Below are positions 1 to 64,000 of a stretch of 64,000 nucleotides of DNA, piece after piece. Location: contig CAIQIE010000354.1 in assembly GCA_903871805.1 (NCBI GenBank), positions 1 to 64,000 on the forward strand, in the 5' to 3' direction. Position numbers and translations under genes: made by a program. The notes beneath the pieces are model-generated. The model was given only the letters and a program-made list of their open reading frames with translations. It made no database searches and was not told the origin of the DNA. Source of the DNA: an uncultured Planctomycetaceae bacterium (GTDB lineage: Bacteria; Planctomycetota; Planctomycetia; Planctomycetales; Planctomycetaceae). Each line of letters opens with the position of its first letter. Positions within the stretch are counted from its first letter, which is position 1.

Positions 1-1
1 A

Positions 2-75
2 CGTCCCCGGCGGGATTCGAACCTGCGACCTTCGGTTTAGGAAACCGACGCTCTATCCTGCTGAGCTACGAGGAC
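2..75 (-). tRNA. tRNA-Arg (anticodon CCT)
   Basis: Reverse complement GTCCTCGTAGCTCAGCAGGATAGAGCGTCGGTTTCCTAAACCGAAGGTCGCAGGTTCGAATCCCGCCGGGGACG folds as a cloverleaf: acceptor GTCCTCG/CGGGGAC, anticodon loop TTCCTAA, T-loop GGTTCGAATCC. Confidence 0.95.
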
Positions 76-607
76 TTTTTCGTTTACTTTCCATGCGTCG
101 CGAGATGGAATTCGCGACGCTGAGTTCTGAACTGTGATCCTGTCAACCTGTCGGTTTACCTGAAAAATTGACGAACTTTCGACGCTTTAATATTGCGTTG
201 TACATGGCTGCAAGCATGGTCGTTTCAATGGCCCCACTTTCGCTTGACAGTAGCCGCTGCTGGCAGATTGCCCAAACAACACAGTGGTGACTCGGCGAAG
301 TAAGTGCGGGACTTGACGACTTGCAATGGTAAACCGATGCAAGACCCCGTTGCGAAGTATGTCGTCCACGCAGGATTGTTGCAAGGCTGACGGTGCTGCC
401 GTCAGAATTTGATGGCATTGGTCACGGGTACCGCCGGACCCGTAGATTCCTTTTGCCTGAATTTTGACGCCCGACGGTACGTCGTTCGGTTGCCGCCGGG
501 GATGATTCTTCGCTAATATCGAACAAGATTACAGTTGGCGCGGGGGTGGTTCAACAACCGGTGCCGGGCGAGGCCGTGTTCCCTTGTGTACGAAAGGTGA
601 CGGACGC

Positions 608-1546
608 ATGCAATTCGATCGACGGCAATTTGTCGGGGCTCTGGCGGCGACCACGTCTGGTTTGTTGGCGTCCCGATATTCTGGTGCTGCTGCCGCCATG
701 GGGCCGGCGGATCCGCCGGTGCGTTCGGGAAAGCCCCTGTTGCGTCTGAGTCTGGCGGGGTATTCGTTTCACAGTCGCATGGTGCGCCGCGGGACGCCCG
801 AGCAAATCGCTCAGGCTGAGATGACTCTGGAAAAATTCATTGCGTTCTGTGCCGATCAGGGTTTGGCAGCGACCGAGTTGACGGGGTATTACTTTCCCAA
901 AGACATTACTCCTGAGTACCTGCTGTCGCTGCGATCGTTGACGCACCGGCTGGGGCTTTCCATTTCTGCCACCGCCATCGGCAATGACTTCTGCCTTGCG
1001 GAAGGGGATGCGCGGCAAAAGCAGCTGCAGGAGTGTCGGGAATGGATTGATTACGCGGCCATCATGGGAGCTCCTGCTATCCGGATTTTTGCAGGACAGG
1101 TGCCCAAAGGGGATTCCGAGGAGGCGGCGGTCGCCCGGTGTGCCTCGGGAATCAATGAGTGTCTGCAGTATGCGGCCCAAAAGGGCGTGTTCCTGGCGTT
1201 GGAGAATCATGGCGGCATCACGGCAACTCCTGCCCAGATGCTGCGGATTATCGAGCAGGTGCAGACGTCACCCTGGTTTGGAGTGAATTTCGACAGCGGC
1301 AATTTTCAAACGGATGATCCGTACGCAGATCTGAAAAAGATCGCTCCGTATGCCGTCAATGCTCAAATTAAGGCGTCGGTGACAATTGCCGGAAAGAAGC
1401 AGCCTGCGGACTTCGCTCGGATTACCGACATTTTGAAGGAGGCGGGTTACCGGGGCTTTGTGGCTCTTGAGTATGAGGAAAAGGAAGCTCCTTTTGAGGC
1501 GATTCCCCGGATTCTGGATCAGCTGCGACCACTGGTGGATGCGTGA
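608..1546 (+). CDS. Sugar phosphate isomerase/epimerase (xylose isomerase-like TIM barrel) with N-terminal twin-arginine-like signal
   Basis: ORF 584..1546; ATG at 608 gives MQFDRRQFVGALAATTSGLLA. Body has TIM-barrel motifs (LALENHGGITATPAQMLRII, WFGVNFDSGNF, FVALEYEEKEAPFEAIPRIL). Confidence 0.85.
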   Translation: MQFDRRQFVGALAATTSGLLASRYSGAAAAMGPADPPVRSGKPLLRLSLAGYSFHSRMVRRGTPEQIAQAEMTLEKFIAFCADQGLAATELTGYYFPKDITPEYLLSLRSLTHRLGLSISATAIGNDFCLAEGDARQKQLQECREWIDYAAIMGAPAIRIFAGQVPKGDSEEAAVARCASGINECLQYAAQKGVFLALENHGGITATPAQMLRIIEQVQTSPWFGVNFDSGNFQTDDPYADLKKIAPYAVNAQIKASVTIAGKKQPADFARITDILKEAGYRGFVALEYEEKEAPFEAIPRILDQLRPLVDA

Positions 1547-1606
1547 ATGCTGACGCATGACACGTTGATTTGGGGGACACGTTAATCTGGGAGAAATCCG
1601 CGAAGT

Positions 1607-1739
1607 CTAGTGCTTTGTCAAAGCCTGAAATTGGGGTTCACCGACATTCCCGCGCAGGCGGGGATCCAGATCGCGGCGCTAGTTTCCCGCCTGCGCGGGA
1701 ATGACGTAACCCAAAAACTAAGGTTTGACAAAGCACTAG
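1607..1739. mobile_element. MITE-like palindromic element with 16-bp perfect terminal inverted repeats (CTAGTGCTTTGTCAAA) and an internal inverted repeat
   Basis: Left end ctagtgctttgtcaaagcct (1607-1626); right end aggtttgacaaagcactag (1721-1739). Inner arms cattcccgcgcaggcgggga / tttcccgcctgcgcgggaatg. Confidence 0.8.
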
Positions 1740-2677
1740 TCGGGTGAGTCTGCAGAGACGTCGTGCCACTTCATCGCGTTGCGCATCGGTTCGATCCGCA
1801 GAACAATCTTGCCATCCTGAAAGACGCGGACTGTGCCGGTTGATTCCGAAACGGCGATGGCGATTGCGCCGGTGGCTTTAGAGATTTCGGCGGCTGCCCA
1901 GTGTCGGGAGCCCAGTCCTTTGGACAGGGTCAGGCCTTCGGCGGACGCGCGGAGGTGTCGACCGGCGGCGATGGCCAGTCCGTCTGAGGAAATCACGAAG
2001 GCACCGTCGATCTGGGCGAGTTCGCGAATGCTTTCGCGAACCCGCGGATTGCGAATGGAGCGTTCTGTTTTGGGATAACCGCGGAATGGATCGTGGATCT
2101 GTTCCGTGGACAATTCCATGACTTTACGGTGGTTACCGACAACGAAGAGCGTGCCGACGGGCTTGCCTTCGCGTCCATCGCGGCCGATGTCGCAGGCGAG
2201 GTCGACGACGATCCGGAGTGTTTCGAGAGGGACTTTGGTTTCCAGTCGTTGCAGGTCACGCGACGTCAGTTTGGACAGCTGTTCGGCCAGTCGAACGACG
2301 GAAATCGTGTCGCTGGTATCTTTTTCGAATGTGGAATAGACGACAACAACCACGTCGCCAGTTTGGAGTAATTCGTCGGCGATCGCTTCGAGCAGGACCT
2401 GGGTGACCTGAAATTGCCGAGTTTGAGGATCGTGCTGAATGGCGATGACAGCGATGTCATCGTGTTTGGCGGCGTCCTGAACATCTTTCTGATCGGAGGC
2501 GACGATGATGCGAAAGTTACCCGTTTCCTGCTTGAGCCGAGCGAAGTCCAGTGGCCGTTCGGCAATCAGAACGATGGCCGCAGCCTGAACCGCTTCCGCC
2601 AGCTTTGTAGCTGCGGAAAGTATACGCTGGCATTCACGGGTGAGTTCCTGACGAATCATATTTAGAGTGTACGTCAT
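1736..2677 (-). CDS. DacZ-like diadenylate cyclase (DisA_N/DAC domain) with N-terminal pyruvate-kinase-C-like domain
   Basis: 313 aa. C-terminal half has DGAFVISSDGLAIAAGRHL...GLGSRHWAAAEISKATGAIAIAVSESTGTVRVFQDGKIV, matching the DAC domain layout. N-terminal half resembles an alpha/beta pyruvate-kinase-C-like domain. Confidence 0.8.
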   Translation of the reverse strand: MTYTLNMIRQELTRECQRILSAATKLAEAVQAAAIVLIAERPLDFARLKQETGNFRIIVASDQKDVQDAAKHDDIAVIAIQHDPQTRQFQVTQVLLEAIADELLQTGDVVVVVYSTFEKDTSDTISVVRLAEQLSKLTSRDLQRLETKVPLETLRIVVDLACDIGRDGREGKPVGTLFVVGNHRKVMELSTEQIHDPFRGYPKTERSIRNPRVRESIRELAQIDGAFVISSDGLAIAAGRHLRASAEGLTLSKGLGSRHWAAAEISKATGAIAIAVSESTGTVRVFQDGKIVLRIEPMRNAMKWHDVSADSPD

Positions 2678-3036
2678 CGATACGTGCGGTCAACGCATCG
2701 AAAACCTCTTTTCTCATTCGAATTTCTCATAAAAACTCGTTTATTGGCCGGGTTTCGGCAAAAATAGAGCGAAGGCTGCCGGGGTGGTGGGCAAATCCGA
2801 GTGGACGCAGTGCGTTGCATTTGCAGAAATTTCTGGATGTTTCCGGATTGGGGGCTCGGACGGACTGTTTTTTGGAGATAATACGGGCAGCCGCGGCGGG
2901 CCTCTGCGTTAATTAACAGGGCAGGCTGTCGGTTGTTCCCCCGAGTTGAAACCCGTTGTGAGGGAATTGATGGCTGTCGTTTGTGAACGCTCTTTTCAGG
3001 GCATGGATGTGATACTTTTTCAGGCAGGACGCGTCT

Positions 3037-3525
3037 GTGTCAGATCCTATTGAGTCAGTCCAGCAGGTCTATGGCCTGAAAAGGGCTCTGTACCTTTTGG
3101 GGGGCAGTCTGGCCATGCTGCTTGCGGCTGTGGGCTGTGTGCTTCCAGGAATCCCTGCGACGCCCTTCATCATTCTGGCAGTGGCCCTGTTTGCCAGGTC
3201 GTCGCCGTGGATGCACGGTTGTCTGTTGCGGTCCCGGGTTTTCGGGCCCTACATTGAAGACTGGAGAACTCATCGCGCTATTCGGCCGCATGTTCGTGTT
3301 GTCGCGGTGATTGCCGTGCTGACAGGGGTCGGGCTGACGTGTTTCCTGAGTCCTGTTGGTGTGCTGCTGAAGGCTTTGACAATTGTCGCCGGTTTGATTG
3401 GATTGATGGTTGTGTTTTGGCTGCCCGTGCGGTCAATCCCACGCGGCGGGTCTCCACGGCCGGTGTTTTCGCAAGCGGAGACAGCTTTAAAGTCTTCGGA
3501 GCGACGGATGAAGTCGGCGGAATGA
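3037..3525 (+). CDS. YbaN/DUF454 family inner membrane protein
   Basis: 162 aa; KRALYLLGGSLAMLLAAVGCVLPGIPATPFIILAVALFARSSPWMHGCLL is typical of DUF454. Confidence 0.8.
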   Translation: MSDPIESVQQVYGLKRALYLLGGSLAMLLAAVGCVLPGIPATPFIILAVALFARSSPWMHGCLLRSRVFGPYIEDWRTHRAIRPHVRVVAVIAVLTGVGLTCFLSPVGVLLKALTIVAGLIGLMVVFWLPVRSIPRGGSPRPVFSQAETALKSSERRMKSAE

Positions 3526-3601
3526 GCGGTGAGTTGTGCCGTGCTCTGGCTGCCAGATGCGTCCGAAAAACGTGTCTTAACCAACAGCGACTTTCGGGAG
3601 C

Positions 3602-4294
3602 ATGCAGGTGACAACGGCGTTTGAAAAACAGATTGTTGTGGCGATTACGGGTGCCAGTGGTGCTGTCTACGCGCTGCGGTTGATTCAAACGCTACTTGCC
3701 GCGGGGCGAAATGCGCACGTGGTGGTCAGTGGTGCGGCCAGACAGGTATTTCAGCAGGAATTGGAAACCGGGCTTCCTTCTCGGACGGGGGAGTGTCCCG
3801 AGTGGATGGAAGTGATTCACACGGTAACCGAAGGGGCTGGAAATGGACTCTGGAAGTTCCGGCCGATGACTGGTCTTCCGGGTGTCACCCCCGGGAAGGT
3901 GTTTCAGTATGGGTCTTCGGACTTTCATTCCAGTATTGCCAGTGGATCCAGCCTGACCGGGGGCATGGTGATTTGTCCATGTTCGATGGGCACTTTGTCG
4001 GCAATTGCGACGGGCGCGTCGACCAATCTCATTCACCGAGCAGCCGATGTTCACCTCAAGGAACGTCGTCCGCTGATTCTGGTGCCGCGGGAGACGCCGC
4101 TGGGGATTATCCAGCTGGAAAACATGGTCGCAGTTTCTCGTGCGGGAGCGACGGTTCTGCCGGCGATGCCGGGTCTGTATCATCAGCCAAAATGTCTGGG
4201 CGATCTGGCTGACTTTCTGGTGGCGAGAATCTGTGATCATCTTAAGATTCCGCACTCGCTGAGTTCTCGCTGGGGGCAGGCGGTAGAGAGTTAA
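3602..4294 (+). CDS. ubiX: Flavin prenyltransferase UbiX
   Basis: 230 aa; VVAITGASGAVYALRLIQTLL, GGMVICPCSMGTLSAIATGASTNLIHRAADVHLKERRPLILVPRETPL, PGLYHQP. Confidence 0.93.
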   Translation: MQVTTAFEKQIVVAITGASGAVYALRLIQTLLAAGRNAHVVVSGAARQVFQQELETGLPSRTGECPEWMEVIHTVTEGAGNGLWKFRPMTGLPGVTPGKVFQYGSSDFHSSIASGSSLTGGMVICPCSMGTLSAIATGASTNLIHRAADVHLKERRPLILVPRETPLGIIQLENMVAVSRAGATVLPAMPGLYHQPKCLGDLADFLVARICDHLKIPHSLSSRWGQAVES

Positions 4295-4320
4295 GAGTTG
4301 ATTTTATTGAAGGCAGTTTC

Positions 4321-4812
4321 ATGGTGCGGGCTTTTCTGGCGTGTGCAGGGGCGTTGTATCTGATTCTGGCGGGATGGTGCGCGTGGAAGCCTGTTGAGGC
4401 AGCGAACACGGTGGGGCTGCAGCTGTTGCCGGGGTCCGGTCAGTCAGAGTTTCTGACTGTCTATGGGGGGTTGGAGGCCGGGCTGGGTGTTATGCTGCTG
4501 TTGCCGTTGTTCTGGCCCAGTTTGGTTCGAAGCGCCCTGATCAACAGCACTGTAATTCATGGATGCTTGTTGGTATTCCGAGTGGCTGGTTTTTTCCTCT
4601 TCAGCGGCATCTCCTCGACGACTAACAATCTGGCGATTGGCGAGGGCAGTCTGTTCCTGTGCAGTGCAGTACTATTGTGGACGTACCGAGGCGGTTCGCG
4701 CGAGGGCTCCCGCCGCGGCTCTCGGGGGAGTTCGCGTGGAAGCTCACGACGCAGTTCGCGGCGAAGTTCAGGGGTTTCGACGCAGGTCGAGGGTGAAGGG
4801 GAAGTCGGTTGA
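4321..4812 (+). CDS. Small multi-pass membrane protein with Ser/Arg/Gly-rich C-terminal tail
   Basis: 163 aa; four hydrophobic segments followed by GGSREGSRRGSRGSSRGSSRRSSRRSS. The 3' end overlaps the convergent gene by 45 bp. Confidence 0.65.
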   Translation: MVRAFLACAGALYLILAGWCAWKPVEAANTVGLQLLPGSGQSEFLTVYGGLEAGLGVMLLLPLFWPSLVRSALINSTVIHGCLLVFRVAGFFLFSGISSTTNNLAIGEGSLFLCSAVLLWTYRGGSREGSRRGSRGSSRGSSRRSSRRSSGVSTQVEGEGEVG

Positions 4813-7800
4813 CATACGAGGCTCGCGCGGGATCAGACGACCACCGGTGTGTCCCATGCGGAAGAACCGTCCTGCACGCCGACTTTCTGCGGCGAGTGCA
4901 TTGACCGGGTAGCCAGCGGGATTGAGTCCTCCTGGATGATCGACGTGATAGCGACAACCTCCAAGAGACTGCTGCGTGGCAGAGTCAACGACGTCGATAG
5001 TGAGGGGAACGTGGACGCCGATATTGGGGTGCAGGCAGCCTGGAGGACGCCACGCGCGGTAGCGGACACCACCGACGAATTCTCCAGGAGTTTGTGTGGG
5101 CTGGAGCGGAACTCGAATCCCGTTGACCGTAATGCAGTGATTTTTGGAATACAGGCCCTGGACTTTGACCTGTAAGCGTTCGACAGAGGAGTCGACGTAG
5201 CGGGTTGTACCCCCGGTACCGGGCTCTTCTCCCAGGACGTACCATGGTTCCAAAGCCTGTCGCAATTCGACGTCAACACCGCCGGCCTGGAAGGTTCCGA
5301 TCAGGGGACAGCGGAATTCAAAGTGAGTTCCAAACCATGAAGACTCCATCTCGAACCCGGCCGCATTGAGATACTGCATGACAGAATCCAGGTCCTGCCA
5401 CAGATAGTGCGGGAGCATGAAGCGGTCATGAATGAGTGTGCGCCAGCGGATGAGTGGATCGCGTAAGGGTTTTTCCCAGAACGCCGCAACAAGGGCGCGG
5501 ACAAGCAGTTGCTGCGCAAGGCTCATCCGAGGATGGGGGGGCATTTCGAATCCGCGGAGTTCAACGAGACCGAGTCTTCCGGCGGAATGGTCTGGTGAGA
5601 ACAGTTTGTCAATGCAGATTTCGGCGCGGTGTGTATTTCCGGTGAGGTCTACGAGGAGGTTTCGGAACAGTCGGTCGACGAGCCAGTTGGGGATCCACCC
5701 GCGACCGGATTCCGGCACCTGTTCGAAGGCGGTTTCCAGTTCATACATGGCATCAGCGCGACCTTCGTCGACGCGGGGCGCCTGGCTGGTTGGGCCAATG
5801 AACAGGCTGGAGAACAGATAGGACAACGATGGATGATTGTTCCAGAAGCCGATAAAGCTTCTTAGAAGATCCGGGCGTCGCAGAAACGGGCTATCCGCGG
5901 GCACTGCGGCGCCAAGCACGAGGTGATTTCCGCCACCGGTTCCGGTGTGGCGTCCATCGAGCTGAAACTTTTCGGTTCCAAGTCGGCAGAGTCGTGCGTC
6001 TTCGTGGACGCCGTAGGTAATTTGTTTGAGGTGTTCCCAGTCCCTTGCCGGATGCACATTGACTTCAATCACACCGGGATCGGGCGTGACTTTCAGAATT
6101 TCGATACGAGGGTCCTGCGGTGGCAGATAGCCTTCGATGATGACCGGCATCTGCATGGATTCTGCAGTGGCCTCGATGGAGGCCACAAGATCGAGGTAGT
6201 CTTCGAGTGTACCGACCGGCGGCATGAAGACTCGCAGGCGTCCATCGCGGGGTTCGACGCAGAGTGCTGTGCGGACGACGGGCCCGGTGACAGCAGGAGA
6301 TCCGGCAGCATCGCCATAGACTTCGGCTGCATCATCCATCAGGCCCGGGCGTTGCAGAGTTTGTTTCTGCCGTGCCTGTTTTTCAGGGCGATTTTCGCTG
6401 AGTCGGTCCTGGGCGTTTCGCCGCAGTTCGGTGTAGCCCGGAAGCGGTGCGCGGTCTGCGAAAGGATCGAGTGTGTAGACGTGGGGATCTGTGGAGCCGC
6501 TGATGGGTAAGGAATCCAGAGGCAGCCGCAGCCCGATTGGAGAATCGCCGGGAATCAGAAACAGTCTGTGGGAGCGAAACGGCCAGTAGCCGCTTAACCA
6601 TTTTGCGTTGGTTTGCCACCAGGCCCGTGTGAGTGGAAGGACAAAGCCGGCGGGCTTATTGACGCCACGTTCGAGGGCTCGGCTAAGTCGTCGTCTGTCT
6701 TCATCGGCGTCGGGATCGAAATTGCGGAGATCGACATCGACTGGCAGTTTCTGTTCGATGTCAATGAGGTGGAACACATCTTCGAATGCTGGTCGGATCC
6801 AGTGTTCTTCGACCTGCAGTCTGGAGGCGAGTTCGCAGACAAACTGGGCAGCGACGTTTGAGTCAGCGACTTGTGCGACAGCGTCGCGGCGATTCTCGAG
6901 GTCCAGTCCCGCCAGCAGAGCTTCATTCTTCCAGATAGGCTGTCCGTCCTTTCGCCAGAGACAGGTGTAGGCCCAGCGGGGCAGTGTCTCGCCGGGATAC
7001 CACTTTCCCTGACCGTAATGCAGCAGGCCTCCCGGGCCGAATCGCTGTCTCAGACTGCGAATCAGTTGATCGGAGAGTTTCTGCTTGGCCGGTCCGACCG
7101 CGGCAGAGTTCCATTCGTCGCCTTCCATGTCATCGATGGAGACGAAGGTGGGTTCGCCGCCCATGGTGAGCCGAACATCGGCAGTTTTCAGACGCTGATC
7201 GACGAGGTAACCGATGCGATCAATCTTTTGCCAGACATCTTCGGAGTACGGCAGCGTGACGCGGGGATCTTCGTGGATACGAGTGACCGTCATCTGAAAG
7301 TCGAACTCGACCTCACTTTTTTCAATGGCTCCGGAGATCGGAGCGGCGGATTGAGGTGAGGGAGTGGCCGCGAGCGGGATATGGCCTTCTCCGGTGAGCA
7401 GCCCGGAGGTGGGATCGAGCCCGGCCCAACCGGCTCCGGGCAGGTAAACTTCAGTCCATGCGTGGAGATCCGTGAAATCTGTTTCCGGACCTTCCGGACC
7501 TTCGAGTGGTTTCTGGTCTGCAGTGAGTTGAATGAGGTAGCCGGAGACGAAGCGTGCGGCGAGCCCGAAGCTTCGCAGCAGGTGCACCAGAAGCCATGCG
7601 GAATCGCGACAGGAACCTGAGCCACGACGCAGAGTTTCCTCGGGCGACTGGACTCCCGGTTCCAGCCGAATGAGGTAGCGGACAGCAGCCTGAATTTTCT
7701 GGTTCATGTCCACGAGAAATTCGATAGTACGCCGAGGGCGGACATCGATGGTCTTCCGGAAGGCCTTCAATTCCGGGCTTTGACTGAATGGTGTCAGGAA

Positions 7801-8145
7801 AGGTTTCAGATCCTGAGCCAGCTCGTCGGCATACTGAAACGGAAAAGTCATCGCTGCATCTTCGAGGAAGAAATCGAAGGGGTTGATGACAGTCATGTCG
7901 GCGACGACGTCCACGGTAACGACGAGCCTATCGGTTTTTTCGGGGAAGACAATTCTGGCGAGATAGTTTCCGAAGGGATCCTGTTGCCAGTTAATGAAGT
8001 GGTTTGCGGGCTCGATTTTCAGGGAGTAGGCGTCGATGGGGGTTCGGCTGTGCGGTGCTGGGCGAAGGCGGATCACCTGAGGGCCCAGCGAAACCAGTCG
8101 ATCGTAGTGATAGGACGTTTGATGAGAAAGGGCGACTTTGATTGG
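4768..8145 (-). CDS. Transglutaminase-like protein with DUF2126 domain (about 1125 aa)
   Basis: ORF 4768..8157. N-terminal bacterial transglutaminase region (RRGSGSCRDSAWLLVHLLRSFGLAARFVSGYLIQ, DLHAWTEVYLPGAGWAGLDPTSG) followed by a long DUF2126 region (TMGGEPTFVSIDDMEGDEWNS...). Confidence 0.9.
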   Translation of the reverse strand, partial: PIKVALSHQTSYHYDRLVSLGPQVIRLRPAPHSRTPIDAYSLKIEPANHFINWQQDPFGNYLARIVFPEKTDRLVVTVDVVADMTVINPFDFFLEDAAMTFPFQYADELAQDLKPFLTPFSQSPELKAFRKTIDVRPRRTIEFLVDMNQKIQAAVRYLIRLEPGVQSPEETLRRGSGSCRDSAWLLVHLLRSFGLAARFVSGYLIQLTADQKPLEGPEGPETDFTDLHAWTEVYLPGAGWAGLDPTSGLLTGEGHIPLAATPSPQSAAPISGAIEKSEVEFDFQMTVTRIHEDPRVTLPYSEDVWQKIDRIGYLVDQRLKTADVRLTMGGEPTFVSIDDMEGDEWNSAAVGPAKQKLSDQLIRSLRQRFGPGGLLHYGQGKWYPGETLPRWAYTCLWRKDGQPIWKNEALLAGLDLENRRDAVAQVADSNVAAQFVCELASRLQVEEHWIRPAFEDVFHLIDIEQKLPVDVDLRNFDPDADEDRRRLSRALERGVNKPAGFVLPLTRAWWQTNAKWLSGYWPFRSHRLFLIPGDSPIGLRLPLDSLPISGSTDPHVYTLDPFADRAPLPGYTELRRNAQDRLSENRPEKQARQKQTLQRPGLMDDAAEVYGDAAGSPAVTGPVVRTALCVEPRDGRLRVFMPPVGTLEDYLDLVASIEATAESMQMPVIIEGYLPPQDPRIEILKVTPDPGVIEVNVHPARDWEHLKQITYGVHEDARLCRLGTEKFQLDGRHTGTGGGNHLVLGAAVPADSPFLRRPDLLRSFIGFWNNHPSLSYLFSSLFIGPTSQAPRVDEGRADAMYELETAFEQVPESGRGWIPNWLVDRLFRNLLVDLTGNTHRAEICIDKLFSPDHSAGRLGLVELRGFEMPPHPRMSLAQQLLVRALVAAFWEKPLRDPLIRWRTLIHDRFMLPHYLWQDLDSVMQYLNAAGFEMESSWFGTHFEFRCPLIGTFQAGGVDVELRQALEPWYVLGEEPGTGGTTRYVDSSVERLQVKVQGLYSKNHCITVNGIRVPLQPTQTPGEFVGGVRYRAWRPPGCLHPNIGVHVPLTIDVVDSATQQSLGGCRYHVDHPGGLNPAGYPVNALAAESRRAGRFFRMGHTGGRLIPREPRMSTDFPFTLDLRRNP

Positions 8146-8622
8146 CATGCGAATCACTTTGCGGCAGCGCAGAGAGCACTCTACAACCGTTGAGAAAGCA
8201 GCGGTTTGTAGTGGCGCACAGAAGGAGAGGCAGACTGTTTTGGGCAGTCTGTCTGACAGATTGGCGAGACGAACGGTCGAGGCAACTTAAAGTACGTCTC
8301 GGCAGTTCTGGTGGGAATTCAGCGGCAGCAGTGTTCTTTCAGGAGAACTGCCGGCCGCGACAAGGACTCGCCCAATGTGATGTTATAGCGTGACTGAGGG
8401 GGGCGGAACAATGATAGAGAAAGCCATGGCAGGAAATCGCGACAGTTTTTTAGGAAACCGGGCAGATGGCGCAGGTGTCCCCGAGTTGCGTGTGCGGGAT
8501 GCCTGTCCATGGAGGGGAGAAATTCACCTGACGTTCACGCGCAGCAGCAGCAGCAACTATCCACGACTCGGAGACGTTGTGGCACGACGGGATAGTTAGT
8601 CAGCGGTGCTGGTGCCAATGAT

Positions 8623-8922
8623 TCAGGCGAGTGCCAGTTCGTGGGATTCTGCGTCGGAAAAGACGAATGGATCGCTCCAGAAGTCATTGTTGTCAGAGTC
8701 CCGCACATGCAGCTGGACTAATTCTTCTTCTACCGCAACGAGAGTCACGGTGAAATTGCCAACTTGAACAGCCTGTCCTGGTACGAGGTCAATCTGGTGA
8801 AGCTGCATGAGAAACCGACTACCTGAGTGAGGGACAACGCGACCTGGATCAGAAATTCTGAGCGAGAATGAAGAGAGGGCTGATTCGGTCTGCGGAAAAG
8901 AAATGACTTGCGAGGAGGCCAT
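8623..8922 (-). CDS. Hypothetical small protein (99 aa)
   Basis: Intergenic ORF with protein-like composition (DLVPGQAVQVGNFTVTLVAVEEELVQLHVRDSDNNDFWSDPF); no overlapping gene. Confidence 0.5.
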   Translation of the reverse strand: MASSQVISFPQTESALSSFSLRISDPGRVVPHSGSRFLMQLHQIDLVPGQAVQVGNFTVTLVAVEEELVQLHVRDSDNNDFWSDPFVFSDAESHELALA

Positions 8923-9330
8923 CAGTTTTAGAGGGAACGGCAGAACGCCGAGCGGAACTCTGACTGAAAAAATCGGGCCACCGCCACGACTATGATCTGA
9001 GTTTTATACAGATCAGGTTCAGGATCATCAATTCCGACGTGCAACTCTTCGTGATGTTGATGTACCTTTTTTTTTGCAACAGAAAAAAGCCTTGTTGACT
9101 TTTATTCGACAGAAAAAGTTTTCTCAGTTTCACGCGTGTTTCGCGGAGGGGCTTCGCAGTGTGCGTCCCGAACGTTACAACTCTGGGATGGTAGTGGATT
9201 TCTGACAGTGCGTGGGATCGACCGGTGCCGTGAGCGCGTTGGGATTCTCTGGACCGCTGTGCGGAGACGTAAAATTGCGTTGCTGCGGTCGCCTTTGTGT
9301 TAATTGCTGCGAAACGAATAGCGAACGACT

Positions 9331-11409
9331 ATGACCACCAATTTGAATCCTCTGCTGATTTCGACAGGCCTGCCAGCGTATGATCAGATTCAGGCGGAGC
9401 ACATTGTTCCGGCTGTTCACAAGTGGCTGCAGCGATGCCGGGATATCCTGAGTACGCTGGAAGCATCGGCAGAGGCTACGTGGGCATCGCTGATGCAGCC
9501 ACTGGAGGAGATTGATCTGCTGTTTGAATACGGATGGTCACCTGTGGGGCATTTGCTGAGCGTTGCGAACTCGGATGAACTTCGAGTGGCCCATGATGAG
9601 GTGATGCCGCAGGTGGTGACATTCGGGCTGGAGTTGCGTCAGAGCGAAGCGGTCTATCGTCGGTTGCTTGCGATTCGTTCTTCCAGCGAGTGGATGGGTT
9701 TCAGCAGCGCGCGTCAGCGGATCATCGCCCGCATGATTCAGAATGCGGAGCAGTCTGGAATCAGTCTTTCGGGAAAGGATCGTGAGCGATTTAATGAGAT
9801 CGAGCAGGAGTTATCGCAGCTGTCCAATGATTTTTCGAATCATTTGCTGGATGCGACCAAGGCGTGGTTTCTGGACATCACAAACGTAACAGAGATCGTG
9901 GGGCTGCCGGAAAGTTTGCTGCGTCTCGCGGCAGCGTCCTGGTCGCGGGCTGAGGGTCACCGGGATTTGCCGCCGGCGACTTCTGAAGGTGGGCCGTGGA
10001 GGATTACCCTGGATCAGCCGTGTTTTGGGCCATTTATGGAGCACAGTCGGAACCGTGAGCTGCGTGAGCAGGTTTACCGAGCCTATATGACGCGTGCTGG
10101 CTCCGGTTCCACAGACAATTCGCCGCTGATTACGAGGATTCTGAGTCTTAAACGCGAGCAGGCAAAGTTGCTGGGGTATGAGAGTTATGCCGACCTGAGT
10201 CTCTCGCGAAAGATGGCCGGGGATGTCGCCGCGGTGCAGCAGATGTTTGACAGGCTGCTTGCAGCATCTCTTGATCCTGCGAAAAAGGAGCTGGAAGAAA
10301 TCACAGCGCTGGCTCAGGCGAGTGGGCATGCAGGAAGTCTTCTGCACTGGGACATTGCGTTCTGGGCCGAGCGTCTCCGAGAGCAGACGTTTGCTTTTAC
10401 GGACGAACAGTTGCGGCCGTATTTTTCCCTGGATCGAGTGTTGAATGGGCTGTTTGACTTGTGTGATCGGTTGTTTGGGATTCGCGTTCAGCGTGCTGAC
10501 CGAACAGCTCCTGTGTGGAATGCAGACGTTCGTTACTACGAAGTGTTTGATGATGCGGGGCGGCACATTGCCGGCTTCTACCTTGATCCGTATTCGCGGC
10601 CGCAGGACAAGCGGGGTGGAGCATGGATGAATGACTGCGTAACGCGATCGATCAGTGCCACGCAAATTCGGTTGCCCGTGGCCCATTTGGTTTGCAACAG
10701 CACACCACCTGCCGGTGACGTACCATCGCTGATGACATTTCGGGAAGTGGAAACGCTGTTTCATGAATTTGGACATGGCCTGCAGCATATGCTGACAGCG
10801 GTGGATGAGCGGGATGCGGCCGGGATCAACGGTGTGGAATGGGATGCCGTAGAACTGCCCAGCCAGTTTATGGAGTATTGGTGCCTGCATCGGGCAACGC
10901 TGATGAATATGGCCCGCCATTACGTTACAGGGGACAGTCTTCCGGAGGATCTGTATGAGAAGTTGCGGCAGGCAAGGACTTACCGCGCGGCGACTCAGAT
11001 GCTGCGGCAGTTGCAGCTGGGAATGACTGATATTTCACTGCACCACGGGTACAACCCTGACGGGGAAGAAACGCCGTTTGATGCGGAAAAACGGATCCTG
11101 TCGATAACGAGTCTGCTGCCTCCGCTTCCGGAAAACCGTTTCCTTTGTTCGTTCCAGCATATTTTTGCTGGCGGCTATTCGGCAGGTTACTACAGTTACA
11201 AGTGGGCGGAAGTTCTGAGCGCGGATGCATTTGGAGCGTTTGAAGAGGCTGGTGTGGACAACGAACCGGCCGTTCAGAGAGTTGGTCGACGGTTTCGCGA
11301 TACGGTCCTGGCTCAGGGAGGAAGTCGCCATCCGATGGAGATTTTTCGCGACTTTCGGGGACGTGATCCGGATCCATCAGCGTTGCTGCGACACAGTGGG
11401 CTGAAGTAG
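9331..11409 (+). CDS. prlC: M3 family oligopeptidase A-like metallopeptidase
   Basis: 692 aa; zinc-binding HEFGH in ETLFHEFGHGLQHMLTAV and M3-type FAGGYSAGYYSYKWAEVLSADAF. Confidence 0.92.
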   Translation: MTTNLNPLLISTGLPAYDQIQAEHIVPAVHKWLQRCRDILSTLEASAEATWASLMQPLEEIDLLFEYGWSPVGHLLSVANSDELRVAHDEVMPQVVTFGLELRQSEAVYRRLLAIRSSSEWMGFSSARQRIIARMIQNAEQSGISLSGKDRERFNEIEQELSQLSNDFSNHLLDATKAWFLDITNVTEIVGLPESLLRLAAASWSRAEGHRDLPPATSEGGPWRITLDQPCFGPFMEHSRNRELREQVYRAYMTRAGSGSTDNSPLITRILSLKREQAKLLGYESYADLSLSRKMAGDVAAVQQMFDRLLAASLDPAKKELEEITALAQASGHAGSLLHWDIAFWAERLREQTFAFTDEQLRPYFSLDRVLNGLFDLCDRLFGIRVQRADRTAPVWNADVRYYEVFDDAGRHIAGFYLDPYSRPQDKRGGAWMNDCVTRSISATQIRLPVAHLVCNSTPPAGDVPSLMTFREVETLFHEFGHGLQHMLTAVDERDAAGINGVEWDAVELPSQFMEYWCLHRATLMNMARHYVTGDSLPEDLYEKLRQARTYRAATQMLRQLQLGMTDISLHHGYNPDGEETPFDAEKRILSITSLLPPLPENRFLCSFQHIFAGGYSAGYYSYKWAEVLSADAFGAFEEAGVDNEPAVQRVGRRFRDTVLAQGGSRHPMEIFRDFRGRDPDPSALLRHSGLK

Positions 11410-11543
11410 ATTAAAGCAATTGAAGATCAGGGCCGCTCGGGAGGAACAGGCGAGTGTAAATCCCGGCAGTGTCAACAGAGGTGTTCCCGCTGCAGTCTCC
11501 GGGCTGCTGCGGGGAATTGATCAGAAAGTTCGGTGGTGCATCG

Positions 11544-12950
11544 ATGCAAAGTCCTTCGGAAAAGCATTTCGATGTGATAGTGATCGGAACAGGGCCTGGT
11601 GGTGAAGGCGCTTCAATGGAAGCCACCAAGCAGGGGAAACGAGTCTGTGCGGTTGAGCGGATGGCGTCGATCGGTGGAGCGTGCACGCATCTTGGGACGA
11701 TTCCCAGCAAGTCGCTTCGGGCAGCCATCTACCGTCTGATGGACGTCAACTCGGCCCCCATTTTCAAACAGCTGGGCATCAATCTGACCATTAGCTTTCG
11801 TGACCTTCGTCGCAGCGCGCAGTCGGTCATTGATCAGCAGGTCAGCATGCGCCGCAGCTTCTACGACCGAAACGACGTGGAGGTACTGGCAGGGCAGGCA
11901 CAGTTCCTGGATCCGCATCGGATTTTGGTCCAGCATGATGATGGCAGCACAACGATCGCGCACGGCCGCAATTTTGTGATTGCCGCCGGTTCCCGCCCGT
12001 ATCGACCCCCGGAAATTGACTTCAATCATCCGCGAGTGTTTGACAGCGATACCATTCTGAATCTCCCTGAAACGCCCCGCAGTATGACAATTTACGGCGC
12101 GGGTGTTATCGGCTGCGAGTATGCGTCCATGTTTCGCAATCTGCAGGTTAAACTGAATCTGGTCAACACGCGGCCCAAAATGCTGGAGTTTCTGGATGAT
12201 GAAATCTGTGACGCGCTGGCCTATCACATGCGTGATACCGGGGTGCGAATTCGAAACAATGAAACATTCGATAAACTTGAGACTTTTGACGATCACGTTG
12301 TCTTGCATCTGAAATCCGGAAAGCAGCTGAAGAGTGACGTACTGCTGTGGGCCAATGGACGTACGGGAAATACGGACGGTCTTGGACTGGAAAATGTTGG
12401 TCTGAAACCCAATCATCGAGGGCAGCTGGATGTCAACGAGAACATGCAGACCAGCCAGCCGCACATCTACGCCGTAGGCGATGTGATCGGCGTACCCGCT
12501 CTGGCCAGTGCCGCTTACATTCAGGGGCGATACGCCGCAAGGCATCTGGGAGAAGGTGGGGCAGAGAAGATTCGCATCAGTGACATTCCCGCCGGGATTT
12601 ATACAAGCCCGGAAATCAGCAGTATTGGAAAGACGGAACGCGAACTGACAGAAGAGTGCATTCCATACGAGGTGGGGCATTCCATGTTCAAGAATCTCGC
12701 CAGGGCCCAGATTATGGGGCGGCCTGTCGGCATGCTGAAGATTCTGTTTCACAGGGACACCCTGGAAATTCTGGGAGTGCACTGTTTCGGAGTGAATGCC
12801 AGCGAGATCATTCACATTGGGCAGGCCATTATGACGCAACCGGCACCGCATAATTCGTTGCTCTATTTCATCAATACAACATTCAACTATCCGACGATGG
12901 CCGAGGCGTATCGCGTGGCTGCGCTGAATGGCTACAACCGCATTTATTAG
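11544..12950 (+). CDS. sthA: Si-specific NAD(P)+ transhydrogenase (soluble pyridine nucleotide transhydrogenase)
   Basis: [47 protein letters not shown] (no CxxxxC redox pair), second Rossmann motif [16 protein letters not shown]. Likely start at the internal ATG of ORF 11469..12950. Confidence 0.9.
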
Positions 12951-13407
12951 GCGAGTTGTTTCTGCTGGCCCGCAGCGTCCGTCCGAGGAACACGCAAAAC
13001 TAATTCTGAGATTCGGCTTTAAGAAAAAAATCCTCGCAACGAATCCGATTCATGCTTCAGCGTGCAGGTGCGTCACGCTGTAGCTGGAATTCCTGAGATT
13101 TTCCGCGATTTTCAGCGGGATTTTCCGGGGATTTTCAGTGGAATGCGACGATCTTCCCGCTAAACTTGGGTTTGGTGGTGAAACCCCCATCGAGTCGTTT
13201 GGTGCAGACGAGATTGGTAACACTCACGTCGTCCAGCGGTTCGTTGAGGTAGTTTTGGGATGACCTTGGCGGAGCTCCGCCACGTGTTTCCATGGCGAAC
13301 ATTGCCATGTGTCAATTTAGGCTGATTGTTCCGTAGATTTCTGCAACAGTGCTGGATGTGTTGGCGATGTGCGGCCTTCAGCGCGATTTTACTGCGTGGC
13401 AACACTC

Positions 13408-14340
13408 ATGAAATCAATGTCACTTTTTGCTTCGACGCTGTTCCTGATGACTTGCTGCTGGGCTGACTCCGCTTCAGGGCAGTCCGGTGGGGCGACGTCA
13501 GCGGGATCCAGCGGACTTTCTGGTCTTAGCAGTGCTCAGCTGTCTGGCCTGTCGTCCAAACTGTCGGGGCTTCCGTCGCTGAATGCCTCTCAGATATCCA
13601 GCCTGTCGTCGCAGTTGTCGGGGCTTTCGTCGCTGAATGCTTCCCAGATCTCCAGCTTAACCTCGCGGTTGTCTGGGCTCTCTTCACTGAGCGCGTCCCA
13701 GATCTCCAGCCTAACGTCGCAGCTGTCAGGACTTTCATCGTCTGGAGTCAGTGGACTTTCTGGCAGTGGCACCAACTCATCTACGTCGACTTCGGGATTG
13801 GGCACGGCAGGCTCCTCAACTACCAGCACGACTGGTGGAGGTTCCAGTAGCTCTGGTGGCATGTCCGGGGCGGGCTTCGGAGGCACTGGCTTTGCTGCGG
13901 GCGGATCCACTGATGCCGCGAACGGGTTTGTAGGTGGAAATCAGAGCGAGAATTTTGTTGGTGCGGGTCAGCAAGGTAATCGAACAAACACAAACCAACA
14001 GTTCCAGGCCTTTCAGGGAACCCAGAACAACTCCAATCAAGGCTCTCAATCGTCCGGAACACCACGTCAGATAAAGACTGCACTGCGGGTGAATTTTTCA
14101 TTTCCCGCGACTGCTCAGGTACGGTCGCAGGGAAAGATGGCTGCAGCTAATTCACCGTCCCTCGAGAGATACGTGACTCGGTATCCAGAACTGAGTGGCA
14201 TCGTCGTCAGCCTGCAGGAGAACGGTGTCGTTGTCCTTTCCGGTGAAACCACCTCCGTTGAGAGTGCGCGGCTGGCCGCCAATCTTGTGCGACTTCAACC
14301 TGGGGTTCGTCGGGTCGAGAATCAGACCAATCTGAGGTAA
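13408..14340 (+). CDS. Secreted low-complexity repeat protein with C-terminal BON-like domain (paralog 1)
   Basis: Signal peptide MKSMSLFASTLFLMTCCWADSASG, three 18-aa LSGLSSLNASQISSLTS repeats, then PELSGIVVSLQENGVVVLSGETTSVESARLAANLVRLQPGVRRVENQTNL. Confidence 0.8.
   Translation: MKSMSLFASTLFLMTCCWADSASGQSGGATSAGSSGLSGLSSAQLSGLSSKLSGLPSLNASQISSLSSQLSGLSSLNASQISSLTSRLSGLSSLSASQISSLTSQLSGLSSSGVSGLSGSGTNSSTSTSGLGTAGSSTTSTTGGGSSSSGGMSGAGFGGTGFAAGGSTDAANGFVGGNQSENFVGAGQQGNRTNTNQQFQAFQGTQNNSNQGSQSSGTPRQIKTALRVNFSFPATAQVRSQGKMAAANSPSLERYVTRYPELSGIVVSLQENGVVVLSGETTSVESARLAANLVRLQPGVRRVENQTNLR
13561..13722 (+). repeat. Three in-frame 54-bp tandem repeats (18 aa units)
   Basis: Units LSGLPSLNASQISSLSSQ / LSGLSSLNASQISSLTSR / LSGLSSLSASQISSLTSQ at 13561-13614, 13615-13668 and 13669-13722. 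Confidence 0.9.
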
Positions 14341-14669
14341 TAGTGCGTGCTGCTTTCGCCGTGGTTGGTCCCGGCAATGTGTAATTGATAGGCCGAAAGC
14401 GAGTTTCCAACGCCCACCACGGGCCATTGCCCAACTCGGCTAAAGTGGGCCGTTACTCAGTGTTGGCCGAGATCTCCACAAACACTGCAGCACCGCCAGG
14501 CAAAACTCGCCATCGAACAGTAGGATTGCTCCGGCATTTGCCCTCCGGGAAATTCAATTGTTTGGCAGATTCGGTCAACAGGCATGGCTGGAAGTATGGC
14601 GTAGACTTTAACCTGGCTGGTCGCATGGAAAAGCGGCTGAAAAACGTTGCAAACCATTCCGGCGGTACA

Positions 14670-14900
14670 CAAACCATGGCGAACCAATTTTCGAACGAGT
14701 TCGTGACGACATCAGGGGATTCAGCGGCACCTGATCGCAGACGATTCCGGAAACATGTCTGTGCCGATGAACTGTGGGCAGATCGAGCATTGAGGCCCGT
14801 TCCGTAAGTTTCGGAATGAGGCGTTGGATCCTCCATTTTCGTGATCCGGGCAGGTTCGCAGATCAGGCCGTTACCGTCGAAATGGGCCGAAATTCTACCA
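14670..14900 (-). pseudogene. Decayed fragment of the lnt 3' end (apolipoprotein N-acyltransferase C-terminus)
   Basis: Frame 14608..14790(-) encodes VHRHRHVSGIVCDQVPLNPLMSSRTRSKIGSPWF versus Lnt GHWHRQFSGIVSGQVPLDPRTSLYTRFGDWF. Nucleotide alignment to 16425-16625 is visible (e.g. agcggcacctgatcgcagacgattccggaaa / agcggcacctgcccggagacgatcccggaaa). Confidence 0.8.
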
Positions 14901-15341
14901 AACGCTGATCGGCACCAGGGTGGTAATCGAATACTAAATTAAGGCCTCCCATTCATCGTGGTAAGGTCAGGTTTGAGGAGTGCTAATCCGGTAAGGCTGT
15001 TTGCCCGACTGGCGAAATTAACGAAAATTCCCCGCGATTCCTTGGGGAATTTGGGAAAAGTCGCAGTGGAAACCGACGATCTTCTCATTAGAATTCGTGT
15101 GGTGGATGTTTTCGGTGACTGGTGTTTCTGCCAGTTGCCGAGATTCTTCACCAGGTTGGCCCCCTGCAGGTCTTCCGGCGACGTCCGTTTCATCGTTGGT
15201 TTTTGTCTCTTCAATAGCCTTCGCGTGTGACTGGATTGCTCATCCTGTTTTTGACTTGTTCCCGGTTTTCAACCAGACGTTTGCTGGGTCACGTGGAGTT
15301 CCTCCAGTTCCCGGCAGTCGGACGCTGCACGGCTTACTCCT

Positions 15342-16148
15342 ATGAGACGAGTTTCGATTTCTGCCCTGGTAGTTTTCCTTGGTTGTTTCGGGCTGAACAC
15401 AGCGATTGCCCAATCAGGGGGCAATGGCGGTGGAAACAGTGGCTTTAGCGGCAGTGGGCTTTCGGGCTCGGGCTCCAGTGGCCTTTCGGGCGCAGGATTC
15501 AGTGGTTTATCTGCTGCAGGGGTGTCATCCTTAAGTTCCTCGCAAATGTCTGCGCTCTCGGCATTAGGTGTGAGTGGTTTGGGAAGCGGAACAACAGGCA
15601 CGTCATCCACTTCTCGTACAGGGACGAATGGCACTACGGGCGGTACCGGGACAACAGGAAATACGGGCGGCACCGGTGGAACCGGCAATGCGACTGGCGG
15701 TACCGGTACTGGTGCCGGCAATGGCAATGGGTTTGTCGGCGGAAATCAGAGCCAGACGTTTGTCGGTGCCGGGCAGCAACAGCAGGGGAACCGAACAAAC
15801 ACGAATCGGCAGTTTCAGTTTCAGGCGGCTCAGAACAATTCCATGCAAAGCAGCCAGTCAACAGGAACGCCGAGGCAGGTAAAAACCGCTCTGCGAGTGA
15901 ACTTTTCCTTCCCAGCCACAGCCCAGGCGGACTCGCGGGGAAAACTTGCCAAGGCTAACGTGGCATCGCTCGATCGTTACGTGTCGCGATACCCGGAGTT
16001 GTCCGGGATTGCCGTCAGCCTGCAGCCGAATGGGGTTGCGGTCTTGTCTGGTGAAACAGCCTCAGCTGAGACGGCTAAACTTGCAGAGAATCTTGTACGG
16101 TTGCAACCCGGTGTCCGCTTTGTTGAAAATCAAACAAGCATCAAATGA
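15342..16148 (+). CDS. Secreted Gly/Ser/Thr-rich protein with C-terminal BON-like domain (paralog 2)
   Basis: Signal peptide MRRVSISALVVFLGCFGLNTAIAQ; C-terminus GTPRQVKTALRVNFSFPATAQ...PELSGIAVSLQPNGVAVLSGETASAETAKLAENLVRLQPGVRFVENQTSIK closely matches paralog 1. Confidence 0.85.
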   Translation: MRRVSISALVVFLGCFGLNTAIAQSGGNGGGNSGFSGSGLSGSGSSGLSGAGFSGLSAAGVSSLSSSQMSALSALGVSGLGSGTTGTSSTSRTGTNGTTGGTGTTGNTGGTGGTGNATGGTGTGAGNGNGFVGGNQSQTFVGAGQQQQGNRTNTNRQFQFQAAQNNSMQSSQSTGTPRQVKTALRVNFSFPATAQADSRGKLAKANVASLDRYVSRYPELSGIAVSLQPNGVAVLSGETASAETAKLAENLVRLQPGVRFVENQTSIK

Positions 16149-16320
16149 TTCACCACGGTTTGGTCTGACTGATCGTGCCTGAGCGACAGTCTGTATGGGA
16201 TGAGTTCCTGGGGATTGAACTCTTTGTTGTTCAATCGACTGACGCCGCTTCAGTTTATTTGGATTCCCTTGCGTGCGGGTGAATGATTTTTGGCTGGACA
16301 GTGCTTCGGTCATGCTTCTG

Positions 16321-18195
16321 TCATTCAGGCAGAGCTCGCGGCTCCGATGGGCGTAACCAACCGGCGGCGGTGGTGCTCACTATCGTCAGCAGCAGGCAGA
16401 GTCCTGCAAACCAGTCCCCAAATCGTGTGTAGAGTGACGTTCTTGGATCGAGCGGCACCTGCCCGGAGACGATCCCGGAAAACTGTCTGTGCCAATGGCC
16501 CGTGTCTGGATCGCGCATTGAGCCGAGTTCCGTAAACTTCGCAACGCTCTGCAAGGGTTCTTCCATTTTCATAATGCGGTCGGGTTCGCGAATTCGGCCA
16601 TTCCCGTCGATGAAGGCCGAGATTCCTCCGTTGACGGAGCGAACCATGGGTATGCGATTTTCCACGCAGCGGAATGCCGCGGTAATCAGATGCTGATCGA
16701 GTTCACTGCTTCCATGAAACCACGCGTCATTGGTTAGGTTGATCAGGAGGTCTGCCGGGGCCCCGTCGGGACTTTCCTGCGCGGCCATGCGTCTGACCAG
16801 GTGTGGCACAGTGTCTTCAAAACAGATTAGCGGGGCAGCGTTCCAGGATCCGTACTCAAAGAGTCTTACGTCTTTTCCGGCAGAAATTCCAAATCCGGCA
16901 CCAAAGGGCGTTAGATCACGGAGCCACGGCAACAAGTCTCTCATCGGAATGTACTCTCCAAAGATGACTCGATGGATCTTGTCATACCGAGACACATAGC
17001 CGAGATCAGGGCGGATGAATGCGGCCGAGTTGAATGTTCGTGGTCCGTTCCGCTCCGCCACCGTTGCTTCCAGACCGATCACGAGTGCGGCGCCAGTTCC
17101 CTGAGCATGACCAGCCAGACTTTTCTGCACTTCCTGATTGCGGAATGGCTCGACAATCAGATGAGCGTCTTTGCCGTAGTCGCGCAGCACTTCAAGTGGC
17201 ACCTGAGCAAGAATCTCTTCGTCCGAAACGCCCTCTGCGACCGTACGTTCCGGCCACGGGAACATGGTCTCTGGCCATACGACGAAGTCAGGCTGCAGTG
17301 GGATGGAGTTCTGCATCAGTGTATTGTGAACTCGGAACCGATTTAGAGTGAGCTTGCTGTCGTGCTTGAGTTCCGGAGGGAAATTGCCCTGAATCAAAGC
17401 CACAACAGGTCCGGGAGGAAAGCGATCCGCGGGCATCTGGCGAAGAAGGCCGTAACCGAGACAGCAGATCACGATGGCGATGGTGAAGATGGCGGAGTGA
17501 GAGGATGCCCCGTCGCTGGCGGCGTTGATATCAAGGTTCAGGCGGCGCAGAAAACGTGCTGGAACTCTTACTGCAATTGCTGCAGAGACAAGTGCGACTA
17601 CAAAGCTCACACCATATGCCCCGGTTATGTCGGAAATCTGAATCATGGCTGTCCAGCGGTACTGAGAATGGCCGAGGTAGTACCAGGAAAATCCGGTCAG
17701 CAGATGGGCGCGAGCTAACTCGAGGGCCGTCCAGACAATGGGGGCAGAGAGCCAGAGCGGGAAACGGCAACGCACTGCTCTGCGCGTAAGCCAGACAAAA
17801 ACTGGAAAGAACAGTCCCACCCACAGGGAAAGGGCAACGAGTGCCAGATACATGGCGGGGTGCCCGAGTCGCATCCACTGCAATGTTGCTATGCCCCAGC
17901 TGAAACCAGCTAACCAGATCAGGGAGAAGGACCATGCCGGTAGCGATTGAAGTCGGCAGAGTTGCAGGATTGGCACCAGAGCCAGCCATGCCGCAGGAGC
18001 CAGTTCTACAGGAGTGAATGACAGCCAGAGCAGCAGCGAGCTGGAGAGCGTCAGGAGGAACACGGATCGAACGGATCCGATACCGAGAGGGTGTTCAATC
18101 CGCCCCGACGCCAGGATTCTGCGTACCTCCGGTCGAAGAGAACCTCCATTCCCGGATTGTGGCGTCGTGCAAGACATAGCAAAGCATCCGTGCAT
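16321..18195 (-). CDS. lnt: Apolipoprotein N-acyltransferase
   Basis: 624 aa; multi-pass N-terminus, carbon-nitrogen hydrolase region (VALIQGNFPPE, VWPETMFPWPE, YDKIHRVIFGEYIPMRDLLPWLRDLTPF, PLICFEDTVPHLVR, NLTNDAWFHGSSELDQH). Confidence 0.93.
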   Translation of the reverse strand: MHGCFAMSCTTPQSGNGGSLRPEVRRILASGRIEHPLGIGSVRSVFLLTLSSSLLLWLSFTPVELAPAAWLALVPILQLCRLQSLPAWSFSLIWLAGFSWGIATLQWMRLGHPAMYLALVALSLWVGLFFPVFVWLTRRAVRCRFPLWLSAPIVWTALELARAHLLTGFSWYYLGHSQYRWTAMIQISDITGAYGVSFVVALVSAAIAVRVPARFLRRLNLDINAASDGASSHSAIFTIAIVICCLGYGLLRQMPADRFPPGPVVALIQGNFPPELKHDSKLTLNRFRVHNTLMQNSIPLQPDFVVWPETMFPWPERTVAEGVSDEEILAQVPLEVLRDYGKDAHLIVEPFRNQEVQKSLAGHAQGTGAALVIGLEATVAERNGPRTFNSAAFIRPDLGYVSRYDKIHRVIFGEYIPMRDLLPWLRDLTPFGAGFGISAGKDVRLFEYGSWNAAPLICFEDTVPHLVRRMAAQESPDGAPADLLINLTNDAWFHGSSELDQHLITAAFRCVENRIPMVRSVNGGISAFIDGNGRIREPDRIMKMEEPLQSVAKFTELGSMRDPDTGHWHRQFSGIVSGQVPLDPRTSLYTRFGDWFAGLCLLLTIVSTTAAGWLRPSEPRALPE

Positions 18196-18227
18196 GAAAA
18201 GAAAAGAAGCACCAGGATTTACGGTCG

Positions 18228-18273
18228 AAAAAAATCGCAGGTCAGCTGGACCTCTGTGTCCGGCTGACCTGCG
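18228..18273 (-). terminator. Intrinsic terminator downstream of metK
   Basis: Minus strand CGCAGGTCAGC-16 nt loop-GCTGACCTGCG, perfect 11-bp stem, followed by ATTTTTTTT. Confidence 0.85.
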
Positions 18274-18284
18274 TTGCTTAGAAA

Positions 18285-19424
18285 TTACTTCGCGGCCTTT
18301 TTCAGCACTTTAGCCTTGTCGGTCGCTTCCCATGTGAAAGTCGCACCGGAGCGGCCGAAGTGACCACCTTCCGCTGTTTTCAGGAATACCGGGCGACGCA
18401 ACTTGAGGTGCTCGATAATGCCTTTTGGTGTGAGCGGGAAGTGTTCGCGGACAAGTTCTTCAATCCGACTCTCGGCAATCTTCGCAGTGCCGAACGTGTC
18501 CACTCGGATACTGACCGGGTCGGCAACACCGATTGCGTAAGCCAGCTGCACTTCACACTGATCGGCCAATCCTGCGGCGACGATGTTCTTGGCTACATAG
18601 CGACCCATGTAGGCCGCGGAACGGTCAACCTTGGTAGCGTCTTTACCTGAGAAGGCGCCGCCGCCGTGACGTCCCCAGCCGCCGTAGGTGTCCACAATGA
18701 TCTTTCGGCCAGTCAGACCGGTGTCACCATGCGGACCTCCGACAACAAATCTTCCCGTTGGGTTGATGTGGTATTTGGTCTTGCTGTCCAGAAGTTCAGC
18801 CGGAATCACCTTGCCGATCACTTCCTTCTTCACAAAGTTGGTGATTTCCTTCTGAGTGACCTTTTCTGCGTGCTGGGTGGAAATAACGATCGCATCCACT
18901 CGAACCGGCGTTGCTCCGTCATACTCTACCGTAACCTGACTCTTGCTGTCAGGACGCAGCCAGTTGACGAGGCCTTCTTTGCGCACTTCCGTCAGACGAT
19001 TGATCAGGCGATGAGCAAACGCGATGGGTACCGGCATCAGCTCTTCGGTCTGATTGCACGCATATCCGAACATCAGGCCCTGATCGCCAGCACCGTCTTT
19101 GTCGACGCCCTGAGCAATGTCCGGGCTCTGACTGTGCAGAGCCACAAAGATGCGGCAGGAGTCGGCGTTAAATCCGATGTCATCTGATGTGTAGCCAATG
19201 TCACGAATAACCCTGCGAGTGACTCCGACATAATCAACCTTCGCCTTGGTCGTGATCTCTCCGGCCAGTACGACCAGGTCCGTTGTGCAGAGCGTTTCAC
19301 AGGCCACGCGGGACATAGGGTCCTGCTCCAGAATGGCATCCAGGATACCGTCTGACACCTGATCGGAAACCTTGTCCGGATGCCCCTGACTCACAGATTC
19401 GCTGGTGAAGAAAAACCGGGCCAT
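18285..19424 (-). CDS. metK: S-adenosylmethionine synthetase
   Basis: 379 aa; [96 protein letters not shown]. Confidence 0.98.
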
Positions 19425-19864
19425 TGTTCAGTTCCTTCTGAGGCCAAAACCTCAGCTTTTTAGAATCCCACTCGACACGCTGCAGTGGTGCGATGCACCA
19501 TCCGCTTCCGTTGTTTTCTGAATTCGCCAGCGCACCACACGCATGGCGGTTAGATATTCAGAGACGGTGTCTATGATCTGATCATCCCCCCCGAATGGAT
19601 TTCGGAGCTGATCACGAGGTACGGAGTTTAGCGTATGAACGCGGTGCCACAACAGATTTCAGGCTACAAACACCCGCGAAACAGCGTCATCTTCCGGAAA
19701 ATGCAACGGTTGGTTTGATTGCGTTGAATTCAGATCCGTTGCCAGTCAGAAGTCGGGCGGCATGGCTGTTCGGTACTGATCAATCAATAGAGGCCGCTGC
19801 GGGTCATCAGACAAATTACTCCCTTGCGGCCATCGTGGCCGCACTGCACTTTCGGACCTGAACT

Positions 19865-22480
19865 ATGTTACCACTCGAACCTCAGAAACCTCTCTCTTCC
19901 GCAGCAAAAATGCGGGCTACTCAAAAGGTTTCCAGTTGGTTCGCTGAACGGCAATGGAAGGTGTTCCCGTTTCAGAAACAGGCATGGCAGGCCTATCTGG
20001 ATGGGCACAGCGGACTGATTCACGCAACCACAGGCACCGGAAAAACTCTGGCGGCATGGCTGGGGCCCGTGATCGAAGCTGTGGCCGAATCAGAGAAAAC
20101 TGCCAGCGCGATTGGGGACGGGCCGACACGAGTTCTATGGATTACTCCACTGCGAGCACTGGCTGTCGATACCCTCCACTCACTTCGCCAGCCTCTGCTG
20201 GACCTGCAGATCGCCTGGTCGGTCGAATCAAGAACAGGTGACACGTCAGCCGCAGAACGACAGCGTCAGCGAAAACGATTGCCCACGGTTCTGGTCACCA
20301 CACCAGAAAGCCTGTCTCTGATGCTGACGCGGCCAGATGCTGCAGAACAATTTCGAGATCTGCGGGCTGTGATCTGCGACGAATGGCACGAGCTTCTATC
20401 AACCAAACGGGGCGTTCAGGTAGAACTGGCTCTGGCTCGCCTCCGCCGGTGGAACCCCGATCTTCGCACCTGGGGCCTGTCTGCGACTTTGGGCAATCTG
20501 AATGAAGCCCTGCAAGTTCTCACAGGACCACAGCTCGCAAACCCCACCGTGATCAGCCCACGAGATCAACATGCTCCAAATACACCTCCATCAACCCCAG
20601 CGCCGTCCCGAATCAGAGAGCCAGGTGGTGTGACCCCCGGGGCCATTGGTTCGACGGCGTTGATTGTGCAGGCTGCGGCTAAGAAAAAGGTGGTGGTGGA
20701 TGCGCTGATTCCCGCAAGGATTGACCGATTTCCGTGGGCCGGTCATATGGGGCTTAGCCAGCTGAGTGAAGTACTGGCCTGCGTGGATTCCGCTCGCTCG
20801 ACATTGATTTTCACCAACACTCGATCCCAGACAGAAGTCTGGTATCACGCGATTCTGAAGGCCAGAAATGACTGGGCCGGTGTGATTGCACTACACCATG
20901 GTTCCCTCGAGCCGCAGACTCGAAGTTGGGTTGAAGACGGGCTTCGCGAAGGCCGGCTGCGATGCGTCGTGTGCACCAGTAGTCTGGATCTGGGTGTCGA
21001 TTTCAGTCCTGTGGATCGCGTGCTTCAGGTTGGATCGCCTCGAGGTGTTGCGCGACTGCTTCAGCGTGCCGGACGCAGTGGCCATCAGCCAGGTGCAATC
21101 AGTCGAGTGACCTGTGTCCCCACACACGCGTTGGAATTGATTGAAGCGGCGGCGGCTCGAGATGCCATTGACGCTGGGCATCTGGAAGGGCGTCTGCCCC
21201 ACAAAGCGCCGATTGATGTACTTTGCCAGCATCTGGTGACCATTGGTACGGGCGAGGGATTTGAATCAGAAAGTCTGTTTGACGAAGTACGCTGCACCTA
21301 CAGCTATGCAGGACTGCAGCGCTCTGCATGGGATTGGGCGCTGAATTTTGCAGCCCGGGGGGGCGAGTCGCTGAAGGCGTATCCGGACTTTCACCGACTG
21401 CATGAACAGCAGGGGCGATTTGTTGTCAGCTCACCGAAGGTGGCAAGGCAGCACCGGATGTCGATCGGAACCATTACGAGTGATGCTTCACTGGTTGTAC
21501 AATATCTCAACGGTCCGGCTCTGGGAACGATCGAGGAGTCGTTTCTGGCAAAGCTGAATCCGGGGGACTGTTTTCTGTTTTCCGGGCGGGCTGTGGAGTT
21601 GGTTCATGTCCATGACATGAAGGTTTGGGTCCGCAAGGCTCCGACTTCTGCAAAAGCTGCCATTCCTCGCTGGATGGGTGGTCGCATGCCTCTTTCCAGT
21701 GAGCTGGCGATAGCAGTTCGCCTTCGGCTCCAGGAGGCTCATCACGGTGAATTTCGTGGGGCGGAATTGCAGGCCGTACGACCTCTGCTGAACCTTCAGG
21801 CAGAGTGGTCAGCGATTCCGCTTCCGGATGAGTTGCTCATTGAGCAGATCAGGACTCGCGAAGGGTTTCACCTGCTGATATACCCGTTCGCCGGCCGACT
21901 GGTGCACGAAGGACTTGCGGCATTGTTTGCATGGCGGTTTGCACAAAGGCAGGCTATGACATTCACCATGTCTGCAAATGACTATGGTTTTGAACTGCTG
22001 TCAGCGACCGAAGCCCCTCTGGATCAGGCCCTGTCGCATGGTCTGCTGGATGAAGAGACGCTTGTGGCGGATTTGGAAAAGTGTCTGAATGCTGCAGAGA
22101 TGGGCAAGCGGCAGTTCCGCGAAATTGCCCGAGTTGCAGGCCTGGTTTTTCAGGGATTTCCGGGGCAACAGCGGACAGCGAAGCAACTGCAGGCCAGTAG
22201 TGGTCTGCTCTATGATGTGTTCTCCAACTATGATCCGGAGAACCTTTTGCTGCGTCAATCTCGAACAGAGGTGCTGGAACGCCAACTGGAGCACTCACGG
22301 CTGGTCACAACTCTCAGGTGTCTGCAGAATGCAAAGATCGTGCGACGGAGTCCGCAGCGGCTGACCCCCCTCGCATTTCCGTTAATTGTGGCGCGGCTGC
22401 GTGAACGACTGAGCAGCGAGAAACTCTCAGATCGAATCGCGCGGATGACGCTGCAGTTGGAGAAGGCTGCGGGCCCCTGA
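19865..22480 (+). CDS. Lhr-like DEAD/DEAH-box helicase (ligase-associated DNA damage response helicase type)
   Basis: 871 aa; Walker A ATTGTGKTLAAWLGP, DEWHELL box, SATLGNL, QRAGRSGHQPGA and a C-terminal Lhr-type extension. Confidence 0.9.
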   Translation: MLPLEPQKPLSSAAKMRATQKVSSWFAERQWKVFPFQKQAWQAYLDGHSGLIHATTGTGKTLAAWLGPVIEAVAESEKTASAIGDGPTRVLWITPLRALAVDTLHSLRQPLLDLQIAWSVESRTGDTSAAERQRQRKRLPTVLVTTPESLSLMLTRPDAAEQFRDLRAVICDEWHELLSTKRGVQVELALARLRRWNPDLRTWGLSATLGNLNEALQVLTGPQLANPTVISPRDQHAPNTPPSTPAPSRIREPGGVTPGAIGSTALIVQAAAKKKVVVDALIPARIDRFPWAGHMGLSQLSEVLACVDSARSTLIFTNTRSQTEVWYHAILKARNDWAGVIALHHGSLEPQTRSWVEDGLREGRLRCVVCTSSLDLGVDFSPVDRVLQVGSPRGVARLLQRAGRSGHQPGAISRVTCVPTHALELIEAAAARDAIDAGHLEGRLPHKAPIDVLCQHLVTIGTGEGFESESLFDEVRCTYSYAGLQRSAWDWALNFAARGGESLKAYPDFHRLHEQQGRFVVSSPKVARQHRMSIGTITSDASLVVQYLNGPALGTIEESFLAKLNPGDCFLFSGRAVELVHVHDMKVWVRKAPTSAKAAIPRWMGGRMPLSSELAIAVRLRLQEAHHGEFRGAELQAVRPLLNLQAEWSAIPLPDELLIEQIRTREGFHLLIYPFAGRLVHEGLAALFAWRFAQRQAMTFTMSANDYGFELLSATEAPLDQALSHGLLDEETLVADLEKCLNAAEMGKRQFREIARVAGLVFQGFPGQQRTAKQLQASSGLLYDVFSNYDPENLLLRQSRTEVLERQLEHSRLVTTLRCLQNAKIVRRSPQRLTPLAFPLIVARLRERLSSEKLSDRIARMTLQLEKAAGP

Positions 22481-22576
22481 TTCGCTTCGGTTGGCAGCAG
22501 TCTCCGTCCCTGGTCCTGTTCTGAAAAATGGAACCACACGGTAATCTTCCCGACAAACGCGGACTGGCTGTGGCAG

Positions 22577-22617
22577 AAAAAATAAGGGCGAATTCCCGCG
22601 AGAGGAATTCGCCCTTA
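22577..22617 (-). terminator. Intrinsic terminator for the Hsp70 gene, between convergent genes
   Basis: Perfect 14-bp stem TAAGGGCGAATTCC (22583-22596) / GGAATTCGCCCTTA (22604-22617) with 7-nt loop. On the minus strand it is followed by TTTTTT. Confidence 0.85.
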
Positions 22618-22733
22618 GAAGTCAAATTCTGACGATTTGAATTTTGATCACACTGCCACCGCGTGATCTTTTCTGGTCTGTTTGCCCCGCCGCAGCAGCC
22701 GTCGATCTGTTGCCACGGTGCCAGCCGTCCGAA

Positions 22734-24311
22734 TTATTCTACTTCGTACTGAGTTTGCAGCGTGGACAAAGCGTCCGTGATCTGCAGTTCATTCATACCA
22801 CCTGAACGGACAATTTCGGTGCTGGCCTTGTTGTTTCCGGTCAATTCCTTCGCCTCAGCACCGATACGACCAGCTGAGTCGTAAGCGTAGGTGATTTCGA
22901 TGGGCGAGCCCTTTGGCAAATTGGACGGCAAATTGAAAACTCGGAAGTCCCCAATCAACTCACAGGCTGCCGGATCGATTGCATCGCCTTCCAGAATTTC
23001 CACGTGAATACGTTGCTGTCCATCCGTGTTGGTTCCGAAACGCTGTCTCACACTGTGAGGAACCGGAGTGTTTCGAGGGATCATGATGTGATTAATTTTT
23101 CGACTGCGATCTTTTGGATCGGAGATCTTAATCCCCAGCGAATGTGAATTGACGTCGGTCGTTTTGACCGCCTTGAGACGTCGTTCAAGGGCATCCAGAA
23201 TACCACCAGAGTTGACTCCATTGCGAGCCTGAAGGATTGCAGCATGAATAGCAGCCCCTTCAGCAACAGCACGTTCCGGTGCCAGAGCGCGGGATGGTTC
23301 TTTGCGGCAGACTTCTCGCAGCATCTGCTCGACCACGGGCATGTAGGTGGAGCCTCCGACGAGCACGATTTCATCGAGAGCCCCCGGGGCAACCCCAGCC
23401 TGCTGCAGTACCAGTTCGGTGGTATCTTTGGTGCGCTGCATCAGGTCAGCCGTCATACGCTCGTAATCGGTTCGCGAAACGGAAACGGAAAGTGTGTTGC
23501 CCTTATAGTAGACGGTAATGGGCACCTGGGTTTTCGTACTGAGATCGCGTTTGGCGTCTTCAGCTTCCTGCTGGAATGTCAGCATGACTTCTGCATCCTG
23601 ACTGGGGTCCACACCAAACTTACGTTTGAATTGTTCGACCAGATGGTCTGACAGGCGCTTACTCCAGTCAAGACCACCAAGCATCACGTCCCCGTCCGTT
23701 GCCAGCACGCGGAAGTTCGTGGGGGTGTAGCGCACAACAGTCACGTCGAATGTACCACCCCCAAGGTCGTAGACCATGATGGTTTTTTCATCTGACTTGA
23801 TGTCCGTCCTTCCGAATTCACCACGGTTCCATGCGTAGGCCAGTGTCGCCGCCGTTGGTTCGTTGATAATGTCGATGACGTTCAGCCCTGCAATCTTGCC
23901 GGCGTCCTGCGTTGCCTTTCGACGGACGTCGTTGAAGTAGTAGGGCACCGTAATTACCGCATTGGCAATAGGGCCAATCACCTTTTCAGCGTCCTGCTTC
24001 ATCTTTTTCAGGATCAGGGCTGAGATGAATTCTGCGCTGAGCTTTTTGTTTTGATAGACAACATAGAAGTCTTTGTTGCCCATCTCTCGCTTGACGGCCT
24101 CGACGATGGATTTGGGGTCTGCAACGGAGATTCGTTCAAATGACGGACCGACAACAACACGCTCTTCGTCCAGTAAAACCACCGACGGTGTGATTGGGCG
24201 ACCGTCTGCGTTGGGAATCACGGTGGGGTTGCCATCCTTATCCAGCATCGCTATTGCGCTGAACGTGGTGCCAAGGTCAATGCCAACGGTATTTCCCTCA
24301 AGAAACTTCAT
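22734..24311 (-). CDS. Hsp70 family protein (DnaK-like, short C-terminus)
   Basis: [60 protein letters not shown]; about 525 aa from ATG at 24311 within ORF 22734..24527. Confidence 0.9.
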
Positions 24312-24883
24312 TGCGTCCTCAAATTTCTGAAAAACCAGCGACTTTCGGAAAGCTCGTCCGTGCTCTGCCATCGCAGACCGTGGTTTATCCTGCCTGCAGG
24401 CTGCCCCTGACCCTGGTAAGGGAGTTTCAGGATTCAATTTCTGTATTCTGACACCCAAATCGGTCGGATTCAAGCGGCAGCAACACCGATTTGAGCCGCA
24501 GCCACTCATCAGTTGCCCTTGAGACAAAGATTGTACCAGCTGTTCCTTGTTCCCATGGCAGTGGGTTTTGTGTCAGGCTGAGTCCTCGCGGATCAAACCA
24601 GATCAGATTGGCGATGCCCCTGACGGGAGATGGGACGGTCCTTTTTTTGAGATTTTCTGCGTAATTTTGCTACTGCCATGGTTACCCCGCAGCCTGAATA
24701 AACAGGAATTCTTACCGCGTGATCCGGACGCAGTTCCCACCGGGGAAACTGTGACTGTCTGCCAAACACCTGCGAAAGGCGTGTTCCAGAGGCAGCACTG
24801 ATCCGTCGTCACATTTGAAACAAAACCCTGAGGCGCTATCAAACAAAGAAGGTTCTCCTTAGGAACAGTTGCTCCATCCGGTT

Positions 24884-26014
24884 TCATTGTCGCAGTCGCG
24901 CCGACTTCCAGCGGAGCCAGTGGTCAGCCAGTACAATCGCGACCATCGCTTCTGCCATGGGAACGAATCTGGGCAGCAGACAGGGGTCATGGCGTCCTTT
25001 GGTGCGAATGGTGGTTGGCTGGCCATCCCGTGTCACTGTGGGTTGCTCTTTAGCAAGGCTGCTGGTTGGCTTGATGGCCGCCCGCAGAATGATGGGCATT
25101 CCCGAACTGATCCCTCCGAGCATTCCACCATGCCGATTGGAGGTGGTGATAATTTCTGGTGACTGTCCGGGGAACTTCGGTGTGGCGATGGTAAACAAAT
25201 CGTTGTTCTCGCTGCCTCGAAGTTCAGCGCAGGCAAAGCCGATTCCGTACTCAACACCCAAAACTGCCGGAAGACTGAACAACGCTTTGGCGAGGTCCGC
25301 CTTGAGTTTGTCGAAGACGGGCTCTCCAAGTCCCGCCGGAACTCCTATTGCGACAATCTCAGAAACACCGCCAATTGAGTCGGTATCGCGTCGAACGGCA
25401 TCGATTAGCTCAATCATTCGCGGGACAACAGCGTGATCGGGACATCGCACAAGATTGGGGCTGCCATCCGCCAGGTGTTCCACCTGGCTAAGGGTGACAT
25501 TCTCCGGAGAGGGAATCTCTGCTTTGATGGCCCCAACCTGCCTGACGTAGCCCAGCACTTGTCCGCCGAATTCATGGGCGATCAGTTTTTTGGCAATCGC
25601 CCCCGCAGCAACCCGTGCGGTGGTTTCACGTGCGCTGCTGCGTCCACCACCTCGATAGTCTCGAAAGCCATAGCGAGCGTCAAAGGTGAAGTCTGCGTGT
25701 CCAGGACGGTATTTTTCCCGAATGTCTGAGTAGTCGCCGCTCCGCTGGTCCGTGTTTCGTACAAGAATGGCAATGCTGGTTCCGGTGGTGCGTCCATCAA
25801 ATACGCCGGAAAGAATTTCCGGCTCATCGTCTTCCTGTCGCTGTGTCGTGAGCAGGCTCTGGCCGGGCCGCCGACGTTTCAGGTCTGGACGCAGATCGTC
25901 TTCCGACAGCGGCAGCCCGGCTGGAACACCATCGACGATGACTACGTTTCCCGGGCCGTGACTTTCTCCCGCAGTGGTGATTCGGAAGAGTTTTCCAAAG
26001 GAATTTCCGGCCAT
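24884..26014 (-). CDS. aroC: Chorismate synthase
   Basis: 376 aa; [93 protein letters not shown]. Confidence 0.97.
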
Positions 26015-26235
26015 GCTGATGTGACTCCCCCACTGTCTGGAATGAACGGCGATTAGCCCCCGCAGTTAGCGAGGCTGCTGATGATGGCTTTGGAAAATGC
26101 GAATCGAGGAACCTGGGTTGGACGCTGCTGCCAGGAGTCAGTTCGCCGGATCAGGCAACGCTGTTGGGTGATCACGGATAAGGTCCACTGCCGGGCAGTT
26201 CGGTGCCCAACTCTGGTTCTTGTCGCGGATCTTCG

Positions 26236-26952
26236 TCAGGCTGTGATCAGGGCCTTCATATCCCGCACTGCGCGTTCAAACCCCACCAGAACGGCCTGCG
26301 AAACGATCGAGTGTCCGATGTTGAGTTCATGAACTCCATTGATCTGGGCGACTCGCGTGACATTTTGATAAGTCAGACCATGTCCCATATTCAGAATCAG
26401 TCCCTGTGACAGGGCGAACAGGCCGGCTTCGCGCAGTCTGTCAAATTCGCGATCGATGTTCTGCTGTCCGCGGGCTTCTGCGTAGGCGCCTGTATGCAAT
26501 TCGACGGCTTCGACTCCCAGCTCTCTGGATTTTTGAACCTGAGCGACATCGGGATCGATGAAAAGGCTGACAACAATTCCGGCTCCCTGAAGTTGATCGA
26601 CACACTGACTGACGCGTTGCATATGAGTAATGACATCCAGTCCGCCTTCCGTGGTGACTTCTTCACGACGCTCAGGGACAAGTGTCGCCTGATCGGGAAG
26701 GGTCCGCAGGGCAAACTGGGTGATCTCGTCCGAAACTGCCATTTCAAGATTTAATCGGACCCGCACGGTATCGCGCAGAATTCGAACATCCCGATCCTGA
26801 ATATGACGACGATCTTCGCGGAGATGGACCGTGATGGAGTCCGCGCCTCCCAGTTCCGCGAGTACCGCAGCGTGGACCGGATCGGGTTCCTGAGCGCGAC
26901 GAGCCTGCCGAATTGTGGCGACATGATCGATGTTGACTCCCAGTAATGGCAT
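26236..26952 (-). CDS. pdxJ: Pyridoxine 5'-phosphate synthase
   Basis: [56 protein letters not shown]; start at internal ATG 26952. Confidence 0.97.
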
Positions 26953-27965
26953 TTTCGAGCACTCCTGCAAATTCGGCAATTCGACAGACTGAGCCGTGGG
27001 TCAGTGCGTTCCTGAGAAACTGGCCATCCTTCCGGATAGGGAATCTGCGACTCACTGACAGCAAAGCACGTTTCTATTGTCGTCAATCAGGCGGGGAGAT
27101 GCAAAGTTTGAAACTGGAGACTTTGTGTGTTCGCGGGAATCTCAGGAATGGAGAACCTCGGAGGCTGATCGCAACCAATACAGACGCGGCAGTCATCACG
27201 CAATCCCAAAATGAAGAAATGGAAATTCCATAAATAGGAATTTCCTTGACAATGTGGCAAATGATCTGCTTTTTTTGGTACTTCTGCCCACCCGTTTGCA
27301 CGGGGCTGCGCCATTTCATTGGATGTGAGCCGGAAGCTGGTATGGTTCATGCTTTGACGGAATTTGGTTGGCCGGATGACTGCCGTTCTGGCACCGACAT
27401 TTTGGGAAAAATCGGCATTTCGGCAATTGTAGTCAGCAAACCGTAGGTGTGTCTTTTGAATGGGCGTGTTTTTGATTGGGCCTGATACGGTTTGTCTGCG
27501 AGTGAATTGGCAAAGCCGAAGATTTATGAAATGATTCGGGCTAACCGGTAGTCAGCAGGTCTGCCGGTTGAAGTACGGAGTCACCAGAAATTCAGTAAGA
27601 TCGACACAGGAAAACTCATCGCAAAAATTGCGAGGGCATTTTCCTGGGATCTGTCAAATCGAAAGAATTCAGAAATCCTGCCGGAAATTGTTCGAAGCAG
27701 GCAACAGGAAATGCGTTGGCGTCTTTAGGCGATGTTCGGCGGTTCCTGTGAGTCGGTGAAGTGATTTCCGGTCGACAACTGGGACATGGAAATCTGCGTT
27801 TTGGTGGGATTAAGAAATTAAGCCCGTGGGTGAACATCGTTAAGGACAGTCGGCCTCACCGGAGGTTTGAATGTGTCTGCAGCGTGTTTGTTCTGCGAAA
27901 AGATCGGGACAGTCCCGGGACTGTCCTTGTGGAAATTTCGAAGTGAAAGACAGAGACCAGACCAT

Positions 27966-28712
27966 ATGAACTCCTCGAAAACCCCCACACCGGAAATCAT
28001 GATTGAGGCTCGCGGGTTGAGCAAGTTTTATGGGGACTTTGCAGCGACACGCGACGTGACGTTCAAGGTACCTCGTGGTCAGGTATGCGCATTCCTTGGG
28101 CCCAACGGGGCCGGGAAAAGCACGACCATGAAACTGTTGACGGGTTTTTTGGCGCCCAGTCGTGGTGAGGCGTTTATTGCTGGTTACAACGTAGCTGTGG
28201 ATCGCATGTCTGCGAGCCAGCATCTGGGTTATTTACCAGAAAACGGGCCGCTGTATGTCGAGATGACTCCGGAAAGTCTGCTGGACTACATGGGGCGTGT
28301 TCGCGGATTGTCGGGCAGTGCACTAGCGCAGCGGATGGCGTGGGTCTCTGATAAGTGTTCGCTGGCTGAGGTTTGGCGGAAGCCGATATCCAAATTGTCG
28401 CGTGGTTTTCGTCAGCGAGTGGGCATGGCGCATGCGTTGTTGCACGACCCGGATGTCTTGATTCTGGACGAACCCACCAGCGGCCTTGACCCAAATCAGG
28501 TACAGGGTGTGCGTGATCTGATTCTGGAACTGTCGAAGACAAAGACAATTCTGCTGTCGACCCACATTCTTCAGGAAGTTAGGGCAGTTTGCAGTCGCGT
28601 CGTACTGATCAACAATGGTCAGGTTGTTTTTGACGGTCTGACAGCAGATCTGGGGCAGAATGAAGTTGAGATGGAAACGCATTTCCGCAAAAAGACGCTG
28701 AGTGGTGTTTGA
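27966..28712 (+). CDS. ABC transporter ATP-binding protein (Gld/ABC-2 type)
   Basis: Walker A LGPNGAGKSTTMK, signature LSRGFRQRVGMAHAL, Walker B VLILDEPTSGLDPNQ. Confidence 0.93.
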   Translation: MNSSKTPTPEIMIEARGLSKFYGDFAATRDVTFKVPRGQVCAFLGPNGAGKSTTMKLLTGFLAPSRGEAFIAGYNVAVDRMSASQHLGYLPENGPLYVEMTPESLLDYMGRVRGLSGSALAQRMAWVSDKCSLAEVWRKPISKLSRGFRQRVGMAHALLHDPDVLILDEPTSGLDPNQVQGVRDLILELSKTKTILLSTHILQEVRAVCSRVVLINNGQVVFDGLTADLGQNEVEMETHFRKKTLSGV

Positions 28713-28869
28713 TCGCGGTGTTTCTGTCCGAACGTTCGAAGTGTTCGGAGACCGTCGTTTCGCTGGCTTGGCACCCGTTTCGGGCGTGCGGCGATTGAGT
28801 ACTGAATTGGGATCAGAGTTTAATTGAATGCACCCTCAGGGGTGTTATGAAAACTGCCAGGGAAAGTTT

Positions 28870-31665
28870 ATGATTCGCAGGCATGTAATAGAGGCTGTCG
28901 CCAGAAGAAACTTTCGCAGTTATTTTTCCGGGATACTTGGATACCTCTTTATCCTTGTATTCTGTGTAGCATCTGCTGCGATGACATTTTCGACGGCGTT
29001 TTTCGCCGCGAACCAGGCTAATCTCGATCAGTTGACGCAGGGGTTGCCCTGGTTGCTGTTGTTCGTGATCCCGGCCATTACGATGGCCGCGTGGGCGGAC
29101 GAGAAAAAGTTGGGAACCGATGAGCTGCTGTTCACAATGCCAGCGACGGAAGTGGAAGTGCTCGCCGGCAAGTACCTTGCGGTACTTGGAGTGTACACGG
29201 TTGCTCTCGGGTTTTCTCTTGTGAATCTGCTGGTATTGTTCTGGCTGGGTGCACCGGACATCGGGGCAGTGTGCGCGTCCTATACCGGCTACTGGCTGGC
29301 GGGCGCATCATTGCTGACAGCGGGAATGTTAGCTTCGGCACTGACCAACAGTGCCACAGTGGGGTTCGTGCTGGGTGTGGTTTTCTGTTGTATTCCGGTA
29401 CTACTGTATTACGTCGCGGATGTTGTGGAGTGGTTGGCGGGGTTGATGGGGTCAGCCAAAGAAATGTATGAACTCCGCGATGCGTTATCAGCGCTAAGCC
29501 TTCAGCAGCAGTTGCTGGATTTTAGTGTCGGCGTGCTGCCACTGACTGGAATCATCTGGTTCATTTCGTTCTCAGCCGTGATGCTGTATTTGAATCTGGT
29601 GGTGATTTCAAAGCGTCGTTGGGCTGAGGGCCGTGAAACGTCGATGGGGTTGCAGTTTGCCATTCGAACGCTGTCAGTCGTGGTGACCTGTGCGGCATTG
29701 CTGTTTGTTCTGGCGAGGTTTCCGCTTCGGGCAGACATGTCTGCCGAGAACCTGTTCACTCTTTCTGGTGCTACGCGATCGACACTGTCAGGAATTCGCG
29801 GCCAGCAGCGGATTACAATTCAGGCTTTTGTCAGCCCCGAGGTTCCTGGCGACTACGTAGAGACGCGGCGGCAACTGGTGGGCCTGTTGCGGGAATTCCG
29901 TAGATCCAGCGGTGGTGCGATTGAGCTGCGTGAGATTTCAGTCGAGCCCTTCAGTGAAGAGGCGGAGCAGGCACGAGCACTGGGAATAGAGCCTGTTCGT
30001 CTACAGTACGATCGGGATGGCAAGCGGGAAGAAGCAGAAGTGTTTCTTGGTGCGTTTATTCAGAGCGCGTCAGACGAACTGGTCATACCGTTCTTTGGAA
30101 AAGGCCTGCCTATCGAGTATGAACTCACGAGATCACTGCGGACAGTTTCACAGGACAAACGGTTAAAGGTTGGAGTGTTGTTGACGGACGCGCAGGTGAT
30201 GTCGGAAGGGGCTGGCGGCGGCAAGTGGGAAATCATCCGTGAACTGCAGAAGCAGTACCAGGTGGTGGCAGTAAACGCTTCGCAGAAGATCCTGAAGTCG
30301 ACCGAACAGCCGGAAGCCGATAAAGTGGAAGACAAGGACGCAAAGGAAGGCGCAGAGAAAGCGGCATCAGAAGAAGATAAGAAGGCCGCACCGGCTACGG
30401 ACGGGTTTGATGTTCTTTTGGCGATTATGCCATCGGCACTCACACAGCCGCAGATGGACAACTTGTTGGAGTGGGTGAGAGCCGGCAAGCCGACGTTGAT
30501 CTTTGATGACCCATGCCCTTACGTATTTCAGAATCAGGCGGGTCTCGCCATGGCACCTCGGATGCCCAAACCGGGCGGGGGCGGCGGGATGTTTGGAGGT
30601 GGGGCACCTCCCGAAGCGAAAGCAGACAATGGGGAATTGACCGCATTGATGACGGCCTTGAATGTCAAGTGGGACAATGGCCGCATCACCTATGACAGAA
30701 ATAATCCTCACAGTCAGTTCGGAACGCTTCCACCGGAGTACGTGTTTGTCTCTCGCACGGGCAACAAGTCCACCCCGTTTTCCAGCGACAGCGCCATAAG
30801 CTCTTCGCTGCAGGACCTTGTGCTGTTGTACCCGGGGACCATTGAAGATCGAGCGGGGCGGAAGGAGCAGGAGTTCATTCCGCTGCTGCGAACCAGTAAT
30901 GAGTCCGGGCTTCTGGAATGGGACGACTACACAAATCAGTCTTTCAGCCCGTTCACGATGTCTCCTTCCCGTGAAATCAATCAGAATCCTAAGCGTCGCG
31001 ATGACAATGAATCTCACGTCATTGCGGCTTTGATTAGGAACACCTCGTCAGAGAATCCTCTGAATGTGGTGTTCTGTTCGGACATTGACATGATTACGGA
31101 CTGGTTTTTCCTCGAGCGTAACCGGGGCATGCTGGACGTTCAGTTCGACAATGTGACATTTGTCCTGAATGCTGTGGACACGCTGGCTGGTGACGAGACC
31201 TTTATTCCCCTGCGATCCCGGAGGGAAAAACTGCGAACGCTGCAGTTTGTGGAAAGTCGCACCAGTGATCTCAGAAAGAATCTGACGCGTGAAGAGAAGG
31301 ACGCTCAGGACCAGATGGACAAAGTGCTCAAAGATGCAGAGAAGGAACTGCGTGATGAGATCAGGAAAATTGAAGAGGATCAGACGCTGGATGACCGGGG
31401 CCGTGAAGTCCAGTTGACTCAGAAAGAGCAGCAACTGAACAGGCAACTGGAAGTTCAGAAAGAGCAACTGGAGCGCGAAGTCAACTCCCGCGTCCGCAAG
31501 TCGGCTCTGGAAATGAAACGCGAAGTTCGTCGCGTGGAAAACACGGTGCGAATCGTGGCCTGTATCATTCCGGCAATTCTGCCGATCTGTTTTGGAATGC
31601 TGTTTTTGGGTATGAGGAACGTGGCAGAACAGCAATCAATTAGCCCCAACCGAAGGAAGAGCTGA
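28870..31665 (+). CDS. ABC-2 permease fused to Gldg-like (ABC-type uncharacterised transport) domain
   Basis: ORF 28828..31665, ATG at 28870. N-terminal six-TM ABC-2 permease, then GldG-like domain (FPLRADMSAENLFTLSGATRSTLSGIRGQQRITIQAFVSPEVPGDYVETRRQLVGLLREF), coiled-coil and C-terminal TM. Confidence 0.85.
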   Translation: MIRRHVIEAVARRNFRSYFSGILGYLFILVFCVASAAMTFSTAFFAANQANLDQLTQGLPWLLLFVIPAITMAAWADEKKLGTDELLFTMPATEVEVLAGKYLAVLGVYTVALGFSLVNLLVLFWLGAPDIGAVCASYTGYWLAGASLLTAGMLASALTNSATVGFVLGVVFCCIPVLLYYVADVVEWLAGLMGSAKEMYELRDALSALSLQQQLLDFSVGVLPLTGIIWFISFSAVMLYLNLVVISKRRWAEGRETSMGLQFAIRTLSVVVTCAALLFVLARFPLRADMSAENLFTLSGATRSTLSGIRGQQRITIQAFVSPEVPGDYVETRRQLVGLLREFRRSSGGAIELREISVEPFSEEAEQARALGIEPVRLQYDRDGKREEAEVFLGAFIQSASDELVIPFFGKGLPIEYELTRSLRTVSQDKRLKVGVLLTDAQVMSEGAGGGKWEIIRELQKQYQVVAVNASQKILKSTEQPEADKVEDKDAKEGAEKAASEEDKKAAPATDGFDVLLAIMPSALTQPQMDNLLEWVRAGKPTLIFDDPCPYVFQNQAGLAMAPRMPKPGGGGGMFGGGAPPEAKADNGELTALMTALNVKWDNGRITYDRNNPHSQFGTLPPEYVFVSRTGNKSTPFSSDSAISSSLQDLVLLYPGTIEDRAGRKEQEFIPLLRTSNESGLLEWDDYTNQSFSPFTMSPSREINQNPKRRDDNESHVIAALIRNTSSENPLNVVFCSDIDMITDWFFLERNRGMLDVQFDNVTFVLNAVDTLAGDETFIPLRSRREKLRTLQFVESRTSDLRKNLTREEKDAQDQMDKVLKDAEKELRDEIRKIEEDQTLDDRGREVQLTQKEQQLNRQLEVQKEQLEREVNSRVRKSALEMKREVRRVENTVRIVACIIPAILPICFGMLFLGMRNVAEQQSISPNRRKS

Positions 31666-31736
31666 ACGATTCCTTTTTTAAGGCGTGTTTGTTTCAGGAT
31701 CTACTTCGCTCACTTTTTGAATTATCAGGTCGTCCC

Positions 31737-33710
31737 ATGAACTCAACAAACCGAACACTGGTTTTTCTGGGTATAGCCTTAGGGTCAGTTCTGGTTGCAA
31801 CCGGAGTCCACTTCGCGAGTCGTCCACCGGCAGTGGAAGGCTACTCTGAGGTCGGTCAGGACTTTTTTCCGGACTTTACAGATCCCCTCAAAGCCACTGA
31901 ACTCAGCGTAGCAAAGTATGACGCCGAATCGAAAGAGGCGCAGTCATTCTCCGTTCGTAAGGACGACGCGGGGCAGTGGGTCATTCCTTCGCATCATAAC
32001 TACCCGGCAGAAGCTGCAGAGCGACTGGCTCGTACGGCCGCTTCGATGATTGGGATCCGGAAGGTCGCCATTCGCAGTCGAAGCAAAGATGACTGGGCAC
32101 GGTATGGGGTGGCTGATCCCGGTGAAGATGTTGCGGCTTCTGTGTCGGCCGGATCCAACGCTGAGGGTGCGCCGAACGATCCACGTGGAACCCGTCTGAC
32201 ATTGAAAGACGGCAGTGGGAACGCGTTGGTAGATCTGATTGTGGGGCCGGCGGTTGAGGGGCAGCAGCAGCAGTACTATGTGCGACAGCCTGATAAGAAC
32301 ACTGTTTTTGTTGCGAAGCTGGATGTGGACTTGTCCACAAAATTTGCGGATTGGATTGAACCTGATCTTCTGAAAGTCAATCAGCCTGACGTGACTCGTG
32401 TGGTTGTGAACAAATATTCGGTGGATGAGCAGCAGGGGGAGATCGTTCCGGGTGACATCCTGAACTTCAGCAAGGATCGAGTGTCCACTAAGTGGATGCT
32501 TGAGGGGCTGAATGCTGAGACGGAGCAGGTAAAGGAGGCCGCGATTGGAGATCTGGTCAGGAATTTGGACCAGTTGAAGATCGTGGGGGTCCGACCCAAG
32601 CCGGCTGGATTGAATGCTGACCTGACGGTGTCGTCGGAGGTCGCTCAAAACCCACTCATGCGACAGGTTCTGCAGGCGGATATGGCTCGCCAGGGCTTTT
32701 TCATCGCGCGAGGCCCGGAGAACAGTGTGAAACTGGTCTCTAATGAGGGCGAATTACTGGCAGGAACCGGAAATGGCGTGCGTTACACCCTGTATTTTGG
32801 TGAGATTGCGCGAGGCAGTGCCAATGACATAGAGGTAGGACTTTCGGCAAAGCCTGAGGCTGGTGCAGAGGCAGACGCGAAGAAAGGCGAGGGTGCCGAG
32901 AAGCAGGATGCAACTGCAGAAACAGCGGAGCCACCGGTTGACGGAGAAGAGAAGGGGCCGAGGCGTTACCTGCTTGTGAAAGTGGACTACGATGAATCCC
33001 TTTTGGGAGACAAGCCGGAGGAGCCAGTGGCGCCCGAGAAGCCGGCCATCCTGAATGAGGGGGCTGGTGAAGCACCGGGAGTAGAGAAAGTGGAAGGGGA
33101 CGCTTCTGCTCCGAAAGCTGAAGCCGTGCCACCTGCAGCGAGCCCGGAGAAGGCTGTTGAGCCATCTGAGTCATCCGCATCGGACGCGAAATCAGGTGAG
33201 GAGGCACCGAAGAGTGCAGAGCCGGGATCCTGTGACGAACCGAAGGCTGATGTGGCACCGGCACCGCAGGAAGCACCGGCGCCACAGGAAGCACCGGCAC
33301 CGGGTGCCGCGGACGAGTCAGCCAAGCCAGCAGAGGAAGCAGTCATTCCAGTGGAACCGGTAGCGCCCGCGCAGCCTCCTGTGGATCCAAAGGTGGAGGC
33401 TCAGCGTCAGTACGATCAGGCATTGGCTGAGTACGAAGCAGCGAAAGCCGGCCATGCATCTGCGGTCAAGGCGTGGGAAGATCGAGCGAAAGAGGGGAAG
33501 AAGCGTGTCAAGGAATTGTCGACTCGATTTTCCGATTGGTATTACGTGATTACAGCGGAGAGCTTTGAGAAGTTTCAGCTGACACGGGAATCTTCGGTAG
33601 AGCCGAAGACTGCGGCACCGGCACCTGAGGCTGAGGGGGGACAGGGAATGCCGGGCGGTCTGCCACCAGGGCTTTCGATTCCTGGCCTGCAGGGTTTTCC
33701 CGGCAATTAA
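31737..33710 (+). CDS. DUF4340 domain protein with Ala/Pro/Glu-rich low-complexity insert
   Basis: ATG at 31737 (MNSTNRTLVFLGIALGSVLVATGVHF). DUF4340-like body downstream of the ABC/Gldg genes; low-complexity EAPAPQEAPAPQEAPAPGA. Confidence 0.75.
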   Translation: MNSTNRTLVFLGIALGSVLVATGVHFASRPPAVEGYSEVGQDFFPDFTDPLKATELSVAKYDAESKEAQSFSVRKDDAGQWVIPSHHNYPAEAAERLARTAASMIGIRKVAIRSRSKDDWARYGVADPGEDVAASVSAGSNAEGAPNDPRGTRLTLKDGSGNALVDLIVGPAVEGQQQQYYVRQPDKNTVFVAKLDVDLSTKFADWIEPDLLKVNQPDVTRVVVNKYSVDEQQGEIVPGDILNFSKDRVSTKWMLEGLNAETEQVKEAAIGDLVRNLDQLKIVGVRPKPAGLNADLTVSSEVAQNPLMRQVLQADMARQGFFIARGPENSVKLVSNEGELLAGTGNGVRYTLYFGEIARGSANDIEVGLSAKPEAGAEADAKKGEGAEKQDATAETAEPPVDGEEKGPRRYLLVKVDYDESLLGDKPEEPVAPEKPAILNEGAGEAPGVEKVEGDASAPKAEAVPPAASPEKAVEPSESSASDAKSGEEAPKSAEPGSCDEPKADVAPAPQEAPAPQEAPAPGAADESAKPAEEAVIPVEPVAPAQPPVDPKVEAQRQYDQALAEYEAAKAGHASAVKAWEDRAKEGKKRVKELSTRFSDWYYVITAESFEKFQLTRESSVEPKTAAPAPEAEGGQGMPGGLPPGLSIPGLQGFPGN

Positions 33711-34102
33711 GTAGGTGTTTTGCTTTTCCTGCCAGGCAGTTTCGGATGCGGCAAATTATGGGGAGTTTGGCTTTGGCAGAGGTGAGGGTTAGGTAGGTAA
33801 TGGCATTTGGACGAACTTTTGCCAGAGACAGCCAATGCAAATGGTGGGGGAGTTTGGCAAGATGGCGAAAACATTGAATTTCATTGCCCTGTGCACCGAA
33901 TACGCCATCGGGATTGAAAGGGCATGTTGGCCCGGATATACTGAAGTAGTGGAAGTTGGTCATGGTGGCTGACTTCAAGTAAAGTTTTGGTTTCCATTCT
34001 TTGTCGTTACAGGGCATTGCCTTGCCGAGGTTTGACCTTTGCGGCGGTGTACCCGACGGTTTGGAAGTTGATGGTTTGGAAGTTGAAAGTCAGGAAAGAC
34101 GA

Positions 34103-34372
34103 ATGTCGATCAGTCAGGACCACAGACAGAGTATTCTTGCAGAATTTGCCACAAAGCCGGAAGACACTGGTTCACCGGAGGTTCAGATTGCTGTTTTGAC
34201 TGCGGAGATTCAGGCGGTCACCGAGCATCTGCATACTCATCCGAAGGATTACTCGGGTCGTCGGGGATTGCTGAGCAAGGTTAGCCGTCGCCGTCAGTTG
34301 CTGGATTATCTAAAACGGGGCAGCGTGGCGAAGTATCAGGCCATTATTGCTCGCCTGAACATTCGAAAGTAG
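34103..34372 (+). CDS. rpsO: 30S ribosomal protein S15
   Basis: MSISQDHRQSILAEFATKPEDTGSPEVQIAVLTAEIQAVTEHLHTHPKDYSGRRGLLSKVSRRRQLLDYLKRGSVAKYQAIIARLNIRK; start within ORF 34001..34372. Confidence 0.97.
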   Translation: MSISQDHRQSILAEFATKPEDTGSPEVQIAVLTAEIQAVTEHLHTHPKDYSGRRGLLSKVSRRRQLLDYLKRGSVAKYQAIIARLNIRK

Positions 34373-34379
34373 TTTTGGG

Positions 34380-34412
34380 GCGTCGCACCAGCAGGCTGCG
34401 ACGCTTTTCTTT
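34380..34412 (+). terminator. Intrinsic terminator downstream of rpsO
   Basis: GCGTCGCA (34380-34387) / TGCGACGC (34397-34404) perfect stem followed by TTTTCTTTTTTTC. Confidence 0.88.
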
Positions 34413-35424
34413 TTTTCTTACAGTAGTGGCGAAATTCTGACTGCGGGTCATGGGGCAGCAATTGGATGGTGTTCTGGTCTCGTTGATGTTGGCAGCAGAT
34501 CGTGAAGGAAGTCGGTGTTTTGCTTGAGCAGAGTGACCGACATTGTGTCAGGAAGGCATTGATCACACTTTCGGCAACGGTGGCAGTCGCATTTTGTGTA
34601 TACCTTCGACTCCAGGGATTGACCGGGAGTTGGTAGATGTCGCAAAGTAGGCGGTTTGTTGTTTTGATTGGTTTCGGGTGTGTTTTGCTATGACTGACAG
34701 GGACTGCCGGGATTTGGCATGGTTCTGGCGGATGCAGTCGCTTGAGGGCGGCTTGGGTTCTGGCTGGTAATTGGGAGTTATCATCGCCCGATTTGCTGGT
34801 TGGTGGGAAGTCAAAACTGTTTCTGTGGAAGCGGTAAGAGGCTTTTGGTAGGTGCCATGTGAGCCTGAGTCTGAGGGACAGTCAGAGGGTATTCAGGATC
34901 GCAGGTGAGTGATTGGCACGGTTGCATTGTGAGTGTCCACAGTGGGATAGCGATTGCAGGTGCTGGGTTATTGTTGGACTGTCCCGGTTGAGGGCCAGAA
35001 GGCTTTCGGGAGAGCGTCGGGTAGGTTGTGTTCGCAGCGATGGTTTAGGTCATTGTGGGTGGGAGCATAAGCCGTCAGGCGTAGAATTATGCAGTGACAG
35101 GGCAGGGAATTCGGGTTGGGTTTATTGGTTTGGTGTCAATGTCATTTGAGGTTGGTTTTGATTTGTTTGGTTGCTGCCGCAGGTTCGTAGCGGATTGCCG
35201 CATCCTGTGGTAACTTTGAGTTGTCAGAAATTGCAGATGGGTTTTGAATACGCTAGTGAAGAGGACGCTGTCCCCTGGGTGATTCAAAGAAGTTCCGGCG
35301 GGAACCGGGAACCTCTGCTGCATGCTTTCCTGATGTCGTGAAGTTGCTGCAAGTGCAAGAATTCGCTTCAAGGTCCTGCCACGGCACCGTGTCGTATGCC
35401 GGCTGGTCCGGGTAAGGAAGCGTT

Positions 35425-37548
<2,124 letters not shown>

Positions 37549-37566
37549 TGAGTTGAAGGCATTTGA

Positions 37567-37601
37567 AGCCCGGCGGAAGAAGATTCCGTCGGGCTCTTTT
37601 T
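37567..37601 (+). terminator. Intrinsic terminator downstream of pnp
   Basis: AGCCCGGCGGAA / TTCCGTCGGGCT 12-bp stem (one G-T pair), 5-nt loop, then CTTTTT. Confidence 0.85.
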
Positions 37602-37943
37602 ATGTCCTCGTCCTTTGCAACAACAAAGACGCGTGTGAAGGCGCATCGGTAGCCAGGAACGCGCGGTTTCAGGCCGGGCACGAACTCATTCCGGCTGATG
37701 GAACGAACCGGACCAACCGGACTGTTCACGCCGCCGCAGATTTCAGTGACCACGAACGCGTCAAGTGTTTATTGGCATCAGTTTGTCGGACAGGCGGTGA
37801 ACGGTGGAATGGCCTTATTCGCGGAACGGGGTTCCTGCAGAGCGGGAAAGATCGGCGTGACAGGGTTGAAGTCGGAGCGTGGCTGGCTTCCGGAGTGATC
37901 GGGAAAAATTCTGAGCAACAGAACCCAGACAGGAAGGCTCGCA

Positions 37944-38675
37944 ATGGAAGGTTCTTCGGAGCAGCAGGAGCGTGAAGTCCTGCGGGCTCAGAATACTGAA
38001 CTGGCGACACTGGCCGGTGGGCTTGCGCATGAGATCCGGAACCCACTGTCCACGATTGGCATGAATCTGGAGTTGTTAGCGGAGGACCTGGAGGGGGACG
38101 ACACACTACGCGCGAGGCGTATGGTTCGTCGGATCGCCAGCCTGCAGGGGGAATGCCGGAACCTGGAAGACATTCTCAATGCGTTTCTGCAATTTGCGCG
38201 GGCGGGCGAGTTACGTCTGGAAGAGGGCAGTTTGAACGATGTGGTAGCGGACTATGTGGAGTTTCTGGCGCCTCAGGCTGGCAGTATGGAAGTCGAGTTG
38301 CGGACTCATCTGGACAGTGACTTGCCGCTGGTGAGGATCGACAAGGCTTTAATGCGTCAGGCGTTGGTGAATTTGTGTCGGAATGCGATCGAAGCGATGC
38401 CTGATGGTGGATCAGTGGACCTATTGACACGAATTCGTGGTGAGCATGTATTGCTGGAGGTAATTGACACCGGAAAAGGGATGGACGAGAAGACTCGAAG
38501 TCGTATGTTTCAGGCATTCTTTTCAACGCGATCGGGTGGCAGTGGACTGGGTCTGCCAACGGTCCGGCGAATTGTGGAAGCGCACCACGGTCAGATTGTG
38601 TGTGAGAGTGAGCCGGGAAAGGGTACTCGTTTTTCGATTATGCTGCCGATAAAGGCTGAGACGGCAAATGTTTAG
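37944..38675 (+). CDS. Sensor histidine kinase core (HisKA + HATPase) without an obvious sensor domain
   Basis: LAGGLAHEIRNPLSTIGMNLELL (H-box), LVNLCRNAIEAMPDGG (N-box), VIDTGKGMDEKTRSRMFQAFFSTRSGGSGLGLPTVRRIVEAHHG (G-boxes). Confidence 0.9.
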   Translation: MEGSSEQQEREVLRAQNTELATLAGGLAHEIRNPLSTIGMNLELLAEDLEGDDTLRARRMVRRIASLQGECRNLEDILNAFLQFARAGELRLEEGSLNDVVADYVEFLAPQAGSMEVELRTHLDSDLPLVRIDKALMRQALVNLCRNAIEAMPDGGSVDLLTRIRGEHVLLEVIDTGKGMDEKTRSRMFQAFFSTRSGGSGLGLPTVRRIVEAHHGQIVCESEPGKGTRFSIMLPIKAETANV

Positions 38676-38988
38676 GACAGTCGCGTCTGGGGTGCCCCAA
38701 GGGCGGGCAGAACGGCTTCATTCTGAAGAATAAGTGTGGTGTTCGGAGATGGAACGTGGAAATAGCGGTGTCGTGGCTGCCGTGTTGTCCGAAAAATCCG
38801 CTGCATGGGCGGATTTTGCCTTGAAATTGGTTGGCGGGCGGAGGTTTACGGTGGAAGATTGATCGGGATATGGTGGTTAGGGAGTCTGTCCGACCGATTT
38901 GAAAACTGTCAGAAACTGAAGATTGATCCTCAGTCATAGCCAGCGAAGCGGGTTTTTGACTTCATTTTGTACACTGGGAAGTGACGTC

Positions 38989-40134
38989 ATGGTGTTGATC
39001 GCCGACTGGAAAAAGTCCACCTTTGATCCTCGCAAGGAACTGGAGATCGATAAGATTTTCCGCCTTGCCGTCAAGCACAAGTGTTCAGACATTCATCTTC
39101 AGGTGGGACGCCCGCCGATCTTTCGAATTCGCGGTGGTCTGAGAGAGCTGGAGATGTCTCCGCTGGGCGAGAGTCAGATGATTGAGCTGACTTTCCCTAT
39201 GATGGACCAGCGCAATCTTGACATTTTCCACACGAATGGTGGCGCGGACTTTTCGAAGGTAGTGACGGCCGAAAATGAGCCCTGGCGATTTCGTGTCAAC
39301 CTGCTGACACAACTGGGAAAGGTGGGCATGGTTGCTCGAAAGATTGAGCGATCGATTCCGCCGTTTGAAAAGCTGTTTTTGCCGCCATGCATGGTCGAGC
39401 ACTGCAGATATGATCAGGGGATGGTACTGCTGGCGGGCGTAACGGGATCTGGGAAGAGTACGACGATTGCGTCGATGCTGGACTGGATCAACCGAAACAT
39501 GAACAAGCATATACTGACGATCGAGGATCCGATCGAGTTTATTTACACATCGGACAAGTGTTTGATTAATCAGCGGGAGATTGGACAGGACGTTGTCGAC
39601 TTCCATATCGCGATGAAGCATGCGGTACGAGAAGACCCGGACATTATGCTGGTGGGAGAAATGCGAGACCGGGAAACTTTCGAAACGGCAATTCACGCTG
39701 CGGAAACGGGTCACCTTGTCTTTGGAACGATTCATGCTCCAGGAGCGCCCGGAACGCTTTCGCGAATTCTGGACTTGTTCCCATTTGATATGCACAAGGC
39801 GATCCGGGCGAGCATCTCCATGAACATGAAGTGCATTGTGGGGCAGAAGCTTTTGAAGACGATCGTTGACGTACCGTCGCGGGTTCCGATTGTGGAAATC
39901 ATGAGTTTCAATCCGACGGTACGTAAGCTGGTCATGGAGGAGATGGACGAGAAGTTGTGGGCGGCAATTCGCATTGGCAAAACCGAGGGAATGCAGTTAT
40001 TCAACGACAGTTTGTATGACTTTGTGAATCGGGAGTTTATCAGTCGTGAGGCCGCCTTTGAGATTTCTCCGAACGTCGAAGAGTTAAAGATGCGATTGAA
40101 AGGAATTGAGGTCAAGGGGGCGGCAATTCTTTAG
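38989..40134 (+). CDS. PilT-like type IV pilus retraction / secretion ATPase
   Basis: CSDIHLQVGRPPIFRIRGGL, Walker A LLAGVTGSGKSTTIASMLDWIN, ILTIEDPIEFIY, REDPDIMLVGEMRDRETFETAIHAAETGHLVFGTIHAPGA. Confidence 0.9.
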   Translation: MVLIADWKKSTFDPRKELEIDKIFRLAVKHKCSDIHLQVGRPPIFRIRGGLRELEMSPLGESQMIELTFPMMDQRNLDIFHTNGGADFSKVVTAENEPWRFRVNLLTQLGKVGMVARKIERSIPPFEKLFLPPCMVEHCRYDQGMVLLAGVTGSGKSTTIASMLDWINRNMNKHILTIEDPIEFIYTSDKCLINQREIGQDVVDFHIAMKHAVREDPDIMLVGEMRDRETFETAIHAAETGHLVFGTIHAPGAPGTLSRILDLFPFDMHKAIRASISMNMKCIVGQKLLKTIVDVPSRVPIVEIMSFNPTVRKLVMEEMDEKLWAAIRIGKTEGMQLFNDSLYDFVNREFISREAAFEISPNVEELKMRLKGIEVKGAAIL

Positions 40135-40289
40135 GCGTCAGGCGGGCGTCTTTGCGTCGTTTTCTCCGGGGCAATCTGCGGCAGGGAATGTTGCGTCGTG
40201 AAAGTCCGGTATCAGGCAGCGGGCTGCCCGCTGCCTGAATCAGAAAACTCAGTCGATGACAACTGTGCTTATCGGAGGCGAGGGAATGC

Positions 40290-41483
40290 ATGGCAGACAA
40301 GGGACGTAAACATCACCGGCCGCAACAGCATGGAAGTAAGGTGCGAGTGGACCTGCGTCGGAACAAGCAGGCGCGCGCTCGTCAGCAGAATTTGACTCAC
40401 GATTTACTAAGTAATCAGGAGAATGCTGCGGACGTTTCGCAGACAGAGCGAGTGACATCGCGTGGCGATTTGTTTCGTCGTCGGACCATGGTTGGAATCC
40501 GGTCAGAGGGCGACCAGTTGATTCGGGACGTGGACGAGTCGACCTGTCTTAGGGGACGAGTGAGCAGTTTTATTGGCCTGCACATTATGGTGCGGTGTGA
40601 TTTGACTGGCCGGGAGTACTCGTGTTCGGTCCGCGGAATTCTGCGTTCGCTGGCGCGGGACGCCCGAAATGTGGTTGTTACTGGCGACCGGGTTTTGTTT
40701 CGGCAGGAGGGTGACGCGACCCAGGGAGTGATTGAGCGGGTTGAGCAGCGTCACGGAATCCTGTCTCGTGGCAGCCAGAGGCGTGAGCACATTCTGGTGG
40801 CGAACATTGACCAGGTCCTGATTGTTACCTCAGCGGCGGATCCGGAGTTTCGGCCGCAGCTGGTGGACCGATACCTTGTCTGTGCGGAGGAGCGTGGGAT
40901 TTTGCCGCTGATTTGCATCAGTAAGTCCGACCTTGTGGATCCGGTTACTCTGTTGCCGAACATTCGGGCATTCGGTCGCGCAGGCTATACTGTGGTGCTA
41001 GCCAGTATTCGCACTGGTGAGGGGATTGGTCGACTTCGGCAGTTGCTTCGCGGTCGTCAGACGGCGGTGAGCGGGCAGAGCGGCGTTGGAAAATCATCGT
41101 TGCTGAACGCGATTGATCCCGACCTTGGGCTGGCGACGGCCGACGTCAGCGACTGGACTCACAAGGGGACTCATACGACGCGTCGGGCACGTCTGGTACC
41201 ATTGTCTTATGGTGGCTGGGTATGTGACACACCGGGTATTCGTCAGTTTGAGCTGTGGGACGTCTCATTGAGTGAAGTGGATGGTTACTACATCGAGTTC
41301 CGTCCATTTATTTCTTACTGTCGATTTCCCAACTGCACACATATTCATGAGGAGCAGTGTGGTGTGCGGATGGCGGTTCAAAGCGGACTGATTCCGACAG
41401 TCCGATACCAGAGTTATCTGCGACTACGTGAAGAGGACACCTGGGCCTGGAAGAATCCGGCCCGGGGGACCGCGAAGTCGTGA
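40290..41483 (+). CDS. rsgA: Ribosome small subunit-dependent GTPase A
   Basis: 397 aa circularly permuted GTPase: SKSDL, SGQSGVGKSSLLNAI, DTPGIRQFEL and C-terminal zinc motif CRFPNCTHIHEEQCGV. Basic N-terminal extension. Confidence 0.93.
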   Translation: MADKGRKHHRPQQHGSKVRVDLRRNKQARARQQNLTHDLLSNQENAADVSQTERVTSRGDLFRRRTMVGIRSEGDQLIRDVDESTCLRGRVSSFIGLHIMVRCDLTGREYSCSVRGILRSLARDARNVVVTGDRVLFRQEGDATQGVIERVEQRHGILSRGSQRREHILVANIDQVLIVTSAADPEFRPQLVDRYLVCAEERGILPLICISKSDLVDPVTLLPNIRAFGRAGYTVVLASIRTGEGIGRLRQLLRGRQTAVSGQSGVGKSSLLNAIDPDLGLATADVSDWTHKGTHTTRRARLVPLSYGGWVCDTPGIRQFELWDVSLSEVDGYYIEFRPFISYCRFPNCTHIHEEQCGVRMAVQSGLIPTVRYQSYLRLREEDTWAWKNPARGTAKS

Positions 41484-41658
41484 CAGAATTGCGCTGGAAG
41501 TGTTTGAGTGAATTGGACGAGCGAACCTGCCCCGTGTATTTCAATGTTGTTGATGGCAGCAGCCGCACTGTTCTGCGAGAATCCAAACACGGGTATTGCG
41601 CTCGTGAACCACTGAATGAGCGGGTGGTTAGTGCTGGTAAAACCATTCCGAATCGGGA

Positions 41659-41898
41659 GTGATGGCGATGTTCTTCTGGGTACGCGAGTTAGCGGGATGG
41701 GGTTTGATTGGAGGATCGCTGGTGGTTCTTCGAATTGCGCTAAATTTCGCCATGAATACGCGGGACCCCGGAATTGTGGAAGCTGCGGTAATTTTATTTG
41801 CAGCGATGGGACTAATGCGTGCCGGGGTGCTGTTGATACGAATGTCGACTGCGGCTCGATTAAGCCGGCTTGATGTGGAACCGGAGCGCCGGCAGTGA
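41659..41898 (+). CDS. Hypothetical small membrane protein (79 aa)
   Basis: Two hydrophobic segments (WGLIGGSLVVLRIALNF, EAAVILFAAMGLMRAGVLLI); sits between rsgA and the MATE gene. Confidence 0.5.
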   Translation: MMAMFFWVRELAGWGLIGGSLVVLRIALNFAMNTRDPGIVEAAVILFAAMGLMRAGVLLIRMSTAARLSRLDVEPERRQ

Positions 41899-42092
41899 CG
41901 GGGCGAGGGTGAGTCCGAGATTTCAATTCAGGCGCCCTGATCGGACAGAGCCTGGGCGGCAAGCTTGAGTGACCGCGTACTGAGCGCAGGGATGGGAAAC
42001 GGGGTTATGGACGATGGAATAACGGGCCGCTGTCGCGTTGTTGTCGGTGAGCCTTGTGGTTCGACCAGAGATTGTCTTTACGGAGCTGGTCG

Positions 42093-43544
42093 ATGACTAT
42101 GGAGGGCGAGGGGCTTCAGGCGGACGCGGGTTTGCGGGCATCAGCAGCCGAATCCGATGCGGGAACAATGTCTGAGCTGTTCCGGGTGGCTGTACCGTTA
42201 ATGGTCAGTTCGGGATCACAATCCCTGATGAATGCCGCAGACAGAATTATGCTGGCCGGCTGTTCGGAGGCGGCACTGGCGGCAGTGACACCGGCATCGA
42301 TGCTGCATTGGACGGTGATCTGCATTCCGCTGGGGACTGTGTTGTATGCCAACACGTTTCTTTCGCAGTACGAAGGTGCTGGAAGAACTGATCGAATGAT
42401 GGCATCGCTGTGGCAGTCGATCTGGCTGGCATTGTTCTCGGGTTTTTTGCTGTTGGCTTGCATACCATTCACGCGTTTTGTGCTGGGATTTTCCGGACAT
42501 CCTCCGGAAGTTGTGGAATTGGAATCGCAGTACTTCAACACCTTATGTGCCGGGTGTCCGGTGTTGTTTGTTTCAACGGCGCTGAGTTGTTTTTTCAGTG
42601 GTCGCAGAAAGACTGCGGTCGTCATGACTATCAGCATCATGGCGGTCCTGCTGAATTTTGTGATGGACTATCTGCTGGTGTATGGAATTGGCCCATTTCC
42701 TGAGTTGGGCATTCGTGGAGCGGCGTTAGCGACGGTGGGGGCTCGCTGTGTGGAATTGCTGGTGTATTGTGTTTTACTGGTTCGAGAGAGTCGGAGGCTG
42801 AAACTGCCATTGTGGGAAGAATGTCGGGTGGACCGAGGTTTGCTGAGGAGATTTCTGCAATTCGGGATCCCGAGTGGCCTGCATTTCTTTGTGGATAATT
42901 CCGGGTTTACGGCATTTCTGATGCTGGTAGGGCGATTAAGCAGTACCGCGCTTGCTGCAACGAACCTTGCCTTTAGTGTGAACGGGTTGATTTTTGTCCC
43001 GTTGCTGGGATTTGGAACAGCAATTCAGACGTTGGTGGGGCATCATCTGGGTGCGGGGAAAATCGACTGTGCTCGCCGTACCACCAGAAACGCAGTGATT
43101 CTTGGATTGACCTGGACAGGGGTCACGGGGCTGTTACTCATTGTGTTTCCAGAGCAGTCGTTGTGGCCGTTCTTCTTTTTTGCAGATCGATCGGACGGAC
43201 GGGGAGTGGACATTGCCGGTTTGGCAGCGGAATCGCATGTGCTGTTGAATTTTGTGGCGGTGTATTCGGTGTTTGATGCTTTGGCCGTTGTCTTTTCGTC
43301 GGCCCTTCGGGGAGCGGGGGACACTTTGTACCCGATGGTGATGATTTTGGGATGCAGTTGGCTGGTGATGGTTCTGCCGGCGTGGCTGGTGGTGCATTCT
43401 GACGGCGCGTCGCTGACGAAGCTCTGGATGGCATCTTCGGCCAATATTGTGCTGGCGGGACTCCTGATGCTGATGCGTTATTCGTCAGGACGCTGGACGA
43501 AGATACAGCTTGTGGATGTTCATGAGCAAGGCCGTGGGGATTGA
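42093..43544 (+). CDS. MATE family efflux transporter
   Basis: 12-TM pattern; FRVAVPLMVSSGSQSLMNAADRIMLAGCSEAALAAVTPAS, GFGTAIQTLVGHHLGAGKIDCARR. Confidence 0.9.
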   Translation: MTMEGEGLQADAGLRASAAESDAGTMSELFRVAVPLMVSSGSQSLMNAADRIMLAGCSEAALAAVTPASMLHWTVICIPLGTVLYANTFLSQYEGAGRTDRMMASLWQSIWLALFSGFLLLACIPFTRFVLGFSGHPPEVVELESQYFNTLCAGCPVLFVSTALSCFFSGRRKTAVVMTISIMAVLLNFVMDYLLVYGIGPFPELGIRGAALATVGARCVELLVYCVLLVRESRRLKLPLWEECRVDRGLLRRFLQFGIPSGLHFFVDNSGFTAFLMLVGRLSSTALAATNLAFSVNGLIFVPLLGFGTAIQTLVGHHLGAGKIDCARRTTRNAVILGLTWTGVTGLLLIVFPEQSLWPFFFFADRSDGRGVDIAGLAAESHVLLNFVAVYSVFDALAVVFSSALRGAGDTLYPMVMILGCSWLVMVLPAWLVVHSDGASLTKLWMASSANIVLAGLLMLMRYSSGRWTKIQLVDVHEQGRGD

Positions 43545-43781
43545 TGGGGTGTCGTGGCAGATCAGGTGCGCTCGCTGGCGGAATGTCGGCGGGAATATTG
43601 ATTTGGTGAAGTGGGGATTTGGCGATCGACAGGCAGAAAATGAGTAAGAATGGCTAAGAAAATCTCCTGAAACAGCGAAACTCGCTTGATTGTGCGGGGA
43701 AATGAACAGAGAAAGGGCAGTCCAGACAGTCATTGGCGGCGAAGAGTTCCTTAAGTAAAAACGAAAACGAAGTGGCGGGCA

Positions 43782-44174
43782 ATGAATCAGGGCAAGCAGG
43801 TTTTTGAATTTGAGCAGGCTGGCAGCACTCTGATTTTGACAGCGCACGGTCCGTTTATGGAGTTTAGGGACAACGACATCCGCAACGCTTATAATGAAGC
43901 GTATCGTTTGTTAAGTCTTCCAGAGACGAAGCATCTGCTTGTGGATTTTTCGAAGCTGGACTACTTTGGATCGACTTTTGTTGGCATTCTGATTCGTCTG
44001 GCAAAGAAGGCTCGTTCCGGCGGCGGCGAGGCGTTGTTGTGCCATCTTTCGGCTAACATGACAGAAATGTTGAAAACGCTGATGCTGCTGGAGAACACGA
44101 AGACGGACTGTTACTGGGTAGCGTATGCAACGCGAGCAGCGGCGGAGGAATATCTGTCTTCCCGCGGACACTGA
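43782..44174 (+). CDS. STAS domain protein (anti-sigma factor antagonist-like)
   Basis: 130 aa; KHLLVDFSKLDYFGSTFVGILIRLAKKARSGGGEALLCHLSANMTEMLKTLML. Confidence 0.85.
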   Translation: MNQGKQVFEFEQAGSTLILTAHGPFMEFRDNDIRNAYNEAYRLLSLPETKHLLVDFSKLDYFGSTFVGILIRLAKKARSGGGEALLCHLSANMTEMLKTLMLLENTKTDCYWVAYATRAAAEEYLSSRGH

Positions 44175-44255
44175 CCCGTTGTTGGCAAATTTTGACAGAG
44201 CGAGTGAAACGAGTTTCTGGCGGGTGGTCAGCATGCAGAGCAGGGGTGCAGAGTT

Positions 44256-45059
44256 TTGCGTCTGTGTTGGATTGCATTGTTGTGGAACACAACCTTGAGC
44301 GGATCGCGACGCGTGGCATTTTTCCGGTGGTTTGCTCTGATGGGGCTCATTCCCATCGGCTGTATCGTTTTGTATCAATTGCGAGACGAATTGAGCTTTC
44401 AGCGACTGGCCGAGCATGATGCGGCGATCCGCAGTTGGTGCCGACTGCATCCGGTGATCAGTTACTCGATCGTTTTCGTCGGCTACACGGCGGCAACGGG
44501 CGCAAGTATTCCTGCCGCGGCGGGCATGACGGTGGCGGCCGGATGGATTTTTGGTTTCTGGCCGGCGTTTCTGTTGACCAGTTTTGCATCGACTGCTGGC
44601 GCCTCGGCCGCCTTTCTGGTGAGTCGCCGGTTATTGCGTGAGCGGGTGCGGATTCGTTTTGCCGACCGATTGAAGGAAATCGAAGCCGCGTTGGAGCGAG
44701 AGGGGGCCTGGTATCTTTTTCTGCTTCGATTGGTGCCGTTGTTGCCGTTTTTTGTGATCAATATTGTCATGGGACTGACCCCGATTCGCTTTCGGACATT
44801 CTGGTGGGTTAGCCAATTGGGAATGCTTCCGGGGACAGCCCTGTTTGTTGCGGCGGGGGCCAGCATGCCAACATTAAGAGTCCTCGCTGAGCAGGGTGTC
44901 AGTGGAATTATCAATTTTCAAGTCCTCGGTTGGTTTACGTTACTGGGACTGATGCCGATTGTTGCTCGTCGCCTGTATCTGCAGTGGCGAGCAGGGCGAG
45001 GAATTACGGGCACTGCGGGTTCGGTGCAACAGCAGGTTGAATGTCACAAAACGGAGTAG
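44256..45059 (+). CDS. TVP38/TMEM64 (VTT domain) family membrane protein
   Basis: 267 aa; GASIPAAAGMTVAAGWIFGFWPAFLLTSFASTAGASAAFLVSRRLLRERVR, FLLRLVPLLPFFVINIVMGLTPI. Confidence 0.88.
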   Translation: MRLCWIALLWNTTLSGSRRVAFFRWFALMGLIPIGCIVLYQLRDELSFQRLAEHDAAIRSWCRLHPVISYSIVFVGYTAATGASIPAAAGMTVAAGWIFGFWPAFLLTSFASTAGASAAFLVSRRLLRERVRIRFADRLKEIEAALEREGAWYLFLLRLVPLLPFFVINIVMGLTPIRFRTFWWVSQLGMLPGTALFVAAGASMPTLRVLAEQGVSGIINFQVLGWFTLLGLMPIVARRLYLQWRAGRGITGTAGSVQQQVECHKTE

Positions 45060-45067
45060 CAGGCAGG

Positions 45068-45493
45068 ATGGTGACAAGTCATTCTATTGAGATACGCGTT
45101 CGTTACAGTGAAACGGATGCGATGGGATTCCTGCATCACTCGAATTATCTCTGTTACTTCGAAATGGGGAGAACGGAGTTGTTTCGGGTGCAGGGAGGCA
45201 ACTACCGCCGCATGGAGGAGCTGGGGCTGTTTTTTGTGGTTGCAAGAATTAACGTCAGGTACCGTCGATCGGGCAGATACGACGACCTTTTGACTCTGCA
45301 TACCGAAATTACGAAGTCGGGGCTTGCCAAACTTGAGCACGGCTATCGACTGATGCGTGGAGACGAATTACTGGCAGAAGCAAGTTCCGTTCTGGCGTGT
45401 GTGAACAGAGCGGGAACTGTCCAGCCGATTCCCGAGAATCTTGTGGAGCTGACGCAGACGTCAAACACAGGTATCAGGAGTGAGTCGCTGTGA
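45068..45493 (+). CDS. Acyl-CoA thioesterase, 4HBT/YbgC family
   Basis: IEIRVRYSETDAMGFLHHSNYLCYFEMGRTELFR is the YbgC/4HBT hot-dog motif. Confidence 0.9.
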   Translation: MVTSHSIEIRVRYSETDAMGFLHHSNYLCYFEMGRTELFRVQGGNYRRMEELGLFFVVARINVRYRRSGRYDDLLTLHTEITKSGLAKLEHGYRLMRGDELLAEASSVLACVNRAGTVQPIPENLVELTQTSNTGIRSESL

Positions 45494-45584
45494 GAATACT
45501 TTTTCGGGAGACCGTTGCCCGGTTTGACTGAGCGACAACGGTTGACCGGTTTCTGAAGGGCCTTTCAAGGGGAGGGATTTGCAG

Positions 45585-45833
45585 ATGAAGCGAGTGGATT
45601 TTATCAGCCCCGGTGCCCGTCTTGAGGACGCATTAAAGCAACTGGAGATTGCCTGGCAGGCAACAAAAGTTCACTGGAACGACGCCATTAGTCAGAAGGT
45701 TGAGGACGATTATCTGCTGCCGTTGCGGGGCCAGATACGAAGTCTTTCGGACGCGATTGGCAAGACATCGCAGACCCTTCGCAAGGCGGAGGTTGAGTGT
45801 CTGCATCCAAGGGAGCGCGGGCATATGATGTAG
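45585..45833 (+). CDS. Hypothetical small protein (82 aa)
   Basis: MKRVDFISPGARLEDALKQLEIAWQATKVHWNDAISQKVEDDYLLPLRGQIRSLSDAIGKTSQTLRKAEVEC; helical, protein-like composition, ATG at 45585. Confidence 0.55.
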   Translation: MKRVDFISPGARLEDALKQLEIAWQATKVHWNDAISQKVEDDYLLPLRGQIRSLSDAIGKTSQTLRKAEVECLHPRERGHMM

Positions 45834-45946
45834 CATTGCGTTTCCAACAGATTGTGCACCATGACAATGTTGGCCGGGCGGCGATCAGCGCGGCGGAAGA
45901 GGCTGAGGAGATGCGATATGGTTTTAGCATGTTGCGTCTGGCGTAA
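45797..45946 (+). CDS. Possible 49-codon small ORF (GTG start) overlapping the previous ORF
   Basis: Read directly: VSASKGARAYDVALRFQQIVHHDNVGRAAISAAEEAEEMRYGFSMLRLA*. Absent from the supplied ORF track (shortest entries are 60 aa). Confidence 0.4.
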   Translation: MSASKGARAYDVALRFQQIVHHDNVGRAAISAAEEAEEMRYGFSMLRLA

Positions 45947-46979
45947 AGTACCGGACGCAACGGAACAACTGGGAAAAGCCAGTATTTTGCCAAATCACTT
46001 TTCAGTGCCCTCGATCCACGCTTGACGACAGGTTCCAGATCGGGCATTTCCGACGTTTTGGCGTTGGAACGCAACATGAGATTGTTCAGTTGAACGAGGT
46101 ATTCTCCAATGTGCCTCCGGTGGCAATCCAGAATTGCTCATCGGTTAGTCTGTAGTCGATATTCACTAGCGGGTTACTGTCACGTGTGAAACGGGCTGCT
46201 GTGATTGGTTTCGATGCTCCATTCGCCAGCATCACTGCCGGACTGGAGAACATGGCTTTTCGCATTTTTGTGGTTGAGATTTTGTTGCGTTGAAAGTCTT
46301 CCACAACGGCCGCAGTAGTCCTTCAGCGGCGTTGTAATAATTTATTGCAGCAGACCGAAGAGCCCGTCTCAGGGAAACGGTGAAGCGAGTCCGGATGAGC
46401 GGGAAATTTGGGACGGAACTGAGGCAAACGAGATCTTTAAATCGGGTGTATCGAGGGAACATGTGGATGGCAGATGGTTGATTTTGACGGCGAAGAGGGA
46501 GACGTTGAGTCAAAGCCGCGGCGGAGAAATCTTTGGAGCCGGGGGAAGTCCAGGGGAGCTTTGCGGGCAGTGAAAGCCCTGTGAAATGGCTGAAAAAGGG
46601 CTTAAAAGCAGCTGATATGAGCTTTTTTGAACGTTTCCAGCGAACAGAACTGCCGAGTTGCGCGTTAAAATCTTGGTTTGGATTTCAAAAGTTTCTGCGG
46701 CAGGTGTTCGTAAAAGATTGTCGCAGGAGCATTTGAAAGGTAGCATTTTCAAAGAAATCCGTCGATAATTCGTGTGTCGTGTATTTTGCTTTTGGGCGGG
46801 AGACGTGTCCCTTTCTGGGCTTGTCTGCAAATGTCCGGGGCACCGTCGATGAATCGTCGACGGCAGCAATAACGTCAACTCTTGATTTGTGTGTAGGTTG
46901 ATTTGTGTGTAGAACGTTTTGCAAGGCACAAGTCCTTCAGGATGTTTTCCAGTTCAGGGACGCCTGTAGCAAACGGAGT

Positions 46980-47056
46980 GTCATTCCAGCGAGTGCAGGG
47001 ATTTGCGATCAATGGTCTCAGGAATCAGTAGATTCCCGTAGTTGTTGGAATGGCGT
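46980..47056. repeat. Possible degenerate copy of the internal inverted repeat of the 1607-1739 element
   Basis: tcattccagcgagtgcagggatttgcgatc...tagattcccgtagttgttggaatggcgtt parallels acattcccgcgcaggcggggatccagatcg...tagtttcccgcctgcgcgggaatgacgta. Confidence 0.4.
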
Positions 47057-47215
47057 TGGTGGAGTGGTTATGACCGGGCTGAGTTATCCAACAGTCTGGT
47101 TACAGTGACTGGTGTAGAAGTGCCATTGGTTTTGGGTATTAGGTCTTCAGACTGTGTCTGGAAGATTTTTGGAAACAACCACAGGAAATAAGCCCTCAGA
47201 TGATCCGCACGTCCT

Positions 47216-49222
47216 GTGTGGCATGCAATTGGGTTTCAGCATTCAGGTCGGAGCCTACTCTTGAGCACGATACCTGCAAACATTACATCGCAGCAGGCTG
47301 CGGAGCCAGACGGTGTGGACGAGCAGTCGTCTTTTTGGGCAACCCTTGACACTGTTCCTGCATGGGGCATGAGTGCGCTGGTGCACGTCGGAATTTTCCT
47401 GCTGCTGCTGACGATTACGTTGCCGGAAGTGCTGTTGCCGGAACTGAATCTGACGTCCACGGTAGAAACCGAGGAAGTGCGCCCCGAGGAATACGTGATC
47501 GACACGGAGCCGACTGAAGAGCTTGGCACGATGAGTTCGCTGAATATCGAGGGTGCGTCTGCTGCCATGGCCCAGAGCAGGGGGCTCGACAATCATCGGG
47601 AAGAGATGCGTCAGATCGAGAGCAGCATCGTAAACCCGAAAGTGGAGATGTATGAATCGGTCACGGCGCCAAGTGAAGCGGAAACCATTGAAAACATAGA
47701 TCTGACGGGCACGACAGAGCATCCAGGCGGAACCGAGGGGGCTGTTGACCGGATCACACTGGAGATTGCAGCGTCCCTGCGTCAGAGAAAGACATTGCCC
47801 GTTTGGTTATTTGACGAATCCATCTCACTGGAAAGTCGTCGGACAGAGATCAACGAGCGATTTGAAAACATCTATCGCCAACTGGGATTGATGGATGATA
47901 TCGATACCAAAGACGCATTGAAGAGCGGCGTCATTGGGTATGGTTCTCAGGTGCATCTGCTGGTCAAGGAACCGACGAGTGACATCGACGAACTGTCGAA
48001 AGCCGTCAAATCCATCAGCAGTGACACCACCGGAGTGGAGAATGTCTTTGCCGCATTGAATCTGGCCATTAAGGAATACGGTCCTGTTCGTCGGAAGATG
48101 CGCGCTAACATGATGGTGATCATCGTTACGGATGAGCGTGGGGACGACTTTGGCGGTGAGTCTTATGCGGTGCTGGAAGAGACAGTGCGCAGGCTGAGTC
48201 GTGAAGGCATTCGGGTTTACTGCATCGGCAATTCATCGCCGTTTGGCCGTCAAAAGGGATATGTGCATGTGAAATGGAAAGCCGAGGACGGGACGGAGTT
48301 CGAAGAGGACATTCCGGACGCCGACCAGGGTCCTGAGACTCCTCTGGCTGAAGGGTTGCAATTGCCATTCTGGACCGCAAATGCCCAGCAGCTTGACCGT
48401 ATGTCTTCCGGGTATGGCCCCTACACTCTGTCACGTCTTTGTGCCGAGACGGGGGGCATTTTCTTTGTCGCAGACGACACGACTGTAAAAAAATGGGATC
48501 CGCAGATTATGCGGCAGTATTCCCCGGACTATCGTCCGGGGTCAGAGTATCGCAGGCAGGTTCAAAGTAATCTGGCCAAGGCCTCGTTAATCGCAGCGGC
48601 TCAACTGGCCGTTACAGAACCGGTTCCGATCCCTCAGAGAACTTTCCAGGCGAACAACGACAACGTGTTGCGCGAGCAAGTCACGGAGGCTCAGAAGCCT
48701 TTGGCGGTGCTGGATTACTTTCTGACTCGTGTGCACGACGCGCTGGAAACGGGTGAGAAGCACCGCGACAAACTGGATACCGATCGCTGGAGGGCGCAGT
48801 ACGACCTTGCCATGGGGCGAATTCTGGCGATGCGGGTGCGTGCTTTTGGGTACAACGCCGTCCTTGCAGAAATGAAATCCAATCCGAAGCGATTTGAAAA
48901 GGCTGAGAGTAATCAGTGGATTCTTGAACCCTCAGACGACATTCAGGGGGCCGCCAATGTCCGAAAAATGCACGACAAAGCATTGGTGTATCTCAATCGG
49001 GTGATCGACGAGCATCCGGGGACTCCGTGGGCCTTTCTGGCGAAAATGGAACTGAGTGAACCGCTGGGGTGGAAATGGCGAGAGGGGCAGATTGACATTC
49101 CGCAGATGAATGGTGGAGGCGATGCAGCCCGAACACCTCAGTTTGCACCAGAAGAAGAGCAGCGGCGGCGGCAGGCTCAGGAGATGCAGCGGAAAAAAGA
49201 TAACTCGAAGCCAAAAGTGTAA
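47216..49222 (+). CDS. Membrane-anchored von Willebrand factor A-like domain protein
   Basis: 668 aa; TM segment ALVHVGIFLLLLTITLPEVLL; VWA-like region with DESIS (DxSxS MIDAS) and MMVIIVTDERGDDFGGESYAVLEETVRRLSREGIRVYCIG. Confidence 0.75.
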   Translation: MWHAIGFQHSGRSLLLSTIPANITSQQAAEPDGVDEQSSFWATLDTVPAWGMSALVHVGIFLLLLTITLPEVLLPELNLTSTVETEEVRPEEYVIDTEPTEELGTMSSLNIEGASAAMAQSRGLDNHREEMRQIESSIVNPKVEMYESVTAPSEAETIENIDLTGTTEHPGGTEGAVDRITLEIAASLRQRKTLPVWLFDESISLESRRTEINERFENIYRQLGLMDDIDTKDALKSGVIGYGSQVHLLVKEPTSDIDELSKAVKSISSDTTGVENVFAALNLAIKEYGPVRRKMRANMMVIIVTDERGDDFGGESYAVLEETVRRLSREGIRVYCIGNSSPFGRQKGYVHVKWKAEDGTEFEEDIPDADQGPETPLAEGLQLPFWTANAQQLDRMSSGYGPYTLSRLCAETGGIFFVADDTTVKKWDPQIMRQYSPDYRPGSEYRRQVQSNLAKASLIAAAQLAVTEPVPIPQRTFQANNDNVLREQVTEAQKPLAVLDYFLTRVHDALETGEKHRDKLDTDRWRAQYDLAMGRILAMRVRAFGYNAVLAEMKSNPKRFEKAESNQWILEPSDDIQGAANVRKMHDKALVYLNRVIDEHPGTPWAFLAKMELSEPLGWKWREGQIDIPQMNGGGDAARTPQFAPEEEQRRRQAQEMQRKKDNSKPKV

Positions 49223-49257
49223 CGCGGTCCGCGGGACGCTGTCTTCTGTCTGGAAAT

Positions 49258-50322
49258 GTGCTCGTTATGTCCGAAGCCCCGCTGATTCAGGAGACCGCTA
49301 GTGGGCTCTATTGTGAAGCGGGGGACTTCTACATTGATCCATGGCGCCGCGTCGCCAAGGCTGTGATTACCCACGCCCACGCAGATCATGCCCGTCCCGG
49401 ATCGCAAGCTTATCTGGCTAGCCACGAGGGGCTGCGTGTCCTGAGAAGTCGGCTTGGACCGTCTGCAAAAATTGATACGCTTCCGTACGGCCAATCGCGA
49501 TTGATCAATGGCGTGCGTGTGTCACTGCATCCAGCCGGTCACGTCCTGGGGTCTGCTCAGGTTCGCGTTGAGTACCGCGGTGAGGTATGGGTGATCAGCG
49601 GGGATTACAAGATCGAAGGTGATGCAACGTGCACTGCCTTTGAGCCGGTCAGGTGCCATACGTTTATCACCGAGTCCACTTTTGGACTGCCGATTTACCG
49701 CTGGACGCCACAGAGTGAGATTTTCCGGGATATCAATGAGTGGTGGATTCGGTGCCGTAATGCTGGTCAGCCGGCTGTGATCTTTGCCTATTCGCTTGGG
49801 AAGGCCCAACGGGTCCTTGCGGGTGTGAATCCAGGCATCGGTCCGATTTTCTGCCATTCCGCGGTGGAAGAATTGAATCGCGAGTACCGCGCGAGCGGGA
49901 TTTCTCTGCCGCCCACATTTCTGGTAAGTCAGGCGCCGGCTCGAAAGTCCTGGGAAGGCGTCCTGGTGGTCGCTCCACCAGCCGCTGCGAATTCCCCATG
50001 GATGAGTCGCTTCAGTTCAGGATCCACCGCCATGGTTTCCGGCTGGATGCTGACCAAAGCGACACGACGCTGGCAATCCGTGGACCGTGGCTTTCCGCTG
50101 TCGGATCACGCGGACTGGCCGGGGCTGTTGTACGCGATTGAAGAAACAGGAGCCGAACAGATCCTTGTGACGCATGGCCACACGGAGCCCATGGTGCGGT
50201 ACCTGACGGAGCAGGGCAAGTCGGCTCGCACGATCCGAACGCAGTTTTCAGAGGCGGCTGAGGTCGAGCAGCCTGCTTTGTCGGAGCCTGTGGCAGGCGT
50301 TGACGACGGTCAGGCTTCCTGA
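49258..50322 (+). CDS. Ligase-associated DNA damage response exonuclease (metallo-beta-lactamase/beta-CASP fold)
   Basis: VITHAHADHARPGSQAYLASHEG, LHPAGHVLGSAQVRVEYRGEVWVISGDYKIEGDATCTAFEPVRCHTFITESTFGLPIYRW, ILVTHGHTEPMVRYL. Confidence 0.9.
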   Translation: MLVMSEAPLIQETASGLYCEAGDFYIDPWRRVAKAVITHAHADHARPGSQAYLASHEGLRVLRSRLGPSAKIDTLPYGQSRLINGVRVSLHPAGHVLGSAQVRVEYRGEVWVISGDYKIEGDATCTAFEPVRCHTFITESTFGLPIYRWTPQSEIFRDINEWWIRCRNAGQPAVIFAYSLGKAQRVLAGVNPGIGPIFCHSAVEELNREYRASGISLPPTFLVSQAPARKSWEGVLVVAPPAAANSPWMSRFSSGSTAMVSGWMLTKATRRWQSVDRGFPLSDHADWPGLLYAIEETGAEQILVTHGHTEPMVRYLTEQGKSARTIRTQFSEAAEVEQPALSEPVAGVDDGQAS

Positions 50323-50330
50323 ACGGCAGA

Positions 50331-50795
50331 TTATCGACCACCACTGCGGGTCATGCGAAATGTTCCCGTGTCACTTTTCGAAGAATAGTTTGCGTGGAAC
50401 TGGTTTCCGGTGACAGTGCCCTGAAATCGAAAAGTCCCGAACAGCAGCCCCAGATTTTTACTGCCGTGCAGCCTTACGGAGCCGTCAGGGTTTTGTTGCG
50501 CCACAAGAACAGCTCGGTAGCGGAATGGAATCAGAGCACAAAATTTGCCGGTAAACGTGACACTGTACTGACCGTTATCAAGGCGACAGAAGGTGGCCGT
50601 CATAGGCCCCTTGTGCCCTGTGGACCGACTGGACCATTGCCCATCCCATGTTCCGGTAAGATCGATGACTGGCTGGGCCACGATTGTCGGGGGAGCCGTA
50701 TCGGCAGCATTCAGTGGCTGGCCGACAATCAGCCAGAGACTGGCTGCAAAAACAACGGCGACGGCAGGCAGCCCCAAAAGTGTTTTATGGATCAT
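50331..50795 (-). CDS. Hypothetical secreted protein
   Basis: MIHKTLLGLPAVAVVFAASLWLIVGQPLNAAD signal peptide then a beta-rich domain (GTWDGQWSSRSTGHKGPMTATFCRLDNGQYSVTFTGKF). Confidence 0.65.
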   Translation of the reverse strand: MIHKTLLGLPAVAVVFAASLWLIVGQPLNAADTAPPTIVAQPVIDLTGTWDGQWSSRSTGHKGPMTATFCRLDNGQYSVTFTGKFCALIPFRYRAVLVAQQNPDGSVRLHGSKNLGLLFGTFRFQGTVTGNQFHANYSSKSDTGTFRMTRSGGR

Positions 50796-51379
50796 ATTCC
50801 TGTACTCCTGAAATTCGGATACCGACATATTTCAATGACATCCCTGCCGGATAGCACCAGAGTGCTGCAATGAAATGCCATGGAAGTTCGGTGGAGTCTG
50901 AGAAAAAAAACACTGCAACCTGAATTTCAGTTCGTTTTTTTTCGCGTGGTTGGATCCATTGACGAATTCGGCAGAGTCTAGCAGGCGCAGGCGAGGCGGC
51001 AATTGCGGGATTCGCGTTTGCCTGGTTGGGCTGGGGCAAAGACCTTGTGCGGCTGCAATGTGCAAACGTTGGCACGCAGGAGGGCTGGATTTTTTGCCGG
51101 GGGAATTTTTGACGCGATCATTTGCAGTCGGGAGGGCGAATTTTCACCCGAGCCGCTCCCCTGCATCTTGCCTGAATGATCTTCGTGTACGTTGTGTTGA
51201 ATGCAGGACCGACCGATGTCCAGTGATGGCCTTACAAAACACGCAGCAAATCGCCAGGGCATTGAGGTCTACTGAAACGCACAATCTTTTCATCCACCGA
51301 TTGACAGCGTCTCATCATTTTCTCTGCCGCTCCTGATTTTCAGAGGACGGGAGGTGCCACCAATTGTGAAAACGCTGCA

Positions 51380-52585
51380 TTAATGGCTGATGCGATAGAG
51401 GAACTCGTCTGAACGAAGATACATGGAACCATCGGAGAAAGCCGGAGTCGCGAGTGTGCGGCCGGGGATTTCATTTTTCCGGACCTCCTGAAATGTATGC
51501 CCAGGCTGAATCCATGTTGCGTGGCCGGTTTCATCCAGAAACAGAATATGGCCATTTGCGAAGACCGGCGAGGCGGAAAAGTTTCCGCCGAGGCGTTCCA
51601 TCCAGTGGCGTTCTCCGGTGAGCACATCGACGCACGAAGCGATGCCATCGTCAGAGACAAAATACAGGTCCTTATCGATCAGGAGGGGAGTTGGGGTACT
51701 GGGCGCACCGCGTTTCAGTCTCCACGCCACATGGCTGTCTGTGATATCTCCCGATCCCCCCAGGCGAACAGCCATGAGTTCAGGGTTGTCGTAATCATGG
51801 TTGTAGATCACCAATCCGTGCGCCACGGTTGGCTGGGGCACAACGGACCAGCCCGGTGCCAGGACCCGCCAGAGTTCTTCGCCGGATTCCAGATCATAGG
51901 CGGCGAAATGATCAGGACCGGGAGCCATCACCTGTGCCCTGCCATCAACTTCGGCCACAGAGACGGTTACGAAGGAATGACTAATGCGTGCTTTGATGGA
52001 CCGCGGCTGTTTCCACAGGACTTTGCCGGACGCCGCGTCCACGGCTGCAACGAAAGGATCCACGCTGCCATCACAGACAATGGCGAGACGGCCTTTGTGC
52101 AGTACTGGCGAGCCTCCGCTGCCGTGAAGTGGGGGATAGACGAGTTCGGTATTCAACCATTCGATGTTTCCATTGTCAGCGTTCAGGCGGGCCATTCCCA
52201 AAGCACCAAAATGCACAAAGACTGCGTCGTCTTCGACGATTGGTGTTGGGCTGGCATGGCTGTTTTTTGTGTGAATGGAAGGCGTTTGCTCGACAGAGCG
52301 GACCTCTGTGTTCCAGAGTGTTTTTCCGGAAGCGGCATCGAACGCGAGGCATCGCAGAGACAGACCAGCCCCCTGGGGCACAGCGGTGGTCAGAAAAACG
52401 CGTCCCCTGGAGATTGAAGGTGAAGACCAGCCGAGTCCGGGGACAGGAATCTTCCATGCGACATTTTTCGTCTCAGACCACTCCATTGGAGTTGCTGGAC
52501 CGGAAACGTGTCCATTGGCATCGGGGCCGCGGAACTGAGGCCAGTCTGCAGGAAGAAGGCTTAGAAGAACGAAAATGAGTGACAT
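51380..52585 (-). CDS. PQQ-like beta-propeller repeat protein
   Basis: 401 aa with signal peptide; WPQFRGPDANGHVSG, FDAASGKTLWNTEV, VDAASGKVLWKQPR, YDLESGEELWRVL. Confidence 0.9.
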   Translation of the reverse strand: MSLIFVLLSLLPADWPQFRGPDANGHVSGPATPMEWSETKNVAWKIPVPGLGWSSPSISRGRVFLTTAVPQGAGLSLRCLAFDAASGKTLWNTEVRSVEQTPSIHTKNSHASPTPIVEDDAVFVHFGALGMARLNADNGNIEWLNTELVYPPLHGSGGSPVLHKGRLAIVCDGSVDPFVAAVDAASGKVLWKQPRSIKARISHSFVTVSVAEVDGRAQVMAPGPDHFAAYDLESGEELWRVLAPGWSVVPQPTVAHGLVIYNHDYDNPELMAVRLGGSGDITDSHVAWRLKRGAPSTPTPLLIDKDLYFVSDDGIASCVDVLTGERHWMERLGGNFSASPVFANGHILFLDETGHATWIQPGHTFQEVRKNEIPGRTLATPAFSDGSMYLRSDEFLYRISH

Positions 52586-52912
52586 TTTCCGCCCCGATCA
52601 AACGGCAATGAGATTAAACCCGAAAAAATGCTGCCACGACTCCAGAAATTCAGCCACAGTCTTTCCTGTTTTTCCTGGAAAGACAAGCGTGCTGAAAGGC
52701 ATTGGATTTTGGCAGCCAGAGATTTCAGGGAGACGATTTTGCATCTGCCAGCTCGCTGGAGAGTCTTGAGTGCGATGCTCATTCAGGTGGGGACGAATCC
52801 TTCTGGATCCGCCTGCCTGAAGTGTGACATACTGGCGGAAATCATGGAAGTCATCCGAATACCCCGGGACGTTCCTGCGTGGCAGCGGGACGCCCGGGGT
52901 GTGCATTATCCC

Positions 52913-54145
52913 CTAATCAAGCGTATGGATCAGCAGACCGCTGCGAAGTTTTGGTTCGAACCATGTGCTTTTAGGAGGCATGATTTCCCCGGCGTCTGAC
53001 ACGGCCATCAGCTGATCGAGGGTTGTGGGATACATCGAGATTGCAAGTTCCCAGTGTCCCGAGACACACAGGCGTTCAAGTTCCTGAGTTCCCCGAATAC
53101 CGCCGACGAAGTCGATTCGAGAATCGGTTCTGACATCTTCGATGCCGAGGATCGGTTGCAGCACACGATGTTCCAGAATGGACACATCCAATGAGCGAAT
53201 CGGGTCCTTAACAAAGCGAGGATCTGTGGGGATCGTCAGCTTCCACCAGCGATGATCGATAAAGAAACAGAAGGACCCGGGGGCCGGCGGCACGGGATCT
53301 GTGGTTTGTTCAAGAGAGCCTAGTTCATCGAGTTTTGCGAGAAACTGACTGACCGTCAAACCGTTCAGATCTCGAACGATGCGGTTGTAGGCCAGAATTC
53401 GCAACTGTGTGGAGGGGAACAGCACAGCCAGGAACCAGTTACATTCTTCTGTGCCATCACCACCATTTGGCAGTCGTTTTCGCAAGTCTTTTCCGGCACG
53501 CCAGGCGCTGGCTGCTCGGTGATGGCCGTCGGCAATGTAAAATACCGGCACTGCAGACAAAGCCTGAACGTAGGTCGAGCAGTCTTCGATTCTCCATACC
53601 GTGTGCTGAATGCCATCCATCGCTGTAAAGTCATAGATGGGTTCCTGCTGCACCGCCGTCGCCACCATCGCATTGACTGCCTGGTCTTCGCGGTAGGTCA
53701 GGAAGACAGGCCCGGCATTGGCGTTGAGTGCCAGCACGTGACGCGTGCGATCGTCTTCTTTGGTTTTTCGCGTTTTTTCGTGCTTCAGAATCAGATTGTT
53801 TTCGTAATCGTCTATGTGCACGCAGCAGACAATTCCCACTTGCGAATGGCCGCCCATGATTTGTCGGTAGGCAAACAGACAGCGAGCAGAGTCCTTAAAG
53901 AGTACGCCGTTGTCGATCAGTTTTTGAAAATTGAAAGCAGCTTTGTCGTAGATCTCCTGAGCGTAGGGGTTGTGCTCCGGAGGAAAATCAATGTCCGGCC
54001 GAACCACATGCAGAAAACTGAGATGGTTGCCGTCAGCAAGAGCCGCTGCTTCATCGCGATTGACGACGTCGTAGGGAACGGATGCCACTTTTGCCGCCAG
54101 TTCAGGCACGGGGCGCAGGGCATGGAATGGCTGAATTTGGGGCAT
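52913..54145 (-). CDS. DUF1015 family protein
   Basis: 410 aa; IQPFHALRPVPELAAKVASVPYDVVNRDEAAALADGNHLSFLHVVRPDIDF, FYIADGHHRAASAW. Confidence 0.9.
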   Translation of the reverse strand: MPQIQPFHALRPVPELAAKVASVPYDVVNRDEAAALADGNHLSFLHVVRPDIDFPPEHNPYAQEIYDKAAFNFQKLIDNGVLFKDSARCLFAYRQIMGGHSQVGIVCCVHIDDYENNLILKHEKTRKTKEDDRTRHVLALNANAGPVFLTYREDQAVNAMVATAVQQEPIYDFTAMDGIQHTVWRIEDCSTYVQALSAVPVFYIADGHHRAASAWRAGKDLRKRLPNGGDGTEECNWFLAVLFPSTQLRILAYNRIVRDLNGLTVSQFLAKLDELGSLEQTTDPVPPAPGSFCFFIDHRWWKLTIPTDPRFVKDPIRSLDVSILEHRVLQPILGIEDVRTDSRIDFVGGIRGTQELERLCVSGHWELAISMYPTTLDQLMAVSDAGEIMPPKSTWFEPKLRSGLLIHTLD

Positions 54146-54582
54146 AATTTTCGATCTTTGTCTGTTGTTTCAGCCGCAGAAACCGGTGCGGCGTTCCGGA
54201 GGGCCGTGGAGTGTACAGGATTTCCGGTTTTTTCGTCCTGGTGGAAGATTTCGGAATCGACAATCTGAGAGTTTTTCCGGAATTACCCCTGACAGATTTG
54301 CGGATTCCATCAGGACAAAGATTTGGAATCAGGCGGATACTGCCGGCGGACCATCTCAGGAAAAACCCGATCCTGGATTTACTGGTTTTCACTCGCTTAG
54401 TCGCCTCAAATTCTGGTAAAATTCCGGTGAAGAACTGTAATCTTTCGGGTGAACGGGCCGGCAGGGAGCAGGCGAAGGTAATTCTCCGGTGACAGTTACC
54501 GCAGTCAGGCTCGCGTTCTACCCATGCCGGAAACGCTCTTTCAATTACCGTCTGGCTGACAAACATCGAGACAGGACGTTTT

Positions 54583-55989
54583 GTGGTTTCCGTTTATTGT
54601 TCAGCCTGCAACTATCAGTTCAATGCGGAGGCTAACCGATGTCCGCGTTGTGGAATTGCATTGTCCCTCCATGACGAACTCTGGAAACGCGAGACGATCG
54701 TAGCCAGTGTCGACGGACCCCTGGCGGAGGCCCCGCATACGAATGTTGAGTTAGACCAGTTGCTGTTGCCTGGGCAGATACTGGATATCTACCAGTGTCA
54801 GAAACTTCTGGGCCGTGGCGGAATGGGACTGGTTTATCTGGCTCGCAACACAAGCCTGCAGAGACTGTGTGCGTTGAAGATTCTTTCGCCTCGTCGAGTA
54901 GAGAAGGACGAGGATTTCATTCAGCGTTTTGAGAATGAAGGCAGAGCAGCAGCAGCGCTGGTACATTCCAATGTTGTGACCACACATGCGATCGGCAAAG
55001 CGGAAGACTTTCATTTTCTGGAGATGGAGTACGTTCCCGGAGGCTCTCTGCAGAATGAAATCGACCGCGAGGGGCCCATCGGCCCGATTCGTTCAACCTC
55101 AATATCCGTCGGGATTGCCAACGGCCTCGCCATGGCCCATCGACTTGGCATTGTCCATCGGGACCTGAAGCCCGACAACGTTCTGGTAACACCCAGTGGC
55201 ATCCCAAAAATCTCCGACTTCGGACTTGCTAAACGGGTGGTCAGTGACGACGCTGCCGCAGCGAGGCTTGCCGGAACACCCTATTTCATGGCGCCAGAGC
55301 TATTTGAAGGTGGTGTGGCAACGCCGGCCACCGATGTTTATGCGCTGGGGGTGTGCTACTACCTGATGCTGACCGGGCAGTTACCCTTTGAAGGCAAAAG
55401 CATTTCCGAGTTGATGCGGAGCATTCTGACAACGGAGTGCACCAGTGTTCGACGACTGAATCCGGACATTCCTCTGGACGTTGCTGAATGCGTGTCGCTG
55501 CTGCTCTGTAAAGACACGCGACGGCGCCCCAGAGACGGATTCGCCGCCTCACAGATTCTGCAGGCCGTTCTCGGATCCACCCGGGATCTGGATGATTTGA
55601 TGTACGAGGCCTTCAACGGGATCCCAAACGTCACATGGGAACCGACCAGCGATGGTAGTTTTCAGGTGCACATGCAACTTCGCGACGAACGTGGGCAGAC
55701 GGTGTTTATCGAAAACAGCGAACATGCGCCCGGTGAGCGTTTGTTGCTGATTTACAGTCTGTGCTGTGAAGCCCGACCTTCGTTTTTTGAAGAAGCCCTG
55801 CGAATGAACGCCATCGTACAGTACGGCGGAATCTCAATCCGCGACCTTGATGGAAAACCGTGGTTTGTGATGGTGGACACATACCCTCGCACGACTGTAA
55901 GCGGCGAGGAAATCCGACGAAGCGTCATTGAACTTGCCTCTCGCGCCGATTCCATCGAAAACCGTTTGACCGGGCGAGACATCAACTAA
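54583..55989 (+). CDS. Serine/threonine protein kinase with N-terminal zinc ribbon and C-terminal YbjN/CesT-like domain
   Basis: CSACNYQFNAEANRCPRCG, KLLGRGGMGLVYLARNTSLQRLCALKIL, IVHRDLKPDNVLV, KISDFGLAK; C-terminus resembles YbjN/T3SS-chaperone folds. Confidence 0.9.
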   Translation: MVSVYCSACNYQFNAEANRCPRCGIALSLHDELWKRETIVASVDGPLAEAPHTNVELDQLLLPGQILDIYQCQKLLGRGGMGLVYLARNTSLQRLCALKILSPRRVEKDEDFIQRFENEGRAAAALVHSNVVTTHAIGKAEDFHFLEMEYVPGGSLQNEIDREGPIGPIRSTSISVGIANGLAMAHRLGIVHRDLKPDNVLVTPSGIPKISDFGLAKRVVSDDAAAARLAGTPYFMAPELFEGGVATPATDVYALGVCYYLMLTGQLPFEGKSISELMRSILTTECTSVRRLNPDIPLDVAECVSLLLCKDTRRRPRDGFAASQILQAVLGSTRDLDDLMYEAFNGIPNVTWEPTSDGSFQVHMQLRDERGQTVFIENSEHAPGERLLLIYSLCCEARPSFFEEALRMNAIVQYGGISIRDLDGKPWFVMVDTYPRTTVSGEEIRRSVIELASRADSIENRLTGRDIN

Positions 55990-56308
55990 CGCATTTCAAA
56001 ACCCTGAGGTCTGGTTGCTGGATGCCGGCTGGTTCGGCCTTCGCCGAAGTTGGCATCTGACTCTGACGCTTTCCCGGGCACAACAACACTCTGTTCACGG
56101 GCATAAAGAGAACTTGTGACCGTCGATGTGCCGCAACATCGACCTGAGTTCGATGCCTTCAGCCACCGGCCGGAAAACAGTCGGGCAGCGACATCGGGAT
56201 GCCACAGCATGCCACGCCACAGGCAAATTACACACAGGAACATTTCAGACGCCGCAGCCTGACAATGTCCCTGTGTTTTTAACCTACCCCACAGAGGGCC
56301 TGCATTTT

Positions 56309-58228
56309 CTACGGCGTCGCAACGGGCTTCTGACTGGCAAGTTGCAGCATGAAGTCCTGCAGTCTCGCGGCCATCTCGTTACCGTCCGGGGACAGCCCCG
56401 CCTGAATCATCGCGTTGGCGTGCAACTGCCGACTACAGTCCCGAATGAAACCATGGTTTTCTGCGTTGCCCGCAAGGTCGGCGAGACGCCTGATCAGGGA
56501 GGCATTCGGATTGATCTCCAGCACCATCCGTCCCATTTCGAAATCCGGAGCATTCATCCGCAGAATCCTCTGCATTGTAGTGCTCATGGAACCTTCGGAG
56601 TTCACAAGAGAGCAGACACTTTCTGTCAGACGTTCTGAACGACGCACATCCTGAACAAGATGACCGAGGGATTCTCGAATCAGCCCGACGAGCAGGTCAA
56701 AACTGGCTGCTGGCTCGCCCGACTTTGCTGCGTCCTCCTTCGATTCGTCCGACTTCTCCTGTTCCGTTTCCGGTGGCAGCTTAAGTTCCGCTGCATCGAT
56801 TGAAACAAGCGTCTTGTCCTGGAAAGTGCCCAGCGCTGAAAGCACGTATTCATCTGCCGGATCCGTCAACAGCAGGACTTCCACATTTCGTTTGCGGAAG
56901 ACTTCCAGATTTGGATCTCGCAGCACGGAGGCCTGATCGGTCCCGCATGCGTAGTAAATCTGATCCTGCCCCGCTTTCACCCGATCACAGTAGGCCTTGA
57001 GCGATACACCGGTGGTCCCGGCTGAGTTGGTGGAGCCGAATCGCAGCAAGGCTGCAACGCGATCCCGATTGCCATCATTATTCGTTACACCTTCCCGCAA
57101 AATCACACCAAACTCGCGATAGAATTTTTCGTAGCTCTCGGGGTTCTCTTCAGACAGTGTCTCCAGATGATCCAGCACTTTACGCGTGATCACCTTCTGC
57201 ATCTTTCGAAATACGGTGTTGTCCTGCAGGGCTTCGCGAGAGACGTTCAGCGGCAGATCGGCCGAATCGACGATGCCCCGCAGAAATCTCAGATAATCCG
57301 GAAGCAGGTCCCGATTGTCGTTCTGAACCAGAATTCGTCGGGCACACAAATGAAGTCCATGGTCCGTGCGACCAAAACCCATCCGTTCAAGATTCGCATC
57401 CGGACAGTAGAGAATACTGTGGAACTGAAACGGCGAGTCGGCTGCCAGATGCAAGTGCCAGATCGGCTTTTGACCGGGAAAATGAGTCAGATATTCATAG
57501 AAGCTCTGGTACTGCTCCTCCGACACATTGCTTTTCGGTTCCAGCCAGATCGGCGGCTGATCATTGACATGCTCGTCGTCCAGGTAAATGGAATGCGGCA
57601 CAAAGGAAGAGTACTTATTGATGATGTACTTCAGACGCACTGACTCTGTGAACTCATCCATCCCCTCTTTCAAGTGAAGACGGATGCTGGTGCCACGCTT
57701 CTGCGGTTCTTCAACACGGCTGATCGTAAAGTTGCCGTCCCCGGTCGATTCCCATCGCCATGCCACTACCTCTGCCTCACGTCGAGAAACCACTTCAACA
57801 CGGTCAGCAAGCATGAACGCCGAATAAAACCCGACCCCGAACTGGCCAATCAACGAGAGATCCGCTGACTCATCGCCCTTGCCTTTCGCCTGTTTCAGGA
57901 ATTCCAGCGAACCACTGCGGGCAATCGTTCCAAGGTTCGCAATCAGTTCCTGCTGGGTCATACCGATACCGTTGTCTCGAATCACCAGGACGCGATTCTC
58001 CTTGTCCGGCTCAATGGTAATCCTTAAATCACCTTCTAACGGCTGCCCGGATGTCAGTGCCTCGTACCGATACTTATCCAGGGCGTCTGAGGCGTTGGAA
58101 ATTAACTCGCGAATAGTAATCTCGCGGTTCTGATACAACGAATGCGAAAGCAAGTGAAGCAGCTGCCGAATCTCTGCCTGAAAACTGTACTGCTGCGCGC
58201 TGGTTTCAGTCGTGGTCTCAGTCGTCAT
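56309..58228 (-). CDS. htpG: Hsp90 chaperone HtpG
   Basis: 639 aa; YSFQAEIRQLLHLLSHSLYQNREITIRELISNASDALDKYRYEAL, LVIRDNGIGMTQQELIANLGTIARSG, LIGQFGVGFYSAFMLADRVEVVSR. Confidence 0.97.
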   Translation of the reverse strand: MTTETTTETSAQQYSFQAEIRQLLHLLSHSLYQNREITIRELISNASDALDKYRYEALTSGQPLEGDLRITIEPDKENRVLVIRDNGIGMTQQELIANLGTIARSGSLEFLKQAKGKGDESADLSLIGQFGVGFYSAFMLADRVEVVSRREAEVVAWRWESTGDGNFTISRVEEPQKRGTSIRLHLKEGMDEFTESVRLKYIINKYSSFVPHSIYLDDEHVNDQPPIWLEPKSNVSEEQYQSFYEYLTHFPGQKPIWHLHLAADSPFQFHSILYCPDANLERMGFGRTDHGLHLCARRILVQNDNRDLLPDYLRFLRGIVDSADLPLNVSREALQDNTVFRKMQKVITRKVLDHLETLSEENPESYEKFYREFGVILREGVTNNDGNRDRVAALLRFGSTNSAGTTGVSLKAYCDRVKAGQDQIYYACGTDQASVLRDPNLEVFRKRNVEVLLLTDPADEYVLSALGTFQDKTLVSIDAAELKLPPETEQEKSDESKEDAAKSGEPAASFDLLVGLIRESLGHLVQDVRRSERLTESVCSLVNSEGSMSTTMQRILRMNAPDFEMGRMVLEINPNASLIRRLADLAGNAENHGFIRDCSRQLHANAMIQAGLSPDGNEMAARLQDFMLQLASQKPVATP

Positions 58229-58773
58229 AAGTTCCTCACGAATTCAATTTCGTTCCATAATCAATCAAACCGTACCTCAGGGGGCAACCTGCTTCAGTCC
58301 GTTTCTGCTGTCACACACGAAAACTGCCACATTGGCAGTCGCCCCCCTGCCCATTGTCACAGTGAACGCAAATCGTATGCCCAGCAGAAGAATATCGAGG
58401 GTTTCCCGGGTCTTTCCACCCGGGAAAATGACCAACGCGTTACCGCCGCTGGAAATACCATGTTCGGCATTCCGCGATGATCTGATCGCAGTGCCTGATA
58501 GACCCCGCCAAACACCGAATTTTCCCTGTCCGAAAATTTTACCGCACCGGACCGGCCCATACCGAGCTGGAAAACTGAAATCGAACCTGATTGTTTCGCC
58601 CGGATTTTTCGACTCAGGTGCGAATTTGGGGGTAAAATGGATCGCCGCTGGTGATGCAACCTTTAGGCCTCTGGATTTTGGAGGTCTGGCTTTTGGGCGA
58701 TGTCGCAAAGACAAAGCAGTTCGGATCTCTGCATCCGGCAGATTCATCTCGGCTTACAGTTCGGATCATTGTC

Positions 58774-59550
58774 ATGAACACAGACCGAAAAATCGGATTT
58801 GCCATGGGCATCCTGTTGATCGGGCTGGTGGCTGCGCTGTTTTTTCGAAATGAGCCGCTGCTGAACGAAGAGCCAATCGCGGTGACTCGCGAGCGGGAAT
58901 TGAATCAGCGACTACGCGAACGTAATGTTTCTGTTTACCTTGACGACCACGAATCGGCCGGAGGGTCCGCTGAAGACGTGTCGGCATCTGATGAGCCGCA
59001 GTGGACGCTCAGAGACGTCCTTAAAGATATGAATGACAGAAATCGCAGAGCGCCTGCTCCGGTGACGGCTTCGCAGCAGGACGAACTCGCGGAATCGTCG
59101 GGACAACAGGAAGAACTTGACGGCTTCCGAACAAGCCGGACTCGCCGGGAAAACAGCGACCAAAACGTCTTTGGCAAACCGGATGGTCTCGTGCCCGCTC
59201 CTGCCGGAGACACCGTAATCACAGCCAAGCCGGCCATACCTGAACCTGGTTCTGCGTCGCGTCCATTGCCGCCTTTGTTTCCACCTGCGGAAGGAACTAA
59301 CGCCGGCCATGCCCCGGCTGACACTGGAACTGCTGCGACTGACATGCCGGGACCCGAAGAATTTGACGAGTACGTCGTGAAATTCGGGGACACGCTTTCC
59401 GGTATTGCCGAGAAAACTCTTGGGGCTCGTGGCAAGTATCTTTTGATTTATGAAGCAAATCGGGACCGGATGACCAGTCCTGATCGTCTATCGCCGGGAA
59501 AGACACTGCGAATTCCACGTGTTGCGGGCACAGCACCGGGGCTGAACTGA
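58774..59550 (+). CDS. Membrane-anchored LysM domain protein
   Basis: MNTDRKIGFAMGILLIGLVAALFFRNEPLL TM anchor, disordered linker, C-terminal LysM (YVVKFGDTLSGIAEKTLGARGKYLLIYEANRDRMTSPDRLSPGKTLRIPR). Confidence 0.88.
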   Translation: MNTDRKIGFAMGILLIGLVAALFFRNEPLLNEEPIAVTRERELNQRLRERNVSVYLDDHESAGGSAEDVSASDEPQWTLRDVLKDMNDRNRRAPAPVTASQQDELAESSGQQEELDGFRTSRTRRENSDQNVFGKPDGLVPAPAGDTVITAKPAIPEPGSASRPLPPLFPPAEGTNAGHAPADTGTAATDMPGPEEFDEYVVKFGDTLSGIAEKTLGARGKYLLIYEANRDRMTSPDRLSPGKTLRIPRVAGTAPGLN

Positions 59551-59843
59551 CGCCACTTTGATATTTCCGACAGTCTTCTGCGTTGCTGGATGCCGGGGCT
59601 GGTTCCCACAACCGGATCATGTTAGCTCGTGGTGTCGAGCATTTTTCCGGGCCGACCTTGCTGTACGGAAAAATGTCAGGACTCCACGTTGGCGACTGTC
59701 TCTCTGCTGCGTTGATGATTTCGGCTTCAGCATGCGGCACTGTTGGCTAACAGGTCGTCGCCGAAGGTATCACGAAAACCGTCCCTGTCTGGATTTTTCC
59801 AGAGGCAACATTCGGCTCATATTGAATCCTGGGAGAACGCAGC

Positions 59844-61514
59844 ATGCATCCGGAAAGACTTGGTCCGTATCGAATAGAGCGTCGAATCGGTGCCGGTGGC
59901 ATGGGCAACGTGTACCTCGGTGTCCACGAGACCACAGGGCAGCAGGCCGCCGTCAAGGTGCTTCCCGCGAACATGGCACGTGAGGAGGGATTTGTTCAGC
60001 GATTCAGTCGCGAGATTGCAGTGCTGCGTCAGTTATCCAACCGGCATATCGTCCAGTTGTATCAGGATGGTCAGGCTGAAGACTCAACACTTTATTACGC
60101 CATGGAGTACGTGGACGGGGTGACTCTGACGACCGAAATCATGACGCGGCGGCGGATTCCCTGGCACGAGGTCATTGAGCTGAGTGTGCAGATTGCGGCG
60201 GCACTCAAGGCGGCCCACGATGCGGGGGTTATTCACCGGGACCTGAAACCCAGCAATCTGATGCTAACCAGCGATCGCGTGCTTAAACTGGCGGATTTTG
60301 GTGTCGCCAGTCTATTCGCTTCATCGCGACTAACCCGAACCGGTGGCGTTGTGGGAACTGCCGAATACATGTCCCCGGAACAGGCACGAGGGCAGCGGAC
60401 AACCCGCCGCAGTGATTTGTATTCCCTCGGCGCTGTCATGTATGTCATGCTCACCGGTCGGCCGCCGTTTACAGGGGCGACCGTTGCCGAAGTGCTGCAG
60501 AAGCATCAGTATGCACAGTTCGACAAGCCGTCGCATTATGCTCCCGGTCTTCCCCGGATGCTGGAAGAACTTGTCTGCCAGTTGCTCGAAAAAGAACCGG
60601 CCAAACGACTTCCCGATGCACTGGTGGTCATGAAGCGTCTCGAACAGATCCGTTCGCGTCTGGAATTCACCGCAGATCAAATGGAATCTGAAACCGTGGA
60701 ACGACCTGTTCCCGGTGCGACTGTGGCCCTTGATGCAGACGACGATGGGGCAGACCCCAGACCACACGGCACGGCAACAACAGTCCGCAACCTGCTGCGC
60801 GCGGAAGTCTCAGCGGATCGATCGCGTTCGCTGATCGCGGTTTTTTTTGATAATACTGTGGTACTGGTGACTCTCCTGCTGGGACTCGTGGGGTTTGCCC
60901 TGTGGATGAATCGTCGCGTGGAGGTCACACCGGAACGTCAGTTTCAGACAGCGCGCGAGTGGATGCTGAAACCCGCCGGGTCCGAGTGGATCCGCGCGAA
61001 AGAGGAATTGCTGTTGCCACTGCTCCGCGACAATACCATTCCACAACAGTCCGAAGTAATTCAGCAGATGATCGCCCAGGTTGAGGATTACGAGTTCACC
61101 AAAAGTCTCAGGACAACCACCGAACGCAGTAAGGATTCGGAAACTGAAATTCGTCGCATGATTCGAAGAGCATTTGCTGCCTGGTCGGCCGGAGAAACAG
61201 AACAGGCCAGAAAACAACTGCAGGCGGTTCTGCACATTCAGAACCAGGTACAGACGGAAAGTTTCCTGAAGACCTTTGTTCAGGAAACCGTGGAGGCGTG
61301 GAAAGACACTCCTGCCACAGACGGACGGACTCTGCTTTTGCGCGAATTGATTCGCAAATCTGAACAGTCCCTGACGAAGCAGACAGACCGAGAGGCTGTG
61401 GTGCAGTCACTGGAAGCAGCCCTGCTGCTGTACTCTGACGATTCTGCCATGGCCGGACCGCTGGCAGAAATTCAGAGCATGCTGCACACGCTTCGTGGCA
61501 GCTCAGAAAAGTAG
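59844..61514 (+). CDS. Membrane-anchored serine/threonine protein kinase
   Basis: IGAGGMGNVYLGVHETTGQQAAVKVLP, VIHRDLKPSNLML, LADFGVASLF, GTAEYMSPEQARG; TM segment FFDNTVVLVTLLLGLVGFALWM. Confidence 0.94.
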   Translation: MHPERLGPYRIERRIGAGGMGNVYLGVHETTGQQAAVKVLPANMAREEGFVQRFSREIAVLRQLSNRHIVQLYQDGQAEDSTLYYAMEYVDGVTLTTEIMTRRRIPWHEVIELSVQIAAALKAAHDAGVIHRDLKPSNLMLTSDRVLKLADFGVASLFASSRLTRTGGVVGTAEYMSPEQARGQRTTRRSDLYSLGAVMYVMLTGRPPFTGATVAEVLQKHQYAQFDKPSHYAPGLPRMLEELVCQLLEKEPAKRLPDALVVMKRLEQIRSRLEFTADQMESETVERPVPGATVALDADDDGADPRPHGTATTVRNLLRAEVSADRSRSLIAVFFDNTVVLVTLLLGLVGFALWMNRRVEVTPERQFQTAREWMLKPAGSEWIRAKEELLLPLLRDNTIPQQSEVIQQMIAQVEDYEFTKSLRTTTERSKDSETEIRRMIRRAFAAWSAGETEQARKQLQAVLHIQNQVQTESFLKTFVQETVEAWKDTPATDGRTLLLRELIRKSEQSLTKQTDREAVVQSLEAALLLYSDDSAMAGPLAEIQSMLHTLRGSSEK

Positions 61515-61564
61515 AGAACGTCAGTCTTCAGGAGGAATCTCCAATGTCCCCTGTCCTTTTCCAG

Positions 61565-63949
61565 CTAGCGCACAAACAGGAACTCATTACCGGCCATTAG
61601 AGTCCGGCAGAGGGCGGCCCATGCCTGAAGTCGCCGTTCCCGAACATCGGAAATCTCCTGAAGCGCTGCTTCTGCCTGTGTCAGAAACTGCAATGCTCCG
61701 GCGATCTCTGCTTCACCCGCCGCACGTCCGTAAAGGTGTTCCGTCAATGTGCTGACAACGGACCCGCAGTCCGCGATTGGCACAGCGGGATCACTGGTGG
61801 GAAGTCGTTCAATCAGCTGCCGTGCCTGCTCATGGACCAGCGGGCTGTTCATTAGAAACAGGGCCTGATTGGGAACCGTCGTCACCGGTCGCTGTTCGAT
61901 GTGATTGCCGGTCTCCACATAATCAAATGTAGAGAACATTTCATAAAGAGCACTGCGGTCAATGGGCAGGTAAATCGCCCGGCGTTTCGCTTCGACTTCC
62001 CCTGCCATCCCGCCCATCGTCTGGTCAAGACCACCACCGACAAAAAGGATGGAATCCCGCACGGACTCTGCTTCCAGACGACGACGATTCTGACGCCACA
62101 GAAGACGGTTCTCAGGGTCTTTTTCCGCGTAGTCAATTCGCACGTCGCTGCTCATTCGGTACGTGGAGGAACGCAGAATCGTGCGATGCAGCGCTTTCAT
62201 CGACCAACCGTTTCGCATCAATTCGCCAGCCAGCCAGTCCAGCAGTTCCGGATGCGACGGCGGTTCGGCCTGCAGCCCCCAGTTTGAAGGACTGCGCATC
62301 AGTGGCCTGCCAAAATGCCACATCCAGATCCGGTTTACCATCACACGGGCTGTCAGCGGCTGTTGCGGAGACACCAGCCAGCGTGCCAGTTCCAGGCGTC
62401 CGCTGGCCTGTGCCTGTATTTCCGGACCGGGGGCGACCGCAGTCAGAATTCCGGGCATGCCTCGCGGAATTTGTTCCGGCCCGGGCTTCAGGTGATTACC
62501 CCGCAGATGCACCGGAAGGTTCGTTGCTGTCGCCGCTTCGTGTGCCGCCATCACCATGTCAAATTGAGGCATTTCCTGCTCAAGTTGCTCAACCGCCTTT
62601 TTGGCGGCAGCGATCGCTGTATCGTCACCCGGGCTTTTCATCGTGGCGATTGACGCCTTTGACGCATCAATTTTCTGCTGATGCTCCGCTCGACGGGCGG
62701 CAATGGCCGCTGAGGGCAACGGACGTTCCAGCCATTTCGAGACGAAGTCACGATTCTCCATGGACTGGGTGCTGTAGAAGATTCCGGCCAGCGAATAATA
62801 GTCCTTCGCCGAAATCGGATCAAATTTATGGTCATGACAGCGAGCACAGCCAATCGTCAGCCCCAGCATGGTCTTGCTGATGGTATCCACCTGCTCATCA
62901 ACAATGTCGATGATCATCTTCTCTTTGTCCTGCTCCGCCAGCATCTTTGGACCGATCACCAGCATGCCTGTGGCGGTCAGCATGTCTCCCGCTTCCTGTT
63001 CATCGGCAGGCACAGGCAGCAGATCACCTGCCAGTTGCTGAATGATGAACTGGTCCAGCGGCAGATCGCGATTCATCATGCGAATCACCCAGTCACGGTA
63101 TCGCCACGCATTGGGCAAGCCATGATTTTCATCCGCGCCGTTGGTCGTGGCATATCTGACAAGATCCAGCCAGTGTCGTCCCCAACGCTCACCATAACGC
63201 GGAGATTCCAGCAGTCGGTCAATAACACGATCAAAAGCCTGCGGTGAGTCGTCTGTGACAAATGCACGCACTTCCAGCTGGGTAGGTGGCACCCCGGTCA
63301 GGTCAAAGGTCACACGACGAATCAGGGTTTGTTTGTCGGCTGATGAGTTCGGCTGCATCTGATTCTGCTGCAGCTTCTGCAGTACAAACTGGTCAATTCC
63401 GTTTACGCCCCACGTGGACGAGTCTGTTTGGGGAGGCTCGGGGGCTGTCAGTGGCTGAAAGGCCCAGTGCTTTTTTGCTGCCTGCCAGTCAACCGGCTGC
63501 AGCTTTGCCTGCCGTACTTCACTGCGAGGATCGTGGGCACCCCGTTGGATCCATTCTTTGAAATCCGCTATCACGGTTTCCGGGAGTTTGCCGGCCGGAG
63601 GCATCTGCAGACTGTCATAATACAGGGCCTGCATCAGCAGACTGTTCTCGGGCTGCCCGGCGACAAGTCCCGGGCCACTGTCGCCACCCTTCAACAACGC
63701 ATCCCGGGTATCAAGCAGCAGTCCACCGCGAACAATCTTTGAATCGGCTGCGTGGCATTCATAACAGTGCTGAACAAGGACCGGCCGAATCCGACTCTCA
63801 AAAAAAGCGACATCATCGGCACTGACCGGCGCCGGCCTGTCGGCGGGACCTTCATCAGCAACCGCAATCAGACACAGGGTCATTCCCGCTGCAATCACAC
63901 CAGGAATTGCACAAAACTGTTGAACGATCAACATGAGGCAGTTGGCCAT
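61565..63949 (-). CDS. Planctomycete cytochrome C / DUF1549 / DUF1553 domain protein
   Basis: 794 aa; PVLVQHCYECHAADSKIVRGGLLLDTRDALLKGGDSGPGL (CxxCH), RRVTFDLTGVPPT, RYGERWGRHWLDLVRYATTNG, ARVMVNRIWMWHFGRPLM. Confidence 0.94.
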   Translation of the reverse strand: MANCLMLIVQQFCAIPGVIAAGMTLCLIAVADEGPADRPAPVSADDVAFFESRIRPVLVQHCYECHAADSKIVRGGLLLDTRDALLKGGDSGPGLVAGQPENSLLMQALYYDSLQMPPAGKLPETVIADFKEWIQRGAHDPRSEVRQAKLQPVDWQAAKKHWAFQPLTAPEPPQTDSSTWGVNGIDQFVLQKLQQNQMQPNSSADKQTLIRRVTFDLTGVPPTQLEVRAFVTDDSPQAFDRVIDRLLESPRYGERWGRHWLDLVRYATTNGADENHGLPNAWRYRDWVIRMMNRDLPLDQFIIQQLAGDLLPVPADEQEAGDMLTATGMLVIGPKMLAEQDKEKMIIDIVDEQVDTISKTMLGLTIGCARCHDHKFDPISAKDYYSLAGIFYSTQSMENRDFVSKWLERPLPSAAIAARRAEHQQKIDASKASIATMKSPGDDTAIAAAKKAVEQLEQEMPQFDMVMAAHEAATATNLPVHLRGNHLKPGPEQIPRGMPGILTAVAPGPEIQAQASGRLELARWLVSPQQPLTARVMVNRIWMWHFGRPLMRSPSNWGLQAEPPSHPELLDWLAGELMRNGWSMKALHRTILRSSTYRMSSDVRIDYAEKDPENRLLWRQNRRRLEAESVRDSILFVGGGLDQTMGGMAGEVEAKRRAIYLPIDRSALYEMFSTFDYVETGNHIEQRPVTTVPNQALFLMNSPLVHEQARQLIERLPTSDPAVPIADCGSVVSTLTEHLYGRAAGEAEIAGALQFLTQAEAALQEISDVRERRLQAWAALCRTLMAGNEFLFVR

Positions 63950-64000
63950 GAAATCTCTGCGGATCTGAGGAAGGAATTCTGGCGGAGAGCAGCCTGCGGA

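Follow-up and report, generated by a model that had tools for sequence, protein, structure and literature searches.

A tandem pair of BON genes with an lnt relic between the copies, and the differing apparent ages of its parts

Results and Discussion

The duplicated segment

An upstream leader, a BON-domain gene and the 3′ end of convergent lnt form a 1.8-kb segment that is present twice in succession between sthA and metK in the window, the 64,000-nucleotide stretch of a Planctomycetaceae contig analysed here. Comparison of positions 13000-14995 with 14996-16800 gave three matches, which were collinear and on the same strand. One joins the C-terminal halves of the two BON genes (13868-14327 and 15665-16135; 68% identity, E 1e-61). 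Another joins a relic of lnt, lying between the BON genes, to the 3′ end of the intact gene (14717-14895 and 16445-16625; 73% over 181 columns, E 9e-30). It extends to 14679-14921 and 16406-16651, and has a local score of 84, compared to a maximum of 22 in 500 shuffles. The leaders form the third match (13098-13178 and 15027-15105; 68% over 81 columns, E 1e-5), with a local score of 27 that lies above every shuffle (maximum 23 in 500 wide shuffles, 19 in narrow ones).

These three collinear matches bear out the initial annotation, which had described the unit of leader, BON gene and lnt 3′ end as present twice, with leaders that align and with 14670-14900 matching the end of lnt at 16425-16625. 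Its coordinates were correct to a few tens of bases, and both self-alignments that it had proposed as checks (relic against lnt, and leader against leader) are significant. Of its interpretation, the segmental duplication and the divergence of the N-terminal repeat regions stood; its reading of direction and mechanism from the lnt scar was not supported, as described below.

Three parts are not shared between the units: 311 bases 3′ of the BON1 stop codon, 88 bases 5′ of leader 2, and the greatest part of the N-terminal repeat regions. The 88 bases form a junction zone between the relic and leader 2 (14939-15026) with no detectable origin. Nothing above shuffles was found when it was compared with lnt, the sthA-BON intergenic region, the lnt-metK spacer and the rest of the window. 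A junction without a match is expected after long decay, and is therefore no argument against duplication. The spacer 3′ of BON1 likewise showed no homology above shuffles when compared with the BON2-lnt spacer and with relatives. An assembly artefact was ruled out, as some 30% of positions differ between the copies, and one 67-kb contig holds both.

The locus in related genomes

The left flank is a sthA-like soluble NAD(P) transhydrogenase gene (11469-12950, plus strand), which scores 693 bits with the NCBIfam model NF003585 (cut-off 465). Its product is 92-94% identical in amino acids to those of G129 and G123 (Planctomycetaceae MAGs CAIYBH010000216.1 and JALQWE010000162.1), and the gene is collinear in relatives. 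The right flank is metK (18285-19424, minus strand; TIGR01034), which is collinear with lnt in relatives.

BON homologues were found in 142 of the 170 genomes of the family. Five relatives in the genus (G129, G123, G124, G121 and G125) have the same locus, in the order sthA-like gene, BON, convergent lnt. The copy-number check that had been suggested for relatives gave one BON gene and no lnt remnant in all five, and no relic was present in the 900 bases 5′ of BON in eight of eight relatives. Because these five have the sthA-BON-lnt arrangement with a single BON and no relic, a single copy is the ancestral state.

The lnt scar had also been taken to show the direction of the duplication. This is not supported, and the direction cannot be recovered: neither unit of a tandem repeat is the new one, and the single locus of the relatives has its closest matches in leader 2, BON2 and intact lnt.

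Two other relatives, G128 (L039) and G127 (L043), have the helicase-metK-lnt block inverted or shifted with respect to BON, and the adjacency of BON and lnt is therefore not fixed in the genus. Three genomes of the genus (G118, G130 and G133) have a second, distant BON-like match elsewhere, in an open frame of about 430-440 amino acids (E about 1e-4).

Constraint on the BON pair

Both BON copies have been kept as proteins and are under constraint. Over 136 codons, BON1 (13408-14340, plus strand) and BON2 (15342-16148, plus strand) have a dN of 0.18, while their synonymous sites are saturated (pS 0.78), and 39 of 57 four-fold sites differ (0.68). It is this low dN alongside high four-fold divergence that shows constraint on both genes, which answers the dN/dS check proposed for the two BON domains. 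The four-fold divergence between the copies is at the level seen between species (0.63-0.70 to G129 and G123; BON1-G129 0.63, BON2-G129 0.70), and 0.56-0.61 of four-fold sites differ from G129 in the flanking genes. In the BON-domain region the copies are 76% identical to each other. BON2 is 80-83% identical to the BON proteins of G129 and G123, and is the copy nearest to the single BON of the relatives.

The lnt relic

The intact lnt gene (apolipoprotein N-acyltransferase; 16321-18195, minus strand) is convergent with BON2. It scores 272 bits against TIGR00546 (cut-off 132.9) and contains the Pfam domains LNT_N and CN_hydrolase. The relic, on the minus strand, corresponds to its 3′ part (Lnt residues about 516-601). 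Its limits were set at 14652-14938 by nhmmer (E 2e-57), with a profile of the lnt 3′ end whose nine rows include the relic itself. The minus-strand peptide reported earlier, HVSGIVCDQVPLNP, is present and aligns with FSGIVSGQVPLDP of Lnt. Unlike the intact gene, the relic has no 5′ part, and its Lnt-like stretches lie in two different frames. It is thus an lnt pseudogene fragment: homologous, truncated and with a broken frame. A mobile repeat was ruled out, as the relic was found only here and at lnt, bar one weak 42-nt match.

Between the frame shifts, each Lnt-like segment of the relic is free of stop codons. The preservation of the relic (score 88 over 243 bases) is far above that of the BON-lnt spacer in the closer pair, G129 and G123 (score 26.5 over 361). 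Stop-free segments and preservation above the level of a spacer are in keeping with a late death of the relic.

Trees and dates

In the BON protein tree, BON1 falls outside a group of BON2, G129 and G123 (98/95). A sister pair of BON1 and BON2 is rejected under LG (AU p 0.006), whereas nucleotide models (AU p 0.09 and 0.27) and a mixture model (0.21) do not reject it. Two indels are common only to BON2, G129 and G123, while BON1 keeps the states of the wider genus (a poly-Q tract two residues shorter, and QFQAFQ instead of QFQFQ); the poly-Q indel could be homoplastic. In the relic tree, the relic joins the window's own lnt (89/90), and a tree constrained to unite lnt with G129 and G123 is worse by 4.5 log units (AU p 0.076). 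As inferred from these alignments, the two trees disagree, and neither is conclusive alone.

Do the relic and the BON pair have the same age? Dates were estimated by a simple Jukes-Cantor likelihood, in which the codon-position rates of lnt came from comparing the window with G129 and G123, and are expressed as four-fold substitutions per lineage, a scale on which the species split lies at 0.65. They are rough, as they rest on few sites (219 and 57) and the counts were already known when the models were set up. If dead from birth, the relic has an age of 0.32 (0.25-0.41), and the BON pair has an age of 0.81 (above 0.45). One shared date is rejected for a relic that was dead from the start (LRT 8.7, p 0.003). 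The fit improves (p 0.0006) under a late-death model, in which the relic was at first under coding constraint and decayed afterwards; the BON age is then 0.64 and the neutral decay 0.16. A slow-relic model, in which the relic evolves at 0.3-0.4 times the four-fold rate, does about as well as late death. The proposal that the lnt scar shows the mechanism of duplication is not supported: there is no readable breakpoint sequence, and the relic, treated as dead DNA, looks younger than the BON pair.

The slow rate would also fit a fragment held under selection in some other role, such as a terminator, an antisense transcript or the 3′ UTR of BON1, and the relic is indeed better preserved than the BON-lnt spacer of G129 and G123. 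However, a search of the region against Rfam, up to E 1, gave no known RNA, and nothing comparable is present at this place in relatives. We consider a functional role for the fragment highly improbable.

The initial annotation implied a recent duplication that truncated lnt. A tandem duplication after the split from G129 and G123, with lnt truncated at birth and BON copies that evolved unusually fast, would account for the grouping of the relic with its own lnt and for the age of the relic alone, which is about half that of the split. It would also fit the relic-only changes at conserved lnt sites, which are spread across codon positions (12/58, 16/66 and 10/29). This history conflicts with the BON data, however. 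The likelihood ratio test above rejects an equal age of the BON pair, the BON synonymous sites are saturated, and BON1 retains the ancestral form of indels that changed jointly in BON2 and the relatives. We therefore regard it as unlikely.

Origin of the second unit

The rejection of a single date and the fit of late death point to one of two histories: either the duplication was larger and the second lnt decayed late, or there was import from a sister lineage. We consider the most likely reading, at roughly even confidence, to be an old tandem duplication in which one unit was lost in the relatives and the extra lnt decayed late. Tandem duplication between sthA and metK would have copied at least 1.7-1.9 kb, comprising leader, BON and the 3′ end of convergent lnt, at about the time when the lineage separated from G129 and G123, and the BON1 unit would have been lost in the relatives. 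The duplicated stretch may at first have held more of lnt, under coding constraint for a while. Later, both the 5′ part and the reading frame of the second lnt would have been lost. No special mechanism is needed.

In favour of an old duplication, BON1 falls outside the group of BON2, G129 and G123 and does not share their two indels, the four-fold divergence of the copies is at the interspecies level, and the age of the BON pair under late death (0.64) is close to that of the species split. Against it, the relic joins its own lnt, which speaks for an event later than the split; the second lnt would have been without the promoter on the metK side; and the BON topology is non-significant under nucleotide and mixture models (AU p 0.09-0.27). 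No trace of the rest of the second lnt was found, nor of BON1 or the relic in relatives.

Alternatively, a segment with BON1 and the lnt tail may have been imported from a sister species and placed beside the resident locus, by one homologous and one illegitimate crossover or by integration of a circle. The differences between the BON genes and between the lnt sequences would then have been interspecific from the start, and the lnt tail would have decayed only since its arrival. Several observations agree with this: the synonymous divergence of BON1 and BON2 equals interspecies values, BON1 branches just outside BON2, G129 and G123, the relic is richer in third-position differences (33/72 compared to 35/147), and a late-death model fits. 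As no relative has a second copy or a remnant, no loss has to be assumed. On the other hand, a donor was not found among the 170 family genomes or the GTDB r220 contigs, and the relic is nearer to its own lnt than to any other. Additive import is also rarer than tandem duplication, which we counted against it. We hold import to be possible, at distinctly less than even confidence. BON1 and the relic might then be xenologous, derived from a sister species that has not been sampled and kept as a second allele, with the lnt tail as a scar of transfer.

Tandem duplications that leave a truncated neighbour at the junction are well known. As in these, there are two head-to-tail units here, with a complete lnt on the outside and only part of it between them. 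The differences are that the copies are old, with saturated synonymous sites, and that the partial lnt appears to have died after the BON copies split. The mild interest of the locus thus lies in the mismatch in age between the BON pair and the lnt relic. It is a well-anchored old gene pair whose neighbouring relic allows separate dating; its significance is modest, and it suggests that the age of a scar need not equal that of the duplication it apparently marks. If import were true, the locus would neatly exemplify additive allele transfer in Planctomycetes.

Protein architecture and leaders

BON1 and BON2 have the same architecture. Each begins with a signal-peptide-like stretch that ends before QSGG (read by eye), followed by Ser/Gly/Leu/Thr-rich repeats and a C-terminal BON domain. 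From these N-termini, both proteins are probably exported. Against Pfam BON (PF04972; cut-off 27 bits), the score is 29.7 bits for BON1 and, just under the cut-off, 26.5 bits for BON2. The predicted structure of BON2 is disordered to about residue 207 and then forms an alpha-beta-beta-alpha-beta block, which is the BON order (helices 207-216 and 242-253; strands 223-227, 232-239 and 260-267; pLDDT about 62-82).

The predicted fold, the profile scores at or near the cut-off and the export-signal-like starts agree with the Pfam family of OsmY and its relatives. In contrast to that family, a single BON domain here stands behind a long disordered Ser/Gly/Leu/Thr-rich stem, and the profile matches only over its later two thirds (positions 22-67 of 69). 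Sequence searches of solved structures gave nothing significant, and a literature search on secreted planctomycete BON proteins gave nothing relevant. By analogy with the family, BON1 and BON2 may bind lipid or the envelope, and two copies could provide dosage or a modest division of labour.

BON1 contains about four 54-nt tandem units at 13535-13742 (LSGLSSLNASQISSLTSQ-like), which are absent from BON2, and relatives have short SGL repeats at this position. For this reason the BON stem seems to be remodelled as repeats expand. The N-terminal repeat regions had been described as diverged, which is correct, and the repeat tracts differ between species too.

Leader 1 (13098-13178, plus strand) lies about 230-310 nt 5′ of the BON1 ATG and is 71% identical to G123 over 93 columns. 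In leader 2 (15027-15178, plus strand), 15027-15105 is common to leader 1 and 15032-15178 is common to the leaders of relatives. Neither leader gave a significant match to those of G128, G127, G120, G124, G121 and G125. The leader core TGGANNCCGACGATCTTC has one exact match in the genome; leader 1 has it with one mismatch, and all others have two. The single exact match rules out a genome-wide element. Both copies, as well as G129 and G123 (L032 5217-5358; L033 4549-4694), have a conserved element with this core 230-310 nt 5′ of the BON start, although the nearby spacer is not conserved. From its sequence and position, it is possibly a promoter or untranslated-leader element.
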